Assembly (NCBI RefSeq): GCF_007859315.1
Contig: NZ_VOHA01000001.1
Location: 1,240,001 to 1,304,000, forward strand
Direction of reading: 5' to 3'
From: Reyranella sp. CPCC 100927
GTDB lineage: Bacteria; Pseudomonadota; Alphaproteobacteria; Reyranellales; Reyranellaceae
DNA: 64,000 bases
Below, one piece after another: positions 1-64,000 of the stretch (position 1 is its first letter; the number at the start of each line of letters is the position of its first letter). The notes under the pieces are model-generated. The model was not told the origin of the DNA, made no database searches, and saw nothing but the letters and a program-made list of their open reading frames with translations. The position numbers and the translations under genes are program-made.

Positions 1-93
1 CTGCGCGTTGCGATCTCCCCGGAGATGTTCCGCAAGATGTTCCTGGTGGTGCTGCTGGGGCTCGGTCTGAACATGGCGCGCGTCCTGGTCTGA
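1..93 (+). CDS. C-terminal end of a membrane protein, possibly TauE/SafE (TSUP) family
   Basis: Only the last 30 codons and the stop are present; the gene enters from outside the window. The residues form a short polar stretch (SPEMFRKMF) followed by a hydrophobic helix that ends MARVLV. This resembles the last transmembrane helix of TSUP-family sulfite/anion permeases, where a phrase like 'P..FR..F...L..LG' is common. The family call is an inference from a very short piece. A hairpin at 264-297 lies about 170 bases downstream and could end its transcript. Confidence 0.4.
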   Translation: MRVAISPEMFRKMFLVVLLGLGLNMARVLV

Positions 94-263
94 CACCGAT
101 GCGCAGCCGCACTGCGGTGTGGAAAAATGCGCGTAAGTGCCGAAATCTGCCCGCTTTTTGTCACCGGAGGCGTCAGGCAGACGTCAGCTGCCAATGCGAA
201 ACGTCGGGTGCGCGATGATCGGCCTACCCCAACGGGCCCTCGTCGACGTCACCCCCAACTACC

Positions 264-297
264 ACGCCCGCGCGGCAACGCAGCGGGCGTTTTCTTT
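264..297 (+). terminator. Possible rho-independent terminator
   Basis: Eight-base arms (264-271 and 283-290) enclose an 11-base loop and are followed directly by a T-rich run (tttcttt, 291-297). It lies between the partial membrane-protein gene and the phosphatase gene, both on the plus strand, so it most likely ends the upstream transcript. Confidence 0.5.
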
Positions 298-370
298 ACC
301 GCCGACCCAAGTGGACAGGCCGTCGAGGCGACGTTATGCCTGCGTGATGCCATCCATCGCGACACGGTCC

Positions 371-943
371 ATGCCCGACAGCAATTTATCTCTGACGCCC
401 TACAAGGTGACCATCTGCGGCCTGGGTGAACTGCCCGGTCTGTGCAACGGCGACGTCACGCACCTGCTGTCGCTGCTCGATGCGCGCCACCCGGTGCCCG
501 AGTCACTGAACGCGCTCGATGGCGTCGATCGTGAGCTGCTGCATTTCGACGATGTCGTGGCGGAGTATCCGGGCTTCATCGCCTGCAGTGTTGCCGACGT
601 CGAGCGGATCCTGTCGTTCGGCGAGCGCGTGCACGCCGCCGGCGCGCGGGCGCGCCATCTGCTGGTGCATTGCCACGCCGGCATCTCGCGGTCCACGGCC
701 GCGGCGGCCGTGCTGATGGCACAGTTCAATCCCGGCCGCGAAACCGAGGCCTTCCTGAAGCTGCTCGACATACGCCCGCACGCCTGGCCCAACACCCGCG
801 TCGTCGAAATGGCCGACCGCATCCTCGATCGAAAGGGCGCGCTGCTCGACGGCCTTGTCGCCTATCGTCGCGCGCTGCTCGAACGCAAACCGCAGCTCAG
901 TCAGATCGTCATCAATATCGGCCGCGGCCACGAACTGCCTTAA
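371..943 (+). CDS. Protein tyrosine phosphatase-like protein
   Basis: A 190-residue cytosolic protein with the cysteine phosphatase P-loop HCHAGISRST, giving the nucleophile Cys101 and phosphate-binding Arg107 (C-x5-R). The Asp pair in HFDDV (60-61) is in the right place for a general acid. The later phrase RPHAWPN is typical of a small alphaproteobacterial dual-specificity-like phosphatase family. The substrate cannot be told. The frame is open further upstream to 137, but that part has low-complexity Arg-rich content and crosses the terminator-like hairpin. ATG 371 is preferred and ATG 347 is an alternative. Confidence 0.75.
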   Translation: MPDSNLSLTPYKVTICGLGELPGLCNGDVTHLLSLLDARHPVPESLNALDGVDRELLHFDDVVAEYPGFIACSVADVERILSFGERVHAAGARARHLLVHCHAGISRSTAAAAVLMAQFNPGRETEAFLKLLDIRPHAWPNTRVVEMADRILDRKGALLDGLVAYRRALLERKPQLSQIVINIGRGHELP

Positions 944-944
944 G

Positions 945-1024
945 TACCCTCTCCGCCCACGCAGTGGGGGGAGAGGGAGGGGCCCGTCACGCGAAGCGTG
1001 ATGGGAGGGTGAGGTGGGTGCCTC
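945..1024. repeat. Palindromic repeat, family A, left copy flanking the DUF559 gene
   Basis: Two successive hairpins make up this unit. One is built on ccctctcc/ggagaggg (about 948-977), the second on cgtcacgc/gcgtgatg (about 985-1002), followed by gggagggtgaggtgggtg. The same unit occurs in reverse complement at 1386-1456 on the other side of the DUF559 gene. The stop codon of that gene (1023-1025) lies at the inner edge of this copy. Confidence 0.8.
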
Positions 1025-1415
1025 AACCCCGTGCTTTTCGTAAAGCAATCTCCAAGCGCTGCCACACGCCATCTGCATTCGTCAGCATTTCCTCGTTCCA
1101 GAATCGCACAACACGCCAGCCCATCCCTTCAAGGTCAGCCGTCCTGCGCTCGTCCCGTGCGCGTTGTTCGTCGTGTTGGCCACCATCGAGCTCGATGACG
1201 AGTTTGCGCTCGACACACGCGAAGTCGGCGAAGTAGTGGCCAACGGGATGCTGGCGTCTAAACTTGAAGCCGATGGCGCGTGATCGAAGCAATCGCCACA
1301 GCGCTCGCTCGGCGTCAGTTGAATCTCGGCGCAGGCGTCGAGCGCGTTCGGTGCGTTCCCGGCTCACGACTTGTGCGTTCCTGACACCCACCTCACCCTC
1401 CCATGCCTTCGGCAT
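1023..1415 (-). CDS. DUF559 (Vsr-like) endonuclease-domain protein
   Basis: About 130 residues. The core reads RRDSTDAERALWRLLRS, then FRRQHPVGHYFADF, then KLVIELDGGQH, then GWRVVRFWNEE. This is the DUF559 fold, a restriction-like relative of very-short-patch repair endonucleases, with the Asp and Glu-x-Asp metal site visible in FADF and VIELDGGQH. Known members are often annotated as endonucleases but their role is unclear. The gene fills the whole space between two inverted copies of palindromic repeat A. Its first codons and its ribosome site (gggagggtgag) are supplied by the right-hand repeat. ATG 1415 and GTG 1391 are both plausible starts and both lie in the repeat. Confidence 0.8.
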   Translation of the reverse strand: MPKAWEGEVGVRNAQVVSRERTERARRLRRDSTDAERALWRLLRSRAIGFKFRRQHPVGHYFADFACVERKLVIELDGGQHDEQRARDERRTADLEGMGWRVVRFWNEEMLTNADGVWQRLEIALRKARG

Positions 1416-1456
1416 GGGCCCCTCCCTCTCCCCCCGCTGTCGCGGGCGGAGAGGGA
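1386..1456. repeat. Palindromic repeat, family A, right copy (inverted)
   Basis: Reverse complement of the unit at 945-1024, with the same outer hairpin (ccctctccccccgc...gcgggcggagaggg) and a variable inner hairpin (ccatgcc ttc ggcatgg). The inner stem sequence differs from the left copy while staying paired. This compensatory change points to selection on structure. It overlaps the 5' end of the DUF559 gene and ends just before the stop of the following SDR gene. Confidence 0.8.
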
Positions 1457-1464
1457 AATTGGCG

Positions 1465-2274
1465 CTACCGCCCGCGCATCGGCACGGCGCCCAGGTGCAT
1501 GCCGGCATCGACGATCATGAATTCGCCGGTGACGTTGCTGGCGCTGGTGAGGAAGAACACGGCCGTTTCGGCCATCTGGTCCGTCGTGCCAGCCTGGCGC
1601 AGCGGTGTCGACGTCTCCTGCTGTGCCTTGGCGAGCGCGTAGCCTTCGGCGCCCATCGTGCCTTGCAGCCAGCGCGACTGGATGAAACCGGGGCACACCG
1701 TGTTGACGCGTACGGCCGGGGCCAGCCATCGCGCCAGCGCCAAGGTCAGGGTGTTGAGCGCGCCCTTGGAGCACATGTAGGGAATCGACGAGCCGACGCC
1801 CATGACGCCGGCGATCGACGAGATGTTGACGATCGAACCGCGATCGCCCTTCTCCTCCCACTGCTTTTTCATCACCGGGAACACGGCGCGGCTCATCTGG
1901 TACGGTCCGACGACGTTCACGCGGTTGATGCGTTCGAAATCCTCGGCTGTCACGCCGTCGAGATCGCCCATCTGCTGGGCCTTGGGTGTGGTGGTGCCGG
2001 CGTTGTTGATCACGCCGTCGATGCGGCCCCATTTGGCCATCGCCTGCTCGATCAGCTTGCGGCAGGCGGCATCGTCGCCGACATCGGCCTGGACCAGGAT
2101 GGCGTCGACACCCTTGGCCGTCACCGCAGCCATCGTTTCGTCGGCTTCCTTCTTGCTGCGCGTGTAGTTGACGACGATGTTCCAGCCGAGATCCGCCAAT
2201 TGCACCGCCGCCGCGGCGCCCAGCCCCGTGGCCGACCCCGTGACGATTGCGACCTTGCCCTTCTGTCCCGCCAT
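1465..2274 (-). CDS. SDR family NAD(P)-dependent oxidoreductase
   Basis: A 269-residue classical short-chain dehydrogenase. The cofactor loop TGSATGLG is at 12-19 and NNAG at 90-93. The catalytic Ser is in the ISS at 151-153 and the Tyr-x3-Lys is YMCSK (166-170). The PG phrase CPGF and the C-terminal DAG motif are also present. The residues after beta-2 (NYTRSKKE) are typical of an NADPH-preferring SDR. The substrate is not identifiable. It is transcribed alone, with a ribosome site (aggagg-like) just upstream of ATG 2274. Confidence 0.85.
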   Translation of the reverse strand: MAGQKGKVAIVTGSATGLGAAAAVQLADLGWNIVVNYTRSKKEADETMAAVTAKGVDAILVQADVGDDAACRKLIEQAMAKWGRIDGVINNAGTTTPKAQQMGDLDGVTAEDFERINRVNVVGPYQMSRAVFPVMKKQWEEKGDRGSIVNISSIAGVMGVGSSIPYMCSKGALNTLTLALARWLAPAVRVNTVCPGFIQSRWLQGTMGAEGYALAKAQQETSTPLRQAGTTDQMAETAVFFLTSASNVTGEFMIVDAGMHLGAVPMRGR

Positions 2275-2395
2275 GCTTTCCTCCTGCGTCAGGTGGCGTC
2301 ACCCTAGCGCAGGCGGCACGACGATTCCTACCGTGCGCGTGCGCTGCGCCATGCGGCGCACGCGCCGGCCCTGTGATGAAAACGCCGGCCCTGCA

Positions 2396-2704
2396 TCAGG
2401 ACCGCCAATCGCGCAGCGGACGCCAGAAGGGACGCCGCAACTCGTAGGCGACGAGCTCGGGCGAGAAGCCCAGTTCGCGCAAGCTGCGGGCATCGACCTG
2501 GGCCAGGTCACACCGCGCCCGGCGCCGTGCCTGCCAGGTTCGCAGGGTACTGGCGATCGCCTGCCATAGGGATAGCGGTGCGGCGTCCGCGGGCTGCGGC
2601 ACGGCCTCGACCACGGCGGTCGTTCGCGGCGGATCGGCAGCCGTATCGATGACCGACTGATAGAGCGGGCCGTCGGTCGCGGGATGGGAGCGAATGTAGG
2701 ACAT
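2396..2704 (-). CDS. DUF1127 (YjiS-like) domain protein
   Basis: A 102-residue protein. The C-terminal 45 residues carry a basic stretch followed by DARSLRELGFSPELVAYELRRPFW, which matches the DUF1127 pattern (arginine-rich segment, then L..L...L.DLGi....). Short DUF1127 proteins in alphaproteobacteria have been linked to RNA and phosphate metabolism, but this one has an N-terminal extension of about 55 residues without recognisable domain. ATG 2704 is chosen because caggagatgaggtc precedes it closely. The frame continues upstream without a better start. Confidence 0.7.
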   Translation of the reverse strand: MSYIRSHPATDGPLYQSVIDTAADPPRTTAVVEAVPQPADAAPLSLWQAIASTLRTWQARRRARCDLAQVDARSLRELGFSPELVAYELRRPFWRPLRDWRS

Positions 2705-2899
2705 GACCTCATCTCCTGTGGTTGTGCGTTGCTGGCCCTCATCACGTAGGCCGCGCCTGGGCAGCCAGCAATTACGCCCGGCATAATGGCGGCCGCTTTC
2801 CGCGAATCCCGGGGCCATGGCTTGCGTTGTTTACGGTGGTCCGCTTGAGTGTCGGCGGCAATCGAATGTCGAGGAACGCTGCAAGAGGAAAGCTGGGTG

Positions 2900-4597
2900 A
2901 TGGATGAACGGATCGAATGCGACGTGCTGATCGCAGGATCGGGGGCGGCGGGGTTTGCAACGGCAATCACTGCGGCGCATCACGGGCTGGACGTGATCAT
3001 GGTCGAGAAGGAGCCGCTGTTTGGCGGTACGACCGCCTTTTCCGCCGGCGTGATCTGGATTCCCTGCAACGAGCACGCGCGCAAGCTCGGCATCGCCGAT
3101 TCTCGGGCCGAGGCGCTCACCTACCTGGAGCATGAAATCGGCAACCGGCTCGATCGTGCCAAGGCCGAGGCGTTCATCGACCATGGCGCCGCGATGCTCG
3201 CGTTCTTCGAGCGCCACAGTCATGTCCGCTATCTGCTGCAGACGACATGGGCCGACTACCACCCCGATCAGCCGGGCGGATCGCAGGGCGGTCGATCGCT
3301 GTTGCCCGAGCCGTTCGACGGCACCGTGCTGGGCGACATGTTCCTGAAACTGCGGCCGCCGATTGCGACCATGATGATCCTGGGCGGCATGATGGTGGGC
3401 CGTGACGACATCCCGCATCTGTTCAACCTGACCCGCTCCGTGCGGTCCGTTGCGCATGTCGGCGGCATTGTCGCGAAGTACGCGCTGCAGCGGCTGCGCT
3501 GGCCGCGCGGCACGCGGGTCGCCAACGGCAATGCGCTGGTGGCACGCCTGGCCAAGACGGCGTTCGAGCAACAGATCCCGCTGTGGCTCGAGTCGCCGGT
3601 GGTGAAGCTGCATGATGTCGATGGCGCCATTACCGGCGCCCGCGTGCGTCGCAACGGCCGGGAGGTCGACGTTGTGGCGCGCCGCGGCGTGGTGCTGGCG
3701 TGTGGCGGCTTTCCCGCCAGCGATGAACTGCGGCGGCGGACCTATCCGCACCTGGCGGCCGGCAAGAACCACGAGCGGCTGGCGCCCGCCGGCAACGCCG
3801 GCGACGGCATCCGGCTGGCGCAGCAGGTCGGCGCGGCATTCGTCGACGATCCGCACCATCCGGCGGCATGGACACCGGTGTCGCTGGTGCCGCAATCCGA
3901 CGGCGGCACCGTGCCGTTCCCGCATTTCATCGATCGCGGCAAGCCGGGCTACATCGCGGTCGATCGCCGCGGGCGGCGTTTCGCCAACGAGGCCAAGTCG
4001 TACCATGATTTCGTGCCAGCCATGATCGAGGCCTGTCGCGACGATCCCGTGGTCGAATGCTTTCTGCTGTGCGACCACGCCGGTATCCGTCGTTACGGGT
4101 TGGGGGCGGTAGGCCCGGCGCCGGCGCGGCTGGGACCCCATGTCAGGTCCGGATACATCACCCGCGCCGACTCCATCGACGCCTTGGCGCAGCGACTGGG
4201 TGTCGATGCGCGGGGCCTCGTCGATACCGTCGCGACATTCAACCAGCACGCGGCGAAGGGTGAGGATCCCGAATTCGGTAAAGGCGGCGATGCCTACCAG
4301 CGCTTCAACGGTGCCGCGGGGCACGCGCCCAACCCCTGCATCGCGCCCATCGCGACACCGCCTTACTACGCTGTGCGCCTGGTGCCGGGCGACATCGGGA
4401 CCTTCGCCGGCCTGCGCACCGACCCGCTGACCCGGGTGCTCGATGCGACCGGACGGCCGATCACGGGTTTGCATGCCGTTGGCAATGACATGGCGAGCGT
4501 CATGGGCGGCACCTATCCCGGCGCCGGCATCACCATCGGTCCGGCGATGACGTTCGGCTACATTGCCGGCCGACATCTCGCCGGCGTGGCGGATTGA
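2900..4597 (+). CDS. FAD-dependent oxidoreductase, 3-ketosteroid dehydrogenase/fumarate reductase flavoprotein family
   Basis: A 565-residue soluble flavoprotein. The N-terminal dinucleotide fold reads DVLIAGSGAAGFATAI (about 9-24), then VEKEPLFGGTTAFSAG, the FAD site of the succinate dehydrogenase/fumarate reductase/KstD superfamily. The C-terminal phrase VGNDMASVMGGTYPGAGITIGPAMTFG (interrupted form: G.D......YPGAG..IG..M..G) is characteristic of 3-ketosteroid-delta-dehydrogenase-like enzymes. Steroid specificity cannot be asserted. ATG 2900 follows aagaggaaagctggg at good spacing. It is followed 31 bases later by an SDR gene on the same strand and the two probably form an operon. Confidence 0.85.
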   Translation: MDERIECDVLIAGSGAAGFATAITAAHHGLDVIMVEKEPLFGGTTAFSAGVIWIPCNEHARKLGIADSRAEALTYLEHEIGNRLDRAKAEAFIDHGAAMLAFFERHSHVRYLLQTTWADYHPDQPGGSQGGRSLLPEPFDGTVLGDMFLKLRPPIATMMILGGMMVGRDDIPHLFNLTRSVRSVAHVGGIVAKYALQRLRWPRGTRVANGNALVARLAKTAFEQQIPLWLESPVVKLHDVDGAITGARVRRNGREVDVVARRGVVLACGGFPASDELRRRTYPHLAAGKNHERLAPAGNAGDGIRLAQQVGAAFVDDPHHPAAWTPVSLVPQSDGGTVPFPHFIDRGKPGYIAVDRRGRRFANEAKSYHDFVPAMIEACRDDPVVECFLLCDHAGIRRYGLGAVGPAPARLGPHVRSGYITRADSIDALAQRLGVDARGLVDTVATFNQHAAKGEDPEFGKGGDAYQRFNGAAGHAPNPCIAPIATPPYYAVRLVPGDIGTFAGLRTDPLTRVLDATGRPITGLHAVGNDMASVMGGTYPGAGITIGPAMTFGYIAGRHLAGVAD

Positions 4598-4628
4598 AAA
4601 CGGGTAGCGGACGCAGGAAGAGGTATCG

Positions 4629-5393
4629 ATGCCTGATCTTTTCTCGATGAACGGCCGCGTTGCCGTGGTGACCGGTGCGTCGCGCGGCCTGGGGCTCGAC
4701 TTCGCGAAGACGCTGGCCGGTGCCGGTGCCACCGTGGTGTGCGTCGCCCGCACCCAGGCCACGCTGCGCGCCGCCGTCGACGGTATCGTCGCCGATGGCG
4801 GCACTGCCGACGCGGTGGCTTTCGACGTCACGGACGAGGCGGCGCTCACGACGGCCGTCGCCGACATCATCGCGCGCCACGGTCGCATCGACGTTCTGGT
4901 CAACAATGCCGGCATCCTCTACCGCACGCCGGTGGTCGAGACGACGACGGAGGACTGGCGGCGCGTGGTCGACACCGACCTCACAGCAGCCTTCATGCTG
5001 TCGCGCGCTGTCGGCCGTCACATGCTGGCGCAACGTTATGGACGCATTGTCAACATCGCGTCGGTGATGGGCGTTCTGGGACGCGCCACGGTCGGCGGTT
5101 ACGTCGCCGCCAAGCACGGGTTGATCGGGCTGACCAAGACGCTGGCGGCCGAACTGGGACCGGCGATCACCGTGAACTGCCTGTCGCCGGGCTATATCCG
5201 CACCGAGCTCAACGTCGCCCTGCAGGAGAACCGGGAATTCAGCACCATGCTGGAAACGCGCACGGCGGCGCAGCGTTGGGGTACATCGGCAGACCTGCGC
5301 GGCGCACTTCTGTTGCTGGCATCCGATGCCGGCGCCTATATCACCGGCCATTCGCTGGTGGTCGACGGCGGCCTGACCAGCATCCTGGCCTGA
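4629..5393 (+). CDS. SDR family oxidoreductase (gluconate 5-dehydrogenase-like)
   Basis: A 254-residue classical SDR with TGASRGLG (15-22), NNAG (92-95), catalytic Ser145, and Tyr158/Lys162 in GYVAAKHG. The C-terminus GHSLVVDGGLTS is the usual end of the fold. Overall it resembles the KduD/gluconate 5-dehydrogenase subgroup, which oxidises sugar acids or 3-keto substrates, but many SDRs share these features. A ribosome site (aggaagaggtatcg) precedes ATG 4629. It lies directly downstream of the flavoprotein at 2900-4597, suggesting consecutive steps on one substrate. Confidence 0.85.
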   Translation: MPDLFSMNGRVAVVTGASRGLGLDFAKTLAGAGATVVCVARTQATLRAAVDGIVADGGTADAVAFDVTDEAALTTAVADIIARHGRIDVLVNNAGILYRTPVVETTTEDWRRVVDTDLTAAFMLSRAVGRHMLAQRYGRIVNIASVMGVLGRATVGGYVAAKHGLIGLTKTLAAELGPAITVNCLSPGYIRTELNVALQENREFSTMLETRTAAQRWGTSADLRGALLLLASDAGAYITGHSLVVDGGLTSILA

Positions 5394-5406
5394 GGGACTT
5401 CACTGC

Positions 5407-6249
5407 CTACTGGTCGATCCCCAGCGCTTGGCGGGTCGCCTTCAATGCTTCCTGGTGCGGGCTGTAGAGCCGTCCGCCGATCTGTCCGCCGTCGACCACC
5501 AGGTCGTGCCCGTTGACGAAGGTCGACAGGTCGGAGGCCAGCCACAGCGCGGCGTTGGCGATGTCGTCGGTCAGGCCGGCGCGCGGGATCGGCTGGTTCT
5601 TGACGAAGTTGGCCTTCATCATGTCGGTGGTCTGTTCGGCCTGCTCCACCGGCAGGCCCAGTGCCTTGGCCAGGATGCCGGTGGCGATGCCGCCGGGTGA
5701 GATCGCGTTGACCCTGACATGATGCTCACCCAGCTGCATGGCGACGCAACGCGTCAGATGCACCACGGCGGCCTTGGCGGCGCTGTAGATCATCGAACTG
5801 CTGAGCCCCGTGCGCGACGCGGCCACGCTGCCGTTGTTGATGATGCTGCCGCTCTTCTGGCGCATCATCACCGGCGCGGCATGCTTCATGCCCAGCATCA
5901 CCGAACGCACGAGGTTGGCCATCGCCGCGTCGAATCCGGCGACAGGAATCGTGTCGATGCCGCCGGTGGGCGCCGGTCCGCCGGCATTGTTGAACAGGCA
6001 ATCGATGCGCCCCCATTTCGCCAGGCAGGCATCGATCATCGCCTTGACGTCGGCCTCCTCGGCCATGTCGCCACGCAGGAACAGGCACTGGTCGCTACCC
6101 AGTTCCGCCTCCAGCGCTTTGCCAAGCTCGGCCCGGCGGCCGGTGACCACGACCTTGGCGCCCTGGGCGACGAAAATCTCGGCCGTCCGGCGCCCGATGC
6201 CGCTTGTGGCGCCGGTGATGATGGCGACCTTGCCGTCAAGCAGCGCCAT
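5407..6249 (-). CDS. SDR family oxidoreductase
   Basis: A 280-residue classical SDR with TGATSGIG (12-19), NNAG (87-90), catalytic Ser141, and Tyr155/Lys159 in YSAAKAAV. After NNAG comes GPAPTGGIDT. After the PGG phrase (SPGGIATGIL) there is a long substrate-loop insertion that includes a Met- and Gln-rich part (EQTTDMMK). The basic residues TGRRAE after beta-2 suggest NADP(H). It converges with the SDR at 4629-5393, with only 13 bases between the two stops. Substrate unknown. Confidence 0.85.
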   Translation of the reverse strand: MALLDGKVAIITGATSGIGRRTAEIFVAQGAKVVVTGRRAELGKALEAELGSDQCLFLRGDMAEEADVKAMIDACLAKWGRIDCLFNNAGGPAPTGGIDTIPVAGFDAAMANLVRSVMLGMKHAAPVMMRQKSGSIINNGSVAASRTGLSSSMIYSAAKAAVVHLTRCVAMQLGEHHVRVNAISPGGIATGILAKALGLPVEQAEQTTDMMKANFVKNQPIPRAGLTDDIANAALWLASDLSTFVNGHDLVVDGGQIGGRLYSPHQEALKATRQALGIDQ

Positions 6250-6305
6250 GGCGATCTCCCGTCGTTGTTCCGTCTTCCGCCCGTGCGGGCAAGAGCCTAG
6301 GGACT

Positions 6306-6391
6306 GTCATCCCGAGCGCAGCGAGGGATCTTTCAATGCAGACGCACCCGTGCGTCACTTGCAGAAGATCCCTCGCTCCGCTCGGGATGAC
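6306..6391. repeat. Palindromic intergenic repeat, family B
   Basis: An inverted repeat of gtcatcccgagcgcagcgagggatctt and its complement around a short centre that itself can pair (gacgcacccgtgcgtc). It is 86 bases long and ends just before the stop side of the glyoxalase gene. About ten related copies occur in this window. Confidence 0.85.
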
Positions 6392-6421
6392 GGCTGTATC
6401 AGTGACCCGCGATTCCAGGTA

Positions 6422-6814
6422 CTAGGCCGCCTGCTTGCGCTCGATCAGCTCGATCTTGTAGCCATCGGGGTCTTCGACGAACGCGATCACCGTGGAGCCG
6501 CCTTTTACGGGACCCGCCTCGCGCGTGACCTTGCCGCCTGACGTACGGATGCGCTCGCAGGCACCGGCAGCGTCGGGAACCTCGATGGCGATGTGACCAT
6601 AGCCGCCACCCAGGTCGTACTTGTCGACGCCGTAGTTGTATGTGAGCTCGATGACAGCCTGCTCGCTCTCCAGTCCGTAACCGACGAAGGCGAGCGAATA
6701 TTTCTGCTCCGGCCGATCGGTCGTGCGCAGCAGCGTCATGTCCATGACCTTGGTGTAGAAGTCGACCGACCGCTGCATGTTGCCGACGCGCAACATGGTG
6801 TGAAGCATACGCAT
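6422..6814 (-). CDS. gloA: Lactoylglutathione lyase (glyoxalase I)
   Basis: A 130-residue protein that converts the methylglyoxal-glutathione hemithioacetal to S-lactoylglutathione. The metal ligands His5, Glu56, His74 and Glu122 fall at the same numbers as in the nickel-type E. coli enzyme. The phrases [18 protein letters not shown] and [11 protein letters not shown] are diagnostic. Start ATG 6814 ([10 protein letters not shown]) matches the family start exactly; the frame extends upstream without support. It is a single gene between a family B repeat and a small secreted protein gene. Confidence 0.95.
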
Positions 6815-6922
6815 GGTGAGGTCCTCCGCCCGGGCTGCCGATGCTGGTGCGCACCGTAGGCCGCCTGCAGCCGGCGTCAAGCGCCGCCGATCGGCAGTCC
6901 GGGGGGAGGTGAAGGGCAGGCG

Positions 6923-7390
6923 TTATTTCTTTGTCGCCGGTGCCGGTGCGGTCGTCGGGGTCGTCGGCTTGGCAGCCGGCGCGGCGGCCTGATGGGCGAT
7001 GATGCTGTCCTTGATGTCGTTGTAGACCGCCTGCGGGACGATCTTCTTGGTCACCAGATCATTCTTGGCGCGATAGGGCCGGCCCTTGATGATCGCATCG
7101 CTGCGGGCATCGCCGACGCCCTTGAGCGTCATCAACTGCTCCTTGGTCGCGGTGTTGATGTCGATCAGCTCGGCAGGCTTGTCGGCCGATTTGCCGGCGG
7201 GTGCCGGCGCGGGCGTGGCCGACTTACCGGCGGGCGCCGGCGTCGGGGCGGCCGGTTTGCCGGTGGGCGGCGGTGCGGGCGCTGGCGTCGTCGTGGATGG
7301 CTGAGGTGTCGTCTGTGCGAAGAGCGGTGCCGGCGTGGCGGCAAGCGCACCGATCATGATGGCGGCGAGCAGGCGAGACCGTACGGACAT
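6923..7390 (-). CDS. Secreted ComEA-like helix-hairpin-helix protein with Pro/Ala-rich linker
   Basis: 155 residues. Residues 1-25 form a signal peptide (ending LFAQ). Residues 26-73 are a Pro/Ala/Thr linker with three PAPAGKSA-type repeats. Residues 76-130 are a helix-hairpin-helix domain ([17 protein letters not shown], then DAIIKGRPY) of the ComEA type that binds DNA in a sequence-independent way. The C-terminal tail is again Pro/Ala/Thr/Lys-rich. A periplasmic DNA-binding role in uptake is possible, but many such proteins are uncharacterised and no other competence gene adjoins it. Confidence 0.8.
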
Positions 7391-7499
7391 TGCGTAACCT
7401 CTCTTCTCGGAGTCACCGCCGAGGGGGCGGCAAGGAAGAGTCGACCACGCAACAGGGGCAGAGGCAAGGCGATGATTTGTCAGGATATTGTCAGATTAT

Positions 7500-7530
7500 A
7501 TGGTTGTATGATTGATCATCATACAACCAT
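7500..7530. promoter_or_regulatory. Perfect AT-rich inverted repeat (possible operator)
   Basis: Two 13-base arms, atggttgtatgat and its exact complement, enclose the loop tgatc. The site is strikingly AT-rich for its surroundings. It lies between the stop of the gene at 7572-7940 and the start of the HhH gene at 7390, 110 bases upstream of the latter. There is no T-run on either side, so an operator is more likely than a terminator. Confidence 0.5.
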
Positions 7531-7571
7531 GGATGCTTGCGCGTACCTGCGGCATCCGCGTCGGTCGCGGG

Positions 7572-7940
7572 CTAGATCTTTTTCAGTTTCGCGTCGAACT
7601 TACAGTACCCGTCGAGTAGCACGGTGGCTGTCGTCGCGTTGATCGTGCCTTTGACGTCCATGCTGCCGCCGTCGACTTTTGCCTTGGTTCTGAAGACGCC
7701 GGTGGCGTCGGCCGTTGCTTCGAAATGGCGCTGCGGGCGGCCTTCCTGCTGGAACAGGCCTTTGATGTCGGTGCCGGTCACGGTGACGTCGATCTTCATC
7801 TTGTAGCCGGGGCAGTTGCTGCTGCCGCCAACGCCACCGCTCTTGCCGAAGCCGGTCCATGTGTAGCTGGCGTTTTGAGCCAGCGCGGGCGGCGACAGCA
7901 CCGCAAGAGCAGCCGCAGCCAACACCGATGCGAAGCGCAT
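7572..7940 (-). CDS. Small secreted protein of unknown function
   Basis: 122 residues with a clear signal peptide (1-21, ending PALA before QNASYTW). The mature part is Gly/Thr/Lys-rich and beta-strand-like, with exactly two cysteines (Cys43 and Cys113) near its two ends, suitable for a disulfide in the periplasm. No catalytic motif is seen. It is transcribed toward the HhH gene, with the 7500-7530 palindrome in between. Confidence 0.7.
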   Translation of the reverse strand: MRFASVLAAAALAVLSPPALAQNASYTWTGFGKSGGVGGSSNCPGYKMKIDVTVTGTDIKGLFQQEGRPQRHFEATADATGVFRTKAKVDGGSMDVKGTINATTATVLLDGYCKFDAKLKKI

Positions 7941-8069
7941 GTGGACCTCCCCCTGTTTTCAGATGCGATCATGGCGCCAAAGACTGACAGAAACCATTCA
8001 CCGATGTGCGATCATGGACTTAAGGTGATACCGGCGTTTGTCTCATGACCCTCGCAACGGAGAAAACGC

Positions 8070-9170
8070 GTGCTGCTCGAGACGCTTCTCCCTCTGGGCA
8101 AAGTGGATCCTGGCCTGCGTGCGCCCGAGATACCGCTGGACCTGCAAACCGTCGGCGCCGATGCCAGTCTGCTGGAGGACCTGGGATACGAGGGCCTGGT
8201 CGTCGAAGAAACCAAGGACGATCCCTTTGTCATCATGGCGTTGGCGGCGCAGGCGACACGTCGGTTGAAACTCGGCACCTCGGTCGCCATCGCCTTTCCG
8301 CGGAGCCCGACGATCACGGCCCTCAGCGCCTGGACCATTCAGAAGCTGTCCGGCGGACGCTTTACCCTGGGCCTGGGCACACAGGTGAAGGCTCATATCG
8401 AGCGCCGGTATGGCATGGCGTGGTCGCCGGCCGGGCCATGGATGCGGGAATATATACGCGCCGTGCGCGCGGTCTGGGACTGCTGGCAGAACGGCACGCC
8501 GCTGGACGTGGCCGGTCCACACTACACCATCAACCTGATGGTGCCGCTCTTCAATCCCGGCCCCATCGCGCATCCGGCGATTCCCATTCATCTGGCGGCG
8601 GTGAATGCCGTCATGTGCCAGGTGGCGGGCGAAGTCGGTGACGGTATCCGGCCCCATCCCGTGTGCACGCCGTCCTACATTGAGCAGGTGATGCTGCCGG
8701 CGGTGCGCGCCGGGGCTGCCAAGGCCAATCGTGCGTTGGATGATTTCCAGGTCTGCATGAAGCCGCTGGTGGCCGCTGCCGCCACCGAGGCGGAGCTTGT
8801 GCCCAAGATCCGCGACACCCGGGCCCGCATTGCGTTCTATGCCTCGACGCCGCAATACCGCGCCGCGTTCGATCATCTTGGTCTTGGCGATCTGGCGGAT
8901 CGGCTGAAATTGCTGTCGCGCGCCCAGCGCTGGGAGGAAATGCCGCAACACATCACGGACGATATTCTCGAGCAGTTCGTGACGATCGCCACCTACGACA
9001 AGGTCGCCCGCAAGCTCTGCGATCGCTATGGCCATGTCGTGACGCACTGCGAGTTCTCAATCGCCGTCAAGACCGACGCCGATCGCGACATGCTGCGCGC
9101 GTTGGCCAAGGAGATTCAGTCGGAAGGGCTGGAGAGGGCCCGGCGCACGATCCTTGGCATGGCCGCCTAG
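8070..9170 (+). CDS. LLM-class flavin-dependent oxidoreductase (TIGR03617-like)
   Basis: A 366-residue TIM-barrel protein of the bacterial luciferase-like superfamily. Features include VEETKDDPFVIMALAAQATRR early on, LKLGTSVAIAFPRSP, then KLSGGRFTLGLGTQVKAH. The last is the standard SxGRfxLGlG phosphate-binding turn with the unusual QVKAHIERRYG, typical of the TIGR03617 F420-dependent group. The cofactor (FMN or F420) cannot be settled from sequence. GTG 8070 is the start, preceded by aacggag. A family B repeat follows the stop. Confidence 0.8.
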   Translation: MLLETLLPLGKVDPGLRAPEIPLDLQTVGADASLLEDLGYEGLVVEETKDDPFVIMALAAQATRRLKLGTSVAIAFPRSPTITALSAWTIQKLSGGRFTLGLGTQVKAHIERRYGMAWSPAGPWMREYIRAVRAVWDCWQNGTPLDVAGPHYTINLMVPLFNPGPIAHPAIPIHLAAVNAVMCQVAGEVGDGIRPHPVCTPSYIEQVMLPAVRAGAAKANRALDDFQVCMKPLVAAAATEAELVPKIRDTRARIAFYASTPQYRAAFDHLGLGDLADRLKLLSRAQRWEEMPQHITDDILEQFVTIATYDKVARKLCDRYGHVVTHCEFSIAVKTDADRDMLRALAKEIQSEGLERARRTILGMAA

Positions 9171-9200
9171 GACCCGGAATCACGCGTCAGTGATCCAGCT

Positions 9201-9286
9201 GTCATCCCGAACGCAGCGAGGGATCTTCTGTATGTGACGCACGGGTGCGCCTGCATCGAAAGATCCCTCGCTACGCTCGGGATGAC
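9201..9286. repeat. Palindromic intergenic repeat, family B
   Basis: Same doublet as at 6306-6391, in inverse orientation at its centre (gtgacgcacgggtgcgcctgc). It lies between the convergent luciferase-like gene and the nucleosidase-like gene. Confidence 0.85.
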
Positions 9287-9315
9287 AGCGCGATCCCATT
9301 CGAGCGAAACGCGCT

Positions 9316-10086
9316 CTAGACGACCGCCGCTGCCCGGCGGGTCACGGCGGCGGCCAGCTGCGCCGCCACCGGCAGGAAGGTGCGGAAGTCGAGGTGGCTG
9401 GAAGCGCCGGCAAGATCGCTCAGGCACCGCACGTTGATGAAGGGAACATCGCCGAGACGATGGCAGACCTGGGCCACGGCGCCGCCTTCCATCTCGACAG
9501 CGGCGGCGTCGAATGTGGTGTGCAGGCGCACGCGCGTGGTCTCGCAGTTCAGGAAGGTGTCGCCCGACAGGATCGTGCCCAGGGCCACGCGCGGCGAGCG
9601 CCCGATATCGCCGGTCACGGCAGCCGGCAGCGGCGGCAACCGCATGTCGCTGACCGCAGCGGCGAGGGCAGCGGCCAGGTGTTGTGGCAGTTCGTAGCCT
9701 GGCGTGCGGTCCAGGCCAGGCCGCACCGGCACGCCAGGCTGCGAAGTGTGGATCGTGCCGGCAATCAGCATGCCGTAGTCATGCTGCAGGTTCCGCGTCG
9801 CGATCACGACGTCACCGACACCGTAGCTGGGGTCGAGCCCACCCGCGACGCCGCAGAACAGCAGGGCGCGGCACTCGAAGCGGGTCAGCAGCAGGGTGGC
9901 TGCGATGGCTGCGTTCACCTTGCCGATACCGCATTCGACGAACACGGCCGGCCGCGAGGCGATAACGCCGTGCGTGAAGCGTAGCGCGCCAATGCATTGC
10001 GTCTCGCCGGCGGCTTCGTCGAGGTGTGCGAACTCCTCGGGGATGGCCGACAGGATGCCCAGCGGGCCGACCGTGGTGCGTGTCAT
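9316..10086 (-). CDS. 5'-methylthioadenosine/S-adenosylhomocysteine nucleosidase-like protein
   Basis: A 256-residue member of the PNP/UDP phosphorylase superfamily. The N-terminus ILSAIPEEF matches the MTAN start with its catalytic Glu. It is followed by CGIGKVNAAIAAT, FCGVAGGLD, the substrate-clamping VEMEGGAVAQVC and the catalytic Asp in RCLSDLAG. It would cleave MTA or SAH to adenine plus thioribose compounds. ATG 10086 (MTRTTVGPLGIL) is preferred over the longer frame because it aligns with the family start. The 46-base gap to the gene upstream suggests one transcript. Confidence 0.8.
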   Translation of the reverse strand: MTRTTVGPLGILSAIPEEFAHLDEAAGETQCIGALRFTHGVIASRPAVFVECGIGKVNAAIAATLLLTRFECRALLFCGVAGGLDPSYGVGDVVIATRNLQHDYGMLIAGTIHTSQPGVPVRPGLDRTPGYELPQHLAAALAAAVSDMRLPPLPAAVTGDIGRSPRVALGTILSGDTFLNCETTRVRLHTTFDAAAVEMEGGAVAQVCHRLGDVPFINVRCLSDLAGASSHLDFRTFLPVAAQLAAAVTRRAAAVV

Positions 10087-10132
10087 GGCGTGTTGTACCG
10101 CATCGCGGATGGGGCACGCAGCGAGACGGATG

Positions 10133-10744
10133 TCATGACGATGGCGGCATGTGGAGCGGGGGCCCGGCCGGTGGCGGCGCGGTATCCGACAGCGGCCCGA
10201 GATGTCCTTTGATGGCGCGCCAGCGATCGCCCGTGACGACGTAACCGTCACGCTGTGCGACCAAGGTGGTCATTCTGGACAGCCATAGAGCGACCCGCTC
10301 CAGGTCGGCCACATCGCTCACAGGGCCCTCCATTGCGGTCGCCGACGACGGTTCCGCGACAGCCACAAGTGTATCGGGCCAGTCGGCGGCTTCGCCCAGA
10401 TGCAAGGCGAAGCAGGGCGTGGTTTCCCTGGGAAGAAGATCGGTCCGAACGGTGATCGTGCCGCGGATGGCGATCGAACGTCGGCGCCGGCGAAAAATCA
10501 GCGTCGTGACCCCGATGTGCGCCGTACGACCGGCAGTGTCGATTTCGACGAACGGGCGTCTCGGACAGCAGAGCCAGGCCGCCGCGATCCAGATCGCAAC
10601 CAGCGCCGCCACGCCCCAGGCGCTGACGTAAGGCGGCGCGAAGAACGGCGTGCCGAGGGCGAGCGCGACGAAGACCGCGCAGAAGAGCAGGCTGTCGCCG
10701 CCACGGTGGGGAAGGTCGATCCGAGGATATGGCGGTCGCGCCAT
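10133..10744 (-). CDS. Hypothetical membrane protein with two transmembrane helices
   Basis: 203 residues. A hydrophobic pair of helices occupies about 18-59 (SLLFCAVFVALALG and WGVAALVAIWIAAAWL). A soluble, beta-rich domain follows, with a basic patch (FRRRRRSIAIRG) and a Pro-rich C-terminus. The topology recalls small bacterial PH-like membrane proteins, but no motif makes that certain. It lies just upstream of the nucleosidase-like gene and is probably cotranscribed with it. Confidence 0.65.
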   Translation of the reverse strand: MARPPYPRIDLPHRGGDSLLFCAVFVALALGTPFFAPPYVSAWGVAALVAIWIAAAWLCCPRRPFVEIDTAGRTAHIGVTTLIFRRRRRSIAIRGTITVRTDLLPRETTPCFALHLGEAADWPDTLVAVAEPSSATAMEGPVSDVADLERVALWLSRMTTLVAQRDGYVVTGDRWRAIKGHLGPLSDTAPPPAGPPLHMPPSS

Positions 10745-10859
10745 CGCCTGTGAAGGCTATCACACACCGGGCAGCAGACCCTATCGGTGAGTGGGGTGGC
10801 GAAGCGGGCCGTCTGGGCTATAACGGCCGCGCTTTTGGCCCCTATCGAAAGACCACCGC

Positions 10860-11696
10860 GTGTCCGAGTCATCGTCTTCCGCACCGCCGTCGTCGCTTGT
10901 TCTGCCGGCACCAGATACCTTGCTGGCGCCGCTGTGTGACCTGGCGCGCGATGCCGGTGTGGCGATCATGGAGATCTATGCCCGCGCCGATCAGGGACAG
11001 CGCGCCAAGCCCGATCAGTCACCGGTGACCGACGCCGATCATGCCGCCGAGGCGGTGATTCTGGCCGGGCTGAGCCGCCTGACGCCTGACGTGCCCGTGG
11101 TGGCCGAGGAGGAGGTCGCCGCTGGCCGCGTGCCGGTCGTCGACGGGCGGCCGTTCTGGCTCGTCGATCCGCTCGATGGCACCAAGGAGTTCCTGCGGCG
11201 CAACGGCGAGTTCACGGTGAACATCGCCCTGGTCGAGCGTGGTCGGCTGGTTCTGGGCGTGGTGCTCGCGCCGACCATCAACCGGCTGTGGCGCGGCATC
11301 GCGCCGGGAACCGCGCGCGAGGGTTTGGCCGAGGAGGTCACGGTCGATGGCGTGGCGCGGCGCATCCGCGTGCGGGACGTGCCGGCGGCCGGGGTCACGG
11401 TCTACACCAGTCGTACGCACGGCAAGTACAGCGACCTCGACATCTGGCTCGAGCGCGAGGGCATCACGGCCGCCGAACGCAAGATCGCGGGCTCGTCGCT
11501 GAAGTTCTGCCTGATCGCGGCCGGCGAGGCCGACCTCTACCCGCGCTTCGCGCCGACCAACGAATGGGATACCGCGGCCGGCCAGGCCGTGCTCGAGGCC
11601 GCCGGCGGCAGCGTGCGGCGTGAGGACGGCACGCCGCTGACCTACGGCAAGCAGGGGTTCAAGAACCCGTGGTTCATCGCCCGCGGCGGGATGTGA
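10860..11696 (+). CDS. cysQ: 3'(2'),5'-bisphosphate nucleotidase CysQ
   Basis: A 278-residue inositol-monophosphatase-fold enzyme. SPVTDAD (54-60), VVAEEE (81-85), DPLDGTKEF (103-111) and the C-terminal EWDTAAGQAVLEAAGG are the metal and substrate motifs of CysQ, which hydrolyses PAP (and PAPS) released by sulfotransferases. GTG start. Its stop overlaps the next gene in TGATG (11694-11698), so both are cotranscribed. PAP is a product of PAPS use, so CysQ is relevant to the APS-kinase domain encoded at 28846-30738. Confidence 0.92.
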   Translation: MSESSSSAPPSSLVLPAPDTLLAPLCDLARDAGVAIMEIYARADQGQRAKPDQSPVTDADHAAEAVILAGLSRLTPDVPVVAEEEVAAGRVPVVDGRPFWLVDPLDGTKEFLRRNGEFTVNIALVERGRLVLGVVLAPTINRLWRGIAPGTAREGLAEEVTVDGVARRIRVRDVPAAGVTVYTSRTHGKYSDLDIWLEREGITAAERKIAGSSLKFCLIAAGEADLYPRFAPTNEWDTAAGQAVLEAAGGSVRREDGTPLTYGKQGFKNPWFIARGGM

Positions 11697-12667
11697 TGGG
11701 ATTAAGGCTCGACATCGTCGCGCCGACGGACGACGCCATCGCGCGGGCCGCCGACCTGATCCGAACCGGTGCGCTGGTCGCGCTCCCCACCGAGACCGTC
11801 TATGGGCTGGGGGGCGACGCCACCAACGACCGGGCCGTGGCCGGTATTTTCCAGGCCAAGGGCCGGCCACAGTTCAATCCGCTGATTGCGCACGTTCCCG
11901 ATGCGGCGGCGGCCGCGCAGCACGTCGTCTGGACTGATGTCGCCGAGGTGTTGGCGCAGCGCTTCTGGCCGGGGCCATTGACTCTCGTCCTGTCGCGTCG
12001 CGCCGACTGCGCGGTATCGCTGCTGTGCAGTGCCGGCCTCGATACGCTGGCCGTACGCTCACCGTCGCATCCGGTGGCGCAGGCGCTGCTGCGCGCGGTC
12101 GGCCGACCTGTCGCGGCGCCCAGCGCCAATCGCTCCGGCATGGTGAGTCCGACCCAGGCTGCGCATGTCGTGCAGTCCCTGGGTGCCGGCGTCGCCCTGG
12201 TGCTCGATGGCGGGCGGTGCCCGGTCGGTGTCGAGTCGACCGTGATCGATCTCACGGCGGCGCAGCCCACCCTGCTGCGGCCCGGTGGCGCGACACGCGA
12301 AGCGATCGAGGCGGTGATCGGTCCCCTCGCGCGGGCGCCCGCTGTCGGTACGCCCGGCGCCTTGCATGCGCCTGGCCAGTTGGAGAGCCACTATGCGCCG
12401 GCGCTTCCGGTGCGGCTCGATGCCCTGTCGGTCGCGGACGACGAAGCCCTTCTGGCGTTTGGCCCTGATGTACCGGGTGGCGCGGCGCTGACCCTGAATC
12501 TCAGCCCTGCCGGCGACATGGGCGAGGCGGCCGCCAATCTGTTCGCCATGCTGCGCACACTCGACCGGCCGGATCTGCGGGGCATCGCCGTGGCGCCGAT
12601 CCCCGACCATGGTCTGGGCCTGGCGATCAACGACCGCCTGCGCCGCGCCGCCGCGCCGAGGCCTTAG
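11696..12667 (+). CDS. L-threonylcarbamoyladenylate synthase (Sua5 type)
   Basis: A 323-residue protein. The N-terminal YrdC domain (about 1-200) has LPTETVYGLGGDA, KGRPQFNPLIAHV and PSANRSG, the ATP/threonine site. A C-terminal Sua5 domain (about 230-323) makes it the long form. It makes threonylcarbamoyl-AMP for t6A37 of ANN-decoding tRNAs. The start codon overlaps the cysQ stop, giving translational coupling. Confidence 0.92.
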   Translation: MGLRLDIVAPTDDAIARAADLIRTGALVALPTETVYGLGGDATNDRAVAGIFQAKGRPQFNPLIAHVPDAAAAAQHVVWTDVAEVLAQRFWPGPLTLVLSRRADCAVSLLCSAGLDTLAVRSPSHPVAQALLRAVGRPVAAPSANRSGMVSPTQAAHVVQSLGAGVALVLDGGRCPVGVESTVIDLTAAQPTLLRPGGATREAIEAVIGPLARAPAVGTPGALHAPGQLESHYAPALPVRLDALSVADDEALLAFGPDVPGGAALTLNLSPAGDMGEAAANLFAMLRTLDRPDLRGIAVAPIPDHGLGLAINDRLRRAAAPRP

Positions 12668-12670
12668 TCG

Positions 12671-13276
12671 TCAAGGCGAGAGCCACGGTTGTCGCGCCCA
12701 GGCGATCGCCTGTTCCAGCCTGTCGTTGCCCCAGAAGAGCTCGGTGCCGAGCCGGAAGCTGGGCGCGCCGAAGATGCCGTGTGCGATCGCGGCGTCGACA
12801 TCGGCGACCAGCCCACGCTTGTTCTCATCGGTCAACGCCGTGGCGAGCAGCGCGTCGGCGTCGAGACCCTGGGCGGCCACGATGGCACCGATCACCGTGG
12901 CATCCGAGATCTCGCGGTCGTCGACGAAATTGGCCCGGTAGATCGCGCGCGACAGAGCCGGGCGGACGTCAGGCGGTGCGACGCGGGCCAGACGGGCGCC
13001 CAGCAGGCCGTTGCGCGGGTAGCTTGAGGGCCATCGCAGCGGCAGGCCGTAACTGGCGCACAGGCGCTCGGCATCGCGGCGGCGATAGGCGCGCTGGGCC
13101 GGCGGTGCGTTCTGGTACGGCGACGGGTTGTCGGGCCGCAGCCGCAGGATGGGGCCGAGGATGAATGGCCGCCAGTGCACGGCGAGGCCGCCCGCGGCGG
13201 CAAGGCCGTCGATCCGCTCCGCCGCCATCCAGGAATAGGGGCTGGCAAAGTCGTACCAGAATTCCATCGCCTGCAT
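12671..13276 (-). CDS. 2-hydroxychromene-2-carboxylate isomerase family protein (DsbA fold), first copy
   Basis: A 201-residue thioredoxin-fold protein beginning EFWYDFASPYSWMAAERI. The Cys-x-x-Cys of DsbA is replaced by Ser-Pro-Tyr-Ser, the glutathione-activating Ser of HCCA isomerases in naphthalene catabolism. The C-terminal phrase GIFGAPSFRLGTELFWGNDRLE is the standard cis-Pro and DRL region. Physiological substrate unknown. ATG 13276 or 13267. It converges on the Sua5-type gene with three bases between the stops. A second, different copy is at 48474-49106. Confidence 0.85.
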   Translation of the reverse strand: MQAMEFWYDFASPYSWMAAERIDGLAAAGGLAVHWRPFILGPILRLRPDNPSPYQNAPPAQRAYRRRDAERLCASYGLPLRWPSSYPRNGLLGARLARVAPPDVRPALSRAIYRANFVDDREISDATVIGAIVAAQGLDADALLATALTDENKRGLVADVDAAIAHGIFGAPSFRLGTELFWGNDRLEQAIAWARQPWLSP

Positions 13277-13410
13277 GGACAATCCCACCCGGTTGAAGTT
13301 TGCATGGCGAGCGCAGGGCCAGCCCGGCGCTGGACGCATTCCGCACATCCACGGGGGTTATTCCGCGCCCGCCCGTCTGCGGCTAGACTCCGGCCAACCG
13401 GAGGAACCCG

Positions 13411-14907
13411 ATGCCCGACACACTCGTCACCACGCCATCATCCGCCTTTCTTGGCAAGCTGCGAGCGATCGTCGGCGACAAGGGCATGGTCGAGGACGCG
13501 CAGGCCCGCGCCTTCCACCAGACCGACTGGCGCGGCCTCACCATGGGGCAGGCCGCGGCGGTGGTGAAGCCGGCGACAGTCGAGGAAGTGTCGGCCATCC
13601 TGGCGCTGTGCAGTGAGCATGGCGTCAAGATCGTACCGCAGGGTGGCCTCACCGGCCTGGTGGGCGCCAGCATTCCGGTGCGCGGCGGTGATGAAATCGT
13701 GGTGTCGCTGGCCCGGATGAACCGCATCCTCGACGTTAATGCCACCGCCTACACCATGACGGTCGAAGCCGGTGTCGTGCTGCAGACCATCCAGGAAACG
13801 GCAACGGCGCATGACCGCTACTTTCCGATCAGCCTGGGCGCGCAGGGCTCGTGCATGATCGGTGGTAACCTGTCGACCAATGCCGGCGGCGCCACGGTGC
13901 TGCACTACGGCAATACCCGCAGCATGGTTTTGGGGCTTGAGGTCGTGCTGCCCGACGGGCGCATCTGGAACGGCCTGCGGGCGCTGAAGAAGGACAACAC
14001 CGGCTACGACCTGAAGAACCTGTTTGTCGGTGCCGAAGGCACGCTGGGCGTCATCACCAAGGCCGTGCTGAAGATCTTCCCCAAACCCAAGGATGTGGCG
14101 ACGGCTTGGCTCGCCGTACCCGAACCAAAGGCGGCGCTCGAGGTTCTGGCCGGCGCGCGCATCGCCGCCGACGACAACGTCACCTCGTGCGAACTGGTCC
14201 ACGAGCTGGGGTTGGACGGCATCATCGAGCATATCCCCGGCACGCAGCGGCCCTTGCAGGGGCGCCACACGTGGCAGGTGCTGATGGAATGGTCCTCGAC
14301 CCGGCCGATTCCCGAGGATGGCGAGAGCGGCATGCGGCCGCGCATGGAGACCTACCTTGCGGAGTGCATGGAAAAAGGCCTGGTCGAGGATGCGGTGATT
14401 GCCCAGAACGAGGCGCAGGCGCGGGCCTTCTGGCACATCCGCGAGAGCCACGCCGAGGCCGGACGGCATGCTGGTCCTGCGGTGTCGTTCGACATTTCCG
14501 TGGCGGTCGAGAAGATCCCGTCCTTCATCGAGGCGTGCAATGCCGCCGCCGTGCACGCAGCGCCTGGGGTGCGGCCCCGTCCCATGGGCCACATGGGCGA
14601 CGGCAACCTGCACTACAATTTCTCAGCGCCGGTCGACGTCAAGGACCGCGCTCAGTTCGCGCCCACGGTAAAGATCCTCGATCGCGTCGTGCACGACATG
14701 GTGGCCAAATTCGACGGCTCGATCTCGGCCGAACACGGCATCGGCTCGGCCAAGCTGCTGGAACTGGAGCACTACCGTTCGCAGACCGAACTCGACGTGA
14801 TGCGCGCGATCAAGAAGGCACTTGATCCCCAGGGCATCATGAACCCCGGCAAGGTCATCCGCGTCGACCCTGCCGAGTCCGCGCAGGAAGGTTCGCTGAT
14901 GCGTTGA
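13411..14907 (+). CDS. FAD-linked D-2-hydroxyacid dehydrogenase (GlcD/D-lactate dehydrogenase type), first of a tandem pair
   Basis: A 498-residue protein of the VAO/PCMH flavoprotein family. The FAD domain carries PQGGLTGLVGASIP, LGAQGSCMIGGNLSTNAGG and KDNTGYDLKNLF. The C-terminal oxidase domain has HMGDGNLHYNF, SAEHGIGSAKL and the ending DPQGIMNPGKVI. Family members oxidise D-lactate, glycolate or D-2-hydroxyglutarate and pass electrons to quinone or ETF. A strong ribosome site (ggaggaacccg) precedes ATG 13411. It is closely similar throughout to the next gene. A family A palindromic element separates the two. Confidence 0.9.
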   Translation: MPDTLVTTPSSAFLGKLRAIVGDKGMVEDAQARAFHQTDWRGLTMGQAAAVVKPATVEEVSAILALCSEHGVKIVPQGGLTGLVGASIPVRGGDEIVVSLARMNRILDVNATAYTMTVEAGVVLQTIQETATAHDRYFPISLGAQGSCMIGGNLSTNAGGATVLHYGNTRSMVLGLEVVLPDGRIWNGLRALKKDNTGYDLKNLFVGAEGTLGVITKAVLKIFPKPKDVATAWLAVPEPKAALEVLAGARIAADDNVTSCELVHELGLDGIIEHIPGTQRPLQGRHTWQVLMEWSSTRPIPEDGESGMRPRMETYLAECMEKGLVEDAVIAQNEAQARAFWHIRESHAEAGRHAGPAVSFDISVAVEKIPSFIEACNAAAVHAAPGVRPRPMGHMGDGNLHYNFSAPVDVKDRAQFAPTVKILDRVVHDMVAKFDGSISAEHGIGSAKLLELEHYRSQTELDVMRAIKKALDPQGIMNPGKVIRVDPAESAQEGSLMR

Positions 14908-15056
14908 GTCCCTCTCCCGCGAGCGGGAGAGGGAGGGGCCCATGGTGCGCAGCGCCATGGGAGGGTGAGGGACCGCACACGGAATGCCGAGTCCTAAGGC
15001 CCTCACCCGCCGGGCGCTGCGCGCCCGTCGACCTCTCCCGCGAGCGGGAGAGGTAA
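14908..15056. repeat. Palindromic element, family A, without an internal gene
   Basis: Two family A units in inverted orientation. The left unit (about 14909-14971) has the hairpins ccctctcccgc-gagcgggagaggg and ccatggtgcgc-agcgccatgg. A 27-base spacer follows. The right unit (about 14999-15055) has cctcacccgccgggcgctgcgcgcccg and acctctcccgcgagcgggagaggt. The arrangement equals the two units flanking the DUF559 gene at 1023-1415, with that gene missing. It starts directly after the stop of the upstream gene. Confidence 0.8.
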
Positions 15057-15135
15057 GACAATCGAGACAAGACCGCGCTCCCGCCACCGGGAGTGCCTCG
15101 CTAAGGTACGGGCCAGTGTTGGAAACCTGCCCGCG

Positions 15136-16596
15136 ATGCCCGATACCTACACGACGATTCCGAGTGCCGTACCCGATGCCGTGCTGAACGCGATCCATCG
15201 CGTCGTCGGCGACAAAGGTTTCGTCGTCGACACGCATGAGATGGAACAGCACGTCGTCGAGTGGCGCGACAACTATCGCGGCCGGGCGGCTGCCGTGGTG
15301 CGGCCGGCGTCCACGGAAGAGGTGGCGGCCGTCGTCCGGATCTGTGCCGAAGCCGGTGTGCCGATCGTGCCGCAAGGCGGCATGACCGGGCTCGTGGGGG
15401 CCGGCATCCCGCACGAGCATGGCGGCGAGATCGTGCTGTCACTGCGCCGTATGAACCGCATCCTGGAGATCAACCCCACCGCCTACACCATGACGGTCGA
15501 GGCTGGCGTGGTGTTGAAGACGATCCAGGACGAGGCAGCGACGCACGACCGGCTGTTTCCGTTGAGCCTGGCCGCCGAGGGCTCGTGTACGATCGGCGGC
15601 AACCTGTCGACCAATGCCGGTGGCGTGCAGGTGCTGCACTACGGCAATGCCCGCAGCCTGGTGCTGGGGGTGGAAGCCGTGCTGCCCGACGGGCGGGTCT
15701 GGAATGGCCTGCGCTCCCTGAAGAAGGACAATACCGGCTACGACCTCAAGCATCTGTTCATGGGTGCCGAGGGCACGCTGGGTATCATCACCAAGGCGGT
15801 GCTGAAGCTGTTTCCACGTCCCAAGGATGTCGCCACGGCATGGCTCGCCGTGCGCAATCCGGCAGCCGCCGTCGAGCTGTTGTCGCGTGCGCACGCCGCC
15901 AGCGAGGACAACGTCACCTCCTGCGAGCTGATGGGGCGCCTGGGCATCGATCTGGTGCTCAAGCACATCCCCGGTCTCACGGATCCGCTGGTCGAGCGTC
16001 ACGACTGGTACGTCCTGCTCGAATGGTCCTCGACACGTCCGGCGCCCGTGCACGGCGGCGGCATGCTGGCCAAGATGGAGGCCTTCCTCGGCGATGCCAT
16101 GGAGGCCGGCCTGGTGTTCGATGCCGTGCTGGCCCAGTCGCAGGCGCAGGCCCAGACGTTCTGGAAAATCCGCGAAAGCCACTCCGAGGCACAGAAGCTG
16201 GAGGGGCCATCGATCAAGCACGATATCTCGGTGCCGGTGGACCGGATTCCCGAGTTCGTCGACAAGGGCGTCGCCGCCATGAAGGCCGTCATGCCCGACC
16301 TGCGGCCGGTACCGTTCGGCCATGTCGGCGATGGCAATCTCCACTTTAACGCCCAGGCGCCGGTGGGGATGGACAAGCCGGCCTTCTTCGCTCACCTGGG
16401 CGATATCAATCATGCCGTGCATGATCTTGTGCGCGAATTCGGTGGTTCGATCTCGGCCGAACACGGCATCGGTCGCTTCAAGCTCGAGGAGCTGGAGCGT
16501 TATCGCGGCTCGGTCGAGCTGGACGCCATGCGCGCCATCAAGCGTGCCCTGGATCCGAAGAACATCATGAACCCCGGCAAGGTTCTACGGGTTTGA
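15136..16596 (+). CDS. FAD-linked D-2-hydroxyacid dehydrogenase (GlcD type), second of a tandem pair
   Basis: A 486-residue paralogue of the upstream gene with the same motifs in the same order: PQGGMTGLVGAGIP, AAEGSCTIGGNLSTNAGG, KDNTGYDLKHLF, HVGDGNLHFNAQ, SAEHGIGRFKLEEL and DPKNIMNPGKVLRV. The N-terminal 55 residues diverge most, and the acidic residues after GAGIP differ (HEHGGE versus VRGGDE). This suggests related but not identical substrates. The pair looks like a tandem duplication. Confidence 0.9.
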   Translation: MPDTYTTIPSAVPDAVLNAIHRVVGDKGFVVDTHEMEQHVVEWRDNYRGRAAAVVRPASTEEVAAVVRICAEAGVPIVPQGGMTGLVGAGIPHEHGGEIVLSLRRMNRILEINPTAYTMTVEAGVVLKTIQDEAATHDRLFPLSLAAEGSCTIGGNLSTNAGGVQVLHYGNARSLVLGVEAVLPDGRVWNGLRSLKKDNTGYDLKHLFMGAEGTLGIITKAVLKLFPRPKDVATAWLAVRNPAAAVELLSRAHAASEDNVTSCELMGRLGIDLVLKHIPGLTDPLVERHDWYVLLEWSSTRPAPVHGGGMLAKMEAFLGDAMEAGLVFDAVLAQSQAQAQTFWKIRESHSEAQKLEGPSIKHDISVPVDRIPEFVDKGVAAMKAVMPDLRPVPFGHVGDGNLHFNAQAPVGMDKPAFFAHLGDINHAVHDLVREFGGSISAEHGIGRFKLEELERYRGSVELDAMRAIKRALDPKNIMNPGKVLRV

Positions 16597-16685
16597 TCTA
16601 AATCCTTGATTCAAAATAGATTTATGCCGATGACTGCACTTGAGTGGCGGATACATGCAGGTCCGGCGGCGGCCTGCGTGGCGGC

Positions 16686-16714
16686 TTGACGGCGGGCGGC
16701 CCTGCCCGTAAAAG
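16686..16714 (+). promoter_or_regulatory. Sigma-70-like promoter of rpmB
   Basis: A -35 box ttgacg (16686-16691) and a -10 box taaaag (16709-16714) are separated by 17 bases, about 80 bases upstream of the rpmB start. This is inferred from consensus only. Confidence 0.5.
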
Positions 16715-16795
16715 AGCGCCGCATTCCGGCCCGCGTGGGCCGGATACTGTTTTTAGGGCGCGGCTTGGCCCGCGCGACCGATCGAGGACTGGACC

Positions 16796-17098
16796 ATGAC
16801 ACGTCGTTGCGAGCTCTCCGGCAAGACGGTGCAGGTTGGCAACAACGTCAGCCATGCCAACAACAAGACCAAGCGCCGTTTCCTGCCCAACCTGCAGGTC
16901 ACGTCGGTGCTGTCGGATGCGCTGGGCCTGCCGGTCCGCCTGCGGCTCACGCCGCGCGCCATCCGCACCATCGAGCACAACGGCGGCATCGACGCCTACC
17001 TGCTCGACACCAATGACAGCAAGCTGTCGCCGGAAATGAAGACGCTGAAGAAGCGGGTGCGGATCGCCAAGACCAAGCGCGAGAAGGCCGCGGCCTGA
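16796..17098 (+). CDS. rpmB: 50S ribosomal protein L28
   Basis: A 100-residue basic protein beginning MTRRCELSGKTVQVGNNVSHANNK, the signature of alphaproteobacterial L28. RTIEHNGGIDAYLL and the Lys/Arg-rich end complete the family pattern. Length is normal. It stands alone with its own promoter and a strong terminator immediately downstream. A gagga ribosome site precedes ATG 16796. Confidence 0.98.
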   Translation: MTRRCELSGKTVQVGNNVSHANNKTKRRFLPNLQVTSVLSDALGLPVRLRLTPRAIRTIEHNGGIDAYLLDTNDSKLSPEMKTLKKRVRIAKTKREKAAA

Positions 17099-17118
17099 CA
17101 CAGCTTTTCTCGGCTACC

Positions 17119-17157
17119 GAAGAAGGGCCCGCGCCATGCGCGGGCCCTTCTTCTTTG
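17119..17157 (+). terminator. Rho-independent terminator of rpmB
   Basis: Perfect 16-base arms (17119-17134 and 17138-17153) around the loop cat. The stem is gaagaagggcccgcgc. It is followed by a short T-run, and starts 20 bases after the rpmB stop. Confidence 0.9.
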
Positions 17158-17241
17158 CGGCGCCCTTGATCCGCGGCCGGCTGCTCGCCACGTCATCCCG
17201 GGCGGTCGCCCGACAGGCGACCTCAACCGGAGGAACGGTTC

Positions 17242-17703
17242 ATGGACGGCACTGCAGGCGCCGATGGGCGCAAGCCGCGGATGATCGGCATCAACCACGT
17301 CGCGCTCGAAGTCGGTGATATCGACGCAGCGCTGGAATTCTACGGTCGCATCTTCGACGTCACCCTGCGCGGGCGGGACGAGAACAACGCCTTCATCGAC
17401 ATGGGCGATCAGTTCCTGGCGCTGTTCCGTGGCTCGGCGCATGACGGCATCGAGGGGCGGCATTTCGGTCTGGTCGTCGACGACCGCTCCAGCGTTCGAG
17501 CGCGCGTGCTGGCGGCCGGTGGCAAGGTGCTGGACGGTCCGTTCCAGGATTTCCTCGATCCCTGGGGCAATCGGTTCGAGGTGATCGAATACGCCAACGT
17601 CCAGTTCACCAAGGCGCCCCAGGTGTTGCGTGGCATGGGCGTCGCGTTGGACAAGAACGACAAGGCGCGCCGCGAACTGGCGGAGAAGGGAATGGCGGAG
17701 TGA
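17242..17703 (+). CDS. VOC-family (glyoxalase/bleomycin resistance fold) protein
   Basis: 153 residues. IGINHVALEVGDIDAALEFYGRIF is the first beta-alpha-beta of the VOC fold, with a putative metal His at 19. RHFGLVVDD supplies the second His and GNRFEVIEYANVQF the last acidic ligand. It resembles glyoxalase-like proteins of unknown substrate rather than gloA. A good ribosome site (ggaggaacggttc) precedes ATG 17242. Its end overlaps the GTG start of the following Nudix gene by four bases, so they are translationally coupled. Confidence 0.8.
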   Translation: MDGTAGADGRKPRMIGINHVALEVGDIDAALEFYGRIFDVTLRGRDENNAFIDMGDQFLALFRGSAHDGIEGRHFGLVVDDRSSVRARVLAAGGKVLDGPFQDFLDPWGNRFEVIEYANVQFTKAPQVLRGMGVALDKNDKARRELAEKGMAE

Positions 17704-18332
17704 CGCCGCCGCGCTGGTTGACGTGGGCGCGGCAACTTCAGGCGATCGCTCAAACCGGCCTGACGTTCTCCAAGGACGTCTATGATCGCGAGCGCTATGA
17801 GGCGATCCGCGCTCTTGCCGCGCAGATCATGACCCAGCACGCCGACATCGACGCGCAGCGGATCGAGGGCCTGTTCGCCGACCAGGTTGGCTACGCAACG
17901 CCCAAGGTGGATGTGCGTGCCGCGGTGTTTCGTGACGATGGCCGCATCCTCCTCGTGCGTGAGGTCGCGGATGGCGGACGTTGGACGCTGCCGGGCGGTT
18001 GGGCCGACGTCAACCAGTCGCCGCGCGAATCCGTCGTGCGCGAAGTTCTTGAAGAGGCTGGGGTGCACGTGGCGGTTCGCAAGCTGGCAGCCGTCTACGA
18101 TCGCGAACGCCATCCGCACCAGCCGCCCTACGCGTTCCACATCTACAAGCTCTTCTTCATCTGCGATCTGAAGGGCGGCGAGCCCCGACCCGGAATCGAA
18201 ACCAGCGAGGTGGCGTTCTTCGCTGCCCAGGACGTGCCGGCCGACCTGTCACTCTCGCGCGTACTGCCACAGCAGATCCGCCGCATGTTCGAGCACGCCG
18301 CGTCACCCGACCTGCCCACGGACGTCGACTGA
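17700..18332 (+). CDS. Nudix hydrolase with an N-terminal Nudix-associated domain
   Basis: 210 residues. Residues 1-65 (WARQLQAIAQTGLTFSKDVYDRERYE) form the helical N-terminal domain found in a group of nucleoside-diphosphate-X hydrolases. The Nudix box runs GWADVNQSPRESVVREVLEEAGV. The catalytic REVLEE part is intact, while the first box Glu is Gln (an NQ instead of the usual E). Likely substrates are ADP-ribose or NDP-sugars. GTG start overlapping the VOC gene. Confidence 0.85.
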   Translation: MTPPRWLTWARQLQAIAQTGLTFSKDVYDRERYEAIRALAAQIMTQHADIDAQRIEGLFADQVGYATPKVDVRAAVFRDDGRILLVREVADGGRWTLPGGWADVNQSPRESVVREVLEEAGVHVAVRKLAAVYDRERHPHQPPYAFHIYKLFFICDLKGGEPRPGIETSEVAFFAAQDVPADLSLSRVLPQQIRRMFEHAASPDLPTDVD

Positions 18333-18339
18333 GGCCTGA

Positions 18340-20358
18340 TCACTTCAGAACGCGCAGCAGGTCGACGTGGTCGTCGGTCCACGTCCGCCACTCCGGCCGC
18401 GTGGCGATGGGCACGACGATGGCCTTCACCAAGGGCCGGTCGAGCAGCACGGCATGGCGCGCCAGCAGCACCCAGTCGCTCTGGATGGCGCCCTCCTCGT
18501 CGAGGTCGCGCGCCATCACGATGGCCAGGCCGCGCGCCTGCGCGGCGCGCTCCAGCACCGGCGGCAGATTGAGGAACTTGTTGCTGACGTGGACGGCCAG
18601 GACACCGCTGGGCGCCAGGTGCTTGAAATAGAGATCGATGGCTTCCTGTGTGATCAGATGCAGCGGAATGGCATCACCTGAGAAAGCGTCGACAGCGAGC
18701 ACGTCGTAGTTCTGCGGCGGTTCGCGCTCGAGACTCAGGCGCGCGTCGCCCATCACGACGTCGACTTTGGATGGCGCGTCCGACAGGAACGTGAAGTACT
18801 TGTGCGCGACGGCGACGACGCCGGGGTCGATGTCGTAGAAGCGATAGGTATCGCTGGCGCGGACGTGGGCGGCCAGGCCGCCAGTGCCCAGGCCGATCAC
18901 GCCCACCTTGCGAGGTCCTTCGGGCAGCGACTGGATGAGGCGCCCGATGCCCGACTCGTTGCGGTAGTAGCCGACCGCCCAGCGCCGCTTCTCGGGTGCC
19001 ATCATCTGGGTGCCGTGGATGATGGTGCCGTGCGTGAGCTGGCGGTAATAGTCGTCAGTGTCTTCCTTGCTGTCCATCACGCGCAACGTGCCGTAGAAGT
19101 TGCGCGTGATGGCGACGTCGTAGCGCGTGTTGTCGTAGCGGGCCCAGCCGGCCCAGCCGCCAAAGGCCATGGCTACGCTGCCCAGCGCGCAGCCGCCGAT
19201 GATCAGGATGGTGTGGCTCAGGGCCATGGCCCGCAGCACGATCAGGGCGCCCGACACCGCCAGCACGATCTCGAGGTCGAAGGCGTTGGGCAGGACCGCT
19301 GGAAACAGCAGGCCGACCACACCGCCGCCGATGGCACCGCCGATGGCGATGCAGAGATAAAAGCCGCCCAGTCGCGACGGCGGTGGTCGCAACGACACCA
19401 GTTCGCCATGGCAGAACAGCGTCACCAGGAAGAGACCGGTGCAGTAGATCAGCAGGTTCGGCACCAGCTTGTACGTCAGCGAGTGTGTCGTCATGGCGAT
19501 CGCCATGGCGATGACCGCCAGTACCGCTGCCGCCAGCCACATGGGCCGGAAGTAGGGCAGGTTGCCGTCGAACCAGATCACGAATGTCGCGAGATATAGA
19601 ACGAGCGGTGGGATCCACAGCAGCGGCATGGGCGCCACGTCGCGCGTCAGGAACTCGGTCACCGCGATCAACAGCGCCGAGGGCACGGCCGCCAGCACGA
19701 CCCACAGCCAGGGCCGACCATCGTTGTCATCAGCTTGCGGCGCGGCAGTGACCGTCGGTGCAATTGTCGCGGCCGCCGGGCCGGCGTCGCGGCGGTTCTG
19801 CCATGCCAGGATGCCGACCAGGATCGCGTAGGCCACGTACGCCGCCGACCAGACCCAGCGCTGGTCGGTCAGGCCCAGCCACGGTTCGATCAGGAACGGA
19901 TACGCCAGCAATGCCGCCAGCGATGCCAGGTTGGAGAGCGCGAACAGCCGCCACGGCACCTGTCCGCGCCGCGCCAGCCAGGCCTGCAGCAGCGGTCCGC
20001 CGGCGGCCAGCAGCACGTAGGGCGGGCCGATGCTGGTGGCCAGCAACGCCAGGATGCGGGGTGCCGGCATCGCATCGCCCGTGGGTTTCCACGACGGATC
20101 GGCCGACAGCGGCATGGTGAGCACGCTGGCGGCGAGCAGAACCAGGTGCAGCGTGGCTTGCATCCGCGGTGACAAATGCCGCGTCACGAAAGCGGCATAG
20201 CCGTAACCCGCCAGCAGTGCCGCCTGGAAGAAGACCAGCGACGCGGTCCATACCGGCGCGCCGCCACCGAACCAGGGCACGATGATGCGCCCGATCAGCG
20301 GCTGCACGAGGAACAGCAAAAAGGCGCCGAGAAACACTGCGATGGCAACCAGAACCAT
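18340..20358 (-). CDS. Fused MFS-like membrane domain and spermidine synthase-like domain protein
   Basis: 672 residues. The N-terminal two-thirds are hydrophobic with about a dozen transmembrane segments, beginning MVLVAIAVFLGAFLLFLVQPLIGR, a start typical of the family. The C-terminal third is a spermidine-synthase-like methyltransferase fold: VIGLGTGGLAAHV, YDIDPGVVAVA, VVMGDARLSL and LAVDAFSGDAIPLHL. Members of this fused family are common, but their reaction is unproven. ATG 20358 fits the family start and lies 18 bases beyond the stop of the upstream phytase-like gene, suggesting an operon. Confidence 0.85.
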   Translation of the reverse strand: MVLVAIAVFLGAFLLFLVQPLIGRIIVPWFGGGAPVWTASLVFFQAALLAGYGYAAFVTRHLSPRMQATLHLVLLAASVLTMPLSADPSWKPTGDAMPAPRILALLATSIGPPYVLLAAGGPLLQAWLARRGQVPWRLFALSNLASLAALLAYPFLIEPWLGLTDQRWVWSAAYVAYAILVGILAWQNRRDAGPAAATIAPTVTAAPQADDNDGRPWLWVVLAAVPSALLIAVTEFLTRDVAPMPLLWIPPLVLYLATFVIWFDGNLPYFRPMWLAAAVLAVIAMAIAMTTHSLTYKLVPNLLIYCTGLFLVTLFCHGELVSLRPPPSRLGGFYLCIAIGGAIGGGVVGLLFPAVLPNAFDLEIVLAVSGALIVLRAMALSHTILIIGGCALGSVAMAFGGWAGWARYDNTRYDVAITRNFYGTLRVMDSKEDTDDYYRQLTHGTIIHGTQMMAPEKRRWAVGYYRNESGIGRLIQSLPEGPRKVGVIGLGTGGLAAHVRASDTYRFYDIDPGVVAVAHKYFTFLSDAPSKVDVVMGDARLSLEREPPQNYDVLAVDAFSGDAIPLHLITQEAIDLYFKHLAPSGVLAVHVSNKFLNLPPVLERAAQARGLAIVMARDLDEEGAIQSDWVLLARHAVLLDRPLVKAIVVPIATRPEWRTWTDDHVDLLRVLK

Positions 20359-20375
20359 GGACGCGGCCGCTCCCG

Positions 20376-21419
20376 TCAATCCGCCAAGGCGAAATGCAAT
20401 AGCATTGTCTGCTGTAGAAAGCTGAAGTTGTCGTCCGACATCAGCCACAGCAAGGTCTCGCCGCCGGGGCCTCGGCGTGCGGCGATGCCCTCGAAATTGT
20501 CGCTGGCCCAGGGCGTTTCCAGCCGCGCCAGTTCCTCTGTGAGGACGACAGCATCGGGCACCAAGGTCGACGTCGGCAGCCGCACGATGCGCGTTCGCCA
20601 GCCGGCGGGCAGGCTTACCGCGCGCTCAAGCAGGGCGATGTTGCCGTCGGGCAATACCGTTGCCGCCGTCGGGCGGAATCCCTCGACCAGTGGATAGTAG
20701 AAGCGGTTCCAGGTGACCGCTTGGCTCCGCAACGTGCCGATCCATCCGATCGTTGTGCCAGGTCTCAGGCTGTAGTCTTCGGCCAGCAAAAAGAGCCTGC
20801 CGTCGGGCAGCACGGTCATGGCCTCCAGGCCGGTATTGGCCGGCGCCGCCGGAAGCTGCGCCGGCGCCGGGAAGAGTATGGGCCGACCAGCGAGTCCGCC
20901 GCCTGTCGATTCGTCGCCGGCGGGGTATCGCAGCATGCGGTGGCGGCGTTCGAAGCCGACCAGCATGGAGCCGTCGGGAAGCATGGCGAGGCTTTCGGCG
21001 TCGCTCCAGATCTTGCCGACAAGCCAGGTATCGTCAGGCCCCTTCAATCGACCGAGATGCGCATCATCCAGGCCCGCCAGATGGCCGTCAGGCGCATAGC
21101 GCAACCGGGCCGTCAGCCAGGCACCATCGTCGGACACAGTCCGCAACCGACCGCCGTCTTCGGCAACCCAGAGATCGGACCAGCCGCCGAAGGCCCTGTG
21201 AGGGGCGCTGAGCGTCACGCCGCCACGCCAGATCAGTTTGCCGATCCGCGATGCCGCGCGGTTCTCGAGGTTGAATGTGACCGGTTGGACGCGCAGCGCC
21301 AGCCCGCCGGACAGGCTGTCGGGCTGACTGCTGCGAAACGGCGTGCAGGCGAACAGGATCGCAAGCGCCAGAAAAGCGCAGAATGCCGGCCCGCGCGTCA
21401 ACGGTCGGAGAGCATTCAT
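20376..21419 (-). CDS. Esterase-like activity of phytase family protein (secreted or lipoprotein)
   Basis: A 347-residue beta-propeller protein. The N-terminus has a hydrophobic export segment ending AILFACTPF. Cys25 could be a lipid-attachment site, although Phe at -2 is unusual for a lipobox. DLWVAEDGGRL, SDAESLAMLPDGSMLVGFE, GLEAMTVLPDGRLFLLAED and the ending ASDNFEGIAAR...LWLMSDDNF match the PF13449 esterase/phytase-like pattern. Start ATG 21419 gives the export signal; longer frames do not. Substrate unknown. Confidence 0.8.
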   Translation of the reverse strand: MNALRPLTRGPAFCAFLALAILFACTPFRSSQPDSLSGGLALRVQPVTFNLENRAASRIGKLIWRGGVTLSAPHRAFGGWSDLWVAEDGGRLRTVSDDGAWLTARLRYAPDGHLAGLDDAHLGRLKGPDDTWLVGKIWSDAESLAMLPDGSMLVGFERRHRMLRYPAGDESTGGGLAGRPILFPAPAQLPAAPANTGLEAMTVLPDGRLFLLAEDYSLRPGTTIGWIGTLRSQAVTWNRFYYPLVEGFRPTAATVLPDGNIALLERAVSLPAGWRTRIVRLPTSTLVPDAVVLTEELARLETPWASDNFEGIAARRGPGGETLLWLMSDDNFSFLQQTMLLHFALAD

Positions 21420-21497
21420 CGGCGCGCAAGCGGGTGACGACGCATCGCCGTCATTGTGCCATGGTAGAGGACAGTCGCCTTGCGTTAAAAAGCCGCC

Positions 21498-22268
21498 ATG
21501 ACTTGCATGATCAAACGCCGTGATGCGCTGGCCGGTCTTCTGGCTGTGCCGGTGGCAGGCCCTGTCGCGGTGGCCCAGGCGCCCGCCGCAGGCGGGCAGC
21601 GTGTGTCGATCACCCTGGCCGGTGGGCGTACGTTTGGCGGGCGGCTGTTCACGCCGAACGCGAAGCCGGCGCCGGGCATACTGGTCGTGCATGATGGCTT
21701 CGGTGCGGTGAGCGAGTTCGATCGCATGGCCGATCTCCTGGCGTTCGAGGGCTTCGCCGCCATCGTTGTCGACCTGTTCGACGGCAAGGTGGCGCGCAAC
21801 GATGAGGAGGCGGCAGCCCTGGCGCGTACGCTCGACGCCAAACTGGCGCGCGATGTGCTGGGGCAATGGTTCGACTGGCTACGCTCGCGGGATTTCTGCA
21901 ACCAGCGTTTGGCCAGCATCGGGTTCGGCATCGGCGCCAGCCATTCGGTTCCCGTCAGCTCCGGCGCCGGCGTGTCGGCAACCGGCATCTACTACGGTCG
22001 CGTTGAAGAGTCGGCCGAGCAGTTGTACAGCGTCGATGGCCCGATCATCGGCCACTTCGCCGAGCGCGACACATGGGCAAGTCCGCTGTCGCGGATCGAC
22101 CTGGAGGTGCGGCTCAAGCGCCCGGGGCGCGTCGTCCAGTTCCACGTCTACCCAGGCAGTGGGGCGTTCGCCAATCCGTTGTCGCGCAACTACGACCGCG
22201 CCGATGCAGCGCTGGCTTGGAACCGCACCGTGGCGATGTTCAAGCCGGCCTGCGGGCTCGCCCCCTAG
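21498..22268 (+). CDS. Dienelactone hydrolase family protein with degenerate catalytic triad
   Basis: 256 residues. An N-terminal twin-arginine-like export segment (KRRDALAGLLAVPVAG) precedes an alpha/beta-hydrolase fold: ILVVHDGFGAVSEFDRMADLLA, then FAAIVVDLFDGK. At the nucleophile elbow, where family members read G-Y/F-C-x-G-G, this protein has IGFGIGA (Gly144 for Cys). Where YPGAxHAF carries the catalytic His it has YPGSGAFANP (Gly222 for His). Only the Asp of ERDTWAS (191) remains. The fold is convincing but hydrolase activity is doubtful. A family B repeat follows. Confidence 0.75.
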   Translation: MTCMIKRRDALAGLLAVPVAGPVAVAQAPAAGGQRVSITLAGGRTFGGRLFTPNAKPAPGILVVHDGFGAVSEFDRMADLLAFEGFAAIVVDLFDGKVARNDEEAAALARTLDAKLARDVLGQWFDWLRSRDFCNQRLASIGFGIGASHSVPVSSGAGVSATGIYYGRVEESAEQLYSVDGPIIGHFAERDTWASPLSRIDLEVRLKRPGRVVQFHVYPGSGAFANPLSRNYDRADAALAWNRTVAMFKPACGLAP

Positions 22269-22289
22269 TCACGCTTCCCTGATACAGCT

Positions 22290-22375
22290 GTCATCCCGAG
22301 CACAGCGAGGGATCTTTCAATGCAGGCGCACCCGTGCGTCACTTTCAGAAGATCCCTCGCTGCGCTCGGGATGAC
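22290..22375. repeat. Palindromic intergenic repeat, family B
   Basis: An 86-base doublet, nearly identical at its centre (tgcaggcgcacccgtgcgtc) to the copies at 6306-6391 and 46291-46376. It lies between the convergent hydrolase and MFS genes. Confidence 0.85.
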
Positions 22376-22408
22376 GAATCCTGAGTCACACTCTAGCGAT
22401 AGTCGGTA

Positions 22409-23917
22409 CTAGCGATGGTCGGTACCAGGGTTGGTCCGGTGGGATTTCACGGCGGCGAGCAGTACTGCTGCCATCACCCCCGGCAAGCCTGCATAAACCA
22501 TGGCGACATGGAAGCCGCCGGCGAAGGCGGTACTGAACAGAGTGCCGAACGCAGCCGAATCGAGGCTGCCGACGGTCGTCACCTGATGTCGGTTGATGGC
22601 TACGACCGCCATGGTCTTGGCGTCGGCAATGCCTGCCGCTTCCAGGCCGGTGGCGAGGAGGGTCATCGCACGGGCACTCATCAGCGTGCCTAGCAATGCG
22701 ATACCCAAGGTCATGCCTGCTTGCCGCAGGGCGTTCATTGTGGCTGAGGCCATGCCGGACCGCTCGCGCGGTACGGATGCCATCACTGCCGCGCTGGTAG
22801 CCGGTACGGCCAGTCCCATCCCGATTCCCAGGACGGCAAACAGCAGCGCGATCAAGGAATACGGCGTGTCCGGCTGGAATTCGCTCATGGCCAGCATCGC
22901 GACGCCGATCATTCCGTATCCTGTGATCATCAGCGTACGCACGTCATATCGCGCCGCCAGCCTGCCGAACACGGACGCAACGATGGCCATGGCGACAAAC
23001 TGTGGCGCCATGCACCAGCCGGTCTCGGTCGCCGACCATCCCTGGGCCTGCTGGAGGAAGAGCGAGAAAAAGAACAGGCTGCTGTAGCCTGAGAAGCCGA
23101 GCACGAACGACGCCAGATTGATCACGGCGAAGCGGGCATTGCCGAACAGCTGAAGCGGCAGAAGTGGTCGGCGGGTGCGGCTTTCGATGATCATGAAGAC
23201 GATGAATGCGGCGAGCGCCACCGTCAGTGCCGCTATCGTGCCGGGCGCGGTCCAGCCCTGTTGGCCGGCCGCGATCAGGCCGTAGGTCAACGCGCCCAGC
23301 CACAGCACGCTCAACGCCTGACCGGCAGGGTCGAGGGCGGCATGATCGGGATGTGCCGTTTCCCGGATGCCCCAGACTCCCAGGCCGATCGTGATGGCGC
23401 CGATGGGGAGGTTGATCAGAAAGATGCTGGGCCATCCGGCGCTATCGACCAGAATGCCCCCCAGGATGGGGCCGATGATCAGGGAGATGGCACTGAACGA
23501 TGACCAGCCGCCGATCACGTGGGCCCGTTGCACCGGGTCGGGGAACGCTTGCGTGAGGATCGACAACGACCCGGGGATCAGAAACGCGCCGGCGACGCCC
23601 TGAACGGCGCAGCCGGCGATTAACACACCTAAGGTCGGTGCCACGGCGCAAATCGCCGATCCCACCATGAACACGGCGACTCCGATGAGCCACGACAGCT
23701 TGCGGCCGTAGCGATCGCCGATCGGGCCGGCCGACAGCATGAACGCCGACAGGCACAACGCATAGGCGCCGACAACCCACTGCAGGCCGGCAATGTCGGT
23801 GTGCAGTGCGGTTTGAATGGCCGGCAGCGCGACACTGACGATGCTGACATCGAGCGCGGCAATGAACGTCCCGAGATAGACGGCCGCGACGAGGGCAGGA
23901 CGGCGAGCATCGGTCAT
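22409..23917 (-). CDS. DHA2-family MFS drug efflux transporter (14 TM)
   Basis: A 502-residue integral membrane protein. LDVSIVSVALPAIQ in helix 1 and QWVVGAYALCLSAFML in helix 2 are typical of EmrB/QacA transporters. Motif A is GDRYGRK, and motif C is GVAGAFLIPGSLSIL. Fourteen hydrophobic segments can be counted. It would export drugs or toxic metabolites by proton antiport. It is divergent from a TetR gene, with a palindrome between them, the usual repressor-pump arrangement. Confidence 0.9.
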   Translation of the reverse strand: MTDARRPALVAAVYLGTFIAALDVSIVSVALPAIQTALHTDIAGLQWVVGAYALCLSAFMLSAGPIGDRYGRKLSWLIGVAVFMVGSAICAVAPTLGVLIAGCAVQGVAGAFLIPGSLSILTQAFPDPVQRAHVIGGWSSFSAISLIIGPILGGILVDSAGWPSIFLINLPIGAITIGLGVWGIRETAHPDHAALDPAGQALSVLWLGALTYGLIAAGQQGWTAPGTIAALTVALAAFIVFMIIESRTRRPLLPLQLFGNARFAVINLASFVLGFSGYSSLFFFSLFLQQAQGWSATETGWCMAPQFVAMAIVASVFGRLAARYDVRTLMITGYGMIGVAMLAMSEFQPDTPYSLIALLFAVLGIGMGLAVPATSAAVMASVPRERSGMASATMNALRQAGMTLGIALLGTLMSARAMTLLATGLEAAGIADAKTMAVVAINRHQVTTVGSLDSAAFGTLFSTAFAGGFHVAMVYAGLPGVMAAVLLAAVKSHRTNPGTDHR

Positions 23918-23955
23918 GACGGCTCCAGAACCAGTGACTAGTGCCTGTCCTTAAG

Positions 23956-23980
23956 ATATCGACCGACCGTCGGTCAATAT
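23956..23980. promoter_or_regulatory. Palindromic operator between the MFS pump and tetR genes
   Basis: The core gaccgac-c-gtcggtc is a perfect 15-base palindrome. It extends to 25 bases (atat...atat) with a single mismatched pair. It lies 38 bases upstream of the pump start, in the divergent intergenic region. The sequence resembles known TetR-family half-sites (tgaccgac). The encoded TetR protein is the likely ligand. Confidence 0.75.
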
Positions 23981-24017
23981 AGTTAACATACTTGAAAACC
24001 ACAATAAAATCTGGGAT

Positions 24018-24698
24018 ATGCGCTCAGGAGAACAGTTTGGCGAGCAAAGGGCCGATGTGAGCAACGTGCAGCGACAGCGCTCAGCTGGACATGCCAGGCC
24101 TGCCCGCAAGCCGCGAACCAAGCCTGCCGAGGTCAGACGCGACGATCTGATGGACGCGGCGGCAACATTGTTCATCGCCCGTGGCATCGATGCGACGACC
24201 ATCGACGACATCGTCGCCGCGGCCGATGTCGCCAAGGGCACTTTCTATCATTACTTCACGGCGAAGGCCGACGTGCTCGTCGCCTTGCGCGATCGCTTTT
24301 CGCAGGGGTTCGTGACGCGCGTCGCGGCGGCAGTCGATGCCTGTCCGGCTACGGACGCCGTCGCGCGGTTGCAACGCTGGACGGCCACGGCCGTCGACGC
24401 CTACCTGGATGCCTATCAGTTGCACGACGTCGTCTTTCACGACTATCGCCACGATCGTCGGCAGTCGCAGGAGAAGGACGTCGTCATCGAACAGGTGCTG
24501 GGAATCCTGACGGTCGGCATCCAAGCCGGAACGTGGTCGATCGAGTCGCCCCGGTCGACGGCCATGGTGATCTTTCACGGCATGCATGGCGTGGTGGATG
24601 ACGCTATTGCGGCCGGCCATCCTGACCGGGGTCGGATCGTTCAGACGCTGACGGACTTGTTCCTGCGCATGCTGCGCGTCGCGGACCGGACGATTTAA
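24018..24698 (+). CDS. TetR/AcrR family transcriptional regulator
   Basis: 226 residues. The N-terminal helix-turn-helix domain (about 40-90) reads LMDAAATLFIARGIDATTIDDIVAAADVAKGTFYHYF when gaps are ignored, typical of TetR regulators. The C-terminal ligand domain has no recognisable family. It is preceded by a basic tail of about 35 residues. GTG 24057, with aaaggg upstream, is a plausible alternative start that would drop 13 residues. It probably represses the divergent efflux pump through the palindrome at 23956-23980. Confidence 0.88.
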   Translation: MRSGEQFGEQRADVSNVQRQRSAGHARPARKPRTKPAEVRRDDLMDAAATLFIARGIDATTIDDIVAAADVAKGTFYHYFTAKADVLVALRDRFSQGFVTRVAAAVDACPATDAVARLQRWTATAVDAYLDAYQLHDVVFHDYRHDRRQSQEKDVVIEQVLGILTVGIQAGTWSIESPRSTAMVIFHGMHGVVDDAIAAGHPDRGRIVQTLTDLFLRMLRVADRTI

Positions 24699-24702
24699 AG
24701 TG

Positions 24703-25563
24703 CTACTCCGCCGCGCGCCGGACCGAACCGACGGTGACCGGTGCTGCATACTGGCGATCGTGCGTCAGCGACGGCACGGCGTTGCGCGCCTCGGCGACCT
24801 TGGTCATGTCGATCTCGGCCGTGACGAAGCCTGGTTGCTCGCCGCCGGCATCGGCCAGCACGTCGCCCCAGGGCGCCACGACGAGCGAATGGCCGTAGGT
24901 CTTGCGGTTGGCTGCATGCGTGCCGACCTGCGCCGGCGCGAACACGAAGCAGCCGGTTTCGATGGCGCGCGCGCGCATCAGCACATGCCAGTGAGCGCGG
25001 CCGGTCGGCACCGTAAAGGACGACGGGATCGAGATCATCTCGGCGCCGGCATGCGCCAGGTCGCGGTAGAGGTAGGGGAAGCGCAGGTCATAGCAGATCG
25101 TCATGCCCAGCTTGCCCCACGGGGTTTCGGCAATGACGGTCTTGTCGCCGGGCCGGAAGGTTGACGATTCCCGGTAGGTCTCGCCGCTCGCCAGCTGCAC
25201 GTCGAACATGTGGATCTTGTCGTAGCTGGTGACGATCGCGCCGCTGGGATCGATCAGGTAGGAGCGGTTGGCGTTGCGCTCGGCCTCGACCTTGACGTGG
25301 ATGGAGCCCACCAGGAACCAGACGCCGCACGCACGGGCCAGGGCCTGCATCGCCTGCAGGCCTTCGTGGCTCTCTTCCGGCTGTGCCTTGGCCAAGGTAT
25401 CGGCGCGGTTGGCGCCGATCAAGGTCGAGTTTTCCGGCGTCATGATGAACTGGGCGCCGGCCTCGCATGCGCGCCGCGTCTGCTCCTCGATGAAGCGGAT
25501 ATTGGGCGCCATCTCGTTGGTGGCTGTAACCTGGATCAGGCCGACGGTGAAGCTCGTCGCCAT
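24703..25563 (-). CDS. Carbon-nitrogen hydrolase (nitrilase superfamily, Nit2/omega-amidase-like)
   Basis: A 286-residue enzyme with the complete Glu44-Lys116-Cys157 triad in FIMTPENS, YDKIHMFDV and GMTICYDLRFP. SGETYRESSTFRPGD is characteristic of the Nit/omega-amidase branch, which hydrolyses alpha-ketoglutaramate or deaminated glutathione. Start ATG 25563 (MATSFTVGLIQ). In alphaproteobacteria this gene normally follows grxC and comF; here grxC is upstream on the same strand, so the conserved order is partly kept. Confidence 0.9.
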   Translation of the reverse strand: MATSFTVGLIQVTATNEMAPNIRFIEEQTRRACEAGAQFIMTPENSTLIGANRADTLAKAQPEESHEGLQAMQALARACGVWFLVGSIHVKVEAERNANRSYLIDPSGAIVTSYDKIHMFDVQLASGETYRESSTFRPGDKTVIAETPWGKLGMTICYDLRFPYLYRDLAHAGAEMISIPSSFTVPTGRAHWHVLMRARAIETGCFVFAPAQVGTHAANRKTYGHSLVVAPWGDVLADAGGEQPGFVTAEIDMTKVAEARNAVPSLTHDRQYAAPVTVGSVRRAAE

Positions 25564-25581
25564 GCGCCGCTCCATCAAACT

Positions 25582-25606
25582 GTCATCCCGAGCGTAGCGA
25601 GGGATC
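25582..25606. repeat. Single half of family B repeat
   Basis: One arm only (gtcatcccgagcgtagcgagggatc), between grxC and the carbon-nitrogen hydrolase gene. No facing complement is present within 60 bases. Confidence 0.7.
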
Positions 25607-25644
25607 AGAAGGGTGCGAATCTCGCTCTTCCACCCCGTGGGTGT

Positions 25645-25905
25645 CTACGCGGCCGTCGCCAGCAGCGGGTCGAGCTTGCCCTCGGCGTCGAGCGCGGCGA
25701 GGTCGTCGCTGCCGCCGATGTGTTGGCCGTCGATGAAGATCTGCGGCACCGTCGTGCGGTTGGTGCGGGAGCGCATTTCGGCGCGCGCCTGCGGATCCAT
25801 CATCACGTCGCGTTCGTCGTACGTCGCGCCCTTCTGGTCGAGCAACGCCTTGGCGCGCGCGCAGTAGCCGCAAAAGGGTGTCGTGTAGATCTCGATCTTG
25901 GCCAC
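25645..25905 (-). CDS. grxC: Glutaredoxin 3
   Basis: An 86-residue dithiol glutaredoxin with active site Cys12-Gly-Tyr-Cys15, the TVPQIFIDG cis-Pro region and the GGSDDL glutathione-binding motif. It reduces mixed disulfides and can serve thiol-dependent reductases. GTG start (gtggccaagatc). It lies upstream of the nitrilase-superfamily gene. Its usual neighbour comF is 9 kb away because the sulfur cluster lies between them. Confidence 0.95.
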   Translation of the reverse strand: MAKIEIYTTPFCGYCARAKALLDQKGATYDERDVMMDPQARAEMRSRTNRTTVPQIFIDGQHIGGSDDLAALDAEGKLDPLLATAA

Positions 25906-25974
25906 AGTGGGTCTCCGGCCTGTTTCGTCTCGACTATAGGTACGCCGTCCGGGCTTGACCAGAGCGCCTGCGTG

Positions 25975-27075
25975 TCAATCCCGCGCCTCCAGCCATGCAG
26001 TCAGCGTCTGTTCATCGCCGCTCTCGACCGCGTCGGCGACACGCCGGCCGATGGCCGCGCCGAACTTGTAGCCATGGCCCGAACACGCCGACACGATCCA
26101 GGTGGCACCGCGCCGGATGCCGAAAAAGCGCTCATCGTGCGTGAAGGTGTAGACGCACTTGCGCTCGCGCTTGATGCTGTAGTCGCCCATGCGCCGGAAC
26201 AAGGGCGCGAACATATCGCGCAGCCGGGTGCCGGCATCGGCGGCCAGTTCGAACGGCGTGTCGGCGGTCCAGTCGACACGCGTGGCCCCGGCGCCGAACT
26301 TCAGGTCGGTGCCCGCGACCGGCGGCAGGATGTAGCCGCCGATATCGCCGCCGATCCCGGGGATCACCGGCGTAAGCTCCCAGGCGGCGCGGAATTCCGC
26401 GGGCGGCTCCAGGTACACCACGTAGGTGCGCTTGCTGGCGAGCCGGCCGGTCAGGTCGGGCAGGAGCCCTGTCACCCAGGCGCCGGCAGTCACAACGACG
26501 ACGTCCGCCGACAATCGCTCGCCGCTGGACAACGTGACCGATGCGGCCGCTGTATCGATGTCGGTGACGACTGTGTGCTCGCGCACGGCGACGCCGTTGT
26601 CGCGCAGCCAGCGCACCATGTCGGTGGCGATGCGCAGGCAGAGCAGGGCGCCGCCTTCCTGCGACACGAAGACGTCGTGAAAACCTTCGGGATTGAAATA
26701 CGGGAACCGTGCCAGCGCTGCCGTTTTTGTCAAAGTCTCGAAGGGATAACCGCCGGTACGCAGGCTGTCGCGGTACTGGTCGGCATTGTCGCCCGGCGCC
26801 GTGACGATGCCCATGAAGCCGACGCGAGCGATATGTTCGGCGCCCAGGTCGGCCCATAGCTCGTCCCAGGTGGCGAAAGCCTCGGTCATGCGGACCGTGT
26901 AACCGTGCATCGCGATCCGATAGGCGCGCCGGATGATCCGGTGATGATCGCCGGACGCCCCCAGAGGGTTTGGGATCGCATCGCGTTCGAGCAAGGTGAC
27001 GCGGTGTCCGCGCTTGGCCAAGGCCCAGGCGGTACTCAGTCCGGAGATACCGGCGCCGACGACGATTGCATGCAT
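25975..27075 (-). CDS. FAD-dependent amine oxidase, sarcosine oxidase/N-methyltryptophan oxidase-like
   Basis: A 366-residue DAO-family flavoprotein. The N-terminal HAIVVGAGISGLSTAWALAKRG is the Rossmann site. Near the C-terminus, ERKCVYTFTHDERF followed by CSGHGYKFG matches monomeric sarcosine oxidase, where the Cys in the first phrase is covalently linked to FAD (here Cys307). It would oxidise N-methyl or other secondary amines. ATG 27075 gives the family start. It is divergent from the cys operon and shares the AT-rich region 27076-27314 with it. Confidence 0.85.
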   Translation of the reverse strand: MHAIVVGAGISGLSTAWALAKRGHRVTLLERDAIPNPLGASGDHHRIIRRAYRIAMHGYTVRMTEAFATWDELWADLGAEHIARVGFMGIVTAPGDNADQYRDSLRTGGYPFETLTKTAALARFPYFNPEGFHDVFVSQEGGALLCLRIATDMVRWLRDNGVAVREHTVVTDIDTAAASVTLSSGERLSADVVVVTAGAWVTGLLPDLTGRLASKRTYVVYLEPPAEFRAAWELTPVIPGIGGDIGGYILPPVAGTDLKFGAGATRVDWTADTPFELAADAGTRLRDMFAPLFRRMGDYSIKRERKCVYTFTHDERFFGIRRGATWIVSACSGHGYKFGAAIGRRVADAVESGDEQTLTAWLEARD

Positions 27076-27220
27076 GACGATCCGAAATCCCTCGACCGCT
27101 GCCCTCCTGCGCACCCTAGCGGGCCCGGCAAAAATTCCCAGCCATGGATTGAACCAGGCAACCTATTAAACTATAAATTATTGTGTAATAGATTTATTTC
27201 ACATTCAATTAAGACAAAAA

Positions 27221-27251
27221 TTGTTGAATAAACAGTCCATAGCTGTTTATT
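27221..27251 (+). promoter_or_regulatory. Promoter/operator region of the cysH operon with inverted repeat
   Basis: Nine-base arms aataaacag (27227-27235) and ctgtttatt (27243-27251) flank a 7-base centre. A ttgttg -35-like box ends where the left arm starts, and a tgttta -10-like box, 17 bases further on, lies within the right arm. A bound regulator would cover the promoter. The stretch 27150-27260 is far richer in A and T than its surroundings. The regulator is unknown; a CysB-like LysR protein is only a guess. Confidence 0.45.
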
Positions 27252-27314
27252 TCGGCCAGATACCGTCGCGACCTAGCGTCGGCACGTTCCAACCCCAGAA
27301 TGAAGGGGGCGGGC

Positions 27315-28052
27315 ATGGCCCTCGATATCGTTTCCGCCCAGACATGGCCGCCCGGCGCCAATGTGCCGGCGCGCCGGGCTCGACATGCGTCGACCCGCGA
27401 ATTCCTGCGCGCGGCCATCACGGATACCTACCGCGGGCGCATTGCGCTGGTGTCGTCATTCGGGACCGAGGCGGCTGTCCTGCTGCACCTGGTGGCGGCG
27501 ATCGACCGGGCGACACCCATCCTCTTCATCGACACCCTGAAATTGTTTCCCGAGACGCTGCGCTATCGCGACCTGCTGACGGCCCGCCTGGGTTTGACGG
27601 ACGTCAGGACCATCCAGCCCGACGCGGGGCGTATCGCGCAGGCTGATCCCGACGGCGATCTCTGGCGCCGGGACCCCGACTATTGCTGTGCCATCCGCAA
27701 GGTCGAGCCGCTGGAACGGGCGTTGTCCGGCTTCGATGCGTGGATCAACGGTCGCAAGCGGTTCCAGGGCGGTGCGCGCGCGACCTTGGCGCCGATCGAA
27801 CACGCCGATGGCCGCGTCAAGCTCAACCCCTTGGCCGAGTGGAGCGTCGAGGACGTCGACGGCTATTTCGCCACCCACTACCTGCCGCGCCATCTGCTGG
27901 AAGCTGACGGCTTCACGTCGATCGGTTGCATGACGTGCTCGGCGCCGACCTTGCCGGGCGAGGATCGCCGCGCCGGACGGTGGCGCGGCCAGGATAAGAC
28001 GGAGTGCGGCATCCACCTGGGATGGACGCCGCCGCCGCGTGGAGAAGAGTAA
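27315..28052 (+). CDS. cysH: Assimilatory adenylylsulfate (APS) reductase, CysH family
   Basis: A 245-residue enzyme that reduces activated sulfate to sulfite with thioredoxin or glutaredoxin. The catalytic Cys231 is in the C-terminal ECGIHLG. The cysteine pair Cys124-Cys125 (YCCAIRKVEPL) and Cys205-x2-Cys208 (GCMTCSAP) bind a [4Fe-4S] cluster in APS-specific reductases and are absent from PAPS-specific ones, so APS is the predicted substrate. ATG 27315 is chosen because aagggggcgggc, inside a longer frame, forms its ribosome site. Its stop overlaps the cysD start (taatg). Confidence 0.92.
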   Translation: MALDIVSAQTWPPGANVPARRARHASTREFLRAAITDTYRGRIALVSSFGTEAAVLLHLVAAIDRATPILFIDTLKLFPETLRYRDLLTARLGLTDVRTIQPDAGRIAQADPDGDLWRRDPDYCCAIRKVEPLERALSGFDAWINGRKRFQGGARATLAPIEHADGRVKLNPLAEWSVEDVDGYFATHYLPRHLLEADGFTSIGCMTCSAPTLPGEDRRAGRWRGQDKTECGIHLGWTPPPRGEE

Positions 28053-28846
28053 TGGACGATCTGGATTGGCTCGAAGCGGAGAGCATCTACATTCTGCGCG
28101 AGGCCTATGGCCGCATCGATCACATCGCCATGCTGTGGTCGCTGGGCAAAGACTCCAACGTGATGATCTGGCTGGCCAAGAAAGCCTTCCTGGGGCGCGT
28201 GCCGTTTCCGGTGATGCATCTCGATACCGGCCTCGAATTCCCAGAGACATACGCCTTCCGCGACCGCTACGTGCGCGAATGGGGGCTGGAACTGATCAAC
28301 GACGCCTGTCCGCCGATCGAGGAGATCGACCCCAGCCTGCCGCCCAACTCGCGGCTGGCGGCGCGCAAGACGGCGGGCTTGAAGCAGGCGCTGGCGAAGT
28401 ACGGCTTCAACGGCATCATCGCCGGCATCCGCCGCGACGAGCAGGCGACCCGTGCCAAGGAACGTGTCTTCAGCCCGCGGCGCAATCAGGGCGAATGGGA
28501 CTTCCGCGACCAGCCGCCGGAATTCTGGGATCTGTACAACGCCGAGTTCCCGCCCGGCACGCATGTGCGCGTCCACCCGCTGCTGCATTGGACCGAGGTC
28601 GATATCTGGCGCTACATCCGTCGTGAGAGCATCCCGGTGGTGCCGCTGTATTTCGCGCAAGGCGGCAAGCGCTATCGCTCGCTGGGCGAGATCGGCATCA
28701 CGTTCCCGATCGACAGCAATGCCGGTGACATCGACGCCATCGTGGCCGAGCTGGAGACCATCCGCACGCCCGAGCGTGCCGGCCGCGCCATGGATCACGA
28801 TTCGGAGGACGCCTTCGAGCGTCTGCGTGTAGCGGGGTACATGTGA
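28052..28846 (+). CDS. cysD: Sulfate adenylyltransferase subunit 2
   Basis: A 264-residue ATP-PPi-type subunit that forms APS from ATP and sulfate with CysN. The PP-loop is [49 protein letters not shown] and [15 protein letters not shown] are family hallmarks. Length is slightly below the E. coli protein. It overlaps cysH at its start and cysNC at its end, consistent with one transcript and coupled translation. Confidence 0.95.
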
Positions 28847-30738
28847 TGGGCGCCTATCCCTCGCGCGACGCTGGTACGCGCGCCTTTCCGATCGTCATCG
28901 TCGGTCACGTCGATCACGGCAAGTCGACCTTGGTCGGCCGCCTGCTTCACGACACCGATTCGCTGCCCGACGGCAAGCTCGATCAGCTGCGATCGGTATC
29001 CGAGAAGCGCGGGCTGGAATTCGAATGGTCGTTCCTGCTCGACGCCCTGCAGGTCGAGCGCGACCAGGGCATTACAGTCGACGTCACCCAGATCTGGTTC
29101 CATACCGCGCAGCGGCGCTATGTGATCATCGATGCGCCGGGCCACAAGGAATTCCTCAAGAACATGGTGACCGGCGCCTCGCGCGCCCACGGCGCCGTGC
29201 TGGTGGTTGACGCCAAGGTCGGTGTCTCCGAGCAGACGCGTCGTCATGCCTATCTGCTGCATCTCCTGGGCGTGGCGCAGGTCGTGGTGGCGGTCAACAA
29301 GATGGACCTGGTGCAGCACGACCAGCAGCGCCTGCTGGAGGTCGAGCGCGAAATCACCGGCTATCTCGGCGAGATCGGCATCCGGCCGCGCGCCGTCATT
29401 CCGGTGTCGGCGCGCAACGGCGACAACATCGCCGAGCGCAGCACGGTGATGGGCTGGTATCGCGGCCCGACCATCACGCAGGCGCTCGATGGCTTTGCGC
29501 GCCGTCCCTCGCCGATCGATGCACCGCTGCGCCTGCCGGTGCAGGATGTCTACCGCATCGGCGACCGGCGGGCGATCGTGGGCCGGATCGAAAGCGGCCG
29601 GGTATCGGTCGGTGATACCGTGCAACTCAGCCCCACGGGGCGCCGCGCCCACGTGGCCAGCATCGAGGACTGGAATCGCAGCCAGCCGCGCGAAACAGCG
29701 GGTGCCGGCGAGAGCGTGGCGCTGACGCTCGACGAAGAGATCTTCGCGGTGCGCGGGCATTTGCTGACGGCGCCCGAAGCGCCCCCGGCCGAGTGCCGGG
29801 CGGTTGCGGTGCGTGTGTTCTGGTTCGACGAGGAGCCGCTGCGCGCCGGTCGGCGGATGCGGGCCCGCTACGGCACGGCCGACGTTGATGTGACGGTGGC
29901 TGCGATCGAAAAGGTGGTCGACGTCGAGACACTGGACTCCGGTCCGGCAACCCATGTCGAACGCAATGGCGTGGCCGAGGTCGTGTTGCGCTCGACCCAG
30001 CCGCTCTACCTCGACAAGTTTGCCGACAACCCGCGCGCCGGTCGCGGTGTGTTGATGAACGACTACAAGGTGGTCGGCGGCTTCATCGTCGAGCGGCCGC
30101 TGCAGGCCAGCCGCAACATCACGGCCATCCGCACCAGCGTGTCGCGACCCGAGCGCGAAAAGCGCAACGGCCACCGCGGCGCCGTGTTCTGGCTGACGGG
30201 CCTGTCGGGCTCGGGCAAGTCGACCATCGCCAATGGCACGTTGCGGCGACTGTTCGACAACGGCTGGCAGGTGCAGCTTCTGGACGGCGATAATCTGCGC
30301 GACGGGCTCAATGCCGATCTCGGCTTTGTGCGCGAGGACAGGGCGGAGAATCTGCGGCGCACCGCGCACGTAGCCCGGTTGCTGGCCGAGAGTGGCGTGA
30401 TCGTTCTGGCGGCGTTGATATCGCCCTATGCGCGCGACCGCGCCGAGGCACGGCGGATCGTGGGTGATGGGTTCTACGAGATCCACGTCCACGCCGATGT
30501 CGAGGTCTGCCGCCTGCGTGATCCCAAGGGGCTCTACAGCCTCGCCGCCAGCGGCCAGGTGGCGTCGTTCACCGGCGTTTCGGCGCCCTATGAAATCCCG
30601 GTGCAGGCCGATCTGGTGCTCGATACGACGGCCGGTGCGCCGGAGCGCTCCATCGAAGCCCTGGTCGGCTATGTCAATGACCGCTGCGGCTTGGGCGTTG
30701 GCGAGCGTCACGGTGGGTGGGGCGCTTATCTCGCCTGA
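28846..30738 (+). CDS. cysNC: Bifunctional sulfate adenylyltransferase subunit 1 / adenylylsulfate kinase
   Basis: A 630-residue fusion. Residues 1-430 are the CysN GTPase: G1 loop [11 protein letters not shown] (20-30), [12 protein letters not shown], and VAVNKMDLV, with EF-Tu-like beta-barrel domains after it. Residues about 440-630 are an APS kinase with Walker [13 protein letters not shown] (near 451) and [16 protein letters not shown], then ISPYARDR. The first half energises APS synthesis and the second phosphorylates APS to PAPS. GTG 28843 is three bases upstream of ATG 28846; the latter overlaps the cysD stop. An APS kinase beside an APS-type CysH is noted under findings. Confidence 0.95.
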
Positions 30739-30846
30739 AACGATACCGACATCATTTGGCAATACGCCGCGTTTGCCGCTGGCCCGCTGAACGGGCAGGC
30801 TTGCAGTGTGCCGGGGCAATACGATATCGACTCCTGGAGGTAGGTG

Positions 30847-31857
30847 ATGATGCGACGCAGAACGATGCTTGCCTCGGCTGGTGCAGCCCTGACGCTGCCG
30901 CGCGTGGCTGCTGCGCAGCAGGCAGTGCGCCTGCTCAACGTGAGCTACGATCCGACGCGCGAGCTCTATCAGGACGTCAATGGCGTCTTTGCCAAGAGCT
31001 GGCAGGAAAAGAAGAACGAGACGCTCACCGTCCAGCAATCGCATGGCGGATCAGGGCGTCAGGCGCGCTCGGTGATCGACGGCCTGGAAGCCGACGTGGT
31101 CACCTTGGCGCTCGCCTACGATATCGACGCCATCGCCGAGCGCGGACTGATCGCGGCAGACTGGCAGAAGCGGCTGCCCTCCAACAGCGCACCCTACACC
31201 TCCACCATCGTGTTCCTGGTCCGTGCCGGAAACCCCAAGAAGATCAAGGATTGGGGTGATCTGGCACGGCCTGACATCAAGGTGATTACGCCCAATCCCA
31301 AGACGTCGGGCGGCGCCCGGTGGAACTACCTGGCGGCGTGGGGCTATTCGTTGCGCACCGAAGGTGGCGATGCGGCCAAGGCCGAGAAATTCGTCGGCGA
31401 GATCTATGCCAATGCACCGGTGCTGGATACCGGCGCGCGTGGCTCGACGGTGACATTCGTGCAGCGCGGCATCGGCGATGTGCTGCTGGCCTGGGAGAAC
31501 GAGGCGTTCCTCGCCATCAACGAACTGGGCAAGGACAAGCTCGAGATCGTGGTGCCCAGCATCAGTATCCTGGCCGAGCCGCCGGTGGCCGTGGTCGACA
31601 AGGTGGTGGACCGGCGCGGTACCCGTGCCCTGGCGCAAGCCTATCTTGAATTCCTGTATACGCCGGCCGGCCAGGAGATCGCCGCGAAACACTATTACCG
31701 ACCGCGCGATCAGCAGGTGGCGGCAAAATACGCCAGCAAATTTCCCAAGATCGACCTGTTCACCATCGATCAGCAGTTCGGTGGCTGGCAGACGGCCCAG
31801 AAAACGCATTTCGGCGATGGCGGCATCTTCGATCGCCTCTACAAGCCCAAGCGCTGA
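30847..31857 (+). CDS. sbp: Sulfate ABC transporter, periplasmic sulfate-binding protein
   Basis: A 336-residue protein with an export signal that includes [22 protein letters not shown]. It is followed by [30 protein letters not shown], and [13 protein letters not shown], typical of Sbp/CysP proteins in which backbone amides and a Ser bind dehydrated sulfate. A strong ribosome site (ggagg, 30836-30840) precedes three possible starts: GTG 30844, ATG 30847 and ATG 30850. It is 108 bases from cysNC and probably in the same operon. Confidence 0.93.
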
Positions 31858-31920
31858 CACGTGTCTTTCGATCATCGTCCGGGTTGAAGCCGTGGTTCGC
31901 CGTCCCCCGAGCCACTGCCC

Positions 31921-32904
31921 GTGAGTTCGTCGGCCCTTCTGGACCGCGCGCCCGCGCGCGGTCATGATCCGTCTCAGCGCGCCGACGCGCGCGTGGAGAC
32001 GCTCGCACTGACCCAGGCATTGCCCCCGATCAGCGCCGATGAAACGCCACCGCGCGGCACCGTCGTATCGTCCGTACCCTGGCGGCCGCGCAGTATCATT
32101 CCCGGTTTCGGGTTGACGCTGGGACTGACGCTGGCGTGGCTGGGTCTGATCGTCATGCTGCCGTTGGTGGCGCTCTTTGCGCGCGCCGCCAGCCTCGATA
32201 CGCAGCGCTTCATCGACACCGTACTGTCCGACCGGGTGCTGGCGGCCTTGCAGCTCAGTTTCGGCGCGTCGCTGGCGGCGGGCGTGGCGAACGCCGTGTT
32301 CGGCTCGCTGCTGGCCTGGGTCCTGGTGCGCTATCGCTTTCCGGGACGGCGCCTGGTCGACGCCTTGATCGATGTGCCGTTCGCGCTGCCGACAGCGGTG
32401 GCCGGTATCGCGCTGACAGCACTCTACGCCGAGAACGGCTGGCTGGGAGCGCCGCTGGCTGAACTCGGCATCAAGGTGGCATTCACGCCGGTGGGCGTGT
32501 TCGTTGCCCTGGTGTTCATCAGCCTGCCGTTCGTGGTGCGCACGATCGAACCGGTGCTCGAGGATCTCAGCCCGGAGATCGAGGAGGCCGCGGCGTGCCT
32601 GGGGGCCAGTCGGTGGCAGACCATTCGGCGGGTGATCTTCCCCACTTTGTTCCCTGCCTTGGCCACCGGCTTCGCGTTGGCCTTCGCGCGCGCGGTCGGT
32701 GAATACGGTTCGGTGATTTTCATCGCCGGCAACCTGCCCATGGTGTCGGAGATTGCGCCGCTGCTGATCGTGATCAAGCTGGAGGAATACGCCTACGGCG
32801 AGGCCACGGCGGTCGCCGCGGTCATGCTGATGATCTCCTTTGCCCTTCTGCTGGCGATCAACCTGCTGCAGCGCTGGTCCCGCCGTCACCTGGAACGGAG
32901 GTAG
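31921..32904 (+). CDS. cysT: Sulfate ABC transporter permease CysT (CysU)
   Basis: A 327-residue membrane protein with six transmembrane segments from about residue 60 on. The EAA loop reads EEAAACLGASRWQTIRRVIFPTL and contacts the CysA ATPase. RAVGEYGSVIFIAGN is typical of CysT. The N-terminal 55 residues are polar and longer than usual, so the GTG start at 31921 may be upstream of the true one, but no better-supported codon is visible before the first helix. Confidence 0.92.
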   Translation: MSSSALLDRAPARGHDPSQRADARVETLALTQALPPISADETPPRGTVVSSVPWRPRSIIPGFGLTLGLTLAWLGLIVMLPLVALFARAASLDTQRFIDTVLSDRVLAALQLSFGASLAAGVANAVFGSLLAWVLVRYRFPGRRLVDALIDVPFALPTAVAGIALTALYAENGWLGAPLAELGIKVAFTPVGVFVALVFISLPFVVRTIEPVLEDLSPEIEEAAACLGASRWQTIRRVIFPTLFPALATGFALAFARAVGEYGSVIFIAGNLPMVSEIAPLLIVIKLEEYAYGEATAVAAVMLMISFALLLAINLLQRWSRRHLERR

Positions 32905-32907
32905 GCG

Positions 32908-33765
32908 ATGGCCGTCGGTCCCCGTTCCGCGATCAGCGCGCGTACCGAGCCGCGCCTCGTGCGCTGGATTCTGATCCTGGTGGCGCTGCTGTTCGTCAGC
33001 ACCTTCATCGTGCTGCCGCTGGTCACGGTGTTCACCGAGGCGCTGCGCCAGGGCGGTCGCGCGTATTTCGCGGCGCTGGCCGATGCCGACGCGCGCGCGG
33101 CGATCGGGCTGACGCTCACCGTGGCGGCGATCGCCGTGCCGCTGAACCTGGTGTTCGGCGTCCTGGCGGCGTGGGCCATCGCCAAGTTCGAGTTCCGCGG
33201 CAAGAGCCTGCTGATCACCCTGATCGATCTGCCGTTCTCAGTCTCGCCGGTGATTTCCGGCCTGATCTACGTGCTGCTGTTCGGGCTGCAGGGATGGCTG
33301 GGGCCGTTCCTGTCGGAGCAAGGCTTCAAGATCATCTTCGCGGTGCCGGGTATCGTGCTCGCCACCATCTTCGTGACTTTTCCGTTCGTGGCCCGCGAGC
33401 TCATTCCGCTGATGCAGGAGCAGGGCACCGACGAGGAGGAGGCGGCGCTGGTGCTGGGCGCCTCGGGATGGCAGACCTTCTGGCGTGTCACGTTGCCCAA
33501 TATTCGCTGGGGTCTGTTGTACGGTGTGCTGCTGTGCAACGCGCGCGCCATGGGCGAGTTCGGCGCGGTGTCGGTGGTGTCCGGCCACATCCGCGGCCTG
33601 ACCAACACCATGCCGCTGCATGTCGAGATCCTCTATAATGAGTATAATTTCGTCGCGTCGTTCGCCGTGGCCTCGCTGCTGGCGCTGCTGGCGCTGGTCA
33701 CGCTTCTGCTGAAGGGCGTGATCGAGTGGAAGGTGGGCCGCGGGTTGAAAGGGCGGGGGCACTGA
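32908..33765 (+). CDS. cysW: Sulfate ABC transporter permease CysW
   Basis: A 285-residue six-helix permease. The EAA loop is [24 protein letters not shown] and [19 protein letters not shown] is the CysW counterpart of the CysT phrase. [25 protein letters not shown] is diagnostic. It begins three bases after the cysT stop, with ggaacggaggtaggcg as its ribosome site, and ends one base before cysA. It forms the membrane channel with CysT. Confidence 0.95.
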
Positions 33766-33766
33766 C

Positions 33767-34882
33767 ATGGAGCATTCGCCCGCAATCCATGTGAAGGGTA
33801 TCGGCAAGCGCTTTCGCAGTTTCGTCGCGCTGCAGGGTGTCGACCTCGAGATCCGCGCCGGTGAACTGCTGGCGCTGCTGGGACCTTCGGGCTCCGGCAA
33901 GACGACGCTGCTGCGGATCATCGCTGGCCTGGAGTGGCCGGACGAAGGCGAGTTGCTGCTCAATGGCGACAGCGCGTTGCGCCGCGGCGTGCGCGAGCGC
34001 CACATCGGCTTCGTCTTTCAGCACTACGCGCTGTTCCGTCATATGTCGGTAACGGAGAACGTCGCGTTCGGGCTGCGCGTGATGGTGCGCCAGCGCCGAC
34101 CCAGTGACGCCGAGATCCGCAACCGCGTGCAGCGGCTGCTCGACCTGGTGCAGATCGGTCACCTCGGCGACCGTTTTCCCAGCCAGTTGTCCGGCGGCGA
34201 GCGCCAGCGCGTGGCGCTGGCCCGGGCTCTGGCCATCGAGCCCTCGGTGCTGTTGCTGGACGAGCCGTTCGGTGCGCTCGACGCCAAGGTGCGTAAGGAA
34301 TTGCGGCGCTGGCTGCGTCAGTTGCACGACCGGCTGAAGATGACCACGGTGTTCGTCACCCACGACCAGGAGGAGGCCCTGGAGCTGGCCGATCGCGTGG
34401 TCGTGCTGGGGCATGGCAAGATCGAGCAGGTCGGCACGCCCGAGGAAGTCTACGGCGCGCCGCGCAATCCCTTCGTGTTCGACTTCCTGGGCCAGGTGAA
34501 CCGTGTGCGCTGCCAGGTGCGTGGCGGCCGCCCGATCGTCCCCTACGCCCACGTCGAACAGTTGAACGGCGATGCCTCGCATGACGGCCCCGGCACGCTC
34601 TACGTGCGGCCGCACGATGTGGTGCTGCAGCGCGACCCGGCGGGGCCGGCAATCGTGCGGTTTGTCGGTGTTGTCGGACCGGTCGTGCGGCTGGAGATCG
34701 AGGTTGTTGTCGGCGCGCCGGTGGTGGAGGCCGAGATGCCGCACCACGTCTATGCCGGCTACCGCTTCACGGCCGGCGATCGTGTCTCGGTGCGATTCCG
34801 TGCCGCCACGTTGTTCTCGGACGTGCCGGTCGAGCCGCAAGTAACGCCGGCCGATCTGTCCCTGCAATCGGCGGACCTGTAG
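33767..34882 (+). CDS. cysA: Sulfate/thiosulfate ABC transporter ATP-binding protein
   Basis: A 371-residue ATPase. Walker [16 protein letters not shown]-loop [14 protein letters not shown], signature [15 protein letters not shown], Walker [13 protein letters not shown] and the switch His in [11 protein letters not shown] are all intact. The C-terminal 120 residues form the regulatory TOBE-like domain of CysA ([13 protein letters not shown]). It is the last gene of the operon and converges with comF. Confidence 0.95.
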
Positions 34883-34898
34883 TCCGCGGTCCGGTCAA

Positions 34899-35711
34899 TC
34901 ACGGCATCCGCACCTGCGGGCGCACCACGCGCGCCAGGGTGAGCACATCGACGGCAGCGGCACCCGCGCGCAGCAGGGTGCGCGCGCAGGCCTCGACCGT
35001 GGCGCCGGTGGTCAGAACGTCATCGATCAGCAGCACGGTTTTGTCGCGCACCGCCGCGCGGTGGCGGGGGTTGACGCTGAAGGCACCGGCGACGTTCAGT
35101 CGCCGTTCGCGGGCATTGAGATCGGCCTGCGATGGCGTCCGTCGGTGACGAACCACCAGATCCGGCACGACGGCCTTGCCGCTGTGACGGCCGACAGCAC
35201 GGGCCAGTTCGGCCGACTGGTTGTAGCGCCGCCACAGCAATCGCCAGCGGTGCAGGGGGATGGGCGCGATGACGTCGGCATCGGCCAGCAATCCGGCACC
35301 GGCCAGTGCCAGCCAGCGCCCGAACGTGGGTGCCGGGTCGAGCCGGTCGGCATGTTTGAACATCAGCACCAGACGGCGCGATTCCGCGTCGTAGCGGAAG
35401 GCAGCGCGGGCGCGGCGATAGCGCGGCCGCTTGGCAAGGCAGGCGCCGCACAGCGTTTCCGGTCCGGCGTCGACCTCGAACGGCAGGCCGCAGCAGGCGC
35501 AGACGGGCGCGGCGATGAAGGCGATCTTCGACCAGCATGCGGCACACAGCGCACCGGGTGCGTCCACGGCCGCGCTGCAGGACATGCATTGCGGCGGCAG
35601 CAACACGTCAAGCGCCGCCCGGCCGTAACGTCGCGCGGCACCGGCCAACGCCAAGCGCGCCGGGTTGAATTCCATGCGCGCCATGCCACCGCCTGAATCA
35701 GGCGAATCCAT
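34899..35711 (-). CDS. comF: ComF family phosphoribosyltransferase-like protein
   Basis: A 270-residue cytosolic protein. The N-terminal zinc-finger region has paired cysteines (CMSC, CAAC, CACCG, CGAC). The C-terminal PRTase fold ends with the PRPP loop VLLIDDVLTTGAT. WRRYNQSAELARAV and RRTPSQADLNARER are ComF hallmarks. Family members support DNA uptake or fork restart. In many alphaproteobacteria it sits directly upstream of grxC; here the sulfur cluster intervenes. Confidence 0.92.
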   Translation of the reverse strand: MDSPDSGGGMARMEFNPARLALAGAARRYGRAALDVLLPPQCMSCSAAVDAPGALCAACWSKIAFIAAPVCACCGLPFEVDAGPETLCGACLAKRPRYRRARAAFRYDAESRRLVLMFKHADRLDPAPTFGRWLALAGAGLLADADVIAPIPLHRWRLLWRRYNQSAELARAVGRHSGKAVVPDLVVRHRRTPSQADLNARERRLNVAGAFSVNPRHRAAVRDKTVLLIDDVLTTGATVEACARTLLRAGAAAVDVLTLARVVRPQVRMP

Positions 35712-35754
35712 GGCGCATCCTCCTCCTCCAGCTTCGCTCGGGAGGACGACGGCC

Positions 35755-36396
35755 TCAATACGCCACCTTGAACGTGTGTTTGATGTCGTCGATCTGAGCC
35801 TGGCTCAGGCCGGGCGGGCGTACGTCGCGCAGCATCAGCCAAAGCTTTGCCGTCTCTTCCAGCTCCTCCAGCGCGAAGCTGGCGGCCGACACGCTGTCGT
35901 GCCAGACCAGCGGGCCCAGTCGTTCCAGCAACACCGCCCGCACGGCGGCGGCGTGGGCCAGCACGAGGTCGACCACCGCGGGATCGCCCGGCCGACGATA
36001 GGGGATCATCGGCACATGGCCCACCTTCATCACGAAATAGGGCGTGATCGGCGGCAGGACATCCTCTCGATTGACATCGGGCAGCATCGATAACGCCACG
36101 AGGTTGGTCGAGTGCGTGTGCACGATACCGCCGACATCGGGCCGGGCGCCGTAGACGGCACGGTGCAGCTCGATGGTCTTGGAGGCGCGATCGCCCGCGA
36201 CCTGACGCCCATCATGATCGAGTTTGGCAAGGCTGGCGGGATCGAGGAAGCCCAGGCAGGCGTCGGTCGGCGTGATCAGGAAGCCGTCCGCGAGCCGGGC
36301 GCTGATGTTGCCGGCGGAGCCGACCGTGTAGCCGCGCCGGTGGAGGCTTTCGCCGATGCGGCAGATCTCGTCCCGGATGTGGTTTTCGGTCGGCAT
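35755..36396 (-). CDS. Class II aldolase/adducin family protein, OtnC-like
   Basis: 213 residues. RGYTVGSAGNISARLADGFLITPTDACLGFLDPASL contains the class II aldolase phosphate and catalytic region (read in parts: GNISARL, TPTDACLG). VHTHSTNLVALSML gives two zinc His. The wording and length fit 3-oxo-tetronate 4-phosphate decarboxylase (OtnC) better than fuculose aldolase. No OtnK kinase or dehydrogenase partner adjoins it. ATG 36396 matches the family start. It sits between comF and the methyltransferase gene, where usually nothing lies. Confidence 0.82.
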   Translation of the reverse strand: MPTENHIRDEICRIGESLHRRGYTVGSAGNISARLADGFLITPTDACLGFLDPASLAKLDHDGRQVAGDRASKTIELHRAVYGARPDVGGIVHTHSTNLVALSMLPDVNREDVLPPITPYFVMKVGHVPMIPYRRPGDPAVVDLVLAHAAAVRAVLLERLGPLVWHDSVSAASFALEELEETAKLWLMLRDVRPPGLSQAQIDDIKHTFKVAY

Positions 36397-36494
36397 GAGC
36401 GGCGTTTCCTGCGTGGGGCCTGTGCAGACATTGCGGTGGCGCGTCGGGACTGTCGAGGGGCAGCACGGCAGGCGAAGTTGCGCTAGAAAGGGGC

Positions 36495-37424
36495 ATGAGT
36501 GCCGCCCCTGACCCCATGCTGGTGTTTGACCGCGATCTTGTGCGCCTGCGGCGCGAGCGCGCCGCCGGCGCCTGGGACGGTTTTCTGAAGCGCGAGATCG
36601 CCGAGCGTCTGGTCGAGCGCCTGGATGACATCCGGCGCGCTTTCCCGGTGGCGGTCGATATCGGCTGCCATGGCGGCGAGGTCGGCAGGGCACTGCGCCA
36701 GCCCGATGGCTCGGTGCGGGGCGGGATCCAGACACTGGTATCGATCGACCTCGCCCTGGGATTCGCGCGCCGTGCCCAGGCCCACGGGCCGGCCGTCGTT
36801 GCCGACGAGGAAATGCTGCCGTTGAAGCCGGCCAGCGTCGATCTCGTGCTCAGCGCCATGGCGTTGCATTGGGTCAACGACCTGCCGGGCGCCCTGGTGC
36901 AGATTGGCCGGGCTTTGAGGCCCGACGGCTTGTTTCTGGCGGCCCTGCTGGGCGGCGAAACCCTGTGGCAGTTGCGCCAGGCGCTCGCGCAGGCCGAGAG
37001 CGACGTGGAGGGTGGGCTCAGCCCGCGCGTCTCGCCCTTTGCCGACCTGCGCGATGCTGCCGGCCTGCTGCAGCGCGCCGGCTTCGCCATGCCGGTCGCC
37101 GACGCCGAGACCATCGATGTGCGCTATCCCGATGCGCTGGCACTGATGCGCGACCTGCGGGCCATGGCCGAGGGCAATGCCGTCCGGGGCCGCCGATCGG
37201 GTTTCACCCGCCGCGAGACCTTGGCGCGGGCGGCGGCCATCTATGCCGAGCGTCACGGTGACTCCGAGGGGCGCGTGCCAGCGTCCTTCGAGGTGCTCTA
37301 CCTGCATGGCTGGGCACCACACGCGGCCCAGCCACGGCCGTTGCGGCCCGGAGCCGCCACATCGCGGCTGGCCGACGCCCTGGGAACGACCGAACGTCCG
37401 GCCGGTGAAAAGGCCGGACACTGA
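36495..37424 (+). CDS. NDUFAF5-like SAM-dependent methyltransferase
   Basis: 309 residues. The start MLVFDRDLVRLRRERAAGAW and FLKREIAERLVERL are characteristic of the bacterial relatives of NDUFAF5, the assembly factor of respiratory complex I. Motif I is VAVDIGCHGGEVGRAL and the acceptor-side phrase is SAMALHWVNDLPGAL. It is divergent from the comF side, the usual alphaproteobacterial arrangement. In the mitochondrial homologue the reaction is arginine hydroxylation; the bacterial reaction is unproven. Confidence 0.85.
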   Translation: MSAAPDPMLVFDRDLVRLRRERAAGAWDGFLKREIAERLVERLDDIRRAFPVAVDIGCHGGEVGRALRQPDGSVRGGIQTLVSIDLALGFARRAQAHGPAVVADEEMLPLKPASVDLVLSAMALHWVNDLPGALVQIGRALRPDGLFLAALLGGETLWQLRQALAQAESDVEGGLSPRVSPFADLRDAAGLLQRAGFAMPVADAETIDVRYPDALALMRDLRAMAEGNAVRGRRSGFTRRETLARAAAIYAERHGDSEGRVPASFEVLYLHGWAPHAAQPRPLRPGAATSRLADALGTTERPAGEKAGH

Positions 37425-37437
37425 CCATCAGCCCGGG

Positions 37438-38304
37438 ATGCGGCTTCGTCGGCACTGGCGCAAGACCCTCCCACGTCCTTATGTTGTGACCGTGCAACCG
37501 CCGCGACTCATCTTCTCCGACCTCATCACCGAAGCCTTCAGCCGGGTGACGGGAAACGTTCGCGCCCTGTTCGACATCGCCCTGGTGCCGACGGTCATCA
37601 GCGTCGGCCTGTCGCTGGCCGGCCGCCTGGTGAGCGGCGAGCGGATGGAGCCGCTCGAGGCCATGGCGATCAAGGTTTTCGACTTCGTTCCGACCGCCAT
37701 GTTCGCCGTGGCCTGGTATCGGCTGGTGCTGCTGGGGCCGCAGTCGGTGAGCAGTACGCCGGGATTCGGCTGGACGGTGCGGGAGCGCGGCTACCTCGGG
37801 CAGCTCCTGCTGATTGCCGCGATTCCGATCATCCTGCACGCCCTGTTCTGGATGCTGATGCCGTGGCCGATGGAGATGCCGGGATCCGGACAGGTGCCGC
37901 CCGACGTCGAGCGCGCGATGCCGGTGGGTTTTGCCTTCACCGTGACGGCGATCATCGCGCTGCGACTGAGCTTCGGCCTCGTGGCGCCATCGGTGGACCT
38001 GGCCTGGACGCCGCGCCTGTCCTGGCGGTACGGCAAGGGCAACGGGCCCACCATCCTGTTCGCGCTGCTGTTGCTGATGGTGATCGGCGTGATCGTGAAG
38101 GCGCTGACCACGGCGATCCTGCTGACCATCGCGCTGGGCCTCTTCGGTGCGCCGCTCAGCATCGGGCCGTGGCTGCTGATCACGCTGGTCGCCGAGACCG
38201 TCGCCTACATGTCGATTGCGCCGCTGGTGACCGTTCAGGCACTGATCTTTCGCGCCCTGACCGGCTGGGCGCCCGGCGGTCCGCTGCGCCAGCCGCCGCC
38301 GTAA
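37438..38304 (+). CDS. Polytopic membrane protein of unknown function
   Basis: About 288 residues with five or six hydrophobic segments (for example MAIKVFDFVPTAMFAVAWYRL, LLLIAAIPIILHALFWML, GPTILFALLLLMVIGVIV). Regularly spaced charged loops separate them. The N-terminal IFSDLITEAFSRVTGNVRALFDIALVP recalls DUF-type membrane proteins with a YciC-like topology, but no motif confirms it. ATG 37438 lacks a clear ribosome site; GTG 37486 is an alternative. It follows the methyltransferase gene by 13 bases. Confidence 0.65.
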   Translation: MRLRRHWRKTLPRPYVVTVQPPRLIFSDLITEAFSRVTGNVRALFDIALVPTVISVGLSLAGRLVSGERMEPLEAMAIKVFDFVPTAMFAVAWYRLVLLGPQSVSSTPGFGWTVRERGYLGQLLLIAAIPIILHALFWMLMPWPMEMPGSGQVPPDVERAMPVGFAFTVTAIIALRLSFGLVAPSVDLAWTPRLSWRYGKGNGPTILFALLLLMVIGVIVKALTTAILLTIALGLFGAPLSIGPWLLITLVAETVAYMSIAPLVTVQALIFRALTGWAPGGPLRQPPP

Positions 38305-38314
38305 CGTATGGTCC

Positions 38315-38397
38315 GTCATTCCGAGCGCAGCGAGGAATCTTCGGAAAGTAGCGCACTGCGCTTGCCCCAAAAGATCCCTCGCTGCGCTCGGGATGAC
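38315..38397. repeat. Palindromic intergenic repeat, family B (hybrid arms)
   Basis: The left arm is of the gtcattccgagcgcagcgaggaatctt type and the right arm of the aagatccctcgctgcgctcgggatgac type. The two arms differ at the t/c position that would pair, so it is a mosaic of two sub-types. It separates two convergent genes. Confidence 0.85.
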
Positions 38398-38403
38398 GAT
38401 GAG

Positions 38404-38862
38404 CTACAACAGATCGCGCAGCTGGGCGATCAGCGGCAGGTCGGCGGGCGGCATGGGATAGTCGCGCAGCGATTTGACCGCGACCCATTTCAGGGTTTGC
38501 CCCTCGCGCGGTTGCGGCAGGCCGCGCCACTGGCGGCAGACATACAGCGGCATCAGCAGGTGAAAGGTCTCGTAGCCATGCGAGGCGAAAGCGATCGGCG
38601 CCAGGCAGCTCCCCTTGGTCTCGATGCCCAGTTCCTCGTTCAGTTCGCGCACCAAAGCTTCTTCCGGCGTCTCGCCGTCATCGACCTTGCCGCCGGGAAA
38701 CTCCCATAAGCCGGCCATCGACTTGCCGGCCGGCCGTTGCGCGATCAGCACGCGGCCGTCGACGTCGATCAATGCCACCGCGGCCACCAGCACCAGCCGG
38801 CGATCGCCCAGCGGCGGCGGCCCGCCGGGGCAGGACTCGAAGGGATCCGATGATGACGTCAT
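38404..38862 (-). CDS. mutT: 8-oxo-dGTP diphosphatase MutT-like Nudix hydrolase
   Basis: 152 residues. The intact Nudix box runs from Gly58 through Glu64 and Arg72-Glu73 to Glu76-Glu77-x-Gly79 (GGKVDDGETPEEALVREL and NEELG). AQRPAGKSMAGLWEFPGGK and LMPLYVCRQWRG fit MutT, which removes 8-oxo-dGTP from the nucleotide pool. The position beside argJ is conserved in alphaproteobacteria. An N-terminal extension of about 20 residues (Pro/Gly-rich) is not part of the fold. Confidence 0.88.
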   Translation of the reverse strand: MTSSSDPFESCPGGPPPLGDRRLVLVAAVALIDVDGRVLIAQRPAGKSMAGLWEFPGGKVDDGETPEEALVRELNEELGIETKGSCLAPIAFASHGYETFHLLMPLYVCRQWRGLPQPREGQTLKWVAVKSLRDYPMPPADLPLIAQLRDLL

Positions 38863-38893
38863 GACCTCTGTCGTCCTGAGCGTTTTGTGACGC

Positions 38894-38973
38894 TGTCATT
38901 CCGAGCGAAGCGAGGAATCTTTCAGCGGTTCGCTGTCACGGCCGAGAAGATCCCTCGCTGCGCTCGGGATGAC
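38894..38973. repeat. Palindromic intergenic repeat, family B (hybrid arms)
   Basis: Again one arm is of the ttccgag...gaggaatctt type and the other of the agatccctcg...cgggatgac type, around tcagcggttcgctgtcacggc. It lies between mutT and argJ. Confidence 0.85.
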
Positions 38974-39016
38974 AGGCGTGGGCTCAAAAATCACAGGCTG
39001 TCAGGACGACAGATGA

Positions 39017-40255
39017 TCAGCTGCGGTAGCTGCCGTTGATGTCGATGTACCGGTGCGTCAGGTCGCAGGTCCATACCGTGCACTTGCCGCGACCCAGTCC
39101 GAGTTCGATGTCGATGACGACGTCGCGGCCTTGCATGTGCTTGACCACGGGCGTTTCGTCGTATTTCGGCACGACCTGGCCGCCATCGGTGATGCGCACG
39201 CCGCCCATGGAAATACGCAGCTTGTCACGGTCGGCCTTTTCGCCGGCCTTGCCGACGGCCATGACGATGCGGCCCCAGTTGGCGTCCTCGCCGGCGATCG
39301 CGGTCTTGACCAGCGGCGAGTTGGCGACGGCCAGGCCGATCTTGCGCGCAGCGCCATTGCTGGTGGCGCCGGTCACGTTGATGGTGATGAACTTGGATGC
39401 ACCTTCGCCATCACGTGCCACCAGCTGCGCCAGCTCGATCATCAGATCGTCCAGTGCGCGCTTGAACTCGACCAGCATCGGATCGTCGGCTTCGTCGATA
39501 CGCGGATGCTTGGCGGCGCCGGTGGCGGCCAGCAGCAGCGTGTCGCTGGTCGAGGTATCGCCGTCGACGGTGATGCAGTTGAAGGATTTGTCGGTGGCGT
39601 CCGACAGCAGCTTCTGCAGCACCTGCGGCGGCAGCTTCGCATCGGTGAAGGCGAACGCCAGCATGGTCGCCATGTCGGGCGCGATCATGCCCGAGCCCTT
39701 GGCGAAGCCGTTCAGCGTCACCGTGCCGTCACCGATGCGGCAGGTGCGGGTCGCCAGCTTCGGGAACGTATCGGTGGTCATGATCGCCGCCGACGCCTCG
39801 GCCCAGCCGTCCTCGCGCGCGGCCTTGACCAACGCCGGCATGTGCTTGGCGAACGGGGCGGGATCCAGCGGCTGGCCGATGACTCCGGTCGACGCCATGA
39901 ACACTTCGTTGCGGGCACACCCCAGGGCCTGCGCGACGGCCCGCGTTGCCTCCTCGACGGACTTGTCGCCGATCTTGCCGGTGAAGGCATTGGCGTTGCC
40001 GGCATTGGCCAGGATCGCGCGCACCTTGCCGCGCGGCAGATTCTTGCGGCACCACTCGACCGGCGCCGAAGCCGTCTTCGACCGGGTCAGCACACCGGCA
40101 ATGACGGCACCGGCGGGCACGATCGCCAGCATGACGTCCGTGCGGCCCTTGTAGCGGATACCCGCCTCGACCGCGCCTAGCTTGACGCCGGCGATCCGGG
40201 GCAACGTCGGCGTCGTCTTCGGCGCCAGCGGTGATACGGCGTGCGGTGCGTTCAT
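39017..40255 (-). CDS. argJ: Bifunctional glutamate N-acetyltransferase / N-acetylglutamate synthase (ornithine acetyltransferase)
   Basis: A 412-residue Ntn-type enzyme of arginine synthesis that moves acetyl from N-acetylornithine to glutamate. It is cut by itself into alpha and beta chains; the site is Ala196-Thr197 in KGSGMIAPDMATMLAF, where Thr197 becomes the nucleophile. MASTGVIGQPL and TVDGDTSTSDT are further signatures, and the C-terminus ends DINGSYRS as usual. It lies between the PrsA-like gene and mutT on the same strand. Confidence 0.96.
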   Translation of the reverse strand: MNAPHAVSPLAPKTTPTLPRIAGVKLGAVEAGIRYKGRTDVMLAIVPAGAVIAGVLTRSKTASAPVEWCRKNLPRGKVRAILANAGNANAFTGKIGDKSVEEATRAVAQALGCARNEVFMASTGVIGQPLDPAPFAKHMPALVKAAREDGWAEASAAIMTTDTFPKLATRTCRIGDGTVTLNGFAKGSGMIAPDMATMLAFAFTDAKLPPQVLQKLLSDATDKSFNCITVDGDTSTSDTLLLAATGAAKHPRIDEADDPMLVEFKRALDDLMIELAQLVARDGEGASKFITINVTGATSNGAARKIGLAVANSPLVKTAIAGEDANWGRIVMAVGKAGEKADRDKLRISMGGVRITDGGQVVPKYDETPVVKHMQGRDVVIDIELGLGRGKCTVWTCDLTHRYIDINGSYRS

Positions 40256-40378
40256 CGTCGCTTCGAGGCCTTTTTCGTTGGCGTTTTGGTTGTTCGCGTG
40301 CGGACGTGGACCCCAAAACGGCGGCGCGCCCCGCAGGACGCGCCGTTACCCGGAGGTGAGCCTACACTAAGTGATGTT

Positions 40379-40423
40379 GAAAAGTCGCGCCACTTTTCTC
40401 ACCCCGCCCGCAGGCGGGCGGGG
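40379..40423. promoter_or_regulatory. Two adjacent hairpins between the prolyl isomerase gene and argJ
   Basis: First hairpin: gaaaagt (40379-40385) pairs with acttttc (40392-40398). Second: ccccgcccgc (40402-40411) pairs with gcgggcgggg (40414-40423), a very GC-rich stem. On the minus strand the strong stem comes first and the A/T-ended stem second, 120-180 bases upstream of argJ. They could end the prolyl isomerase transcript or process the message; there is no long T-run. Confidence 0.4.
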
Positions 40424-40475
40424 TTCATTCAGGACGCGTCGATGATGGATCTTGTGCGCGGGAGCGATGCGCCCG

Positions 40476-41396
40476 TCAGTTCTTGCCCGGCGTCGGCGGC
40501 GTCGCCGGTGGCGCGCCCGGTGGTGTCTCCGGAATCTTTGAGCCGTCCATGTTGAACTTCTCGATTTTCGCACTCTTGCGCAGGCCTTCCATCATCTGGC
40601 CGTACACTTCGCGCGACAACTCGGCCCTCAGCTCGTCTTCCATGTCCTCCATCGAAGGCGGTTGGGCAGCGCGCCGATCGTCAAGCCGGATGACGTGGAA
40701 GCCGAACTGGCTCTTGACCGGCGCCGGTGTGACCTCACCCTTCTTGAGCATGAAGGCCGCTTCGGCGAACTCCTTCACCATGTCGGCCTTCTTGAACCAG
40801 CCGAGGTCGCCGCCCTGGGCGCCCGATGCCTTATCGGTCGACTTGTCCTTCGCGATCTTGTCGAAGTCGCCGCCCTTCTGCAGGTCAGCGATCACGGCTT
40901 TGGCAGCGGCCTCGTCAGCAACCAGGATGTGGCGCGCCTTGACTTCCTCTTCCGGCGGCAGGTCACGCACCTTCTTTTCGTAACGTTCCTTCAACGCCTG
41001 CGGCGTGACGCGCTTGTCGATCTCCTGCGTCAGGTATTGCTCCTGCAGCAGGCGCTCTTCGAGGGCGGCCAGGCGCTTCTTGTAAGCGTCGCTGTCCTGC
41101 ACCTTGCTCTTGCGCGCCTCGGTGACCTGCAATTTGGCGTCGATGATCTGCTCCAGCAGAGCCGGGTAGATGCGCTCCAGGGGCAAGCCGCGATATTGCT
41201 GCGGCAGGTTGGCCTGCGCGGCCTGGACATCCGACAGCCGGATCGACTGACCGTTGACGACGGCCACGACGGGATCACCCGGCGGCTTGGCGGCCGGCGC
41301 AGGCGCTGGTGCCGGCGGCGTCTGGGCGAAGGCCGGCGCCGCTGCGCTCAACGCCAGCAGCAGAGCGACGCGCGCGCCGCGCGAGAAAAACGTCAT
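40476..41396 (-). CDS. Periplasmic peptidyl-prolyl cis-trans isomerase, PrsA/SurA-like parvulin
   Basis: A 306-residue secreted chaperone. The signal peptide (1-24) ends PAFAQ, followed by a Pro/Ala linker. An N-terminal SurA-N-like helical region precedes the parvulin domain: EVKARHILVADEAAAKAV, GGDLGWFKKADMVKEFAEAAF and SQFGFHVIRLDDRR. The C-terminus is Pro-rich. ATG 41396 gives the signal peptide; the frame upstream does not. It normally sits between secA and argJ in this class; argJ is next to it here. Confidence 0.9.
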   Translation of the reverse strand: MTFFSRGARVALLLALSAAAPAFAQTPPAPAPAPAAKPPGDPVVAVVNGQSIRLSDVQAAQANLPQQYRGLPLERIYPALLEQIIDAKLQVTEARKSKVQDSDAYKKRLAALEERLLQEQYLTQEIDKRVTPQALKERYEKKVRDLPPEEEVKARHILVADEAAAKAVIADLQKGGDFDKIAKDKSTDKASGAQGGDLGWFKKADMVKEFAEAAFMLKKGEVTPAPVKSQFGFHVIRLDDRRAAQPPSMEDMEDELRAELSREVYGQMMEGLRKSAKIEKFNMDGSKIPETPPGAPPATPPTPGKN

Positions 41397-41582
41397 TCGA
41401 GGGGGCTCCCGATGCTGCACGCGCCGTGCTGGAAGCAACCCGACGCGGAATCGCACAGCATTAACCATAGCGCCCGGCTCGGGACAAGTGACGGAAATCG
41501 GGTCGCCGATCACGTCCTGGCGCGTTCGGCCGGCACAATAAGCCGGCCCAGCGCCGCGTCCAACCGCCGCAGGGTGCTGTTG

Positions 41583-42581
41583 CTACCGCCCGTAGCGGCG
41601 TTCAAGGGTTCCGAGCGCCAGGTCGTGCGCACGCTGCAGGTCGTCGAGGGCGACGCTGTAATCACCAAACTTCTTGCGGCTCACTGCCCGCGCAAGCTGG
41701 AACTGCAGCGCTTTGGTCCCTTCGGCGATCTGCAGGCAGGCAGCGATCGCCTCATCCAGGCCGGCTTCGCCATGCCCGGCGAGCCACTGCAGGTGACTGC
41801 CCAGCATTTCGAAATTGGCGCCGAGCTGGCGCATGATGTTGAAGGCGTAGAGGTGGAAGTAGTCCATCGGCCGCGACGCCAGCATCTCGAGATGACGCGG
41901 AAACTCGGCCCGGAACCGCGTGAAGACGCCGGCCGGCCGCCGCGCGAGGTGGTCCTTCATCAGCGCCAGCGCGCCCTCGACCAGGGCGCGGCCTTCCAGC
42001 ACTTGGCCGTCGCGCTTGACGAACTCGACATAGGGAAACAGCACGTCGGGCTGCCCCTGCTGCGCCGGCAGGCGTCGGAAGAGGCCGTCGAAATCCTCGC
42101 CCTCGACAAGATGATAGCTGGTGTTGTGGAAATAGTTCATGCGCCGAGCGGCGATATCGAGCGCGCCGATGCCGATCGTCGATTTCACATGGGCCTGCTT
42201 ATAGGCCGTGCCACGGGTGTCGGGCAGGTAGTAGCTGTCGACCTCGACCAGCGGCATGCGGCCACGCCGGATCTGCTCGACCGAATGGCCTTCGACCGTG
42301 TCGAAGATCGCAAGCTCCTGCACCTGAAGGCCGAACAGGGCGCGCAGGTCCTCGGGCGGGAACTTGAAGAAGGTGAAATGGTCGCCTTCGAAATCCTGCT
42401 CCACCGTGAAGGACAGCGCCGCCAGCGGCTCCAGGCCGAAGGCATGCAACACCTCGACCCAGACATCGATGTAGCAATTGGTCTCGAGCCAGATCCGATC
42501 GGGCGCGTGCAGCGCGTGCGCGCGGTAGTCGGCCGGATCGACCGGCAGCAATCGCGCGCCGGCGCCGTTTGCGTCGTCCAT
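41583..42581 (-). CDS. DUF1839 family protein, partner of amino acid:carrier-protein ligase
   Basis: 332 residues of a soluble protein without known fold. Recognisable phrases are WLETNCYIDVWVEVLHAFGLEP, FTFFKFPPEDLRALFGL, VEVDSYYLPDTRGTAYK and HVKSTIGI. DUF1839 proteins are mainly known as neighbours of stand-alone amino acid:carrier-protein ligases, which is how the gene is found here, one base after the ligase stop. The conserved Cys, Asp, His and Tyr residues could be catalytic, for example as an acyltransferase that takes the aminoacyl group from the carrier protein. That is a guess from context. Confidence 0.8.
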   Translation of the reverse strand: MDDANGAGARLLPVDPADYRAHALHAPDRIWLETNCYIDVWVEVLHAFGLEPLAALSFTVEQDFEGDHFTFFKFPPEDLRALFGLQVQELAIFDTVEGHSVEQIRRGRMPLVEVDSYYLPDTRGTAYKQAHVKSTIGIGALDIAARRMNYFHNTSYHLVEGEDFDGLFRRLPAQQGQPDVLFPYVEFVKRDGQVLEGRALVEGALALMKDHLARRPAGVFTRFRAEFPRHLEMLASRPMDYFHLYAFNIMRQLGANFEMLGSHLQWLAGHGEAGLDEAIAACLQIAEGTKALQFQLARAVSRKKFGDYSVALDDLQRAHDLALGTLERRYGR

Positions 42582-42582
42582 G

Positions 42583-43512
42583 TCAGCCCCAGAGCTGCTG
42601 GCGCACGGCCTGCGGCCAGGCCTTCACGTCGAAGCCGTGATACTTGAACAGCGCCAGCGCGATGCGCTCCACGCCGAAGCCGACGCAGGCGGTGTGGGCC
42701 GTGCCGCCATCATGGGTGCGGATGTTCCACACATGACCGAAATGGTCCTGGTGGTAGTTGAAGCTGAGGCACGCCGTCGGCTTCTCGGTGCTGGTGATCG
42801 GGATCAGCAGCTCGAACTTCAAGGTCTGGTCGCGCTGGTTGACCGCCAGCATCCTGCCGGCGCGGCCGAAGAAGGGGTCGTTGGCGACGTCGACGGTCAG
42901 CGGCACATCGAGCGCCGACATGATCGCCTGGCCGCGGTCGATCCAGAGCTGGCGGAACGCCATCACCTGCTCAGGCGTGCCGACGCGCACATACTCGCGC
43001 TGGCGGAAGAGCTGCATGCGCGCCGGATCGATCGATGGTTCGTGGCGGAAGCAATAGGAATAGACGTCGCTCAGCGCGCCGTTGGCCGGCAGATGGCCGC
43101 GTGCTGCCAGTACCGGATAGAGCGGGTAGCAGGCCGCCGGTGTCATCACCACTTGCGTGGCCTTCTGGCCCGGCGTCCAGTCCTCCTTCTTCAGCAGCTT
43201 CTCAATCAGCGCCGCGTGGTCGCGATCATTGCCCATGAAGCTGTGAATGGTGCCGGCGAGCTGCGGGAAGCTCTTGAGGTAGTCGCTCTCCTCGAAATGC
43301 TGCCGGTTGATGGCGGGCGGAAAACGCATGATCTCGGCGCCGTCGTTGCCGCCGTGGCGGGTGACCAGGTCGTTGAAACGCTCGATCACGTCCTCGAAGA
43401 CGCCGCTGCGACCGTATAGGCCGTCGACCCCCATCGGGATCAGCAGGCCGTGCGCGATCAGGTCGTCACGGAAGGCGGCCTGCGCCGCCTGCAGGGAAGC
43501 GTCGGCACTCAT
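42583..43512 (-). CDS. Amino acid:[carrier protein] ligase (seryl-tRNA synthetase-like)
   Basis: A 309-residue class II synthetase core without the tRNA-binding arm. Motif 2 is [24 protein letters not shown] and motif 3 is [12 protein letters not shown] (278-289). Zinc ligands expected from archaeal-type SerRS and the characterised Bradyrhizobium enzymes fit Cys128, Glu173 and Cys276. Those relatives activate Gly or Ala with ATP and load it onto the phosphopantetheine of a small carrier protein instead of a tRNA. A carrier protein gene is in the same operon. Its start overlaps the stop of the dehydrogenase gene (ATGA). Confidence 0.92.
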
Positions 43513-44669
43513 GAGAACAGCCCCGGGTCGTCCTTCAGTACCAGAAGCAGGTTTGCCGTGTTGGCGAGGATGCGATCGTTGCTGACCATCAGCGCCGCCG
43601 AATGGGCATCACGCAGGTGACGGCCGACGCTGAAGTCGGAGTCGTTGCGGTAGCCCGAGATGCCGCAGATCAGCAGGGCATGGTTCACGACCTGCACCGC
43701 CATCTGCGATGTCCCGGTCTTCAGGTTGTTCATCGCCACGGCAAACGACAGCGCTGTGAGCTGCTCTGCCGAACCCAGGGCCTGCTCGTACAACTTGGCT
43801 GCCGCGACGACATTCGACTTCATGAGCTGCAGCAGGTTCACCGCTTCGGCCAACCGCAGGGCACCGGGCGGCAGGCTGCCGGCCTTCTTGCGCGCTTCGG
43901 CGCGCACGAACGTACGGGCGCGCGCGACAGCGTCGGTGGCGATGCCCAGCCACAGGCTGCTCCAGGTCAGATGCGACGTCGGCAGCATGGTCTGGGCCGA
44001 GATGTCGGCATAGGGCAGGGGCAGGATCTGCGCCACATCCCCGGTCGCGTGCAGCCAGTAACCGTTGCTGCAGGTGCCGCGCATGCCCAGGGTATCCCAG
44101 GTCGACGTCTGCTCCAGTCGATAGTCGCCTTTCAGCACGGCGACGATCACCTGATCCGAAGCCGGCGAGTCGGGCGTGCGGCGGGCCGTAACCAGGATGC
44201 CGTCGGCATCGGCGCCATAGGAGATCACCGTGGCGTTCTTGCTGAGCTTCAGGCGGGCGCCGTCGACCTCGACGGCGCAGACGCTGCTGCGCACGTCGCC
44301 GCCGACCCCGGCTTCCGACGTCGCCGACGCCAGCAGCAGCTGCTCGCCCGCCAGGCGTTGCAGCAGAGTGCGATGCCAGGCGCTTTCCTGGCCATGGCGC
44401 ACGATGCATGCCACCTGGATCTGGTGCATGGCGTAGATCATCGCCGTCGATGCGCAATACTGACCCATCGCATGGCACAGCGAGAGAATTTCGGAGATCG
44501 AGGCGCCGGGGCCGCCGAAGGCGGTCGGCACCATGACGCCGAGCAGCTTCTCTGCCTTGAGGGCGGCGAACGACTCGCGGGGGAAGCGCGCCTGGCTGTC
44601 AACAGCGCCGGCGTGCCGCGCAGCGACCTCGGCACCAACCCGCCGCGCCCGCTGCAGCAGATCGCTCAT
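43509..44669 (-). CDS. Acyl-CoA dehydrogenase-like flavoprotein of the carrier-protein operon
   Basis: 386 residues of the ACAD fold: N-terminal helices, [16 protein letters not shown] before the beta domain (the FAD-stacking segment), [17 protein letters not shown], and a C-terminal helical domain. At the C-terminal site, where acyl-CoA dehydrogenases have the base Glu in a Y-E-G-T context after RDA, this protein reads [16 protein letters not shown], without that Glu. It may use a different base or be a flavin monooxygenase-like member. It overlaps the carrier-protein gene upstream and the ligase gene downstream by four bases each. The aminoacyl carrier protein is its likely substrate. Confidence 0.85.
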
Positions 44670-44926
44670 GCGGCGACTTTTTCGTCCAGCAGTTCGGTAA
44701 TGGCAGCCTGGATGGCGGCGACGCTTTCGAACGTGCGCCGCCGCAGCAGCCGGTCCGGAAATTCGATATCGAACTTTTCCTCCAGGCCCAGCATCAGGTT
44801 GACGGTGGCATGGGAGGTAAGGCCGGCAGCGTAGAGATCATCCGTATCGCCCAGCGTGGCGATGTCGACAGGCAAAGCGCCACCCTCGCGAATGACCTCG
44901 CGAATCTTGTCGGTTACAGTTGTCAC
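44666..44926 (-). CDS. Acyl carrier protein of the amino acid:carrier-protein operon
   Basis: 86 residues. DLYAAGLTSHATVNLML carries the phosphopantetheine Ser38 in the DxxxxGLTSH context. DLYAAGL and FDIEFPDRLLRRRTFESVAAI are the usual ACP helices 2-3. GTG 44926 is the likely start, following gggggtattagcc; a longer frame reaches 45025 but the added residues are hydrophobic and unlike any ACP. It is the first gene of a four-gene operon. A tatatt box about 25 bases upstream on the minus strand may be its -10 element. Confidence 0.88.
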   Translation of the reverse strand: MTTVTDKIREVIREGGALPVDIATLGDTDDLYAAGLTSHATVNLMLGLEEKFDIEFPDRLLRRRTFESVAAIQAAITELLDEKVAA

Positions 44927-45210
44927 GGCTAATACCCCCGAAATATACAATACCGACGTCGTGCTAACTAACTGAAACCAAGCATTGTTTCCCAAATTTT
45001 GTTGCGCTGCAAGATGATATTGCACAACACTGCGGAAAATATGCCAGAGGGCTTCCCCGAGCCCGAGCGATCATACCACGGCAGTGCCTGTTCTGGCACG
45101 CGCTATCGGCGTTTCGCGCACCGGCCGCTCGCCGATATTGATGATCCCGCCCCCGCTGGCACCCGTGCGATCATCTATCGAACGCTCGATCGATGGAACG
45201 GGAGGTTGTG

Positions 45211-46284
45211 ATGCGTGCGGCGATCCTCAGGCACGGCGATCTTGTCGTCGACACGGTACCCGATCCAGTGCCGGGTCCCGGGCAGGTGCTGGTGAAGTCG
45301 CTGGTGTGCGGGATCTGCGGCTCGGATTTGCATGCCCACAAGCATGGTCCCCGCATGGTCGACGTCTCGCGGCGGATCGGTGGCCGCCCGCCGATGGATC
45401 TCAGCCGGGATATCGTTTTCGGTCACGAGTTCTGTGCCGAGCTGCTCGACCATGGGCCGGGTACCACCCGCAAGCTGAAGCCAGGCACGCGTGTCTGTTC
45501 CATGCCGATCGTCATGACCGCCGAGGGGCCGCGGACCGTGGGCTACTCGAACGAGTTTCCCGGCGGCTTTGCCGAGCGCATGGTGCTGAACGAGGCGCTG
45601 CTGATCGAAGTACCCAACGGCCTGTCGGCCGAGCATGCGGCGCTGACCGAGCCGTTGGCTGTCGGCATCCATGCCGTCGAGAAAGCGGCTGCCCGGGGTG
45701 ATGAGGTGCCCCTGGTGATCGGCTGCGGCCCGGTGGGCTTGGCCGTGATCGCGGCGCTCAAGCTCAAGAACCTGCGGCCGATCATCGCCGCCGACTTTTC
45801 ACCAGCGCGACGCAAGCTGGCCGAGCGGCTGGGCGCCGACATCGTGGTCGATCCCGCGGCAACATCGCCTTACCAGGCCTGGATGGAAAAGGCGGCGATC
45901 GATGGCGTTGTGCCGGCCGCGGTGTGGAGCGCGACGCCGCCCTACAAGCCGGCCCTGATCTTCGAGTGCGTCGGCGTGCCGGGCGTCCTGCAGCAGGTGT
46001 TCGAGGGTGTGCCGCGCGGGGCCCGCATCGTGGTCGTCGGCGTCTGCATGGAGATCGACAAGATCGAGCCGATGTTCTGCATCAGCAAGGAGCTGAACGT
46101 TCAGTTCGTGCTGGGCTACACGCCCGAGGAGTTCGCGCGCGCCCTGCGCCTGATCGCCGAGGGTCAGGTCGAAGCCCAGGCGCTGATCACCGGCAAGGTC
46201 GGCGTCGACGGCGTCAAGGACGCCTTCGAGCAGCTCGGCAATCCCGAACGGCATACCAAGATCCTGGTCGAACCCTGGCGCTGA
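45211..46284 (+). CDS. Zinc-binding medium-chain alcohol dehydrogenase family protein
   Basis: A 357-residue MDR protein. The catalytic zinc ligands appear to be Cys36 (VCGICGSDLH), His72 and Glu73 (GHEFCAEL), with Glu147 (TEPLAVGIH). The NAD site is VIGCGPVGLAVIAALK, followed by IIAADFSPARR. The structural zinc lobe, normally four Cys around residues 90-115, is missing; only Cys96 is there. The substrate is likely a polyol, threonine or an aromatic alcohol, undetermined. ATG 45211 is preferred since ggaggttgtg precedes it. A family B repeat follows. Confidence 0.85.
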   Translation: MRAAILRHGDLVVDTVPDPVPGPGQVLVKSLVCGICGSDLHAHKHGPRMVDVSRRIGGRPPMDLSRDIVFGHEFCAELLDHGPGTTRKLKPGTRVCSMPIVMTAEGPRTVGYSNEFPGGFAERMVLNEALLIEVPNGLSAEHAALTEPLAVGIHAVEKAAARGDEVPLVIGCGPVGLAVIAALKLKNLRPIIAADFSPARRKLAERLGADIVVDPAATSPYQAWMEKAAIDGVVPAAVWSATPPYKPALIFECVGVPGVLQQVFEGVPRGARIVVVGVCMEIDKIEPMFCISKELNVQFVLGYTPEEFARALRLIAEGQVEAQALITGKVGVDGVKDAFEQLGNPERHTKILVEPWR

Positions 46285-46290
46285 GGGTTT

Positions 46291-46376
46291 GTCATCCCGA
46301 GCGCAGCGAGGGATCTTTTGATGCAGGCGCACCCGTGCGTCTCTTCCAGAAGATCCCTCGCTGCGCTCGGGATGAC
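46291..46376. repeat. Palindromic intergenic repeat, family B
   Basis: An 86-base doublet with centre gatgcaggcgcacccgtgcgtctcttcc, almost the same as the copies at 6306 and 22290. It starts 6 bases after the dehydrogenase stop and ends before the convergent amidase. Confidence 0.85.
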
Positions 46377-46389
46377 GGGAACGACGCCC

Positions 46390-47817
46390 TCACCCGATCA
46401 CGGGGCGTCGATCGGCCCAGGGGCAGGCCTGCTCGAACAGCGCCGCGACGCGCAGCACGTCCATGTCCGCCCACCAGCGGCCCACGATCTGCAATCCGGT
46501 CGGCAGGCCATCGGGCGCCCAGCCGGATGGTACCGAAATCGCCGGATGACCCGTGAGGTTGAACGGGTACTGGTAGGCGGTCCAGCTCTGGCGGGTCAGG
46601 CCGCACGGCTGGTTGTTGATGATGACCGGCTGGGTGGCGTCGAACGTGGCATCCAGCGCGGTGCGCGCCGTGGTCGGCGACACCAGGAAGTCGTAGCGCC
46701 GGAACAGGCGCTGGATCGCCTGGAACAGGGTGGAGCGGGCGTACTCGGCATTGCGCACGTCGGTCATGCTGAAGGCCTGGCCCCATTCGGCAAAGGCGAC
46801 CAGCGAGGGATCCATCTTGTCGCGCCACTGGGGGAAGCGCGGCAGCATCTTGGCCGCGATCGCCGACTGGTAGAGCACGCGGCCTTCGTACTCGATCCAG
46901 TCGATCGTTTCGCTGACCGGTTCGATCTCGGCGCCCAGTGCGGCGAGAGCCTTCAGTGCCGCGTCGGTGTTGGCCTGGACGGCATCGTCGACCTGCGGGT
47001 TGGCCATTTTGGCGATGTAGCCGATCCGGATGCCTGTGAGGCGTTGGCCGGCCAGGATCGGGGAGATCGGTCGAAGGCCGGTCTGCGCCAGTGACCACGG
47101 GTCGCGGTCGTCGGGGCCGACCAGGGTCGAGAACATCAGCGCCGCGTCGGCCACCGTGCGCGTCATCGGTCCCGCGTAGGCGTTGTTGGCGAAGACGTCG
47201 CTGGCGGTCTCCATGGGGATGGCACCCAGGGTCGGCTTCAGGCCGACGATGCCGCAGGTCGCGGCCGGCCCGCGGATCGAGCCGGCACCGTCGGTGCCGA
47301 TGGCCAAGGGCGCCAGGCCCGCCGCAATGGCGCCGGCCGCGCCGCCGCTGGAGCCGCCGGTCGTGCGGTCGAGCGCCCAGGGATTGCGGGTGATGCCCTG
47401 CAACGGGCTGTCGGTCAGGCCCTTGTGGCCGAACTCCGGCGTCGTGGTCTTGCCGATGATGATGGCGCCAGCCGTCCTGAGCCGCGCCGGCGTCACGCCA
47501 TCCTGGGCGGCGACATTGTCGGCGAAGATGTGCGAGCCGTGTGTCGTACGCACGCCGGCGACATCGATCAGATCCTTGATGCTGACCGGCACGCCATGCA
47601 AGGGGCCCAGGGGCACGCCGCCGGCCACATCGGCCTCGGCCTGGCGCGCGGCGGCGCGTGCGGCATCGGCCATCACCGTGACGAAGGCGTTGAGCTTCGG
47701 CTGCAGGCGTTCGATGGCAGCCAGGATCGCCTCGACATACTCGACCGGCGACAGCTTGCGCCGGCGGATCAAGGCGGCGGCATCGGCGGCAGACAGGAAC
47801 AGAAGATCATCGGTCAT
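46390..47817 (-). CDS. Amidase (amidase signature family)
   Basis: A 475-residue hydrolase with the Lys81-cis-Ser156-Ser180 triad, seen in PVSIKDLIDVAG, RTTGGSSGGAAG and GTDGAGSIRGPA. MTDDLLFLSAADAAALIRRRKLSPVEYVEAIL is the usual N-terminus (start at ATG 47817). It hydrolyses amides to acids and ammonia. Substrate range unknown. It is on the opposite strand and about 6 kb from the nitrile hydratase genes, so a joint nitrile pathway is possible but not indicated by operon structure. Confidence 0.9.
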   Translation of the reverse strand: MTDDLLFLSAADAAALIRRRKLSPVEYVEAILAAIERLQPKLNAFVTVMADAARAAARQAEADVAGGVPLGPLHGVPVSIKDLIDVAGVRTTHGSHIFADNVAAQDGVTPARLRTAGAIIIGKTTTPEFGHKGLTDSPLQGITRNPWALDRTTGGSSGGAAGAIAAGLAPLAIGTDGAGSIRGPAATCGIVGLKPTLGAIPMETASDVFANNAYAGPMTRTVADAALMFSTLVGPDDRDPWSLAQTGLRPISPILAGQRLTGIRIGYIAKMANPQVDDAVQANTDAALKALAALGAEIEPVSETIDWIEYEGRVLYQSAIAAKMLPRFPQWRDKMDPSLVAFAEWGQAFSMTDVRNAEYARSTLFQAIQRLFRRYDFLVSPTTARTALDATFDATQPVIINNQPCGLTRQSWTAYQYPFNLTGHPAISVPSGWAPDGLPTGLQIVGRWWADMDVLRVAALFEQACPWADRRPVIG

Positions 47818-47894
47818 GGAACGGGCCCGCTGGAAACAGTTCACCCGTCTCAAGTCAGGTGCTTAGCGGGCGGCCGCAACCTATCGCAATCCGA

Positions 47895-48458
47895 TCAGGC
47901 TTTGCCAGCGTCGGGATAGCGGATCGCCAGCACCTCGATGTTGTCGAGGCCCGCGGGTGTGCGCACCTGCACCGTGTCGCCTTCCTGCGCTTTCAGCAGA
48001 GCGCGGGCGATCGGCGACAACCAGCTCACGTGGCCGCGCTCGAGATCGACCTCGTCGGCACCGACGATGGTGATGGTGTGTTCCTCGTCGCGCCCGTTGA
48101 CGTAGGTGACGGTCGCGCCGAAGAAGATCTGGTCACGCCGCGGCTGCTTGGATGCGTCGACGACCTCGGCATGCTCCAGCCGCTTGCTCAGGAAGCGGAT
48201 GCGGCGGTCGATCTCGCGCAGGCGCTTCTTGCCGTAGAGATAGTCGCCGTTCTCCGACCGATCGCCATTGGCGGCTGCCCACGCCACGATCTTCACGACC
48301 TCGGGGCGTTCGGTGTTCATCAGGGTCAGCATCTCTTCGCGCAGGCGCGCGAAGCCCTGCGGTGTGACGTAGTTCTTCACGCCGGTCGGCAACGACGGTG
48401 CGTCATCCGGCAGATCGTCGTCGACGTCGTCGGTTTCCTTGGTGAAAGCTTTGCTCAT
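47895..48458 (-). CDS. greB: Transcription elongation factor GreB
   Basis: 187 residues. The N-terminal coiled coil carries VTPQGFARLREEML, ANGDRSENGDYLYGKKRLREIDRRIRFLSKRLE with the acidic tip (Asp and Glu of GDRSENGDY) that reaches into the RNA polymerase channel. The C-terminal FKBP-like domain ends LLKAQEGDTVQVRTPAG. GreB differs from GreA by the YLYGKKRLREID phrase. An acidic N-terminal extension of about 25 residues is common in alphaproteobacterial GreB. It lies 15 bases after the HCCA isomerase-like gene. Confidence 0.95.
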   Translation of the reverse strand: MSKAFTKETDDVDDDLPDDAPSLPTGVKNYVTPQGFARLREEMLTLMNTERPEVVKIVAWAAANGDRSENGDYLYGKKRLREIDRRIRFLSKRLEHAEVVDASKQPRRDQIFFGATVTYVNGRDEEHTITIVGADEVDLERGHVSWLSPIARALLKAQEGDTVQVRTPAGLDNIEVLAIRYPDAGKA

Positions 48459-48473
48459 GGCATCGTCCTGCCT

Positions 48474-49106
48474 TTACTGGCCGAGCCGGATCCGCAACGC
48501 ATCGAGCGCGCGATCGACGAAGTCGAGCCGGTCCTGGCCCCAGAAGCGCTCGCCGTCGACGATGAAGGTCGGCGCGCCGAACACACCCAGCGCCTCGGCC
48601 TCCTCGCTGTACCGCTTGTACAACGCCTGGACCGGCGCGCTGGTTTCGGCGGCGACCAGGGCGGCGCCATCGAAGCCGTTCTCGTCCCCGATCTGGCGTC
48701 GCACCGCAGGATCGGCAGTATCGCGTTCCTCGGCCCACAGGGCGCGCAGCAGCGCGTGCGACAGCCGCAGCGCGTCGAGGCCGGCCGACTGCGCGGCAAT
48801 CACCATCCAGCCCGGCGCCTTGTTCCAGTTCGGGTCGGTGATCACCTGGGGATAGTGTTTCGGCTTCAGGTTCAGCGGCATGCCGAGATACCGGCGCCAG
48901 CGATCGAGCTCGAGTTCATGGTAGCTGCGGCGCGGTTCGGGCCGGGTGCGCAATGGTACGCCGCCGGTGCGCGGTACCACGGCCTGAAAGTCGTAGGGCT
49001 TCAGCACCAGCTTGACCCGATGTCGGCGAACAACGTCCTGCAGCCGCGGGCCGGCAAAATAGGCCCAGGGCGAGGACACACTGTAGTAGCACGGCAATTC
49101 GATCAT
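48474..49106 (-). CDS. 2-hydroxychromene-2-carboxylate isomerase family protein, second copy
   Basis: 210 residues of the DsbA/GST-kappa fold. The N-terminal YYSVSSPWAYFAGPRL has Ser in place of the DsbA cysteines, the glutathione-activating Ser of HCCA isomerases. GVFGAPTFIVDGERFWGQDRLDFV closes the fold. It differs clearly from the copy at 12671-13276, so the two are not a recent duplication. Start ATG 49106 fits the family length. Confidence 0.85.
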   Translation of the reverse strand: MIELPCYYSVSSPWAYFAGPRLQDVVRRHRVKLVLKPYDFQAVVPRTGGVPLRTRPEPRRSYHELELDRWRRYLGMPLNLKPKHYPQVITDPNWNKAPGWMVIAAQSAGLDALRLSHALLRALWAEERDTADPAVRRQIGDENGFDGAALVAAETSAPVQALYKRYSEEAEALGVFGAPTFIVDGERFWGQDRLDFVDRALDALRIRLGQ

Positions 49107-49158
49107 CAATTCAGACTCTGCTATGAGGTCCGCGTCGTGCCGACAAAGGCGAGCGGGA

Positions 49159-50667
49159 ATGGACAAAATCCTCGACAACATAGGGCAGCGCAAGGGCGGT
49201 GACGCCGGCATCGGGTCGACGGGCCTGGGCGCTCTGGAAGATGCGGCCCGGCATGACCTGCAGCGGCTCAACTACCCGACGGCCAATTGGGTCGTGCCCG
49301 CCACGGCGCCTGACGGTAAACCTGCATGCGATGTGCTGATCGTCGGCGGCGGCATGTGCGGCCAGACCGCGGCGTTCGCTCTGCGGCGCGACGGCGTGTG
49401 CAACATCCGGATCATCGATCGCAACCCGCCGGGAAGGGAAGGTCCCTGGGGTACCTTCGCGCGCATGGAGACGCTGCGCTCGCCCAAGCAGCTCACCGGC
49501 CCCGACCTGGGCGTTGCGACGCTCACCTATCGTGCGTGGTATGAGGCTCATCACGGTATCGACGGCTGGGAAGCCCTGCACAAGGCGCCGCGGTTGGATT
49601 GGCTCGACTATCTGCTGTGGGTGCGCCGCATCGCGGCGCTGCCGATCGAGAACGATACGGCCATGACGTCGTTGGACGCGGATGGTGCGTTCCTGCGGGT
49701 AAGCCTGCGCGGACCGCGCGGTCCTGAGGTCGTCTTCGCGCGCAAGGTCGTGCTGGCGCTGGGCCGCGACGGCAGTGGTGCGCCACGCTGGCCGACCTTT
49801 GCGTCGTTCGATCCCGCCGGCGCTGCCGTACGTGGGCGCGTGTTCCATTCGTCCGACGACATCGATTTTGCGGTGCTCGCTGGACGGCGCGTCGGGGTGC
49901 TCGGGGCCGGCGCCTCGGCGTTCGACAATGCCGGCAGCGCGCTGGAGGCGGGGGCCGGCGCGGTGGTCATGTTTGCGCGTCGGCGCTTCCTGCCGCAGGT
50001 CAACAAATCCAAGGGCGCGTCATTTCCCGGCTTTCAGCGCGGCTTCGCCGCCCTGGACGACGATCGGCGCTGGCGCTTCATGACCTACATCTTCGACGAG
50101 CAGGCGCCGCCGCCGCACGAGTCGGTGCTGCGCTGCGATCGCCACGAAGGATTCGCGATTCGTTTCAGCGAGCCGTGGACGGATCTTGCCGTCGATGGCG
50201 ATGGCGTGATGGTGACGACGCCGGCCGGTCGGCACCGCTTCGATGCCGTGATCATCGCGACCGGTTTCGATGTCGACCTGACCGAACGTCTCGAACTGGC
50301 ATCGCTGCGTGACCAGATCATGCTATGGGCCGATCGCCGCGCACCGGCGGAGAGTGCCGCCGAATTGGAGGCGGCGCGCTTTCCTTATCTGGGCGACGGT
50401 TTCCAGCTGTGTCCGCGCAGCGAGGGCGCGACACCGCGACTGGCCGATATTCACGTCTTCAACTGGGGCTGCACCATGAGCCACGGGCCGCTGGCGGGTG
50501 ATATCCCGGGGCTGGGGGTCGGCGCCACGCGGCTGGCGCACGCGATCGTGCGCGACCTATTCGTGGCCGATGCCGATTGCCACTTCGAAGCGCTGGTCGC
50601 CCATGAGGAGCCGGAGCTGGCGCCCACCCGCTACTTCGTGCCACGCGAGCAGCGCGCTGTCGAATAG
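49159..50667 (+). CDS. FAD/NAD(P)-binding oxidoreductase (flavin monooxygenase-like)
   Basis: 502 residues. Two dinucleotide folds are visible: DVLIVGGGMCGQTAAFAL (about 58-75) for FAD and RRVGVLGAGASAFDNAG (about 240-256) for NADPH. Between them, GPWGTFARMETLRSPKQLTGPDLG and YEAHHGIDGWEAL resemble the group B flavin monooxygenases and lysine N-hydroxylase-like proteins. A later IIATGFDVDL phrase is the family's ATGF motif. An unstructured 50-residue N-terminus precedes the first fold. Substrate unknown. Confidence 0.82.
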   Translation: MDKILDNIGQRKGGDAGIGSTGLGALEDAARHDLQRLNYPTANWVVPATAPDGKPACDVLIVGGGMCGQTAAFALRRDGVCNIRIIDRNPPGREGPWGTFARMETLRSPKQLTGPDLGVATLTYRAWYEAHHGIDGWEALHKAPRLDWLDYLLWVRRIAALPIENDTAMTSLDADGAFLRVSLRGPRGPEVVFARKVVLALGRDGSGAPRWPTFASFDPAGAAVRGRVFHSSDDIDFAVLAGRRVGVLGAGASAFDNAGSALEAGAGAVVMFARRRFLPQVNKSKGASFPGFQRGFAALDDDRRWRFMTYIFDEQAPPPHESVLRCDRHEGFAIRFSEPWTDLAVDGDGVMVTTPAGRHRFDAVIIATGFDVDLTERLELASLRDQIMLWADRRAPAESAAELEAARFPYLGDGFQLCPRSEGATPRLADIHVFNWGCTMSHGPLAGDIPGLGVGATRLAHAIVRDLFVADADCHFEALVAHEEPELAPTRYFVPREQRAVE

Positions 50668-50744
50668 CTGCCACGCGCGACGGGGTATGTCGGGCTGGTG
50701 TGAAACCTTGCACCTTGGCGAGGCGATTTCGGGAGGTCGCCGGC

Positions 50745-51650
50745 ATGAAAACCCAGGACGTGCTCAAGCACCCGGCCAACGTGTTGACCCGTGAGCAGCG
50801 GGATTTCTATTTCAAGAACGGTTTCCTCGTGTTGCCCGACCATGTGCCGCAGGCGTGGCTGACGCGCTTGCGCGAGGCGACGGCGGTTCTTCTGGATCGC
50901 AGCCGCGCGGTGCGCGAGTCCGATACGGTCTATGTGCTGGAGCAAGGCCACTCGCCGCAGACGCCGCGGCTGCACCGTGTCAGCAGTCCGCAGGATCAGC
51001 ATCCGGTGTTCTGGGAATTCATGACCGATCCGGTCATGACGGATCTGGCGGCCGACGTCGTGGGTCCCGACGTGAAGTTCCATCATGCCAAACTCAATGT
51101 GAAGTCAGGCAACGGCAGCCAGGGATTCGGCTGGCACCAGGACATCCCCGCTTGGCCTCATACCGATTTCAGTCCGGTGACCATCGGTGTCTACATCGAT
51201 GGCTGCCGGGACGATCAGGGTCCGCTGACCGTCGCCCGCGGCAGCCACGAAGGTCCGCTGTTCTCGATGTACGACGATGCCGGCAACTTCGTCGTCAAGA
51301 TCCGGCCCCAGGATCTCGCCTGGCTCAAGGACGACATGATCGACAGCCTGACCGGCGGGCCGGGAACCACGGTGCTGCTCAACTGTCGCATCGTCCATGG
51401 CTCGGCACCCAACCGCGCGCCGGCGGCACGTCCGCTGCTGCTGCCCGTCTATTCGTCGGCCGATTCGTTTGCCTACACGCCGAATCCCATCCCCACCCCG
51501 CACCAGGGCGACATCGTGCGCGGCAAGGCGGCGCAGTTCGCCAGTTTCGACACCCGTCCCGTGGAGATGCCACCCGACTGGCGCGGTGGCTACAAGCCCG
51601 TGTGGGCGCACAAGAAGCCGGGCGCGAACGAGCGTACGGCGGGCTACTAG
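50745..51650 (+). CDS. Phytanoyl-CoA dioxygenase family protein
   Basis: A 301-residue Fe(II)/2-oxoglutarate oxygenase. The facial triad is His131-x-Asp133 in GFGWHQDIPAWPHTDF and His218 in RIVHGSAPN, with the co-substrate Arg in the following RPLLL region. LTREQRDFYFKNGFLVL is the usual N-terminus. Family members hydroxylate amino acids, ectoine or fatty acyl-CoA. ATG 50745 has gggaggtcgccggc upstream. It follows the flavoprotein gene on the same strand by 77 bases. Confidence 0.88.
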   Translation: MKTQDVLKHPANVLTREQRDFYFKNGFLVLPDHVPQAWLTRLREATAVLLDRSRAVRESDTVYVLEQGHSPQTPRLHRVSSPQDQHPVFWEFMTDPVMTDLAADVVGPDVKFHHAKLNVKSGNGSQGFGWHQDIPAWPHTDFSPVTIGVYIDGCRDDQGPLTVARGSHEGPLFSMYDDAGNFVVKIRPQDLAWLKDDMIDSLTGGPGTTVLLNCRIVHGSAPNRAPAARPLLLPVYSSADSFAYTPNPIPTPHQGDIVRGKAAQFASFDTRPVEMPPDWRGGYKPVWAHKKPGANERTAGY

Positions 51651-51661
51651 GGGAGCGACCG

Positions 51662-52648
51662 TCAGTCGACCGTCGCGCCCACGGCCTTCACCACCTCCGC
51701 CCATTTGGCGCGATTGGTTTTCACCGTGGCGCGGAACTGCTCGACCGACTCGATGCGCGGCGCAAGGCCGGTCTCCAGGAACTTCTGGCGCAGGGCCGGG
51801 AGCTCCAGGGTTGCCTTCACCGCTGCGTTGATGCGGGCAGCGATCTTGGGATCGAGGTCCTTGGGTCCGAACAGGCCGAACCACGTGTAGCTCTCATAAC
51901 CCGGCACGCCCGCTTCATCGATGGTTGGGATATCGGCCACGGCGGCGACACGCGTCTTGGTCGTCACGCCCAACAGGCGAACCTTCCCCGCCCGCCATTG
52001 CGCGAGCACGGTCTGCACCTGATTGAAGATGCAGCAGACATCGCCTTTCAGCACGCCCTGCAGCGCTTCCGGGCCGCCCTTGTAGGGGACATGCACCATC
52101 TGCAGGCCGGCGCGGGCGACGAACTCGGCAAAGGCGAGGTGTGTGCCGGTGCCGTTGCCGGTCGAGGCGTAGTTGTACTTGCCGGGGTTCGCCTTCACGG
52201 TGTCGATGAACGCCTTCACCGACGTCACGTCGATCACGTCGGGATTGACCGTGAGAACGTTCGATACATCGACCAGGGGCGCGATCGGCGTGAAGTCGGC
52301 CTCGACGTCGAACGGCAGGCGCTTGTAGAGCGCGGCGTTGACGCCGTGTGTCGCTGCCGTGCCCAACAGCAGCGTGTAGCCGTCGGGCTTGGCCCGCGCG
52401 ACCGCCTCGGACGCGACGTTGCCGCCGGCGCCGGGGCGGTAGTCGATAACGACTTTGGCGCCGAGTTCCTTTTCCAGCGGCTCCTGCAGGGTGCGGGCGA
52501 CGACGTCGGTGCCTGATCCCGCGGGGAAGCCCATCAGGATGGTGATCGGCTTGGCCGTCGGCCAGTCCTGGGCCATGGCGGGAACGGCGGCAAGGACCAT
52601 GACCGCCAGCAACGCCGCCCGGGCGGCGCGCGGCAAGGGCAACAGCAT
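51662..52648 (-). CDS. Bug-family tripartite tricarboxylate transporter substrate-binding protein
   Basis: A 328-residue periplasmic protein. A signal peptide (1-26, ending VPAMA) precedes QDWPTAKPITILMGFPAGSGTDVVARTLQ, the Bug N-terminus. YTLLLGTAATHGVNAALYKRLPFD and VPYKGGPEALQGVLKGDV are further family phrases. Such proteins deliver carboxylates to TctAB membrane proteins, but no tctAB gene is nearby. Orphan Bug genes are common beside catabolic loci. Confidence 0.92.
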   Translation of the reverse strand: MLLPLPRAARAALLAVMVLAAVPAMAQDWPTAKPITILMGFPAGSGTDVVARTLQEPLEKELGAKVVIDYRPGAGGNVASEAVARAKPDGYTLLLGTAATHGVNAALYKRLPFDVEADFTPIAPLVDVSNVLTVNPDVIDVTSVKAFIDTVKANPGKYNYASTGNGTGTHLAFAEFVARAGLQMVHVPYKGGPEALQGVLKGDVCCIFNQVQTVLAQWRAGKVRLLGVTTKTRVAAVADIPTIDEAGVPGYESYTWFGLFGPKDLDPKIAARINAAVKATLELPALRQKFLETGLAPRIESVEQFRATVKTNRAKWAEVVKAVGATVD

Positions 52649-52745
52649 GGCGTTTCTCCAGGCACGAGGGTTTGTGTGGCAGCCGATCGTATCGGGCGAT
52701 CGCGACGATGGGAACGAAAGACCCTGGCGGCCGAACGCCGGCCGC

Positions 52746-53639
52746 TTAGCCGTTCTTGCGGGCCGGAACGGTCATGGCGATGACACCCGCGATGACGCAT
52801 GCCAAGCCGACCCAGGCAGCCGCCGTCAGTGTTTCACCGAGAAACATCACGCCGATCGCCACCCCGATCGGCACCCGCAGATAGGCCTGTGCCGTGGTTC
52901 CGACCGACCCGAGTGTCTGGACAAGCCGGAAGTAGATGACGAAGGCCAGAGCCGTTGAAAACGCTGACAGCGCGAGCAGCGCCAGGACGGACGACGCGGT
53001 CGGCGCCAGTGCCCACGGCTGATCGATCACCATGCTCGCCGGTACAAGGATGGCTGCGCCGCAGATCAGCGAGCCTGCTGCCGGCATCACCGGATCGAGC
53101 CCTTTGAAGCTCTTGCCGAAGATCGCGGCGCCGGCATAGCAGATCGTGGCGGCGACGATGGCGAGTTGAGGCCACAACTGGTGCCCAATCCCGTCCAGGG
53201 CGCCGACGCCGACGATCAGGCATATGCCGAGCAACCCGGCGACGACACCGAACAGCTTGCGCCCGGTCACGGACTCGTGCCGTGTCATGAGCGCCGTCAG
53301 CAGAAACGCGAAGATCGGGGACGTCGAGTTGAGGATCGTCGCGAGACCGGCATCCGTCGTCTGCTGGGCCCAGGCAATCAGGGTGAACGGGATGACGCTG
53401 TTGAGACAGGCCTGAAACAGGAAGCGTCCCCAGGACTGCTGGTCTCGTGGCAACGAGAGTCCTCGCCAGCGGATGATGGCAAGAAGGATCGAACCGGCGA
53501 TCAGCGTTCTGGCCGCGATCAGCGTCACCGGTGGGATGGTTTCGACGCCGATCTTGATGAAGGTATAGGACGCTCCCCACAGCGTCGACAGCGCCAGGAG
53601 CAACACCAGTTCTCCCGCCCTATTCGTCGTGCCCGTCAT
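52746..53639 (-). CDS. EamA/DMT family transporter
   Basis: A 297-residue membrane protein with ten hydrophobic segments in two EamA repeats: LLALSTLWGASYTFIKIGVETIPP begins the first and WPQLAIVAATICYAGAAIFGK the second. VQTLGSVGTTAQAYLRVPIGVAIGVMFLGETLT (near the end, in parts) is typical. It probably exports a small metabolite. ATG 53639 (MTGTTNRAGEL) lies just before the first helix. It is divergent from the nitrile hydratase genes. Confidence 0.88.
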   Translation of the reverse strand: MTGTTNRAGELVLLLALSTLWGASYTFIKIGVETIPPVTLIAARTLIAGSILLAIIRWRGLSLPRDQQSWGRFLFQACLNSVIPFTLIAWAQQTTDAGLATILNSTSPIFAFLLTALMTRHESVTGRKLFGVVAGLLGICLIVGVGALDGIGHQLWPQLAIVAATICYAGAAIFGKSFKGLDPVMPAAGSLICGAAILVPASMVIDQPWALAPTASSVLALLALSAFSTALAFVIYFRLVQTLGSVGTTAQAYLRVPIGVAIGVMFLGETLTAAAWVGLACVIAGVIAMTVPARKNG

Positions 53640-53886
53640 CGCTTTCCCGATCGTGCGGATGCTATGCGGCGCGTCTCTAGCGGTTCCGAGGGTGATCGAT
53701 GCTTCGATCGACATCGAACCTATGGCTGTTCGGGCGCGGGCAATGCCGCGCTCCTTCTCCCGGGAAGTGAGATAGAAAAACTAACGCAGGATGAGGCGCT
53801 GTATGCTTTCTCACGCGGTGAGCGTATTGACTCGCGACGGTGATGGATCATGCTGCGGCCCCGATTTACGCAGCCAAGGTAGAGCC

Positions 53887-54483
53887 ATGCCCGACCACAG
53901 CCACGTCCATCATCCCACCGCCTCCGTCGAGCAGCGCGTCGATGCGATCCAGGCCGTCTTCGAGGATCGCGGCATGAAGCCCGGTGCGTTCATCGACGAG
54001 TTCAAGCATCTCGCCGAGGAGGAATGGGTACCCCAGAATGGTGCGCGCGTGGTGGCCAAGGCATGGACCGATCCGGCCTTCAAGCAGCGCCTGCTGGCCA
54101 ACGGCCGCGACGCCGTTGCCGAACTGGGGCTCACGATGCCGCCGCACCATCGCCATCTCGTGGCGCTGGAGAACACGCCCACCCTGCACAACGTCATCGT
54201 CTGCACGCTGTGCTCGTGCACGGCCTTTACGATCATCGGCCTGCCGCCCGACTGGTACAAGGATCTCGAGTACCGCGCGCGTGTCGTGCGCCAGTCGCGC
54301 ACCGTGCTGAAGGAAATGGGCCTCGACCTGCCGTCGTCGATCGATATCCGCGTGTGGGACACCACGGCGGACACCCGTTACATGGTGCTGCCCGTGCAGC
54401 CATCGCACACCGTGGGCTGGTCGGAGGCGGAACTCGCCAAGATCGTCACCAAGGACTCGATGATCGGCGTCGCGCGCCTGTAG
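53887..54483 (+). CDS. nthA: Nitrile hydratase alpha subunit
   Basis: A 198-residue metal-binding subunit that hydrates nitriles to amides. The claw motif is Val105-Cys-Thr-Leu-Cys-Ser-Cys111; Thr107 marks the cobalt type. After it, most nitrile hydratases have Tyr-Pro-Trp, but here Thr-Ala-Phe-Thr-Ile-Ile-Gly comes before LPPDWYKDLEYRARVV. AWTDPAFKQRLLANGRDAVAELG is usual. The His-rich start MPDHSHVHH may aid metal acquisition. nthB begins 12 bases after the stop. Confidence 0.93.
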   Translation: MPDHSHVHHPTASVEQRVDAIQAVFEDRGMKPGAFIDEFKHLAEEEWVPQNGARVVAKAWTDPAFKQRLLANGRDAVAELGLTMPPHHRHLVALENTPTLHNVIVCTLCSCTAFTIIGLPPDWYKDLEYRARVVRQSRTVLKEMGLDLPSSIDIRVWDTTADTRYMVLPVQPSHTVGWSEAELAKIVTKDSMIGVARL

Positions 54484-54494
54484 GAGCTTCGACC

Positions 54495-55109
54495 ATGGAC
54501 GGCATTCATGACATGGGCGGCCGGCAGGGCTTCGGCCGCGTGCGCTACACGCTCAAGGCGCAGACCTTCCACGAGCCGTGGGAGAAGCGCGTCAATGCGC
54601 TCTATTCGCTGGCGGTCAAGCTCGGCATCTTCAACATGGACGAGTATCGCCATGCCATCGAGCGCATGGAGCCGCGACACTACCTGTCGGCCAGCTACTA
54701 CGAGCGATCGCTGACCAGCCTGGCGACCCTGTGCGTCGAGAAAGGCATCGTCACGCGCGAGGAGTTGGAGCGCCGTGCCCAGGGCGAGTATCCGCTCTCG
54801 CTGCCCAGCGCGCCGGGTCGTACCAATGTCGCCGATCGCCAGCGATTCAAACCAGGCGATCGGGTTACGGTGCGCCCGGAGCACGTGCCCGGCCATGTCC
54901 GCATGCCGGGATACATCCGCGGCAAGACCGGCGTCGTGGTGGGCGAGTCGCCGGTCTATCCGTTTCCCGACGCGCACGCGCACGGCGTCGAATCCGCCGA
55001 CGAGCCGACCTACGACGTGCGTTTCAACGCCGAGGAACTGTGGCCCAACGGCGCCGACCCGGCGCACGTCCATGTCGGCGTCTTCCAAAGCTATCTGGTG
55101 AAGGCGTAG
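54495..55109 (+). CDS. nthB: Nitrile hydratase beta subunit
   Basis: 204 residues. It starts MDGIHDMGGRQGFGRVRY, the nearly fixed start of beta subunits. FHEPWEKRVNALYSLAVKLG and MEPRHYLSASYYERSL form the alpha-contact helices with the conserved Arg. The C-terminal SH3-like domain has GDRVTVRPEHVPGHVRMPGYIRGKTG and AEELW (about 110-204). Ribosome site taggagcttcgacc. No activator or metallochaperone gene of the P14K or P47K type follows, unlike in most nitrile hydratase operons. Confidence 0.95.
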   Translation: MDGIHDMGGRQGFGRVRYTLKAQTFHEPWEKRVNALYSLAVKLGIFNMDEYRHAIERMEPRHYLSASYYERSLTSLATLCVEKGIVTREELERRAQGEYPLSLPSAPGRTNVADRQRFKPGDRVTVRPEHVPGHVRMPGYIRGKTGVVVGESPVYPFPDAHAHGVESADEPTYDVRFNAEELWPNGADPAHVHVGVFQSYLVKA

Positions 55110-55113
55110 TGAT

Positions 55114-55198
55114 CCTGGGAGCGCGGGCGTCCCGCCCGCTCATGTCTGGCGAAAGCAAGCTTTCGCCTTGATGCGGGCCAGAGGCCCGCGCTCCCAGG
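55114..55198. repeat. Palindromic intergenic repeat, family C
   Basis: Outer arms cctgggagcgcgggc and its complement gcccgcgctcccagg enclose two inner hairpins (gggcgtcccgccc; ggcgaaagcaagctttcgcc). It lies between the convergent nthB and SDR genes. The other copy is at 62206-62282. Confidence 0.85.
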
Positions 55199-55199
55199 C

Positions 55200-56000
55200 C
55201 TACCCCACGCGTACGCTTGAGCCGCCGTCGACCGGCAGCGCCACGCCGGTGATGAAGTTCGCTTCGTCGGACGCCAGGAACAGGGCGGCGTTGGCGACGT
55301 CCCAGGCCGTGCCCATCTTGCGCCGCAGCGGCACCTTGGCGTCGCGTTCGGCCGCGACGTCGGCGCGGCTGCGGTTGCCGGTGCGGGCACGGGTGTCGAC
55401 CGCCATGGGCGTGTCCATCAGGCCGGGCAGGATGACGTTGGCGCGCACGCCGTATTGAGCATTCTGGATCGCGAGCTGCTCGGTGAAGGCAATCATGGCC
55501 GACTTCGTCGCCTTGTAGGCCACGAACGGATAGTCGGTCCACGCCGCCATCGACGAGATGTTGATGATCACGCCGGCCTGTTGCTGCCGCATGATCGGCA
55601 ACACGTGCTTGCAGGCCATCACGGTGCCGCGCAGATTGATGGCCACGACGCGGTCGAAGGCTTCCTCGGTAATCTCGGTGGGTGGCGCGTCGCCGCCGGC
55701 GATGCTGACGCCGACGTTGTTGTGCAGGATGTCGACGCGTCCCCAGCGACGCTGCGCATCGGCAACCATTGCGGCCAGCATCGCCTCCTTGGTCACGTCG
55801 GCCTCGAACGCGGCGGCCGTGCCGCCTGATTTGGCGATCATGTCGGCGGTTTCCTGCGCCGAGGCGCGGTCGCGATCGACCGACAGGACCTTGGCGCCCT
55901 CCTGCGCAAAGCGCAGCGCCGTGGCACGCCCGTTGCCCAATCCTTCGCCGGGTCCCTGGCCGGCACCGACGACGATCGCGATCTTGTTGGCCAAACGCAT
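55200..56000 (-). CDS. SDR family oxidoreductase with extended glycine motif
   Basis: 266 residues. The cofactor site is long, reading VGAGQGPGEGLGNGRATALRF (in parts GAGQGPGEG and LGNGRA) instead of TGxxxGxG. NNVG replaces NNAG (HNNVGVSIAGGD). The catalytic SS, Tyr and Lys are in INISSMAAW and YKATKSAMI. The SDR at 56578-57402 shares the same GxxxxxGxGxGNGRA site and flanks the same carboxymuconolactone decarboxylase gene, so the two are paralogues. ATG 56000 is chosen from the family start. Substrate unknown. Confidence 0.85.
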   Translation of the reverse strand: MRLANKIAIVVGAGQGPGEGLGNGRATALRFAQEGAKVLSVDRDRASAQETADMIAKSGGTAAAFEADVTKEAMLAAMVADAQRRWGRVDILHNNVGVSIAGGDAPPTEITEEAFDRVVAINLRGTVMACKHVLPIMRQQQAGVIINISSMAAWTDYPFVAYKATKSAMIAFTEQLAIQNAQYGVRANVILPGLMDTPMAVDTRARTGNRSRADVAAERDAKVPLRRKMGTAWDVANAALFLASDEANFITGVALPVDGGSSVRVG

Positions 56001-56016
56001 GACAATCCTCATTCCT

Positions 56017-56568
56017 TCAGGCTGCGGGCAGCGGGAACTGGTCGAGATATTTCCGGTACTCGGGCTCGAGGTCGATCTGCATCGTGGCGAGCAGCCGCAC
56101 GACGCCATTGTAGAAGCTGATGGTCATCACGAGGTCCAGCAGGTGTTCCTCGCTCAGATGTTGGCGCAGCGCGGCGAAGGTGGCGTCCGACATCGCGAGA
56201 TCCGCCGTCATTTCGCGAGCGCCGCGCAGGACGGTCTGGGCCAGCGGCTCGAGCGACGAGGGTTGCCCGTTGGACTCCGCGATCAGGCCGCGAATGTCGT
56301 CCGGCGAGACGCCGAAGTCGAACCCGATCTTGATGTGGTGTGCGTACTCGTAGACCGAGCGTGTCAAGTAGCCGACCTGCAGGATCGCGAGCTCGCGCAG
56401 CCGCGGGTCAAGCTTGCTGCCGAAGCGGATATAACCGCCCAGCCCCGTAAAGGCGCGTGAGCCGCCGGGGCTGTAGGCCAGGATCTGAAACAGCGGCAGG
56501 TCGCGGGCCAGCAGATCCTGGTTTTCGGGCGCCAGGTCGGCCTTGGTGAGATACGTCAAACGCGCCAT
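56017..56568 (-). CDS. Carboxymuconolactone decarboxylase family protein
   Basis: 183 residues, all helical. RLRELAILQVGYLTRSVYEYAHHIKIGFDFGVSPDDIRGL is the CMD core (in parts: ELAILQVGY, YEYAHHIKIG). The redox Cys-x2-Cys of AhpD is absent, so it is closer to the decarboxylase/YurZ-like branch, with the His of AHH as the likely catalytic residue. It lies between two paralogous SDR genes, 9 and 16 bases away, and must be part of one operon with them. Confidence 0.85.
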   Translation of the reverse strand: MARLTYLTKADLAPENQDLLARDLPLFQILAYSPGGSRAFTGLGGYIRFGSKLDPRLRELAILQVGYLTRSVYEYAHHIKIGFDFGVSPDDIRGLIAESNGQPSSLEPLAQTVLRGAREMTADLAMSDATFAALRQHLSEEHLLDLVMTISFYNGVVRLLATMQIDLEPEYRKYLDQFPLPAA

Positions 56569-56577
56569 GGCTGCTCC

Positions 56578-57402
56578 TCAATGCTCGGTCTGGGACTCGC
56601 GGGATGGTCCGACCAGGGTCGTGCCGCCATCCACCACCAGAGTGTGGCCCGTGATGTAGCGGGCGTGATCGGACAACAGGAAGCGCACGGCGTGGCCGAT
56701 GTCCCAGCCGGTGCCCTCGCGACGCAACACCGACGCGTGCTGGCGCTGCCGGCGCGCCTGGTCGGTCATGCCGCCGGCATAGACCATCGGCGTATAGACC
56801 GGCCCCGGCGCGACGCAATTGACGCGGATGCCGTCCGGCCCATGATCGACCGCCATGGCACGCGTCAGCGCGATCACGGCACCCTTGGACGTGGTGTAAA
56901 CCGTAAGCCCGCGCGGCCGCAGGGCCGAGATCGACGACACGTTGACGATGGCGCCGCCGCCTGCCGTGCGCATCATGGCCGGGATGGCGTGGCGTGCGGC
57001 CAGGAACATGCTGTCGACATTGACCTGCATGACCCGGCGCCAGACCTCGGGTTTCTCGTCGACGACGCTGCCGCGGCTGCCGATGCCGACGTTGTTGTCC
57101 AGGAAGTCCAGGCGGCCGAAGCGGCTCACGGCATCGGCCACCATCGCCGCGCACTGCGCATCGTCCGTCACGTCGGCTGCGAACGCCGCCGCCGTGCCGC
57201 CGTCGGCGGCGATCATCTCGACCGTGCGCTGGGCGAGATCGCGCTGGCGGTCGACCACCAGCACGCGCGTGCCTGCGCGCGCCAGCAGGATCGCCGTGGC
57301 GCGGCCGTTGCCAATACCGTCACCCACGGCGCCACCACCGGTAACGATGGCGACCTTGCCGTCCAGGCCGGCATCGCTCTCACGCAGAATGTCACTCACC
57401 AT
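56578..57402 (-). CDS. SDR family oxidoreductase with extended glycine motif, paralogue
   Basis: 274 residues. The cofactor site reads TGGGAVGDGIGNGRATAILL, expanded like that at 55200-56000. NNVGIGSRGS replaces NNAG. Catalytic residues are in VNVSSISA and YTTSKGAVI. It is first in the operon SDR, CMD protein, SDR. The upstream region holds a cluster of family B repeats. The expanded site may reflect a distinct cofactor-binding subfamily. Confidence 0.85.
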   Translation of the reverse strand: MVSDILRESDAGLDGKVAIVTGGGAVGDGIGNGRATAILLARAGTRVLVVDRQRDLAQRTVEMIAADGGTAAAFAADVTDDAQCAAMVADAVSRFGRLDFLDNNVGIGSRGSVVDEKPEVWRRVMQVNVDSMFLAARHAIPAMMRTAGGGAIVNVSSISALRPRGLTVYTTSKGAVIALTRAMAVDHGPDGIRVNCVAPGPVYTPMVYAGGMTDQARRQRQHASVLRREGTGWDIGHAVRFLLSDHARYITGHTLVVDGGTTLVGPSRESQTEH

Positions 57403-57483
57403 AACCGATCACCTCTGGTACCTGGAACTGCCGGCCGCAGACACATCTGTCATCCCGACAGCCTGTGATTTTATGGGCCACGC

Positions 57484-57673
57484 TGTCATCCCGAGCGTAG
57501 CGAGGGATCCTTTCGGCCGTGAACGGCCCAGAAACTGCCGAAAGATTCCTCGCTACGCTCGGAATGACAGCGCGAAGCGATAAGATCACATCCTCCGAGC
57601 GCAGCGAGGAATCGCCTGCGGGTGACACATGGTGCGTCATTCGCGCGAGATCCCTCGCTGCGCTCGGGATGAC
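57484..57673. repeat. Tandem pair of family B repeats
   Basis: Two doublets in tandem (about 57484-57568 and 57590-57673), each with arms ctcgctacgctcgg-type and complement. A degenerate gtcatcccgacagcctgtgat piece at 57448-57468 precedes them. The 290-base gap between the two flanking genes contains little else. Confidence 0.8.
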
Positions 57674-57693
57674 AGTCATTGCCACTCTCCCGC

Positions 57694-58539
57694 TCAAGGC
57701 CAGCCGGCGCCGGGGACGTCGACGCGCAGGGTTTCGATGCGGCCGTCGCGTTTGTCGGCCATCGCGGGTCCGCTGCCGGAGTTGGTGCAGACGAACAGCG
57801 TGCGCCGGTCATCGCCGCCCAGCATGCAGGCATAGGCGCCGCGCGGCGCCAGGGGGATCTCTTGTGCGATGTGGCCGCCTTCGAACACCCGCAGCAGCCG
57901 GTGGCCGAAAGGATCGGACACCCAGATCGCGCCTTCGGCGTCGAGGCAGATGCCGTCGGGATAGCAGCCCTCGACACGGGCCCACAGGCGTGGGTTGGAC
58001 AGCGTGCCGTCGGCGGCGACATCGAACGCTGTCAGCCGGTGCGCGAACGTCTCGCCCACGATCATGGTCTTGCCGTCCGGCGTGATCACCGTGCCGTTGG
58101 GGAACGTTAGATCGTCGGCTGCCTTGGTGAGGCGGCCGTCGGGATCGACTCGCACAATGCAGGTGGTGCGTTGTGCCTCGCCCTTGTGGCGGTCGAAGCC
58201 GAAATTGCCGACATAGGCGCGACCCTGCCGGTCGACCACCATGTCATTGCAAGGACCGCCGGCGAACGACGACAGGTCTGCGACCGTGGTGAGAGCCGTG
58301 CCATCCAGCCGTAACAGCTTGCGATCGAGCATCGACACGATCAGCAGCTTGCCGTCGCGCGTCCAGCCCAGGCCCGACGGCTGCTGTGGCACATCGACGA
58401 TGGTGTCGAGCTTGCCGCTGGCATCGACGGCCAGCACGCGATGCGAATAGAAGTCGGAGAACCACAGTCGTCCATCGTGCCAGCGCGGCCCTTCGGGAAA
58501 GGTCAGGTCATCGACCAGTGTCTGGAGTGCGTCGGCCAT
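57694..58539 (-). CDS. SMP-30/gluconolactonase family protein
   Basis: A 281-residue six-bladed beta-propeller. LTFPEGPRWHDGRLWFSDF carries the first calcium Glu. GPCNDMVVDRQGRAYVGNFGFD has the Asn and the Asp-x-Gly turn, and YPDGICLDAEGAIWVSDPFGHRLLRV the catalytic Asp. Family members open sugar or aromatic lactones using a divalent cation. ATG 58539 is chosen since residues before it (Arg/Pro-rich) are not part of the fold. Confidence 0.88.
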   Translation of the reverse strand: MADALQTLVDDLTFPEGPRWHDGRLWFSDFYSHRVLAVDASGKLDTIVDVPQQPSGLGWTRDGKLLIVSMLDRKLLRLDGTALTTVADLSSFAGGPCNDMVVDRQGRAYVGNFGFDRHKGEAQRTTCIVRVDPDGRLTKAADDLTFPNGTVITPDGKTMIVGETFAHRLTAFDVAADGTLSNPRLWARVEGCYPDGICLDAEGAIWVSDPFGHRLLRVFEGGHIAQEIPLAPRGAYACMLGGDDRRTLFVCTNSGSGPAMADKRDGRIETLRVDVPGAGWP

Positions 58540-58577
58540 CTTAGAGTCTCCACAGAAGAATGGTGCCGGCGAGGGCT

Positions 58578-58647
58578 GGGGGCGCGCCACTCCGTGGCGC
58601 GCCGGCGCGAAGCGCCGGATCACGACGCGCCACGGAGCGGCGTGCCC
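58578..58647. repeat. Palindromic intergenic repeat, family D
   Basis: Outer arms ggggcgcgccactccgtggcgcg and a complement with a few mismatches (cgcgccacggagcggcgtgcccc) enclose ccggcgcgaagcgccgg. It sits between the SMP-30 and MBL genes. No second copy was noticed. Confidence 0.65.
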
Positions 58648-58675
58648 CTAGCGACTGCACTGTCTGCCTGGCTTG

Positions 58676-59554
58676 TCACCGATCCCATTCGATGCGGAAC
58701 GCATCGCGGTCACGGTGGATGTGGCCGGCGTTGGCGCCGGGGAAGTGGGCCGGGCACAGCAGGCTGTTGTGTTCAACACAGTGCTCCAGCACCTTGCGGC
58801 GCGACTGCGCCGACATGTCCTGGTCCCAGCAGAACTGGCTCGACCACTCGGGATAATAGACCTGTACCGGATGATGCATGATGTCGCCGCTGAAGACGGC
58901 TTCGCGACCGCCGTCGGCGAGGCGGATCGCGATCGAGCCCGGCGTATGGCCGGGCGCATCGATGATGGTCAGCAACGGGTCGGGCTGGTGGTCGACGTCG
59001 ATCATGACCGCTTGCTTGGCGGCGACGACCGGCAGGACGCTGTCGTCGAACGAGCCGCCATTGACCTCCTCACCGCTCTTGTTTCGCCGCTCGTCTTCCC
59101 AGTGCGCGTACTCCTTGCGCGCGAAGAGATAGCGAGCGTTGGGAAACGTCGGCACCCAGCGGCCGTTCTCCAGCCTGGTGTTCCAGCCGACATGATCGAC
59201 ATGCAGATGCGTGCACATGACCAGATCGACGCTCTCGGGCGCCACGCCTGACGCCTGCAGCCGGTCGAGAAACGGCGTGTTGAGATTGTTCCAGTTGGGC
59301 GCACTGCGTGTCTTGTGGTTGCCCAGGCATGTGTCGATCAGAATGGTGTGGTGCGGCGTACGCACCACCCAGGCATGCACGCTGCCGACCAGCCGGTCGC
59401 TGCCGGCCTCGACGTGGTCCGACACCATCCAGTGCTTCTGCGCATCGAAGGCCTCCTGGTCGAACCGCGGGAACATGCGATTGGGCTTGAAACCAGGCCC
59501 GCACAACTCTTCCACCTTGGCGATCGACGCGTTGCCGATGGCGCGTACCGTCAT
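58676..59554 (-). CDS. MBL-fold metallo-hydrolase
   Basis: 292 residues. CTHLHVDHVGWNT is the HxHxDH metal site; APGHTPGSIAI, FSGDIMHHPVQ and the C-terminal CPAHFPG supply the remaining His and Asp ligands. The general layout (an N-terminal extension with a long HAWVVRTPHHTILIDTCLGNH segment) is that of lactonase-like hydrolases. The substrate, possibly an acyl lactone, is not determined. Upstream lies the HU promoter region in the opposite direction. Confidence 0.88.
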   Translation of the reverse strand: MTVRAIGNASIAKVEELCGPGFKPNRMFPRFDQEAFDAQKHWMVSDHVEAGSDRLVGSVHAWVVRTPHHTILIDTCLGNHKTRSAPNWNNLNTPFLDRLQASGVAPESVDLVMCTHLHVDHVGWNTRLENGRWVPTFPNARYLFARKEYAHWEDERRNKSGEEVNGGSFDDSVLPVVAAKQAVMIDVDHQPDPLLTIIDAPGHTPGSIAIRLADGGREAVFSGDIMHHPVQVYYPEWSSQFCWDQDMSAQSRRKVLEHCVEHNSLLCPAHFPGANAGHIHRDRDAFRIEWDR

Positions 59555-59759
59555 TCGAGTCCCTCCCTTTGGACACCGGCCAGTCTATCGGTCGGGCGTC
59601 GACAGAGAACCCGTGCCCGGCGAAAGGGAGGTGTGCGCCGGCACTTCTGACCAACTGTCCAGGGGCAAAAAAGCCCGCGCCACCGTGCTTAAATTGGCTG
59701 AATCCCCAGAAAAAGGGCCTAAATGCGGTATTTTCCGCTTGCTATACCCACTATATCCA

Positions 59760-59787
59760 TTGCGCAGACGACGATTCTTCGTATTCT
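59760..59787 (+). promoter_or_regulatory. Possible promoter of the HU gene
   Basis: A -35-like ttgcgc (59760-59765) and a -10-like tattct (59782-59787), 16 bases apart, lie 74 bases before the HU start. The 307-base gap 59555-59861 contains no other gene. Its middle part (59660-59800) is AT-rich. Confidence 0.4.
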
Positions 59788-59861
59788 AGCTGCGCTTCGC
59801 CGGTCGTGTCTTAAGGGGGTGCGGCCGGGCGGAGGCCCCCTGAAGAGAAGGAAAAAAGCCC

Positions 59862-60161
59862 ATGGCTGCTGCGAAGGCTTCTGTCACCACCATTCCGCTG
59901 TCGAAGCTCCTCGCCGAGCTGGCGGAAAAGCACGAGTTGTCGAAGAAGGCGGTTGGTGCCCTGTTTGACGATTTCGTCAGCCTGACGGTCAAGAACCTGA
60001 AGAAGGGCAATAAGGTCCGCATCACCGGGCTGGGGATCATGCAGGTCCGCAACCGCCCGGCGCGCATGGGCCGCAATCCCGCCACCGGCGAGCCGATCAA
60101 GATCAAGGCGTCGAAGAAGGTTGCCTTCCGTGTCGCCAAGGATCTGAAGGAAGCCATTTGA
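59862..60161 (+). CDS. HU-family DNA-binding protein
   Basis: A 99-residue histone-like protein. VSLTVKNLKKGNKVRITGLGIMQVRNRPARMGRNPATGEPIKIKASKKVAFRVAK is the HU/IHF beta-arm region (RNPATGEP is diagnostic, split: RMGRNPATGEP, IKIKASKKVAF). It bends DNA as a homodimer. ATG 59862 has a good ribosome site (gaagagaagg). A strong terminator is just downstream, so it is monocistronic, probably highly expressed. Confidence 0.95.
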   Translation: MAAAKASVTTIPLSKLLAELAEKHELSKKAVGALFDDFVSLTVKNLKKGNKVRITGLGIMQVRNRPARMGRNPATGEPIKIKASKKVAFRVAKDLKEAI

Positions 60162-60202
60162 TCCGGTGCGTGCCGCCGATCACGGCGGCATCCCGGACGG
60201 CG

Positions 60203-60232
60203 AAAACGCCCGATCGATGATCGGGCGTTTTT
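60203..60232 (+). terminator. Rho-independent terminator of the HU gene
   Basis: 13-base perfect arms (aaaacgcccgatc, 60203-60215; complement 60219-60231) around the loop gat, with a T-run at the 3' end. It may act in both directions, since the TauD gene at 60240 converges. Confidence 0.9.
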
Positions 60233-60239
60233 CGTTGTC

Positions 60240-61106
60240 CTACGCCGCGTAGGCCACCGGCTTGGCGCTGCCCTTGATCTGGGTGCGGTGCATCACGCGG
60301 CGTGCCGTGGAGTCGAAGGGATCGCGCCGGTGCATGGTGGTGCGGTTGTCCCACAGCACCAGGTCGCCGACCTGCCAGCGATGTGCGTAGGTAAACTGCG
60401 GCTGGGTCGCGTGTGCCCACAGCGCGTCGAGCAGTGCGTCCGACTCGGCCCGCGTATAGCCCTCGATGTAGGAATTACGGCGGCGGCCGAGATAGAGCGC
60501 CGGCACGCCGGTGGCGGGATGAACACACACGGCGGGATGCCAGGCGCCGGGCGCCTGGTGTGGATCGTCGGTGGCCGTCACGCCCTGGCGCAGGTAGCCA
60601 CCTGAATTGTACGTGCCGTCGTGCTTGATGCGTCGGCCGCGGATCCGGGCATTGAGGGCCTCGGGCATCTCGGCGAACGCCGCCTGCATGGCGCAGAACC
60701 ATGTGTCGCCGCCGGTCGGCGGCAGCTCCAGCGCGTAGAGCATCGAGGCGTCAGGCGGGGCGTCGAGATAGCTCATGTCGGTGTGCCACACCGCTTCGCC
60801 GGCACCCAACGCCCCGATCGGCTCGCCCTTGGCGTCGAGCACGTTGGAGACGACGTAGATGTCGGGATAGCCCGGCGGGCTCATGCGGCCCTTTTCCTGG
60901 TTGGGCGGCGGGTCGAGCTCGCCCAGCCGGCGGCTGAAGGCCAGCAGATCGTCATCGGAGAGTCTCTGGCCGCGCACCAGCACGAAGGCACGCCGGTGCC
61001 AGGCATGCTCGATGGCGGCGAACGCGGCATCGCTCAGGCGAGAGAGGTCGACGCCCGCGATCTCGGCGCCGATCGCAGGCGTGACGTCGGTGATGGTGAG
61101 CGTCAT
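60240..61106 (-). CDS. TauD/TfdA family Fe(II)/2-oxoglutarate dioxygenase
   Basis: A 288-residue enzyme. AVWHTDMSYLD gives His108 and Asp110. DLVLWDNRTTMHRRDPFDSTARRVMHRTQIKG gives the third metal His and the Arg that binds 2-oxoglutarate. GADVDLSRLSDAAF-like residues at the N-terminus (IGAEIAGVDLSRL) match TauD. It would release sulfite from taurine or act on a related substrate, for example an aryloxyalkanoate. Linkage to sulfur assimilation elsewhere in the window is suggestive only. Confidence 0.9.
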   Translation of the reverse strand: MTLTITDVTPAIGAEIAGVDLSRLSDAAFAAIEHAWHRRAFVLVRGQRLSDDDLLAFSRRLGELDPPPNQEKGRMSPPGYPDIYVVSNVLDAKGEPIGALGAGEAVWHTDMSYLDAPPDASMLYALELPPTGGDTWFCAMQAAFAEMPEALNARIRGRRIKHDGTYNSGGYLRQGVTATDDPHQAPGAWHPAVCVHPATGVPALYLGRRRNSYIEGYTRAESDALLDALWAHATQPQFTYAHRWQVGDLVLWDNRTTMHRRDPFDSTARRVMHRTQIKGSAKPVAYAA

Positions 61107-61138
61107 GGATGCACTCCCTTGTCGTCGCGAACGTTACT

Positions 61139-61220
61139 GTCATTCCGAGCGCAGCGAGGAATCCTTCCCTTGGGCGCACTGCCAGCCGCCCAAAAGATCC
61201 CTCGCTGCGCGCGGGATGAC
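61139..61220. repeat. Palindromic intergenic repeat, family B (hybrid arms)
   Basis: Left arm tcattccgagcgcagcgaggaatcctt, right arm aagatccctcgctgcgcgcgggatgac. Like 38315-38397 it mixes the two sub-types. It is between two minus-strand genes. Confidence 0.8.
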
Positions 61221-61228
61221 AAGGGTCG

Positions 61229-62140
61229 TCAACCGGTGAATGTCGCGAAGACCTCTTCGATCGCCTGCTGCTGCCGGCCGGTCGCCGACGAGGCGACGAT
61301 GATCGGCGTGCGGACGCCGGCTTCGTACCACGCGGCGAGTTCGTCGCGGACCCGCGCCGCCGGTCCGAACAGCGTAACGTCGGCCAGCCACTTGTCGCTC
61401 ATCAGTGTCGCGAGATCGTCCGTGCGCTGCGCCGCGATCGCCTGTTCGACCGCCGCGATCTCCTCGACATAGCCGCATTCCTTCCAGTAGTTGCGATAGT
61501 TCGGCAGCAGCAGATAGCTGCCGAGCGTGCGCCGGTTCACCGCCTTGGCGGCCTCGATGTCATCGCTGATGCAGGTCGGGATCATGTTGCCGATGAAGAA
61601 CGCCTGATCGGCACGCTTGGCGTCCGGCAGATGGGCGAGCGAGGCGCCCATGGCCGAACGGCAGGCGTTGGCGAACACCACGCCGTCGCCGATTTCGCCG
61701 GCCAGCGCCACCATCTTGCGCCGCAGGGCGGCGATCACGACAGGCGGCAGTCCGCCTTGTCCGGGCTGGGCGCGCAGCTTCTCGACGAAGGCGCGGGTAT
61801 CGGCCAGCGGCTTGCCGGCCTTCGCCTCCATGCGCGCGTGGCCGGGCGCGTGCGCCACGCCGATGCCGAAGCGGAAGCGTCCGCTGGAGATCTCGTGGAT
61901 GAACGCTGTCGCCTCGGCGAAGTCCGACACGCTGCGCGCGTAGATCGGCGCGATGGCGGTGCCGAACGTGATGCGCTCGGTGTTCCAGGCCAGCGCCTCG
62001 CAGACCGACATGTTGCTGAAGCGGCTGGGCACGTAGATGCCCTGGTAGCCGCGGCGCTCGGCCTCGCGCGCGGTCTCGATCATGGCGCGGCGACGGCCCG
62101 GTGTGGCGATGACGCAAAGGGCGGGAAGCTTCAATGGCAC
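61229..62140 (-). CDS. LLM-class flavin-dependent oxidoreductase
   Basis: A 303-residue luciferase-like barrel. YQGIYVPSRFSNMSVCEALAWNTERITFGTAIAPIYARS and SGRFRFGIGVAHAPGHARM are the usual N-terminal and phosphate-binding regions (in parts). It is shorter than the copy at 8070-9170 and from another subfamily. GTG 62140 follows caggagg-accct, a good ribosome site. It lies in a block with TauD-like and enolase-superfamily genes. Confidence 0.82.
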   Translation of the reverse strand: MPLKLPALCVIATPGRRRAMIETAREAERRGYQGIYVPSRFSNMSVCEALAWNTERITFGTAIAPIYARSVSDFAEATAFIHEISSGRFRFGIGVAHAPGHARMEAKAGKPLADTRAFVEKLRAQPGQGGLPPVVIAALRRKMVALAGEIGDGVVFANACRSAMGASLAHLPDAKRADQAFFIGNMIPTCISDDIEAAKAVNRRTLGSYLLLPNYRNYWKECGYVEEIAAVEQAIAAQRTDDLATLMSDKWLADVTLFGPAARVRDELAAWYEAGVRTPIIVASSATGRQQQAIEEVFATFTG

Positions 62141-62164
62141 AGGGTCCTCCTGGTTTTCTGTTCC

Positions 62165-62200
62165 GTTATCCCGAGCATAGCGAGGTCATCGCGAGCGAAG
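62165..62200. repeat. Degenerate half copies of family B
   Basis: A broken arm gttatcccgagcatagcgagg is followed by gtcatcgcgagcgaagtgagc, without facing complement. It abuts the family C repeat at 62206. Confidence 0.55.
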
Positions 62201-62205
62201 TGAGC

Positions 62206-62282
62206 CCTGGGAGCGCGGGCCTCCGGCCCGCATGGGCGGGTAGCGGCGAGGCATGAGCGGGCGGGACGCCCGCGCTCCCAGG
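62206..62282. repeat. Palindromic intergenic repeat, family C
   Basis: Arms cctgggagcgcgggc and complement, as at 55114-55198, with a different inner part (ctccggcccgcatgggcggg). Confidence 0.85.
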
Positions 62283-62294
62283 AATGATTCATAG

Positions 62295-63404
62295 TCAGCT
62301 CAGGACCGTCACGGTCTTGCGCTTGATCAGGTCGAAGTCGATGGCGGCGCCCAGGCCGGGGCCGTTGGGCACGTGCACCAGGCCGTCGCGGCCGATCACG
62401 ATGTCCTGCTGCAGTCCGTATTTCTGCGCGCCATCGGGCAGCAGCACCTCGAAGAACTCGGTGTTCCGGATGGCGGCGATCACATGCAGATTGGCGACGT
62501 TGTTGAGCGAATTGCCGCCGTGGTGGACCTCGAAATTCATGCGGAACGCCTCGGCCAGGTGCGCTGCCTTCACCAGGGTCGTGATGCCACCCTTCACCGC
62601 CACGTCGCCGCGCAGGAAGTCGGTGGCCTGCAGCATGATCCACGGCGCGTAGCTCTCATAGCCGGCGATCGGGTACTCGGTGGCCAGGATCGGGATGGAG
62701 AGCTTCTGCTTCAGTTTGACGTAGTTGTAGATGTCCTGGTCGGCCAGCGGATCCTCGTACCAGTGGAAGCCGAGATCCTGCGCCACCAGCCCGACGCGCA
62801 CGGCGGCGGGAAAGTCATAGCTCCAGGTCGAGTCGAGCATCACCGTGTAGTCGTCGCCGACGGCCTTGCGCACCGCCTCGCAGACCTTGATGTCCTCGCG
62901 CCAGCGGGTCGGCGGGTGGATCTTGTAGGCGGCCCACCCGGCATCACGGTGGCGCACCGCTTCCTCGGCGTAGGCCTCCGGCGCCGCCAGCACGGCGGAG
63001 CTGGCATAGGCCGGGATGCTCTCGCGATAGGTGCCCAGCAGGCGGTGGATCGGCTGGCCGATCGCCTTGCCGGCGAGGTCCCACAGCGCCACGTCGACCG
63101 CGCCGATCGGGCGCACGCCCGCGGCGCGTTGGCGGCGCCAGATGTCCTGGTTGAGCCGCTCGCGGTCCAGCGGATCGCGGCCCAGCAGCACCGGCTTGAG
63201 GTGCGTGATCAGGCCCTGGCCGTCGGTGGTGGCCGGGTTCATCGCCGAGCCGAGAAAGGCGTGGCCCTCGAGACCCTGATCGGTGATCAGGCGCAACAGG
63301 CCGAGTTGGCTGGAACCGCCGAACTGGCCGGTGTGGCTGCCGTAAGTCGTAGCCGGGATGCTGTCCCACGCAAACAGCGTGAGTGTGACGTCCGTGATCT
63401 TCAT
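62295..63404 (-). CDS. Mandelate racemase/muconate lactonizing enzyme family protein (enolase superfamily)
   Basis: A 369-residue enolase-superfamily enzyme. The metal ligands are Asp191 (MLDSTWSYD), Glu217 (WYEDPL) and Glu243 (LATEYP). Lys161-x-His163 (YKIHP) replaces the usual Lys-x-Lys, and His294 (VHHGGNS) is the acid/base on the other face. This pattern suits a sugar-acid dehydratase or racemase. ATG 63404 fits the family start (MKITDVTLTLF). It is divergent from a second enolase-superfamily gene 227 bases away. Confidence 0.88.
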   Translation of the reverse strand: MKITDVTLTLFAWDSIPATTYGSHTGQFGGSSQLGLLRLITDQGLEGHAFLGSAMNPATTDGQGLITHLKPVLLGRDPLDRERLNQDIWRRQRAAGVRPIGAVDVALWDLAGKAIGQPIHRLLGTYRESIPAYASSAVLAAPEAYAEEAVRHRDAGWAAYKIHPPTRWREDIKVCEAVRKAVGDDYTVMLDSTWSYDFPAAVRVGLVAQDLGFHWYEDPLADQDIYNYVKLKQKLSIPILATEYPIAGYESYAPWIMLQATDFLRGDVAVKGGITTLVKAAHLAEAFRMNFEVHHGGNSLNNVANLHVIAAIRNTEFFEVLLPDGAQKYGLQQDIVIGRDGLVHVPNGPGLGAAIDFDLIKRKTVTVLS

Positions 63405-63631
63405 GGCGCGCCCTCCCTCGTCGCCGCCGACTGTAGCGGATGCCGTCGTCGTGGCGACATGTGTGGTACGCATGGTTGCCGCGCGGGTGGCCGCGTTTGC
63501 TGCCGCGACATGACGCGGCAATCTCGGCGTGCTTCACGTCATTGCGAGCACGGCGGCGAGGCGTCCGTGACGGGAGACTCGGGGACCATGTATCGCTACG
63601 TTCGACGCAACGATCTGCCGGGAGTCCTGCC

Positions 63632-64000
63632 ATGAAGATCGCGCGCATTGACGCCACCTGGGCGCATGTACCGATCCCGCCGTCGGGTCAGCACGTCAGC
63701 AATTTCGGCCTGGTGGCGTCGTTCGACTCGGTGATCGTTCGCATCGAAACCGATAGTGGCCTGGTCGGGTGGGGCGAGGCCAAGGCCGGCGTCGGCTCGG
63801 CCGCATCCTGTGCGGGATTGGCCGCCATCGTGCGCGACGATCTGGCACCGCTGCTGTTGGGCCAGGATCCCCGCGACATCTCCCGCCTGTGGGACGTGAT
63901 GTACAACACGCCGCGCCATGGGCACGCGATCATGCGCGGGCACGGCATGCCGCAGCTCGGCCGGCGCGGGCTCTCGCTGGCTGCCATCGGCGGTATCGAC
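63632..64000 (+). CDS. Enolase-superfamily (mandelate racemase/MLE) protein, N-terminal part, cut by the window end
   Basis: The first 123 codons of a gene running off the window. MKIARIDATWAHVPIPPSGQHVSNFG is the capping domain start, and VIVRIETDSGLVGWGEAKAG is the typical beta-strand with loop of MR/MLE proteins. The catalytic barrel lies outside the window. The start follows gggagtcctgcc. Divergent from the related gene at 62295-63404. Confidence 0.85.
   Translation, partial: MKIARIDATWAHVPIPPSGQHVSNFGLVASFDSVIVRIETDSGLVGWGEAKAGVGSAASCAGLAAIVRDDLAPLLLGQDPRDISRLWDVMYNTPRHGHAIMRGHGMPQLGRRGLSLAAIGGID

Follow-up and report, generated by a model that had tools for sequence, protein, structure and literature searches.

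A conserved gene set for a SerRS-like ligase, its carrier protein, a flavoprotein and a DUF1839 protein in Reyranella sp. CPCC 100927, and its possible role in aminoacyl transfer

What is made by an operon that encodes an amino acid:[carrier protein] ligase, a carrier protein, a flavoprotein and a DUF1839 protein? This question is raised by four minus-strand open reading frames at bp 41583-44926 of the 64,000 bp stretch of Reyranella sp. CPCC 100927 DNA analyzed here (the window). SerRS-derived carrier-protein ligases had been assayed and their structures solved by 2010–2013, and the studied relatives of the ligase load Gly or Ala. A passage of a 2022 review nevertheless calls the biological role of these ligases still unknown, which is in line with the statement in a preliminary description of the locus that no end product is known, and we found no substrate, product or phenotype for any member of the set.

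Gene arrangement and conservation of the quartet

The preliminary description had listed four genes, a GTG start for the first of them, and four-base and one-base junctions between them, and the coordinates and family matches agree with it throughout (Table 1). The carrier protein and flavoprotein genes overlap by four bases (ATGA), the flavoprotein and ligase genes also overlap by four bases, and a single base lies between the ligase and DUF1839 genes. Gene frames were taken from a simple open-frame search, in which starts may be called too long; at the carrier protein gene, the GTG start is supported by two near relatives, in which GTGAC is kept while the bases upstream of it drift. The two scanned neighbors of the quartet encode a PpiC-type isomerase and a zinc dehydrogenase, and no glycan gene is present among these two. 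The quartets of loci L036 and L037 are likewise flanked by a divergent dehydrogenase, PpiC and ArgJ.

Table 1. Features of the quartet and its partners (window coordinates unless a contig is given)
Feature	Position	Strand	Remarks
Carrier protein	44666..44926	-	86 aa, GTG start, PRK07081 family
Flavoprotein, acyl-CoA-dehydrogenase fold	43509..44669	-	386 aa; Pfam, residue counts, PDB profile
Amino acid:[carrier protein] ligase	42583..43512	-	309 aa; PRK07080, PDB 4h2w/3mey
DUF1839	41583..42581	-	332 aa; PF08893; proposed aminoacyltransferase, papain-like cysteine family
Ser38 codon TCC, carrier protein	44813..44815	-	presumed phosphopantetheine attachment site in G-L-T-S
Cys36 codon TGC, DUF1839	42474..42476	-	presumed nucleophile
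His152 codon CAC, DUF1839	42126..42128	-	presumed catalytic His of C(T/S)H triad
Divergent upstream region, shared with zinc-dehydrogenase gene	44927..45192	.	presumed promoter region, from gene positions
Zinc-dehydrogenase gene	45193-46284	+	diverges from quartet
GH2 partner, this genome	G000:C11:35608-38043	-	other contig, outside window
Double alpha/beta-hydrolase partner, this genome	G000:C11:33887-35593	-	other contig, beside GH2

Conservation was followed in 80 loci, which lean toward the window's own type because they are the best-scoring of 576 confirmed DUF1839 relatives, and in class and phylum genome samples that are even draws and overlap in G000 and G305. All four genes are present in 75 of these best 80 of 576 loci, and in 75/75 they share a strand and follow a single order, so the neighborhood check of DUF1839 bears out the constancy of the quartet. 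The flavoprotein is split in two in L040 and is followed by an additional small fragment in L074. Among the exceptions, L050, L065 and L103 are cut by contig edges, and L107 and L109 each have a lone DUF1839 gene, accompanied in L107 by a second set that extends beyond the retrieved sequence. The preliminary description had also named, as an outcome that would speak against it, DUF1839 occurring mostly away from the ligase, and this is ruled out by the even phylum sample, where DUF1839 is present in 16 of 398 genomes with a ligase beside a copy in 16/16, and 16 of the 18 copies adjoin a ligase (the two extra copies, in 2 of the 16 genomes, do not). One DUF1839 copy on a Rhizobium plasmid, in an incomplete gene table, also lacks an adjacent ligase.

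The quartet is found in Alphaproteobacteria and Burkholderiaceae (carriers of the set include rhizobia, Azospirillum, and Paraburkholderia and its relatives) and on plasmids, with DUF1839 in 59 plasmid records. It is confirmed as a real gene set, far beyond chance, and it is very constant. Its members could be thought chance neighbors in view of two further partner genes that are unlinked from it in this genome (see below), but the probability of this is vanishingly small and the idea is refuted by the neighborhood counts, given the uniform order and strand of the full loci across both groups and plasmids.

Loading and oxidation on the carrier protein

The ligase scores 513 bits against the PRK07080 equivalog model (cut-off 357), and its best PDB relatives are 4h2w (3e-95) and 3mey (1e-92). 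Its match to the 518-position SerRS models is confined to positions 300-504, and it is thus a SerRS-like core without the tRNA-binding arm. Residues C128, E173 and C276, which we take to be the Cys/Glu/Cys zinc ligands of the Bll0957 structure, are invariant in 10 ligases and kept in at least 95% of 80. The carrier protein scores 110 bits against PRK07081 (NCBIfam; cut-off 72), and its nearest solved relatives are Agrobacterium tumefaciens Atu2571 (2jq4) and chain C of 4h2w (4e-22 and 5e-22). Its Ser38 is kept in at least 95% of 76 carrier proteins and, judging from the family, is probably the site of phosphopantetheine attachment. The placement of both proteins in characterized families, proposed earlier, therefore stands, as both lie above curated cut-offs and match solved ligase and carrier structures.

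The preliminary description had taken the Bradyrhizobium ligase as a precedent. This holds at the level of the family, where Bradyrhizobium ligase 1 (Bll0957; 3mey, 4h2s) and Atu2571 (2jq4) are homologous to the ligase and carrier protein here over nearly their full length, but it does not extend to the branch. Genome G382, whose ligase is near-identical to Bll0957 (679 bits), differs in having beside the ligase a flavoprotein and a weak carrier match (28 bits, opposite strand), with no DUF1839, GH2 or double alpha/beta-hydrolase (ABH) gene within 17 kb of the ligase and no DUF1839 genome-wide; its ligase groups with other ligases from DUF1839-less sets. Since Bll0957 belongs to another ligase branch, its Gly specificity is not automatically transferable.

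The flavoprotein matches the Pfam families Acyl-CoA_dh_N and Acyl-CoA_dh_1 above their cut-offs and Acyl-CoA_dh_M below its own. No Glu occurs at either classical base position (mapped by hand) in 79 aligned sequences; the residues found there are S, T, A or C (position 232) and I or V, with one gap (position 362). C72, H82, H233 and an N364-D365-R366 motif are kept in at least 95% of the 79, and the Glu-less pattern is also present in three operons without DUF1839. Among NCBIfam models FadE16 scores highest (102 bits, cut-off 600), and the RedW prolyl-PCP dehydrogenase model gives 30.4 bits (cut-off 650). In a profile comparison with the PDB, the three best solved relatives are acyl-CoA dehydrogenases. 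DnmZ (75.7 bits), the nitrososynthase (67.1 bits), and 3m9v and 4kcf (~66 bits), all four of which are presumably amino-sugar N-oxygenases, rank 4, 7, 8 and 9 of 36, with acyl-CoA dehydrogenases in the places above and between them; their resemblance to the flavoprotein is at the profile level only (66-76 bits).

The passages of PMC10849742 that concern such enzymes state that prolyl-carrier-protein oxidation requires a catalytic Glu, name KijD3 as an amino-sugar N-oxygenase, and describe ChmG as having an acyl-CoA-dehydrogenase fold and no catalytic Glu and acting on a carrier-bound prolyl thioester. The analogy with prolyl-carrier-protein oxidation in the preliminary description is unsupported, because that reaction needs the Glu that the flavoprotein lacks at both classical positions, and the missing Glu and the RedW score together rule out prolyl-type dehydrogenation by the classical base, of the kind carried out by RedW, PltE and Bmp3. 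ChmG, KijD3 and DnmZ share with the flavoprotein an acyl-CoA-dehydrogenase fold that lacks the catalytic Glu; ChmG is likened to it here by description, and the ChmG substrate is prolyl, whereas here it is presumably a small amino acid. Because the Glu is missing, and in view of the nearest relatives, oxygenation is judged likelier than classical alpha,beta-dehydrogenation.

DUF1839 and two additional partners

DUF1839 scores 420 bits against PF08893 (cut-off 22.5), and Cys36, a Ser or Thr at position 134, and His152 are each present in 81/81 aligned sequences; H131 is also conserved. In the part of PMC10318531 that treats these families, DUF1839 is a papain-like Cys family with a C(T/S)H triad, and we presume His152 to be the catalytic His of this triad. 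The same class is there said to hold many hydrolases as well as BtrH of butirosin biosynthesis, an acyl carrier protein:aminoglycoside acyltransferase, and the earlier proposal that DUF1839 transfers or releases the product fits the class so described.

Indications of a closer kinship with the BtrH_N acyltransferases are mixed. In local hhalign comparisons DUF1839 scored 28.4 against BtrH_N, where 200 column-shuffled decoys had a mean of 14.0 and a maximum of 23.6, at a probability of only 16-20%, and the confident part of the alignment covers DUF1839 residues 54-122 with the catalytic residues outside it. Local controls gave 17.2 for the transglutaminase core (8 of 120 decoys as high), 16.1 for the ligase and 16.6 for the flavoprotein. 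Global comparison gave 7.5 for BtrH_N (1 of 120 decoys as high) and 14.5 for the transglutaminase core (0 of 120), the latter alignment comprising only DUF1839 residues 1-52 joined to the end of that domain. Local and global results disagree on whether BtrH_N or the transglutaminase core is the nearer kin. A sequence search with DUF1839 found no solved relative at E values up to 10, a search for BtrH_N in 61 near relatives found a single partial match, and one with Peptidase_C39_2 found six matches, not enough to build a profile. DUF1839 thus resembles BtrH (PF14399) in the papain-like superfamily, in a weak local profile resemblance and, going by the same part of PMC10318531, in the acyl transfer from a carrier protein that BtrH performs; it differs in being a separate Pfam family with a C(T/S)H triad, and the global comparison does not favor BtrH_N.

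Two partners were absent from the preliminary description. A beta-mannosidase-like GH2 gene usually lies directly 3' of DUF1839, and an ABH gene lies near DUF1839 in 47 of the 80 loci (best 80 of 576). In the even phylum sample GH2 adjoins DUF1839 in 15 of the 16 DUF1839 genomes, the sixteenth being this genome, where it is on another contig, and both partners are present in all seven DUF1839 genomes that were searched whole. All six genes occur together in 45 of the best 80 of 576 loci. Beta-mannosidases are the best profile matches of the GH2 protein (5n6u, 280 bits, full-length similarity). Its E406 and E487, invariant in 14/14, align to CGNNE and SEFGF of beta-mannosidase and are, we assume, the equivalents of its catalytic Glu residues; Ser directly precedes the first Glu in 71 of 74. 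Together GH2 and ABH point to a glycan or glycoside as the probable substrate.

A putative aminoacyl-transfer system and its alternatives

Our preferred reading, held tentatively and at a probability of roughly 0.45, is that the quartet makes up most of a six-protein aminoacyl-transfer system that needs neither tRNA nor an NRPS, in which an aminoacyl group is oxidized on the carrier and DUF1839 then transfers it to an amine that is probably part of a sugar. The SerRS-like ligase would activate a small amino acid as its aminoacyl-AMP and load it on the carrier phosphopantetheine, as shown for its homologs; the flavoprotein would then oxidize the bound group, with oxygenation (perhaps of the nitrogen of the amino group) likelier than a classical alpha,beta-dehydrogenation. 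Cys36 of DUF1839 would take the acyl group and, much as BtrH does, hand it to an acceptor amine, while GH2 and ABH may act on the sugar side or free misloaded carrier. The acceptor would most likely be either an amino sugar in a surface glycan or a glycoside precursor in the cytoplasm. A more specific version is doubtful: a new class of glycan decoration in which Gly or Ala, charged by the SerRS-derived ligase, would be N-oxygenated on the carrier by the Glu-less flavoenzyme (to an N-hydroxy-, oximino- or nitroso-acyl group) and transferred by the papain-fold enzyme in amide linkage to an amino sugar, with a beta-mannosidic neighbor trimmed by GH2. We know of no surface glycan that carries an N-oxygenated aminoacyl group.

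Such a system is nearly as predicted in 2010, and so is of a known, predicted kind. A note added in proof by Aravind, de Souza and Iyer (2010; PMC2922099) describes a SerRS-like ligase neighborhood with an ACP, a redox enzyme, an Atu2574-type ORF, a glycosidase and liposaccharide genes, and predicts an amide bond to the amino group of a cell-surface sugar and monooxygenation of the aminoacyl group. We infer that Atu2574 is a DUF1839 protein; the ligase family, carrier, redox enzyme, conserved ORF, glycosidase and predicted function then all agree with that note, but here the glycosidase (GH2) and the hydrolase are on another contig. New beyond the text of the note are the beta-mannosidase type, ABH as the sixth part, the missing Glu, the DUF1839 comparisons and the genome counts. 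The literature on Atu2571-2575 and Bll0957 otherwise yielded only single list or table entries, and among the papers examined no further work on the function of the set was found. The Dlt D-alanylation system, as outlined in part of PMC12930378, similarly supplies a surface polymer with an amino acid that has been activated and loaded on a small carrier. It differs in that the ligase here is SerRS-like and that no MBOAT match occurs in the quartet or its two scanned neighbors; MBOAT genes do adjoin three distant ligase homologs.

Two alternatives concern the chemistry. Since the top three PDB relatives and the best NCBIfam match of the flavoprotein are acyl-CoA dehydrogenases, it is possible, though on balance unlikely, that it is a dehydrogenase with an unusual base (e.g., the conserved His82 or His233) which makes an imino- or dehydro-aminoacyl thioester that DUF1839 releases or transfers. 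This amounts to the proposal of the preliminary description with another base; the absence at both positions of the Glu that prolyl-thioester oxidation needs (as stated in PMC10849742) and the very low prolyl-PCP dehydrogenase score argue against it. It is improbable that DUF1839 instead sets the oxidized amino acid free, as a thioesterase or amidase, and is no transferase. The hydrolytic activity of many papain-like enzymes, the copies away from a ligase and the mixed BtrH_N comparison are consistent with this, but the class also includes the acyltransferase BtrH, and a separate hydrolase is often at hand, because the six-gene loci already include ABH.

The surroundings of the set bear on whether the product is a glycan decoration. 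An exopolysaccharide gene was detected by probes in 26 of 29 Burkholderiaceae loci, a count that has no random 20-kb baseline, and in 0 of 51 loci outside that family, where the Burkholderiaceae-derived probes are less sensitive (best 80 of 576 in both cases); exopolysaccharide as a general acceptor is kept weak because only the Burkholderiaceae loci match. The six genes form a compact cassette on Azospirillum and Mycetohabitans plasmids and also lie together on one from Phyllobacterium, where the hydrolase gene has the opposite orientation. The surroundings out to 15 kb contain no exopolysaccharide cluster on these plasmids or that of one Caballeronia, and single sugar or envelope genes (glycosyltransferase 9, a sulfotransferase, an ArnT-type transferase, LTA synthase) are near the set on some plasmids. 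These cassettes, and an MDR-family MFS transporter gene just upstream of the set in Phyllobacterium, would suit a diffusible small molecule, such as an oxidized amino acid derivative that is perhaps glycosylated and unmasked by GH2. This reading is improbable in view of the Burkholderiaceae loci and of the five distant ligase loci examined out of ten below-cut-off matches, of which three (in two genomes) adjoin MBOAT genes and one has NeuB genes and a carrier protein alongside; in addition, no recurrent transporter was seen by eye among the listed clusters, most of which are unannotated.

For the ligase family, the constant partners narrow its role to a testable chemistry, in which a carrier-bound group is oxidized and a papain-fold enzyme then transfers it to an amine that probably belongs to a sugar. 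A surface or signaling product in plant-associated bacteria is plausible because rhizobia, Azospirillum, Paraburkholderia and the plasmid records carry the set or DUF1839. Should the flavoenzyme prove to be an oxygenase, it would join the few carrier-protein aminoacyl oxygenases.

Gene set of the quartet and its constancy

The four open frames of the quartet lie head to tail on the minus strand of the window and are joined, in order, by a 4-base overlap, a second 4-base overlap and a 1-base gap, so the tightly joined run of the preliminary description is confirmed (see table). The carrier protein scores above the curated cut-off of PRK07081 and the ligase above that of PRK07080; the 4h2w chains (ligase 1 and aminoacyl carrier protein) are the best solved relatives of both, followed by Bll0957 (3mey) for the ligase and Atu2571 (2jq4) for the carrier. 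Downstream of the quartet lie genes for a PpiC-type peptidyl-prolyl isomerase and then ArgJ (the latter named by eye), and upstream lies a divergent zinc dehydrogenase gene; the same flanks are present at loci L036 (Vineibacter terrae) and L037 (an alphaproteobacterial assembly), which makes Vineibacter the probable genus of the window's genome. A dispersed repeat of ∼87 bases occurs at two places in the window, and several copies are also present in L036.

Features and their locations (L-numbers are loci fetched from other genomes or plasmids)
Feature	Record	Coordinates	Strand	Details
Whole quartet	window	41583-44926	minus	
Carrier protein	window		minus	first gene; 86 aa; GTG start
Flavoprotein	window		minus	second gene; 386 aa; acyl-CoA-dehydrogenase fold
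Amino acid:[carrier protein] ligase	window		minus	third gene; 309 aa
DUF1839 protein	window		minus	fourth gene; 332 aa
Dispersed repeat	window	38315-38397		
Dispersed repeat	window	46290-46376		
Second DUF1839 copy	L107	4730-5884		
Second DUF1839 copy	L164	88-1299		
Second DUF1839 copy	L165	13232-14452		
DUF1839 and NRPS genes	L223	14950-30936		
Ligase with sulfur-amino-acid genes	L127	7828-15613		
Ligase with sulfur-amino-acid genes	L128	5697-10189		
Distant ligase adjoining MBOAT	L130	6065-8815		133-158 bits (L130-L132)
Distant ligase adjoining MBOAT	L131	7398-10599		
Distant ligase adjoining MBOAT	L132	6442-9514		
Distant ligase, nonulosonic-acid-type cluster	L133	2237-13158		

When the DUF1839 alignment was scanned against the genome collection, at least 576 relatives were confirmed and the best 80 loci were kept. 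Among these best 80 of at least 576, the flavoprotein and ligase are present in 79 and the carrier in 75, and all 75 four-gene loci have the genes on one strand in the same order. This set is skewed to close relatives, and even draws of genomes were therefore also used. In the class sample DUF1839 is found in 5 of 385 genomes, with the ligase adjacent in all five; the phylum sample has 18 copies in 16 of 398 genomes, and each of these 16 has a ligase match at a distance of 32-125 bases from one of its DUF1839 matches. The neighbourhood search that had been proposed as a check of constancy thus bears the association out. No ligase lies alongside the spare DUF1839 copies of genomes G646 and G714 in the phylum sample; Wzc-like and double alpha/beta hydrolase (ABH) genes lie a few kilobases from them. 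Second copies without an adjacent ligase are seen in Burkholderiaceae (L107, L164 and L165), with ABH near all three and a Wzc-like gene near the latter two. On a Rhizobium leguminosarum plasmid (L223) some 4 kb separate a DUF1839 gene from a very large NRPS gene; no ligase is annotated next to this DUF1839 copy, in a record whose gene table is incomplete, and a five-gene set is present elsewhere on the same plasmid.

The association of ligase with DUF1839 is weaker than that of DUF1839 with ligase, as 5 of the 10 class-sample genomes with an over-cut-off ligase have no DUF1839. Three of these ligases belong to a branch of Bradyrhizobium type, in which the ligase has a flavoprotein gene next to it, and two form a separate branch with ABH adjoining or near the ligase. 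Within the first branch, an O-acetylhomoserine sulfhydrylase gene and a MetA-like gene directly adjoin ligase and flavoprotein in L128 and lie ∼4.5 kb away on the other strand in L127, a hint that one branch of this chemistry concerns sulfur amino acids. Ligase relatives on plasmid records also come from Streptomyces (22), Apilactobacillus (6) and Priestia (3), none of which is among the genera with a plasmid DUF1839 match.

Glycosidase and hydrolase partners

Two partners are absent from the preliminary description. Clustering of the neighbours revealed a large protein encoded directly after DUF1839, identified as a beta-mannosidase-like glycosidase (GH2). By script its gene adjoins DUF1839 in 72 of the 80 loci (the best 80 of at least 576 relatives). 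Among the eight outside this count, GH2 is adjacent by eye in L108 (where the frame is extended upstream) and lies beside the second DUF1839 copy in L107; the sequence ends where it would lie in L040, L061 and L103, L109 has a weak fragment only, and GH2 was not found at the L036 and L037 loci. All 14 quartets fetched from the phylum sample have it adjacent, as does genome G305. ABH is present in 47 of the best 80 of at least 576 loci, sometimes on the far side or the other strand, and all six genes in 45. By NCBI annotation, the six genes follow one another on plasmids from two Azospirillum and from Mycetohabitans, and a Phyllobacterium plasmid has all six, the hydrolase gene being on the opposite strand; plasmids of Shinella, Caballeronia M1242 and Rhizobium leguminosarum have the first five annotated, without the hydrolase. 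The window's genome itself has GH2 and ABH next to each other, in that order, on another contig, and the related genomes G001 and G003 likewise carry the pair and DUF1839 on different contigs.

Beta-mannosidases are the top matches of the GH2 profile (280 bits), and neither Glu position varies among 14 sequences. In this glycosidase clan the Asn before the first Glu contacts the 2-hydroxyl of the sugar; since Ser replaces it in 71 of 74 GH2 proteins, the substrate could conceivably be a sugar with a 2-amino group or some other alteration.

Flavoprotein chemistry and the DUF1839 class

The flavoprotein Glu positions were mapped by hand, with the G-helix and a conserved R-D motif as anchors. Position 362, which we take to be that of the medium-chain acyl-CoA dehydrogenase Glu, is Ile or Val (with one gap) among 79 aligned sequences, and position 232, presumably that of isovaleryl-CoA dehydrogenase, is Ser, Thr, Ala or Cys; at these hand-mapped positions Glu is absent from all 79. 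Flavoproteins of three DUF1839-less operons share the Glu-less pattern and an N-D-R motif. As described in PMC10849742, this Glu is required for prolyl-thioester oxidation, N-oxygenation of carrier-bound proline requires ChmG, and ChmG has Met in place of the Glu and resembles the amino-sugar N-oxygenase KijD3. The earlier suggestion of prolyl-carrier-type oxidation is thus not supported, as the Glu is missing from the hand-mapped positions. Among 36 solved relatives found with the flavoprotein profile, ranks 1-3, 5 and 6 go to acyl-CoA dehydrogenases, rank 4 to DnmZ, rank 7 to a nitrososynthase and ranks 8 and 9 to two related chains. Oxygenation is favoured over dehydrogenation as the putative activity, since the Glu is missing as in ChmG and N-oxygenases stand at ranks 4 and 7-9.

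That DUF1839 is a papain-like cysteine protein whose triad is of the C(T/S)H type rests on PMC10318531, which describes BtrH_N, from the same superfamily, as belonging to an acyl carrier protein:aminoglycoside acyltransferase. All 81 aligned DUF1839 proteins have Cys36, Ser/Thr134 and His152, and 80 have His131. Kinship was tested against 13 BtrH_N domains and 13 transglutaminase cores with column-shuffled decoys. The local score is 28.4 for BtrH_N (probability 16-20%; 200 decoys have a mean of 14.0 and a maximum of 23.6) and 17.2 for the transglutaminase core, a value that 8 of 120 decoys reach and unrelated proteins approach (16-17). Global mode reverses this order, with 7.5 for BtrH_N (reached by 1 of 120 decoys) and 14.5 for the transglutaminase core (reached by 0 of 120), the latter over DUF1839 residues 1-52 only. 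Because the two modes disagree and the local BtrH_N alignment is confident only over residues 54-122, with the catalytic residues outside, a special kinship with BtrH is suggestive at best. The catalytic His may be His152 or His131, since the local alignment, in its extended and uncertain form, sets the latter opposite the conserved BtrH_N His.

Proposed pathway and possible acceptor

Amino acid loading on the carrier is established for homologues, as reported in PMC9437257, and the ligase would load its carrier in the same way; the aminoacyl group would then be oxidised while on the carrier, and DUF1839 would transfer the oxidised acyl group. GH2, exopolysaccharide genes and the neighbours of distant ligases hint at a sugar as acceptor. 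Exopolysaccharide genes are present, by our own probes, in 26 of the 29 Burkholderiaceae loci among the best 80 of at least 576, and lie ∼6 kb upstream of the set on the Shinella plasmid. A general polysaccharide role is opposed by the 51 loci outside that family among the same best 80 of at least 576, where these Burkholderiaceae-derived (and elsewhere less sensitive) probes found none, and by several plasmid copies with no exopolysaccharide cluster within 15 kb. Five loci of distant ligase homologues (124-158 bits, below the family cut-off) were examined. Three of them, from two genomes, adjoin MBOAT genes (L130-L132), an arrangement that recalls Dlt-like surface aminoacylation, as if an aaRS-derived, SerRS-like enzyme stood in the place of DltA. 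The cluster at L133 is of the nonulosonic-acid type, with a gene for a PseF-like cytidylyltransferase and two NeuB genes, and the distant ligase gene in it precedes that of a small carrier protein. The fifth locus, L134, has no MBOAT or NeuB-type surroundings by eye.

Literature searches limited to open-licence papers found no experimental work on the pathway. A note added in proof to PMC2922099 lists liposaccharide genes in the ligase neighbourhood, together with those for an ACP, a redox enzyme, a glycosidase and a conserved uncharacterised ORF, and predicts that the aminoacyl group, probably monooxygenated, is transferred in amide linkage to an amino group on a cell-surface sugar. The window's set is of this known, predicted gene kind, except that its last two genes have moved to another place in the genome. 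The present findings agree with and sharpen that prediction without replacing it; new beside this note are the counts over sampled genomes, the DUF1839 comparisons, ABH as a further partner, the beta-mannosidase-like nature of GH2 and the Glu-less flavoprotein.
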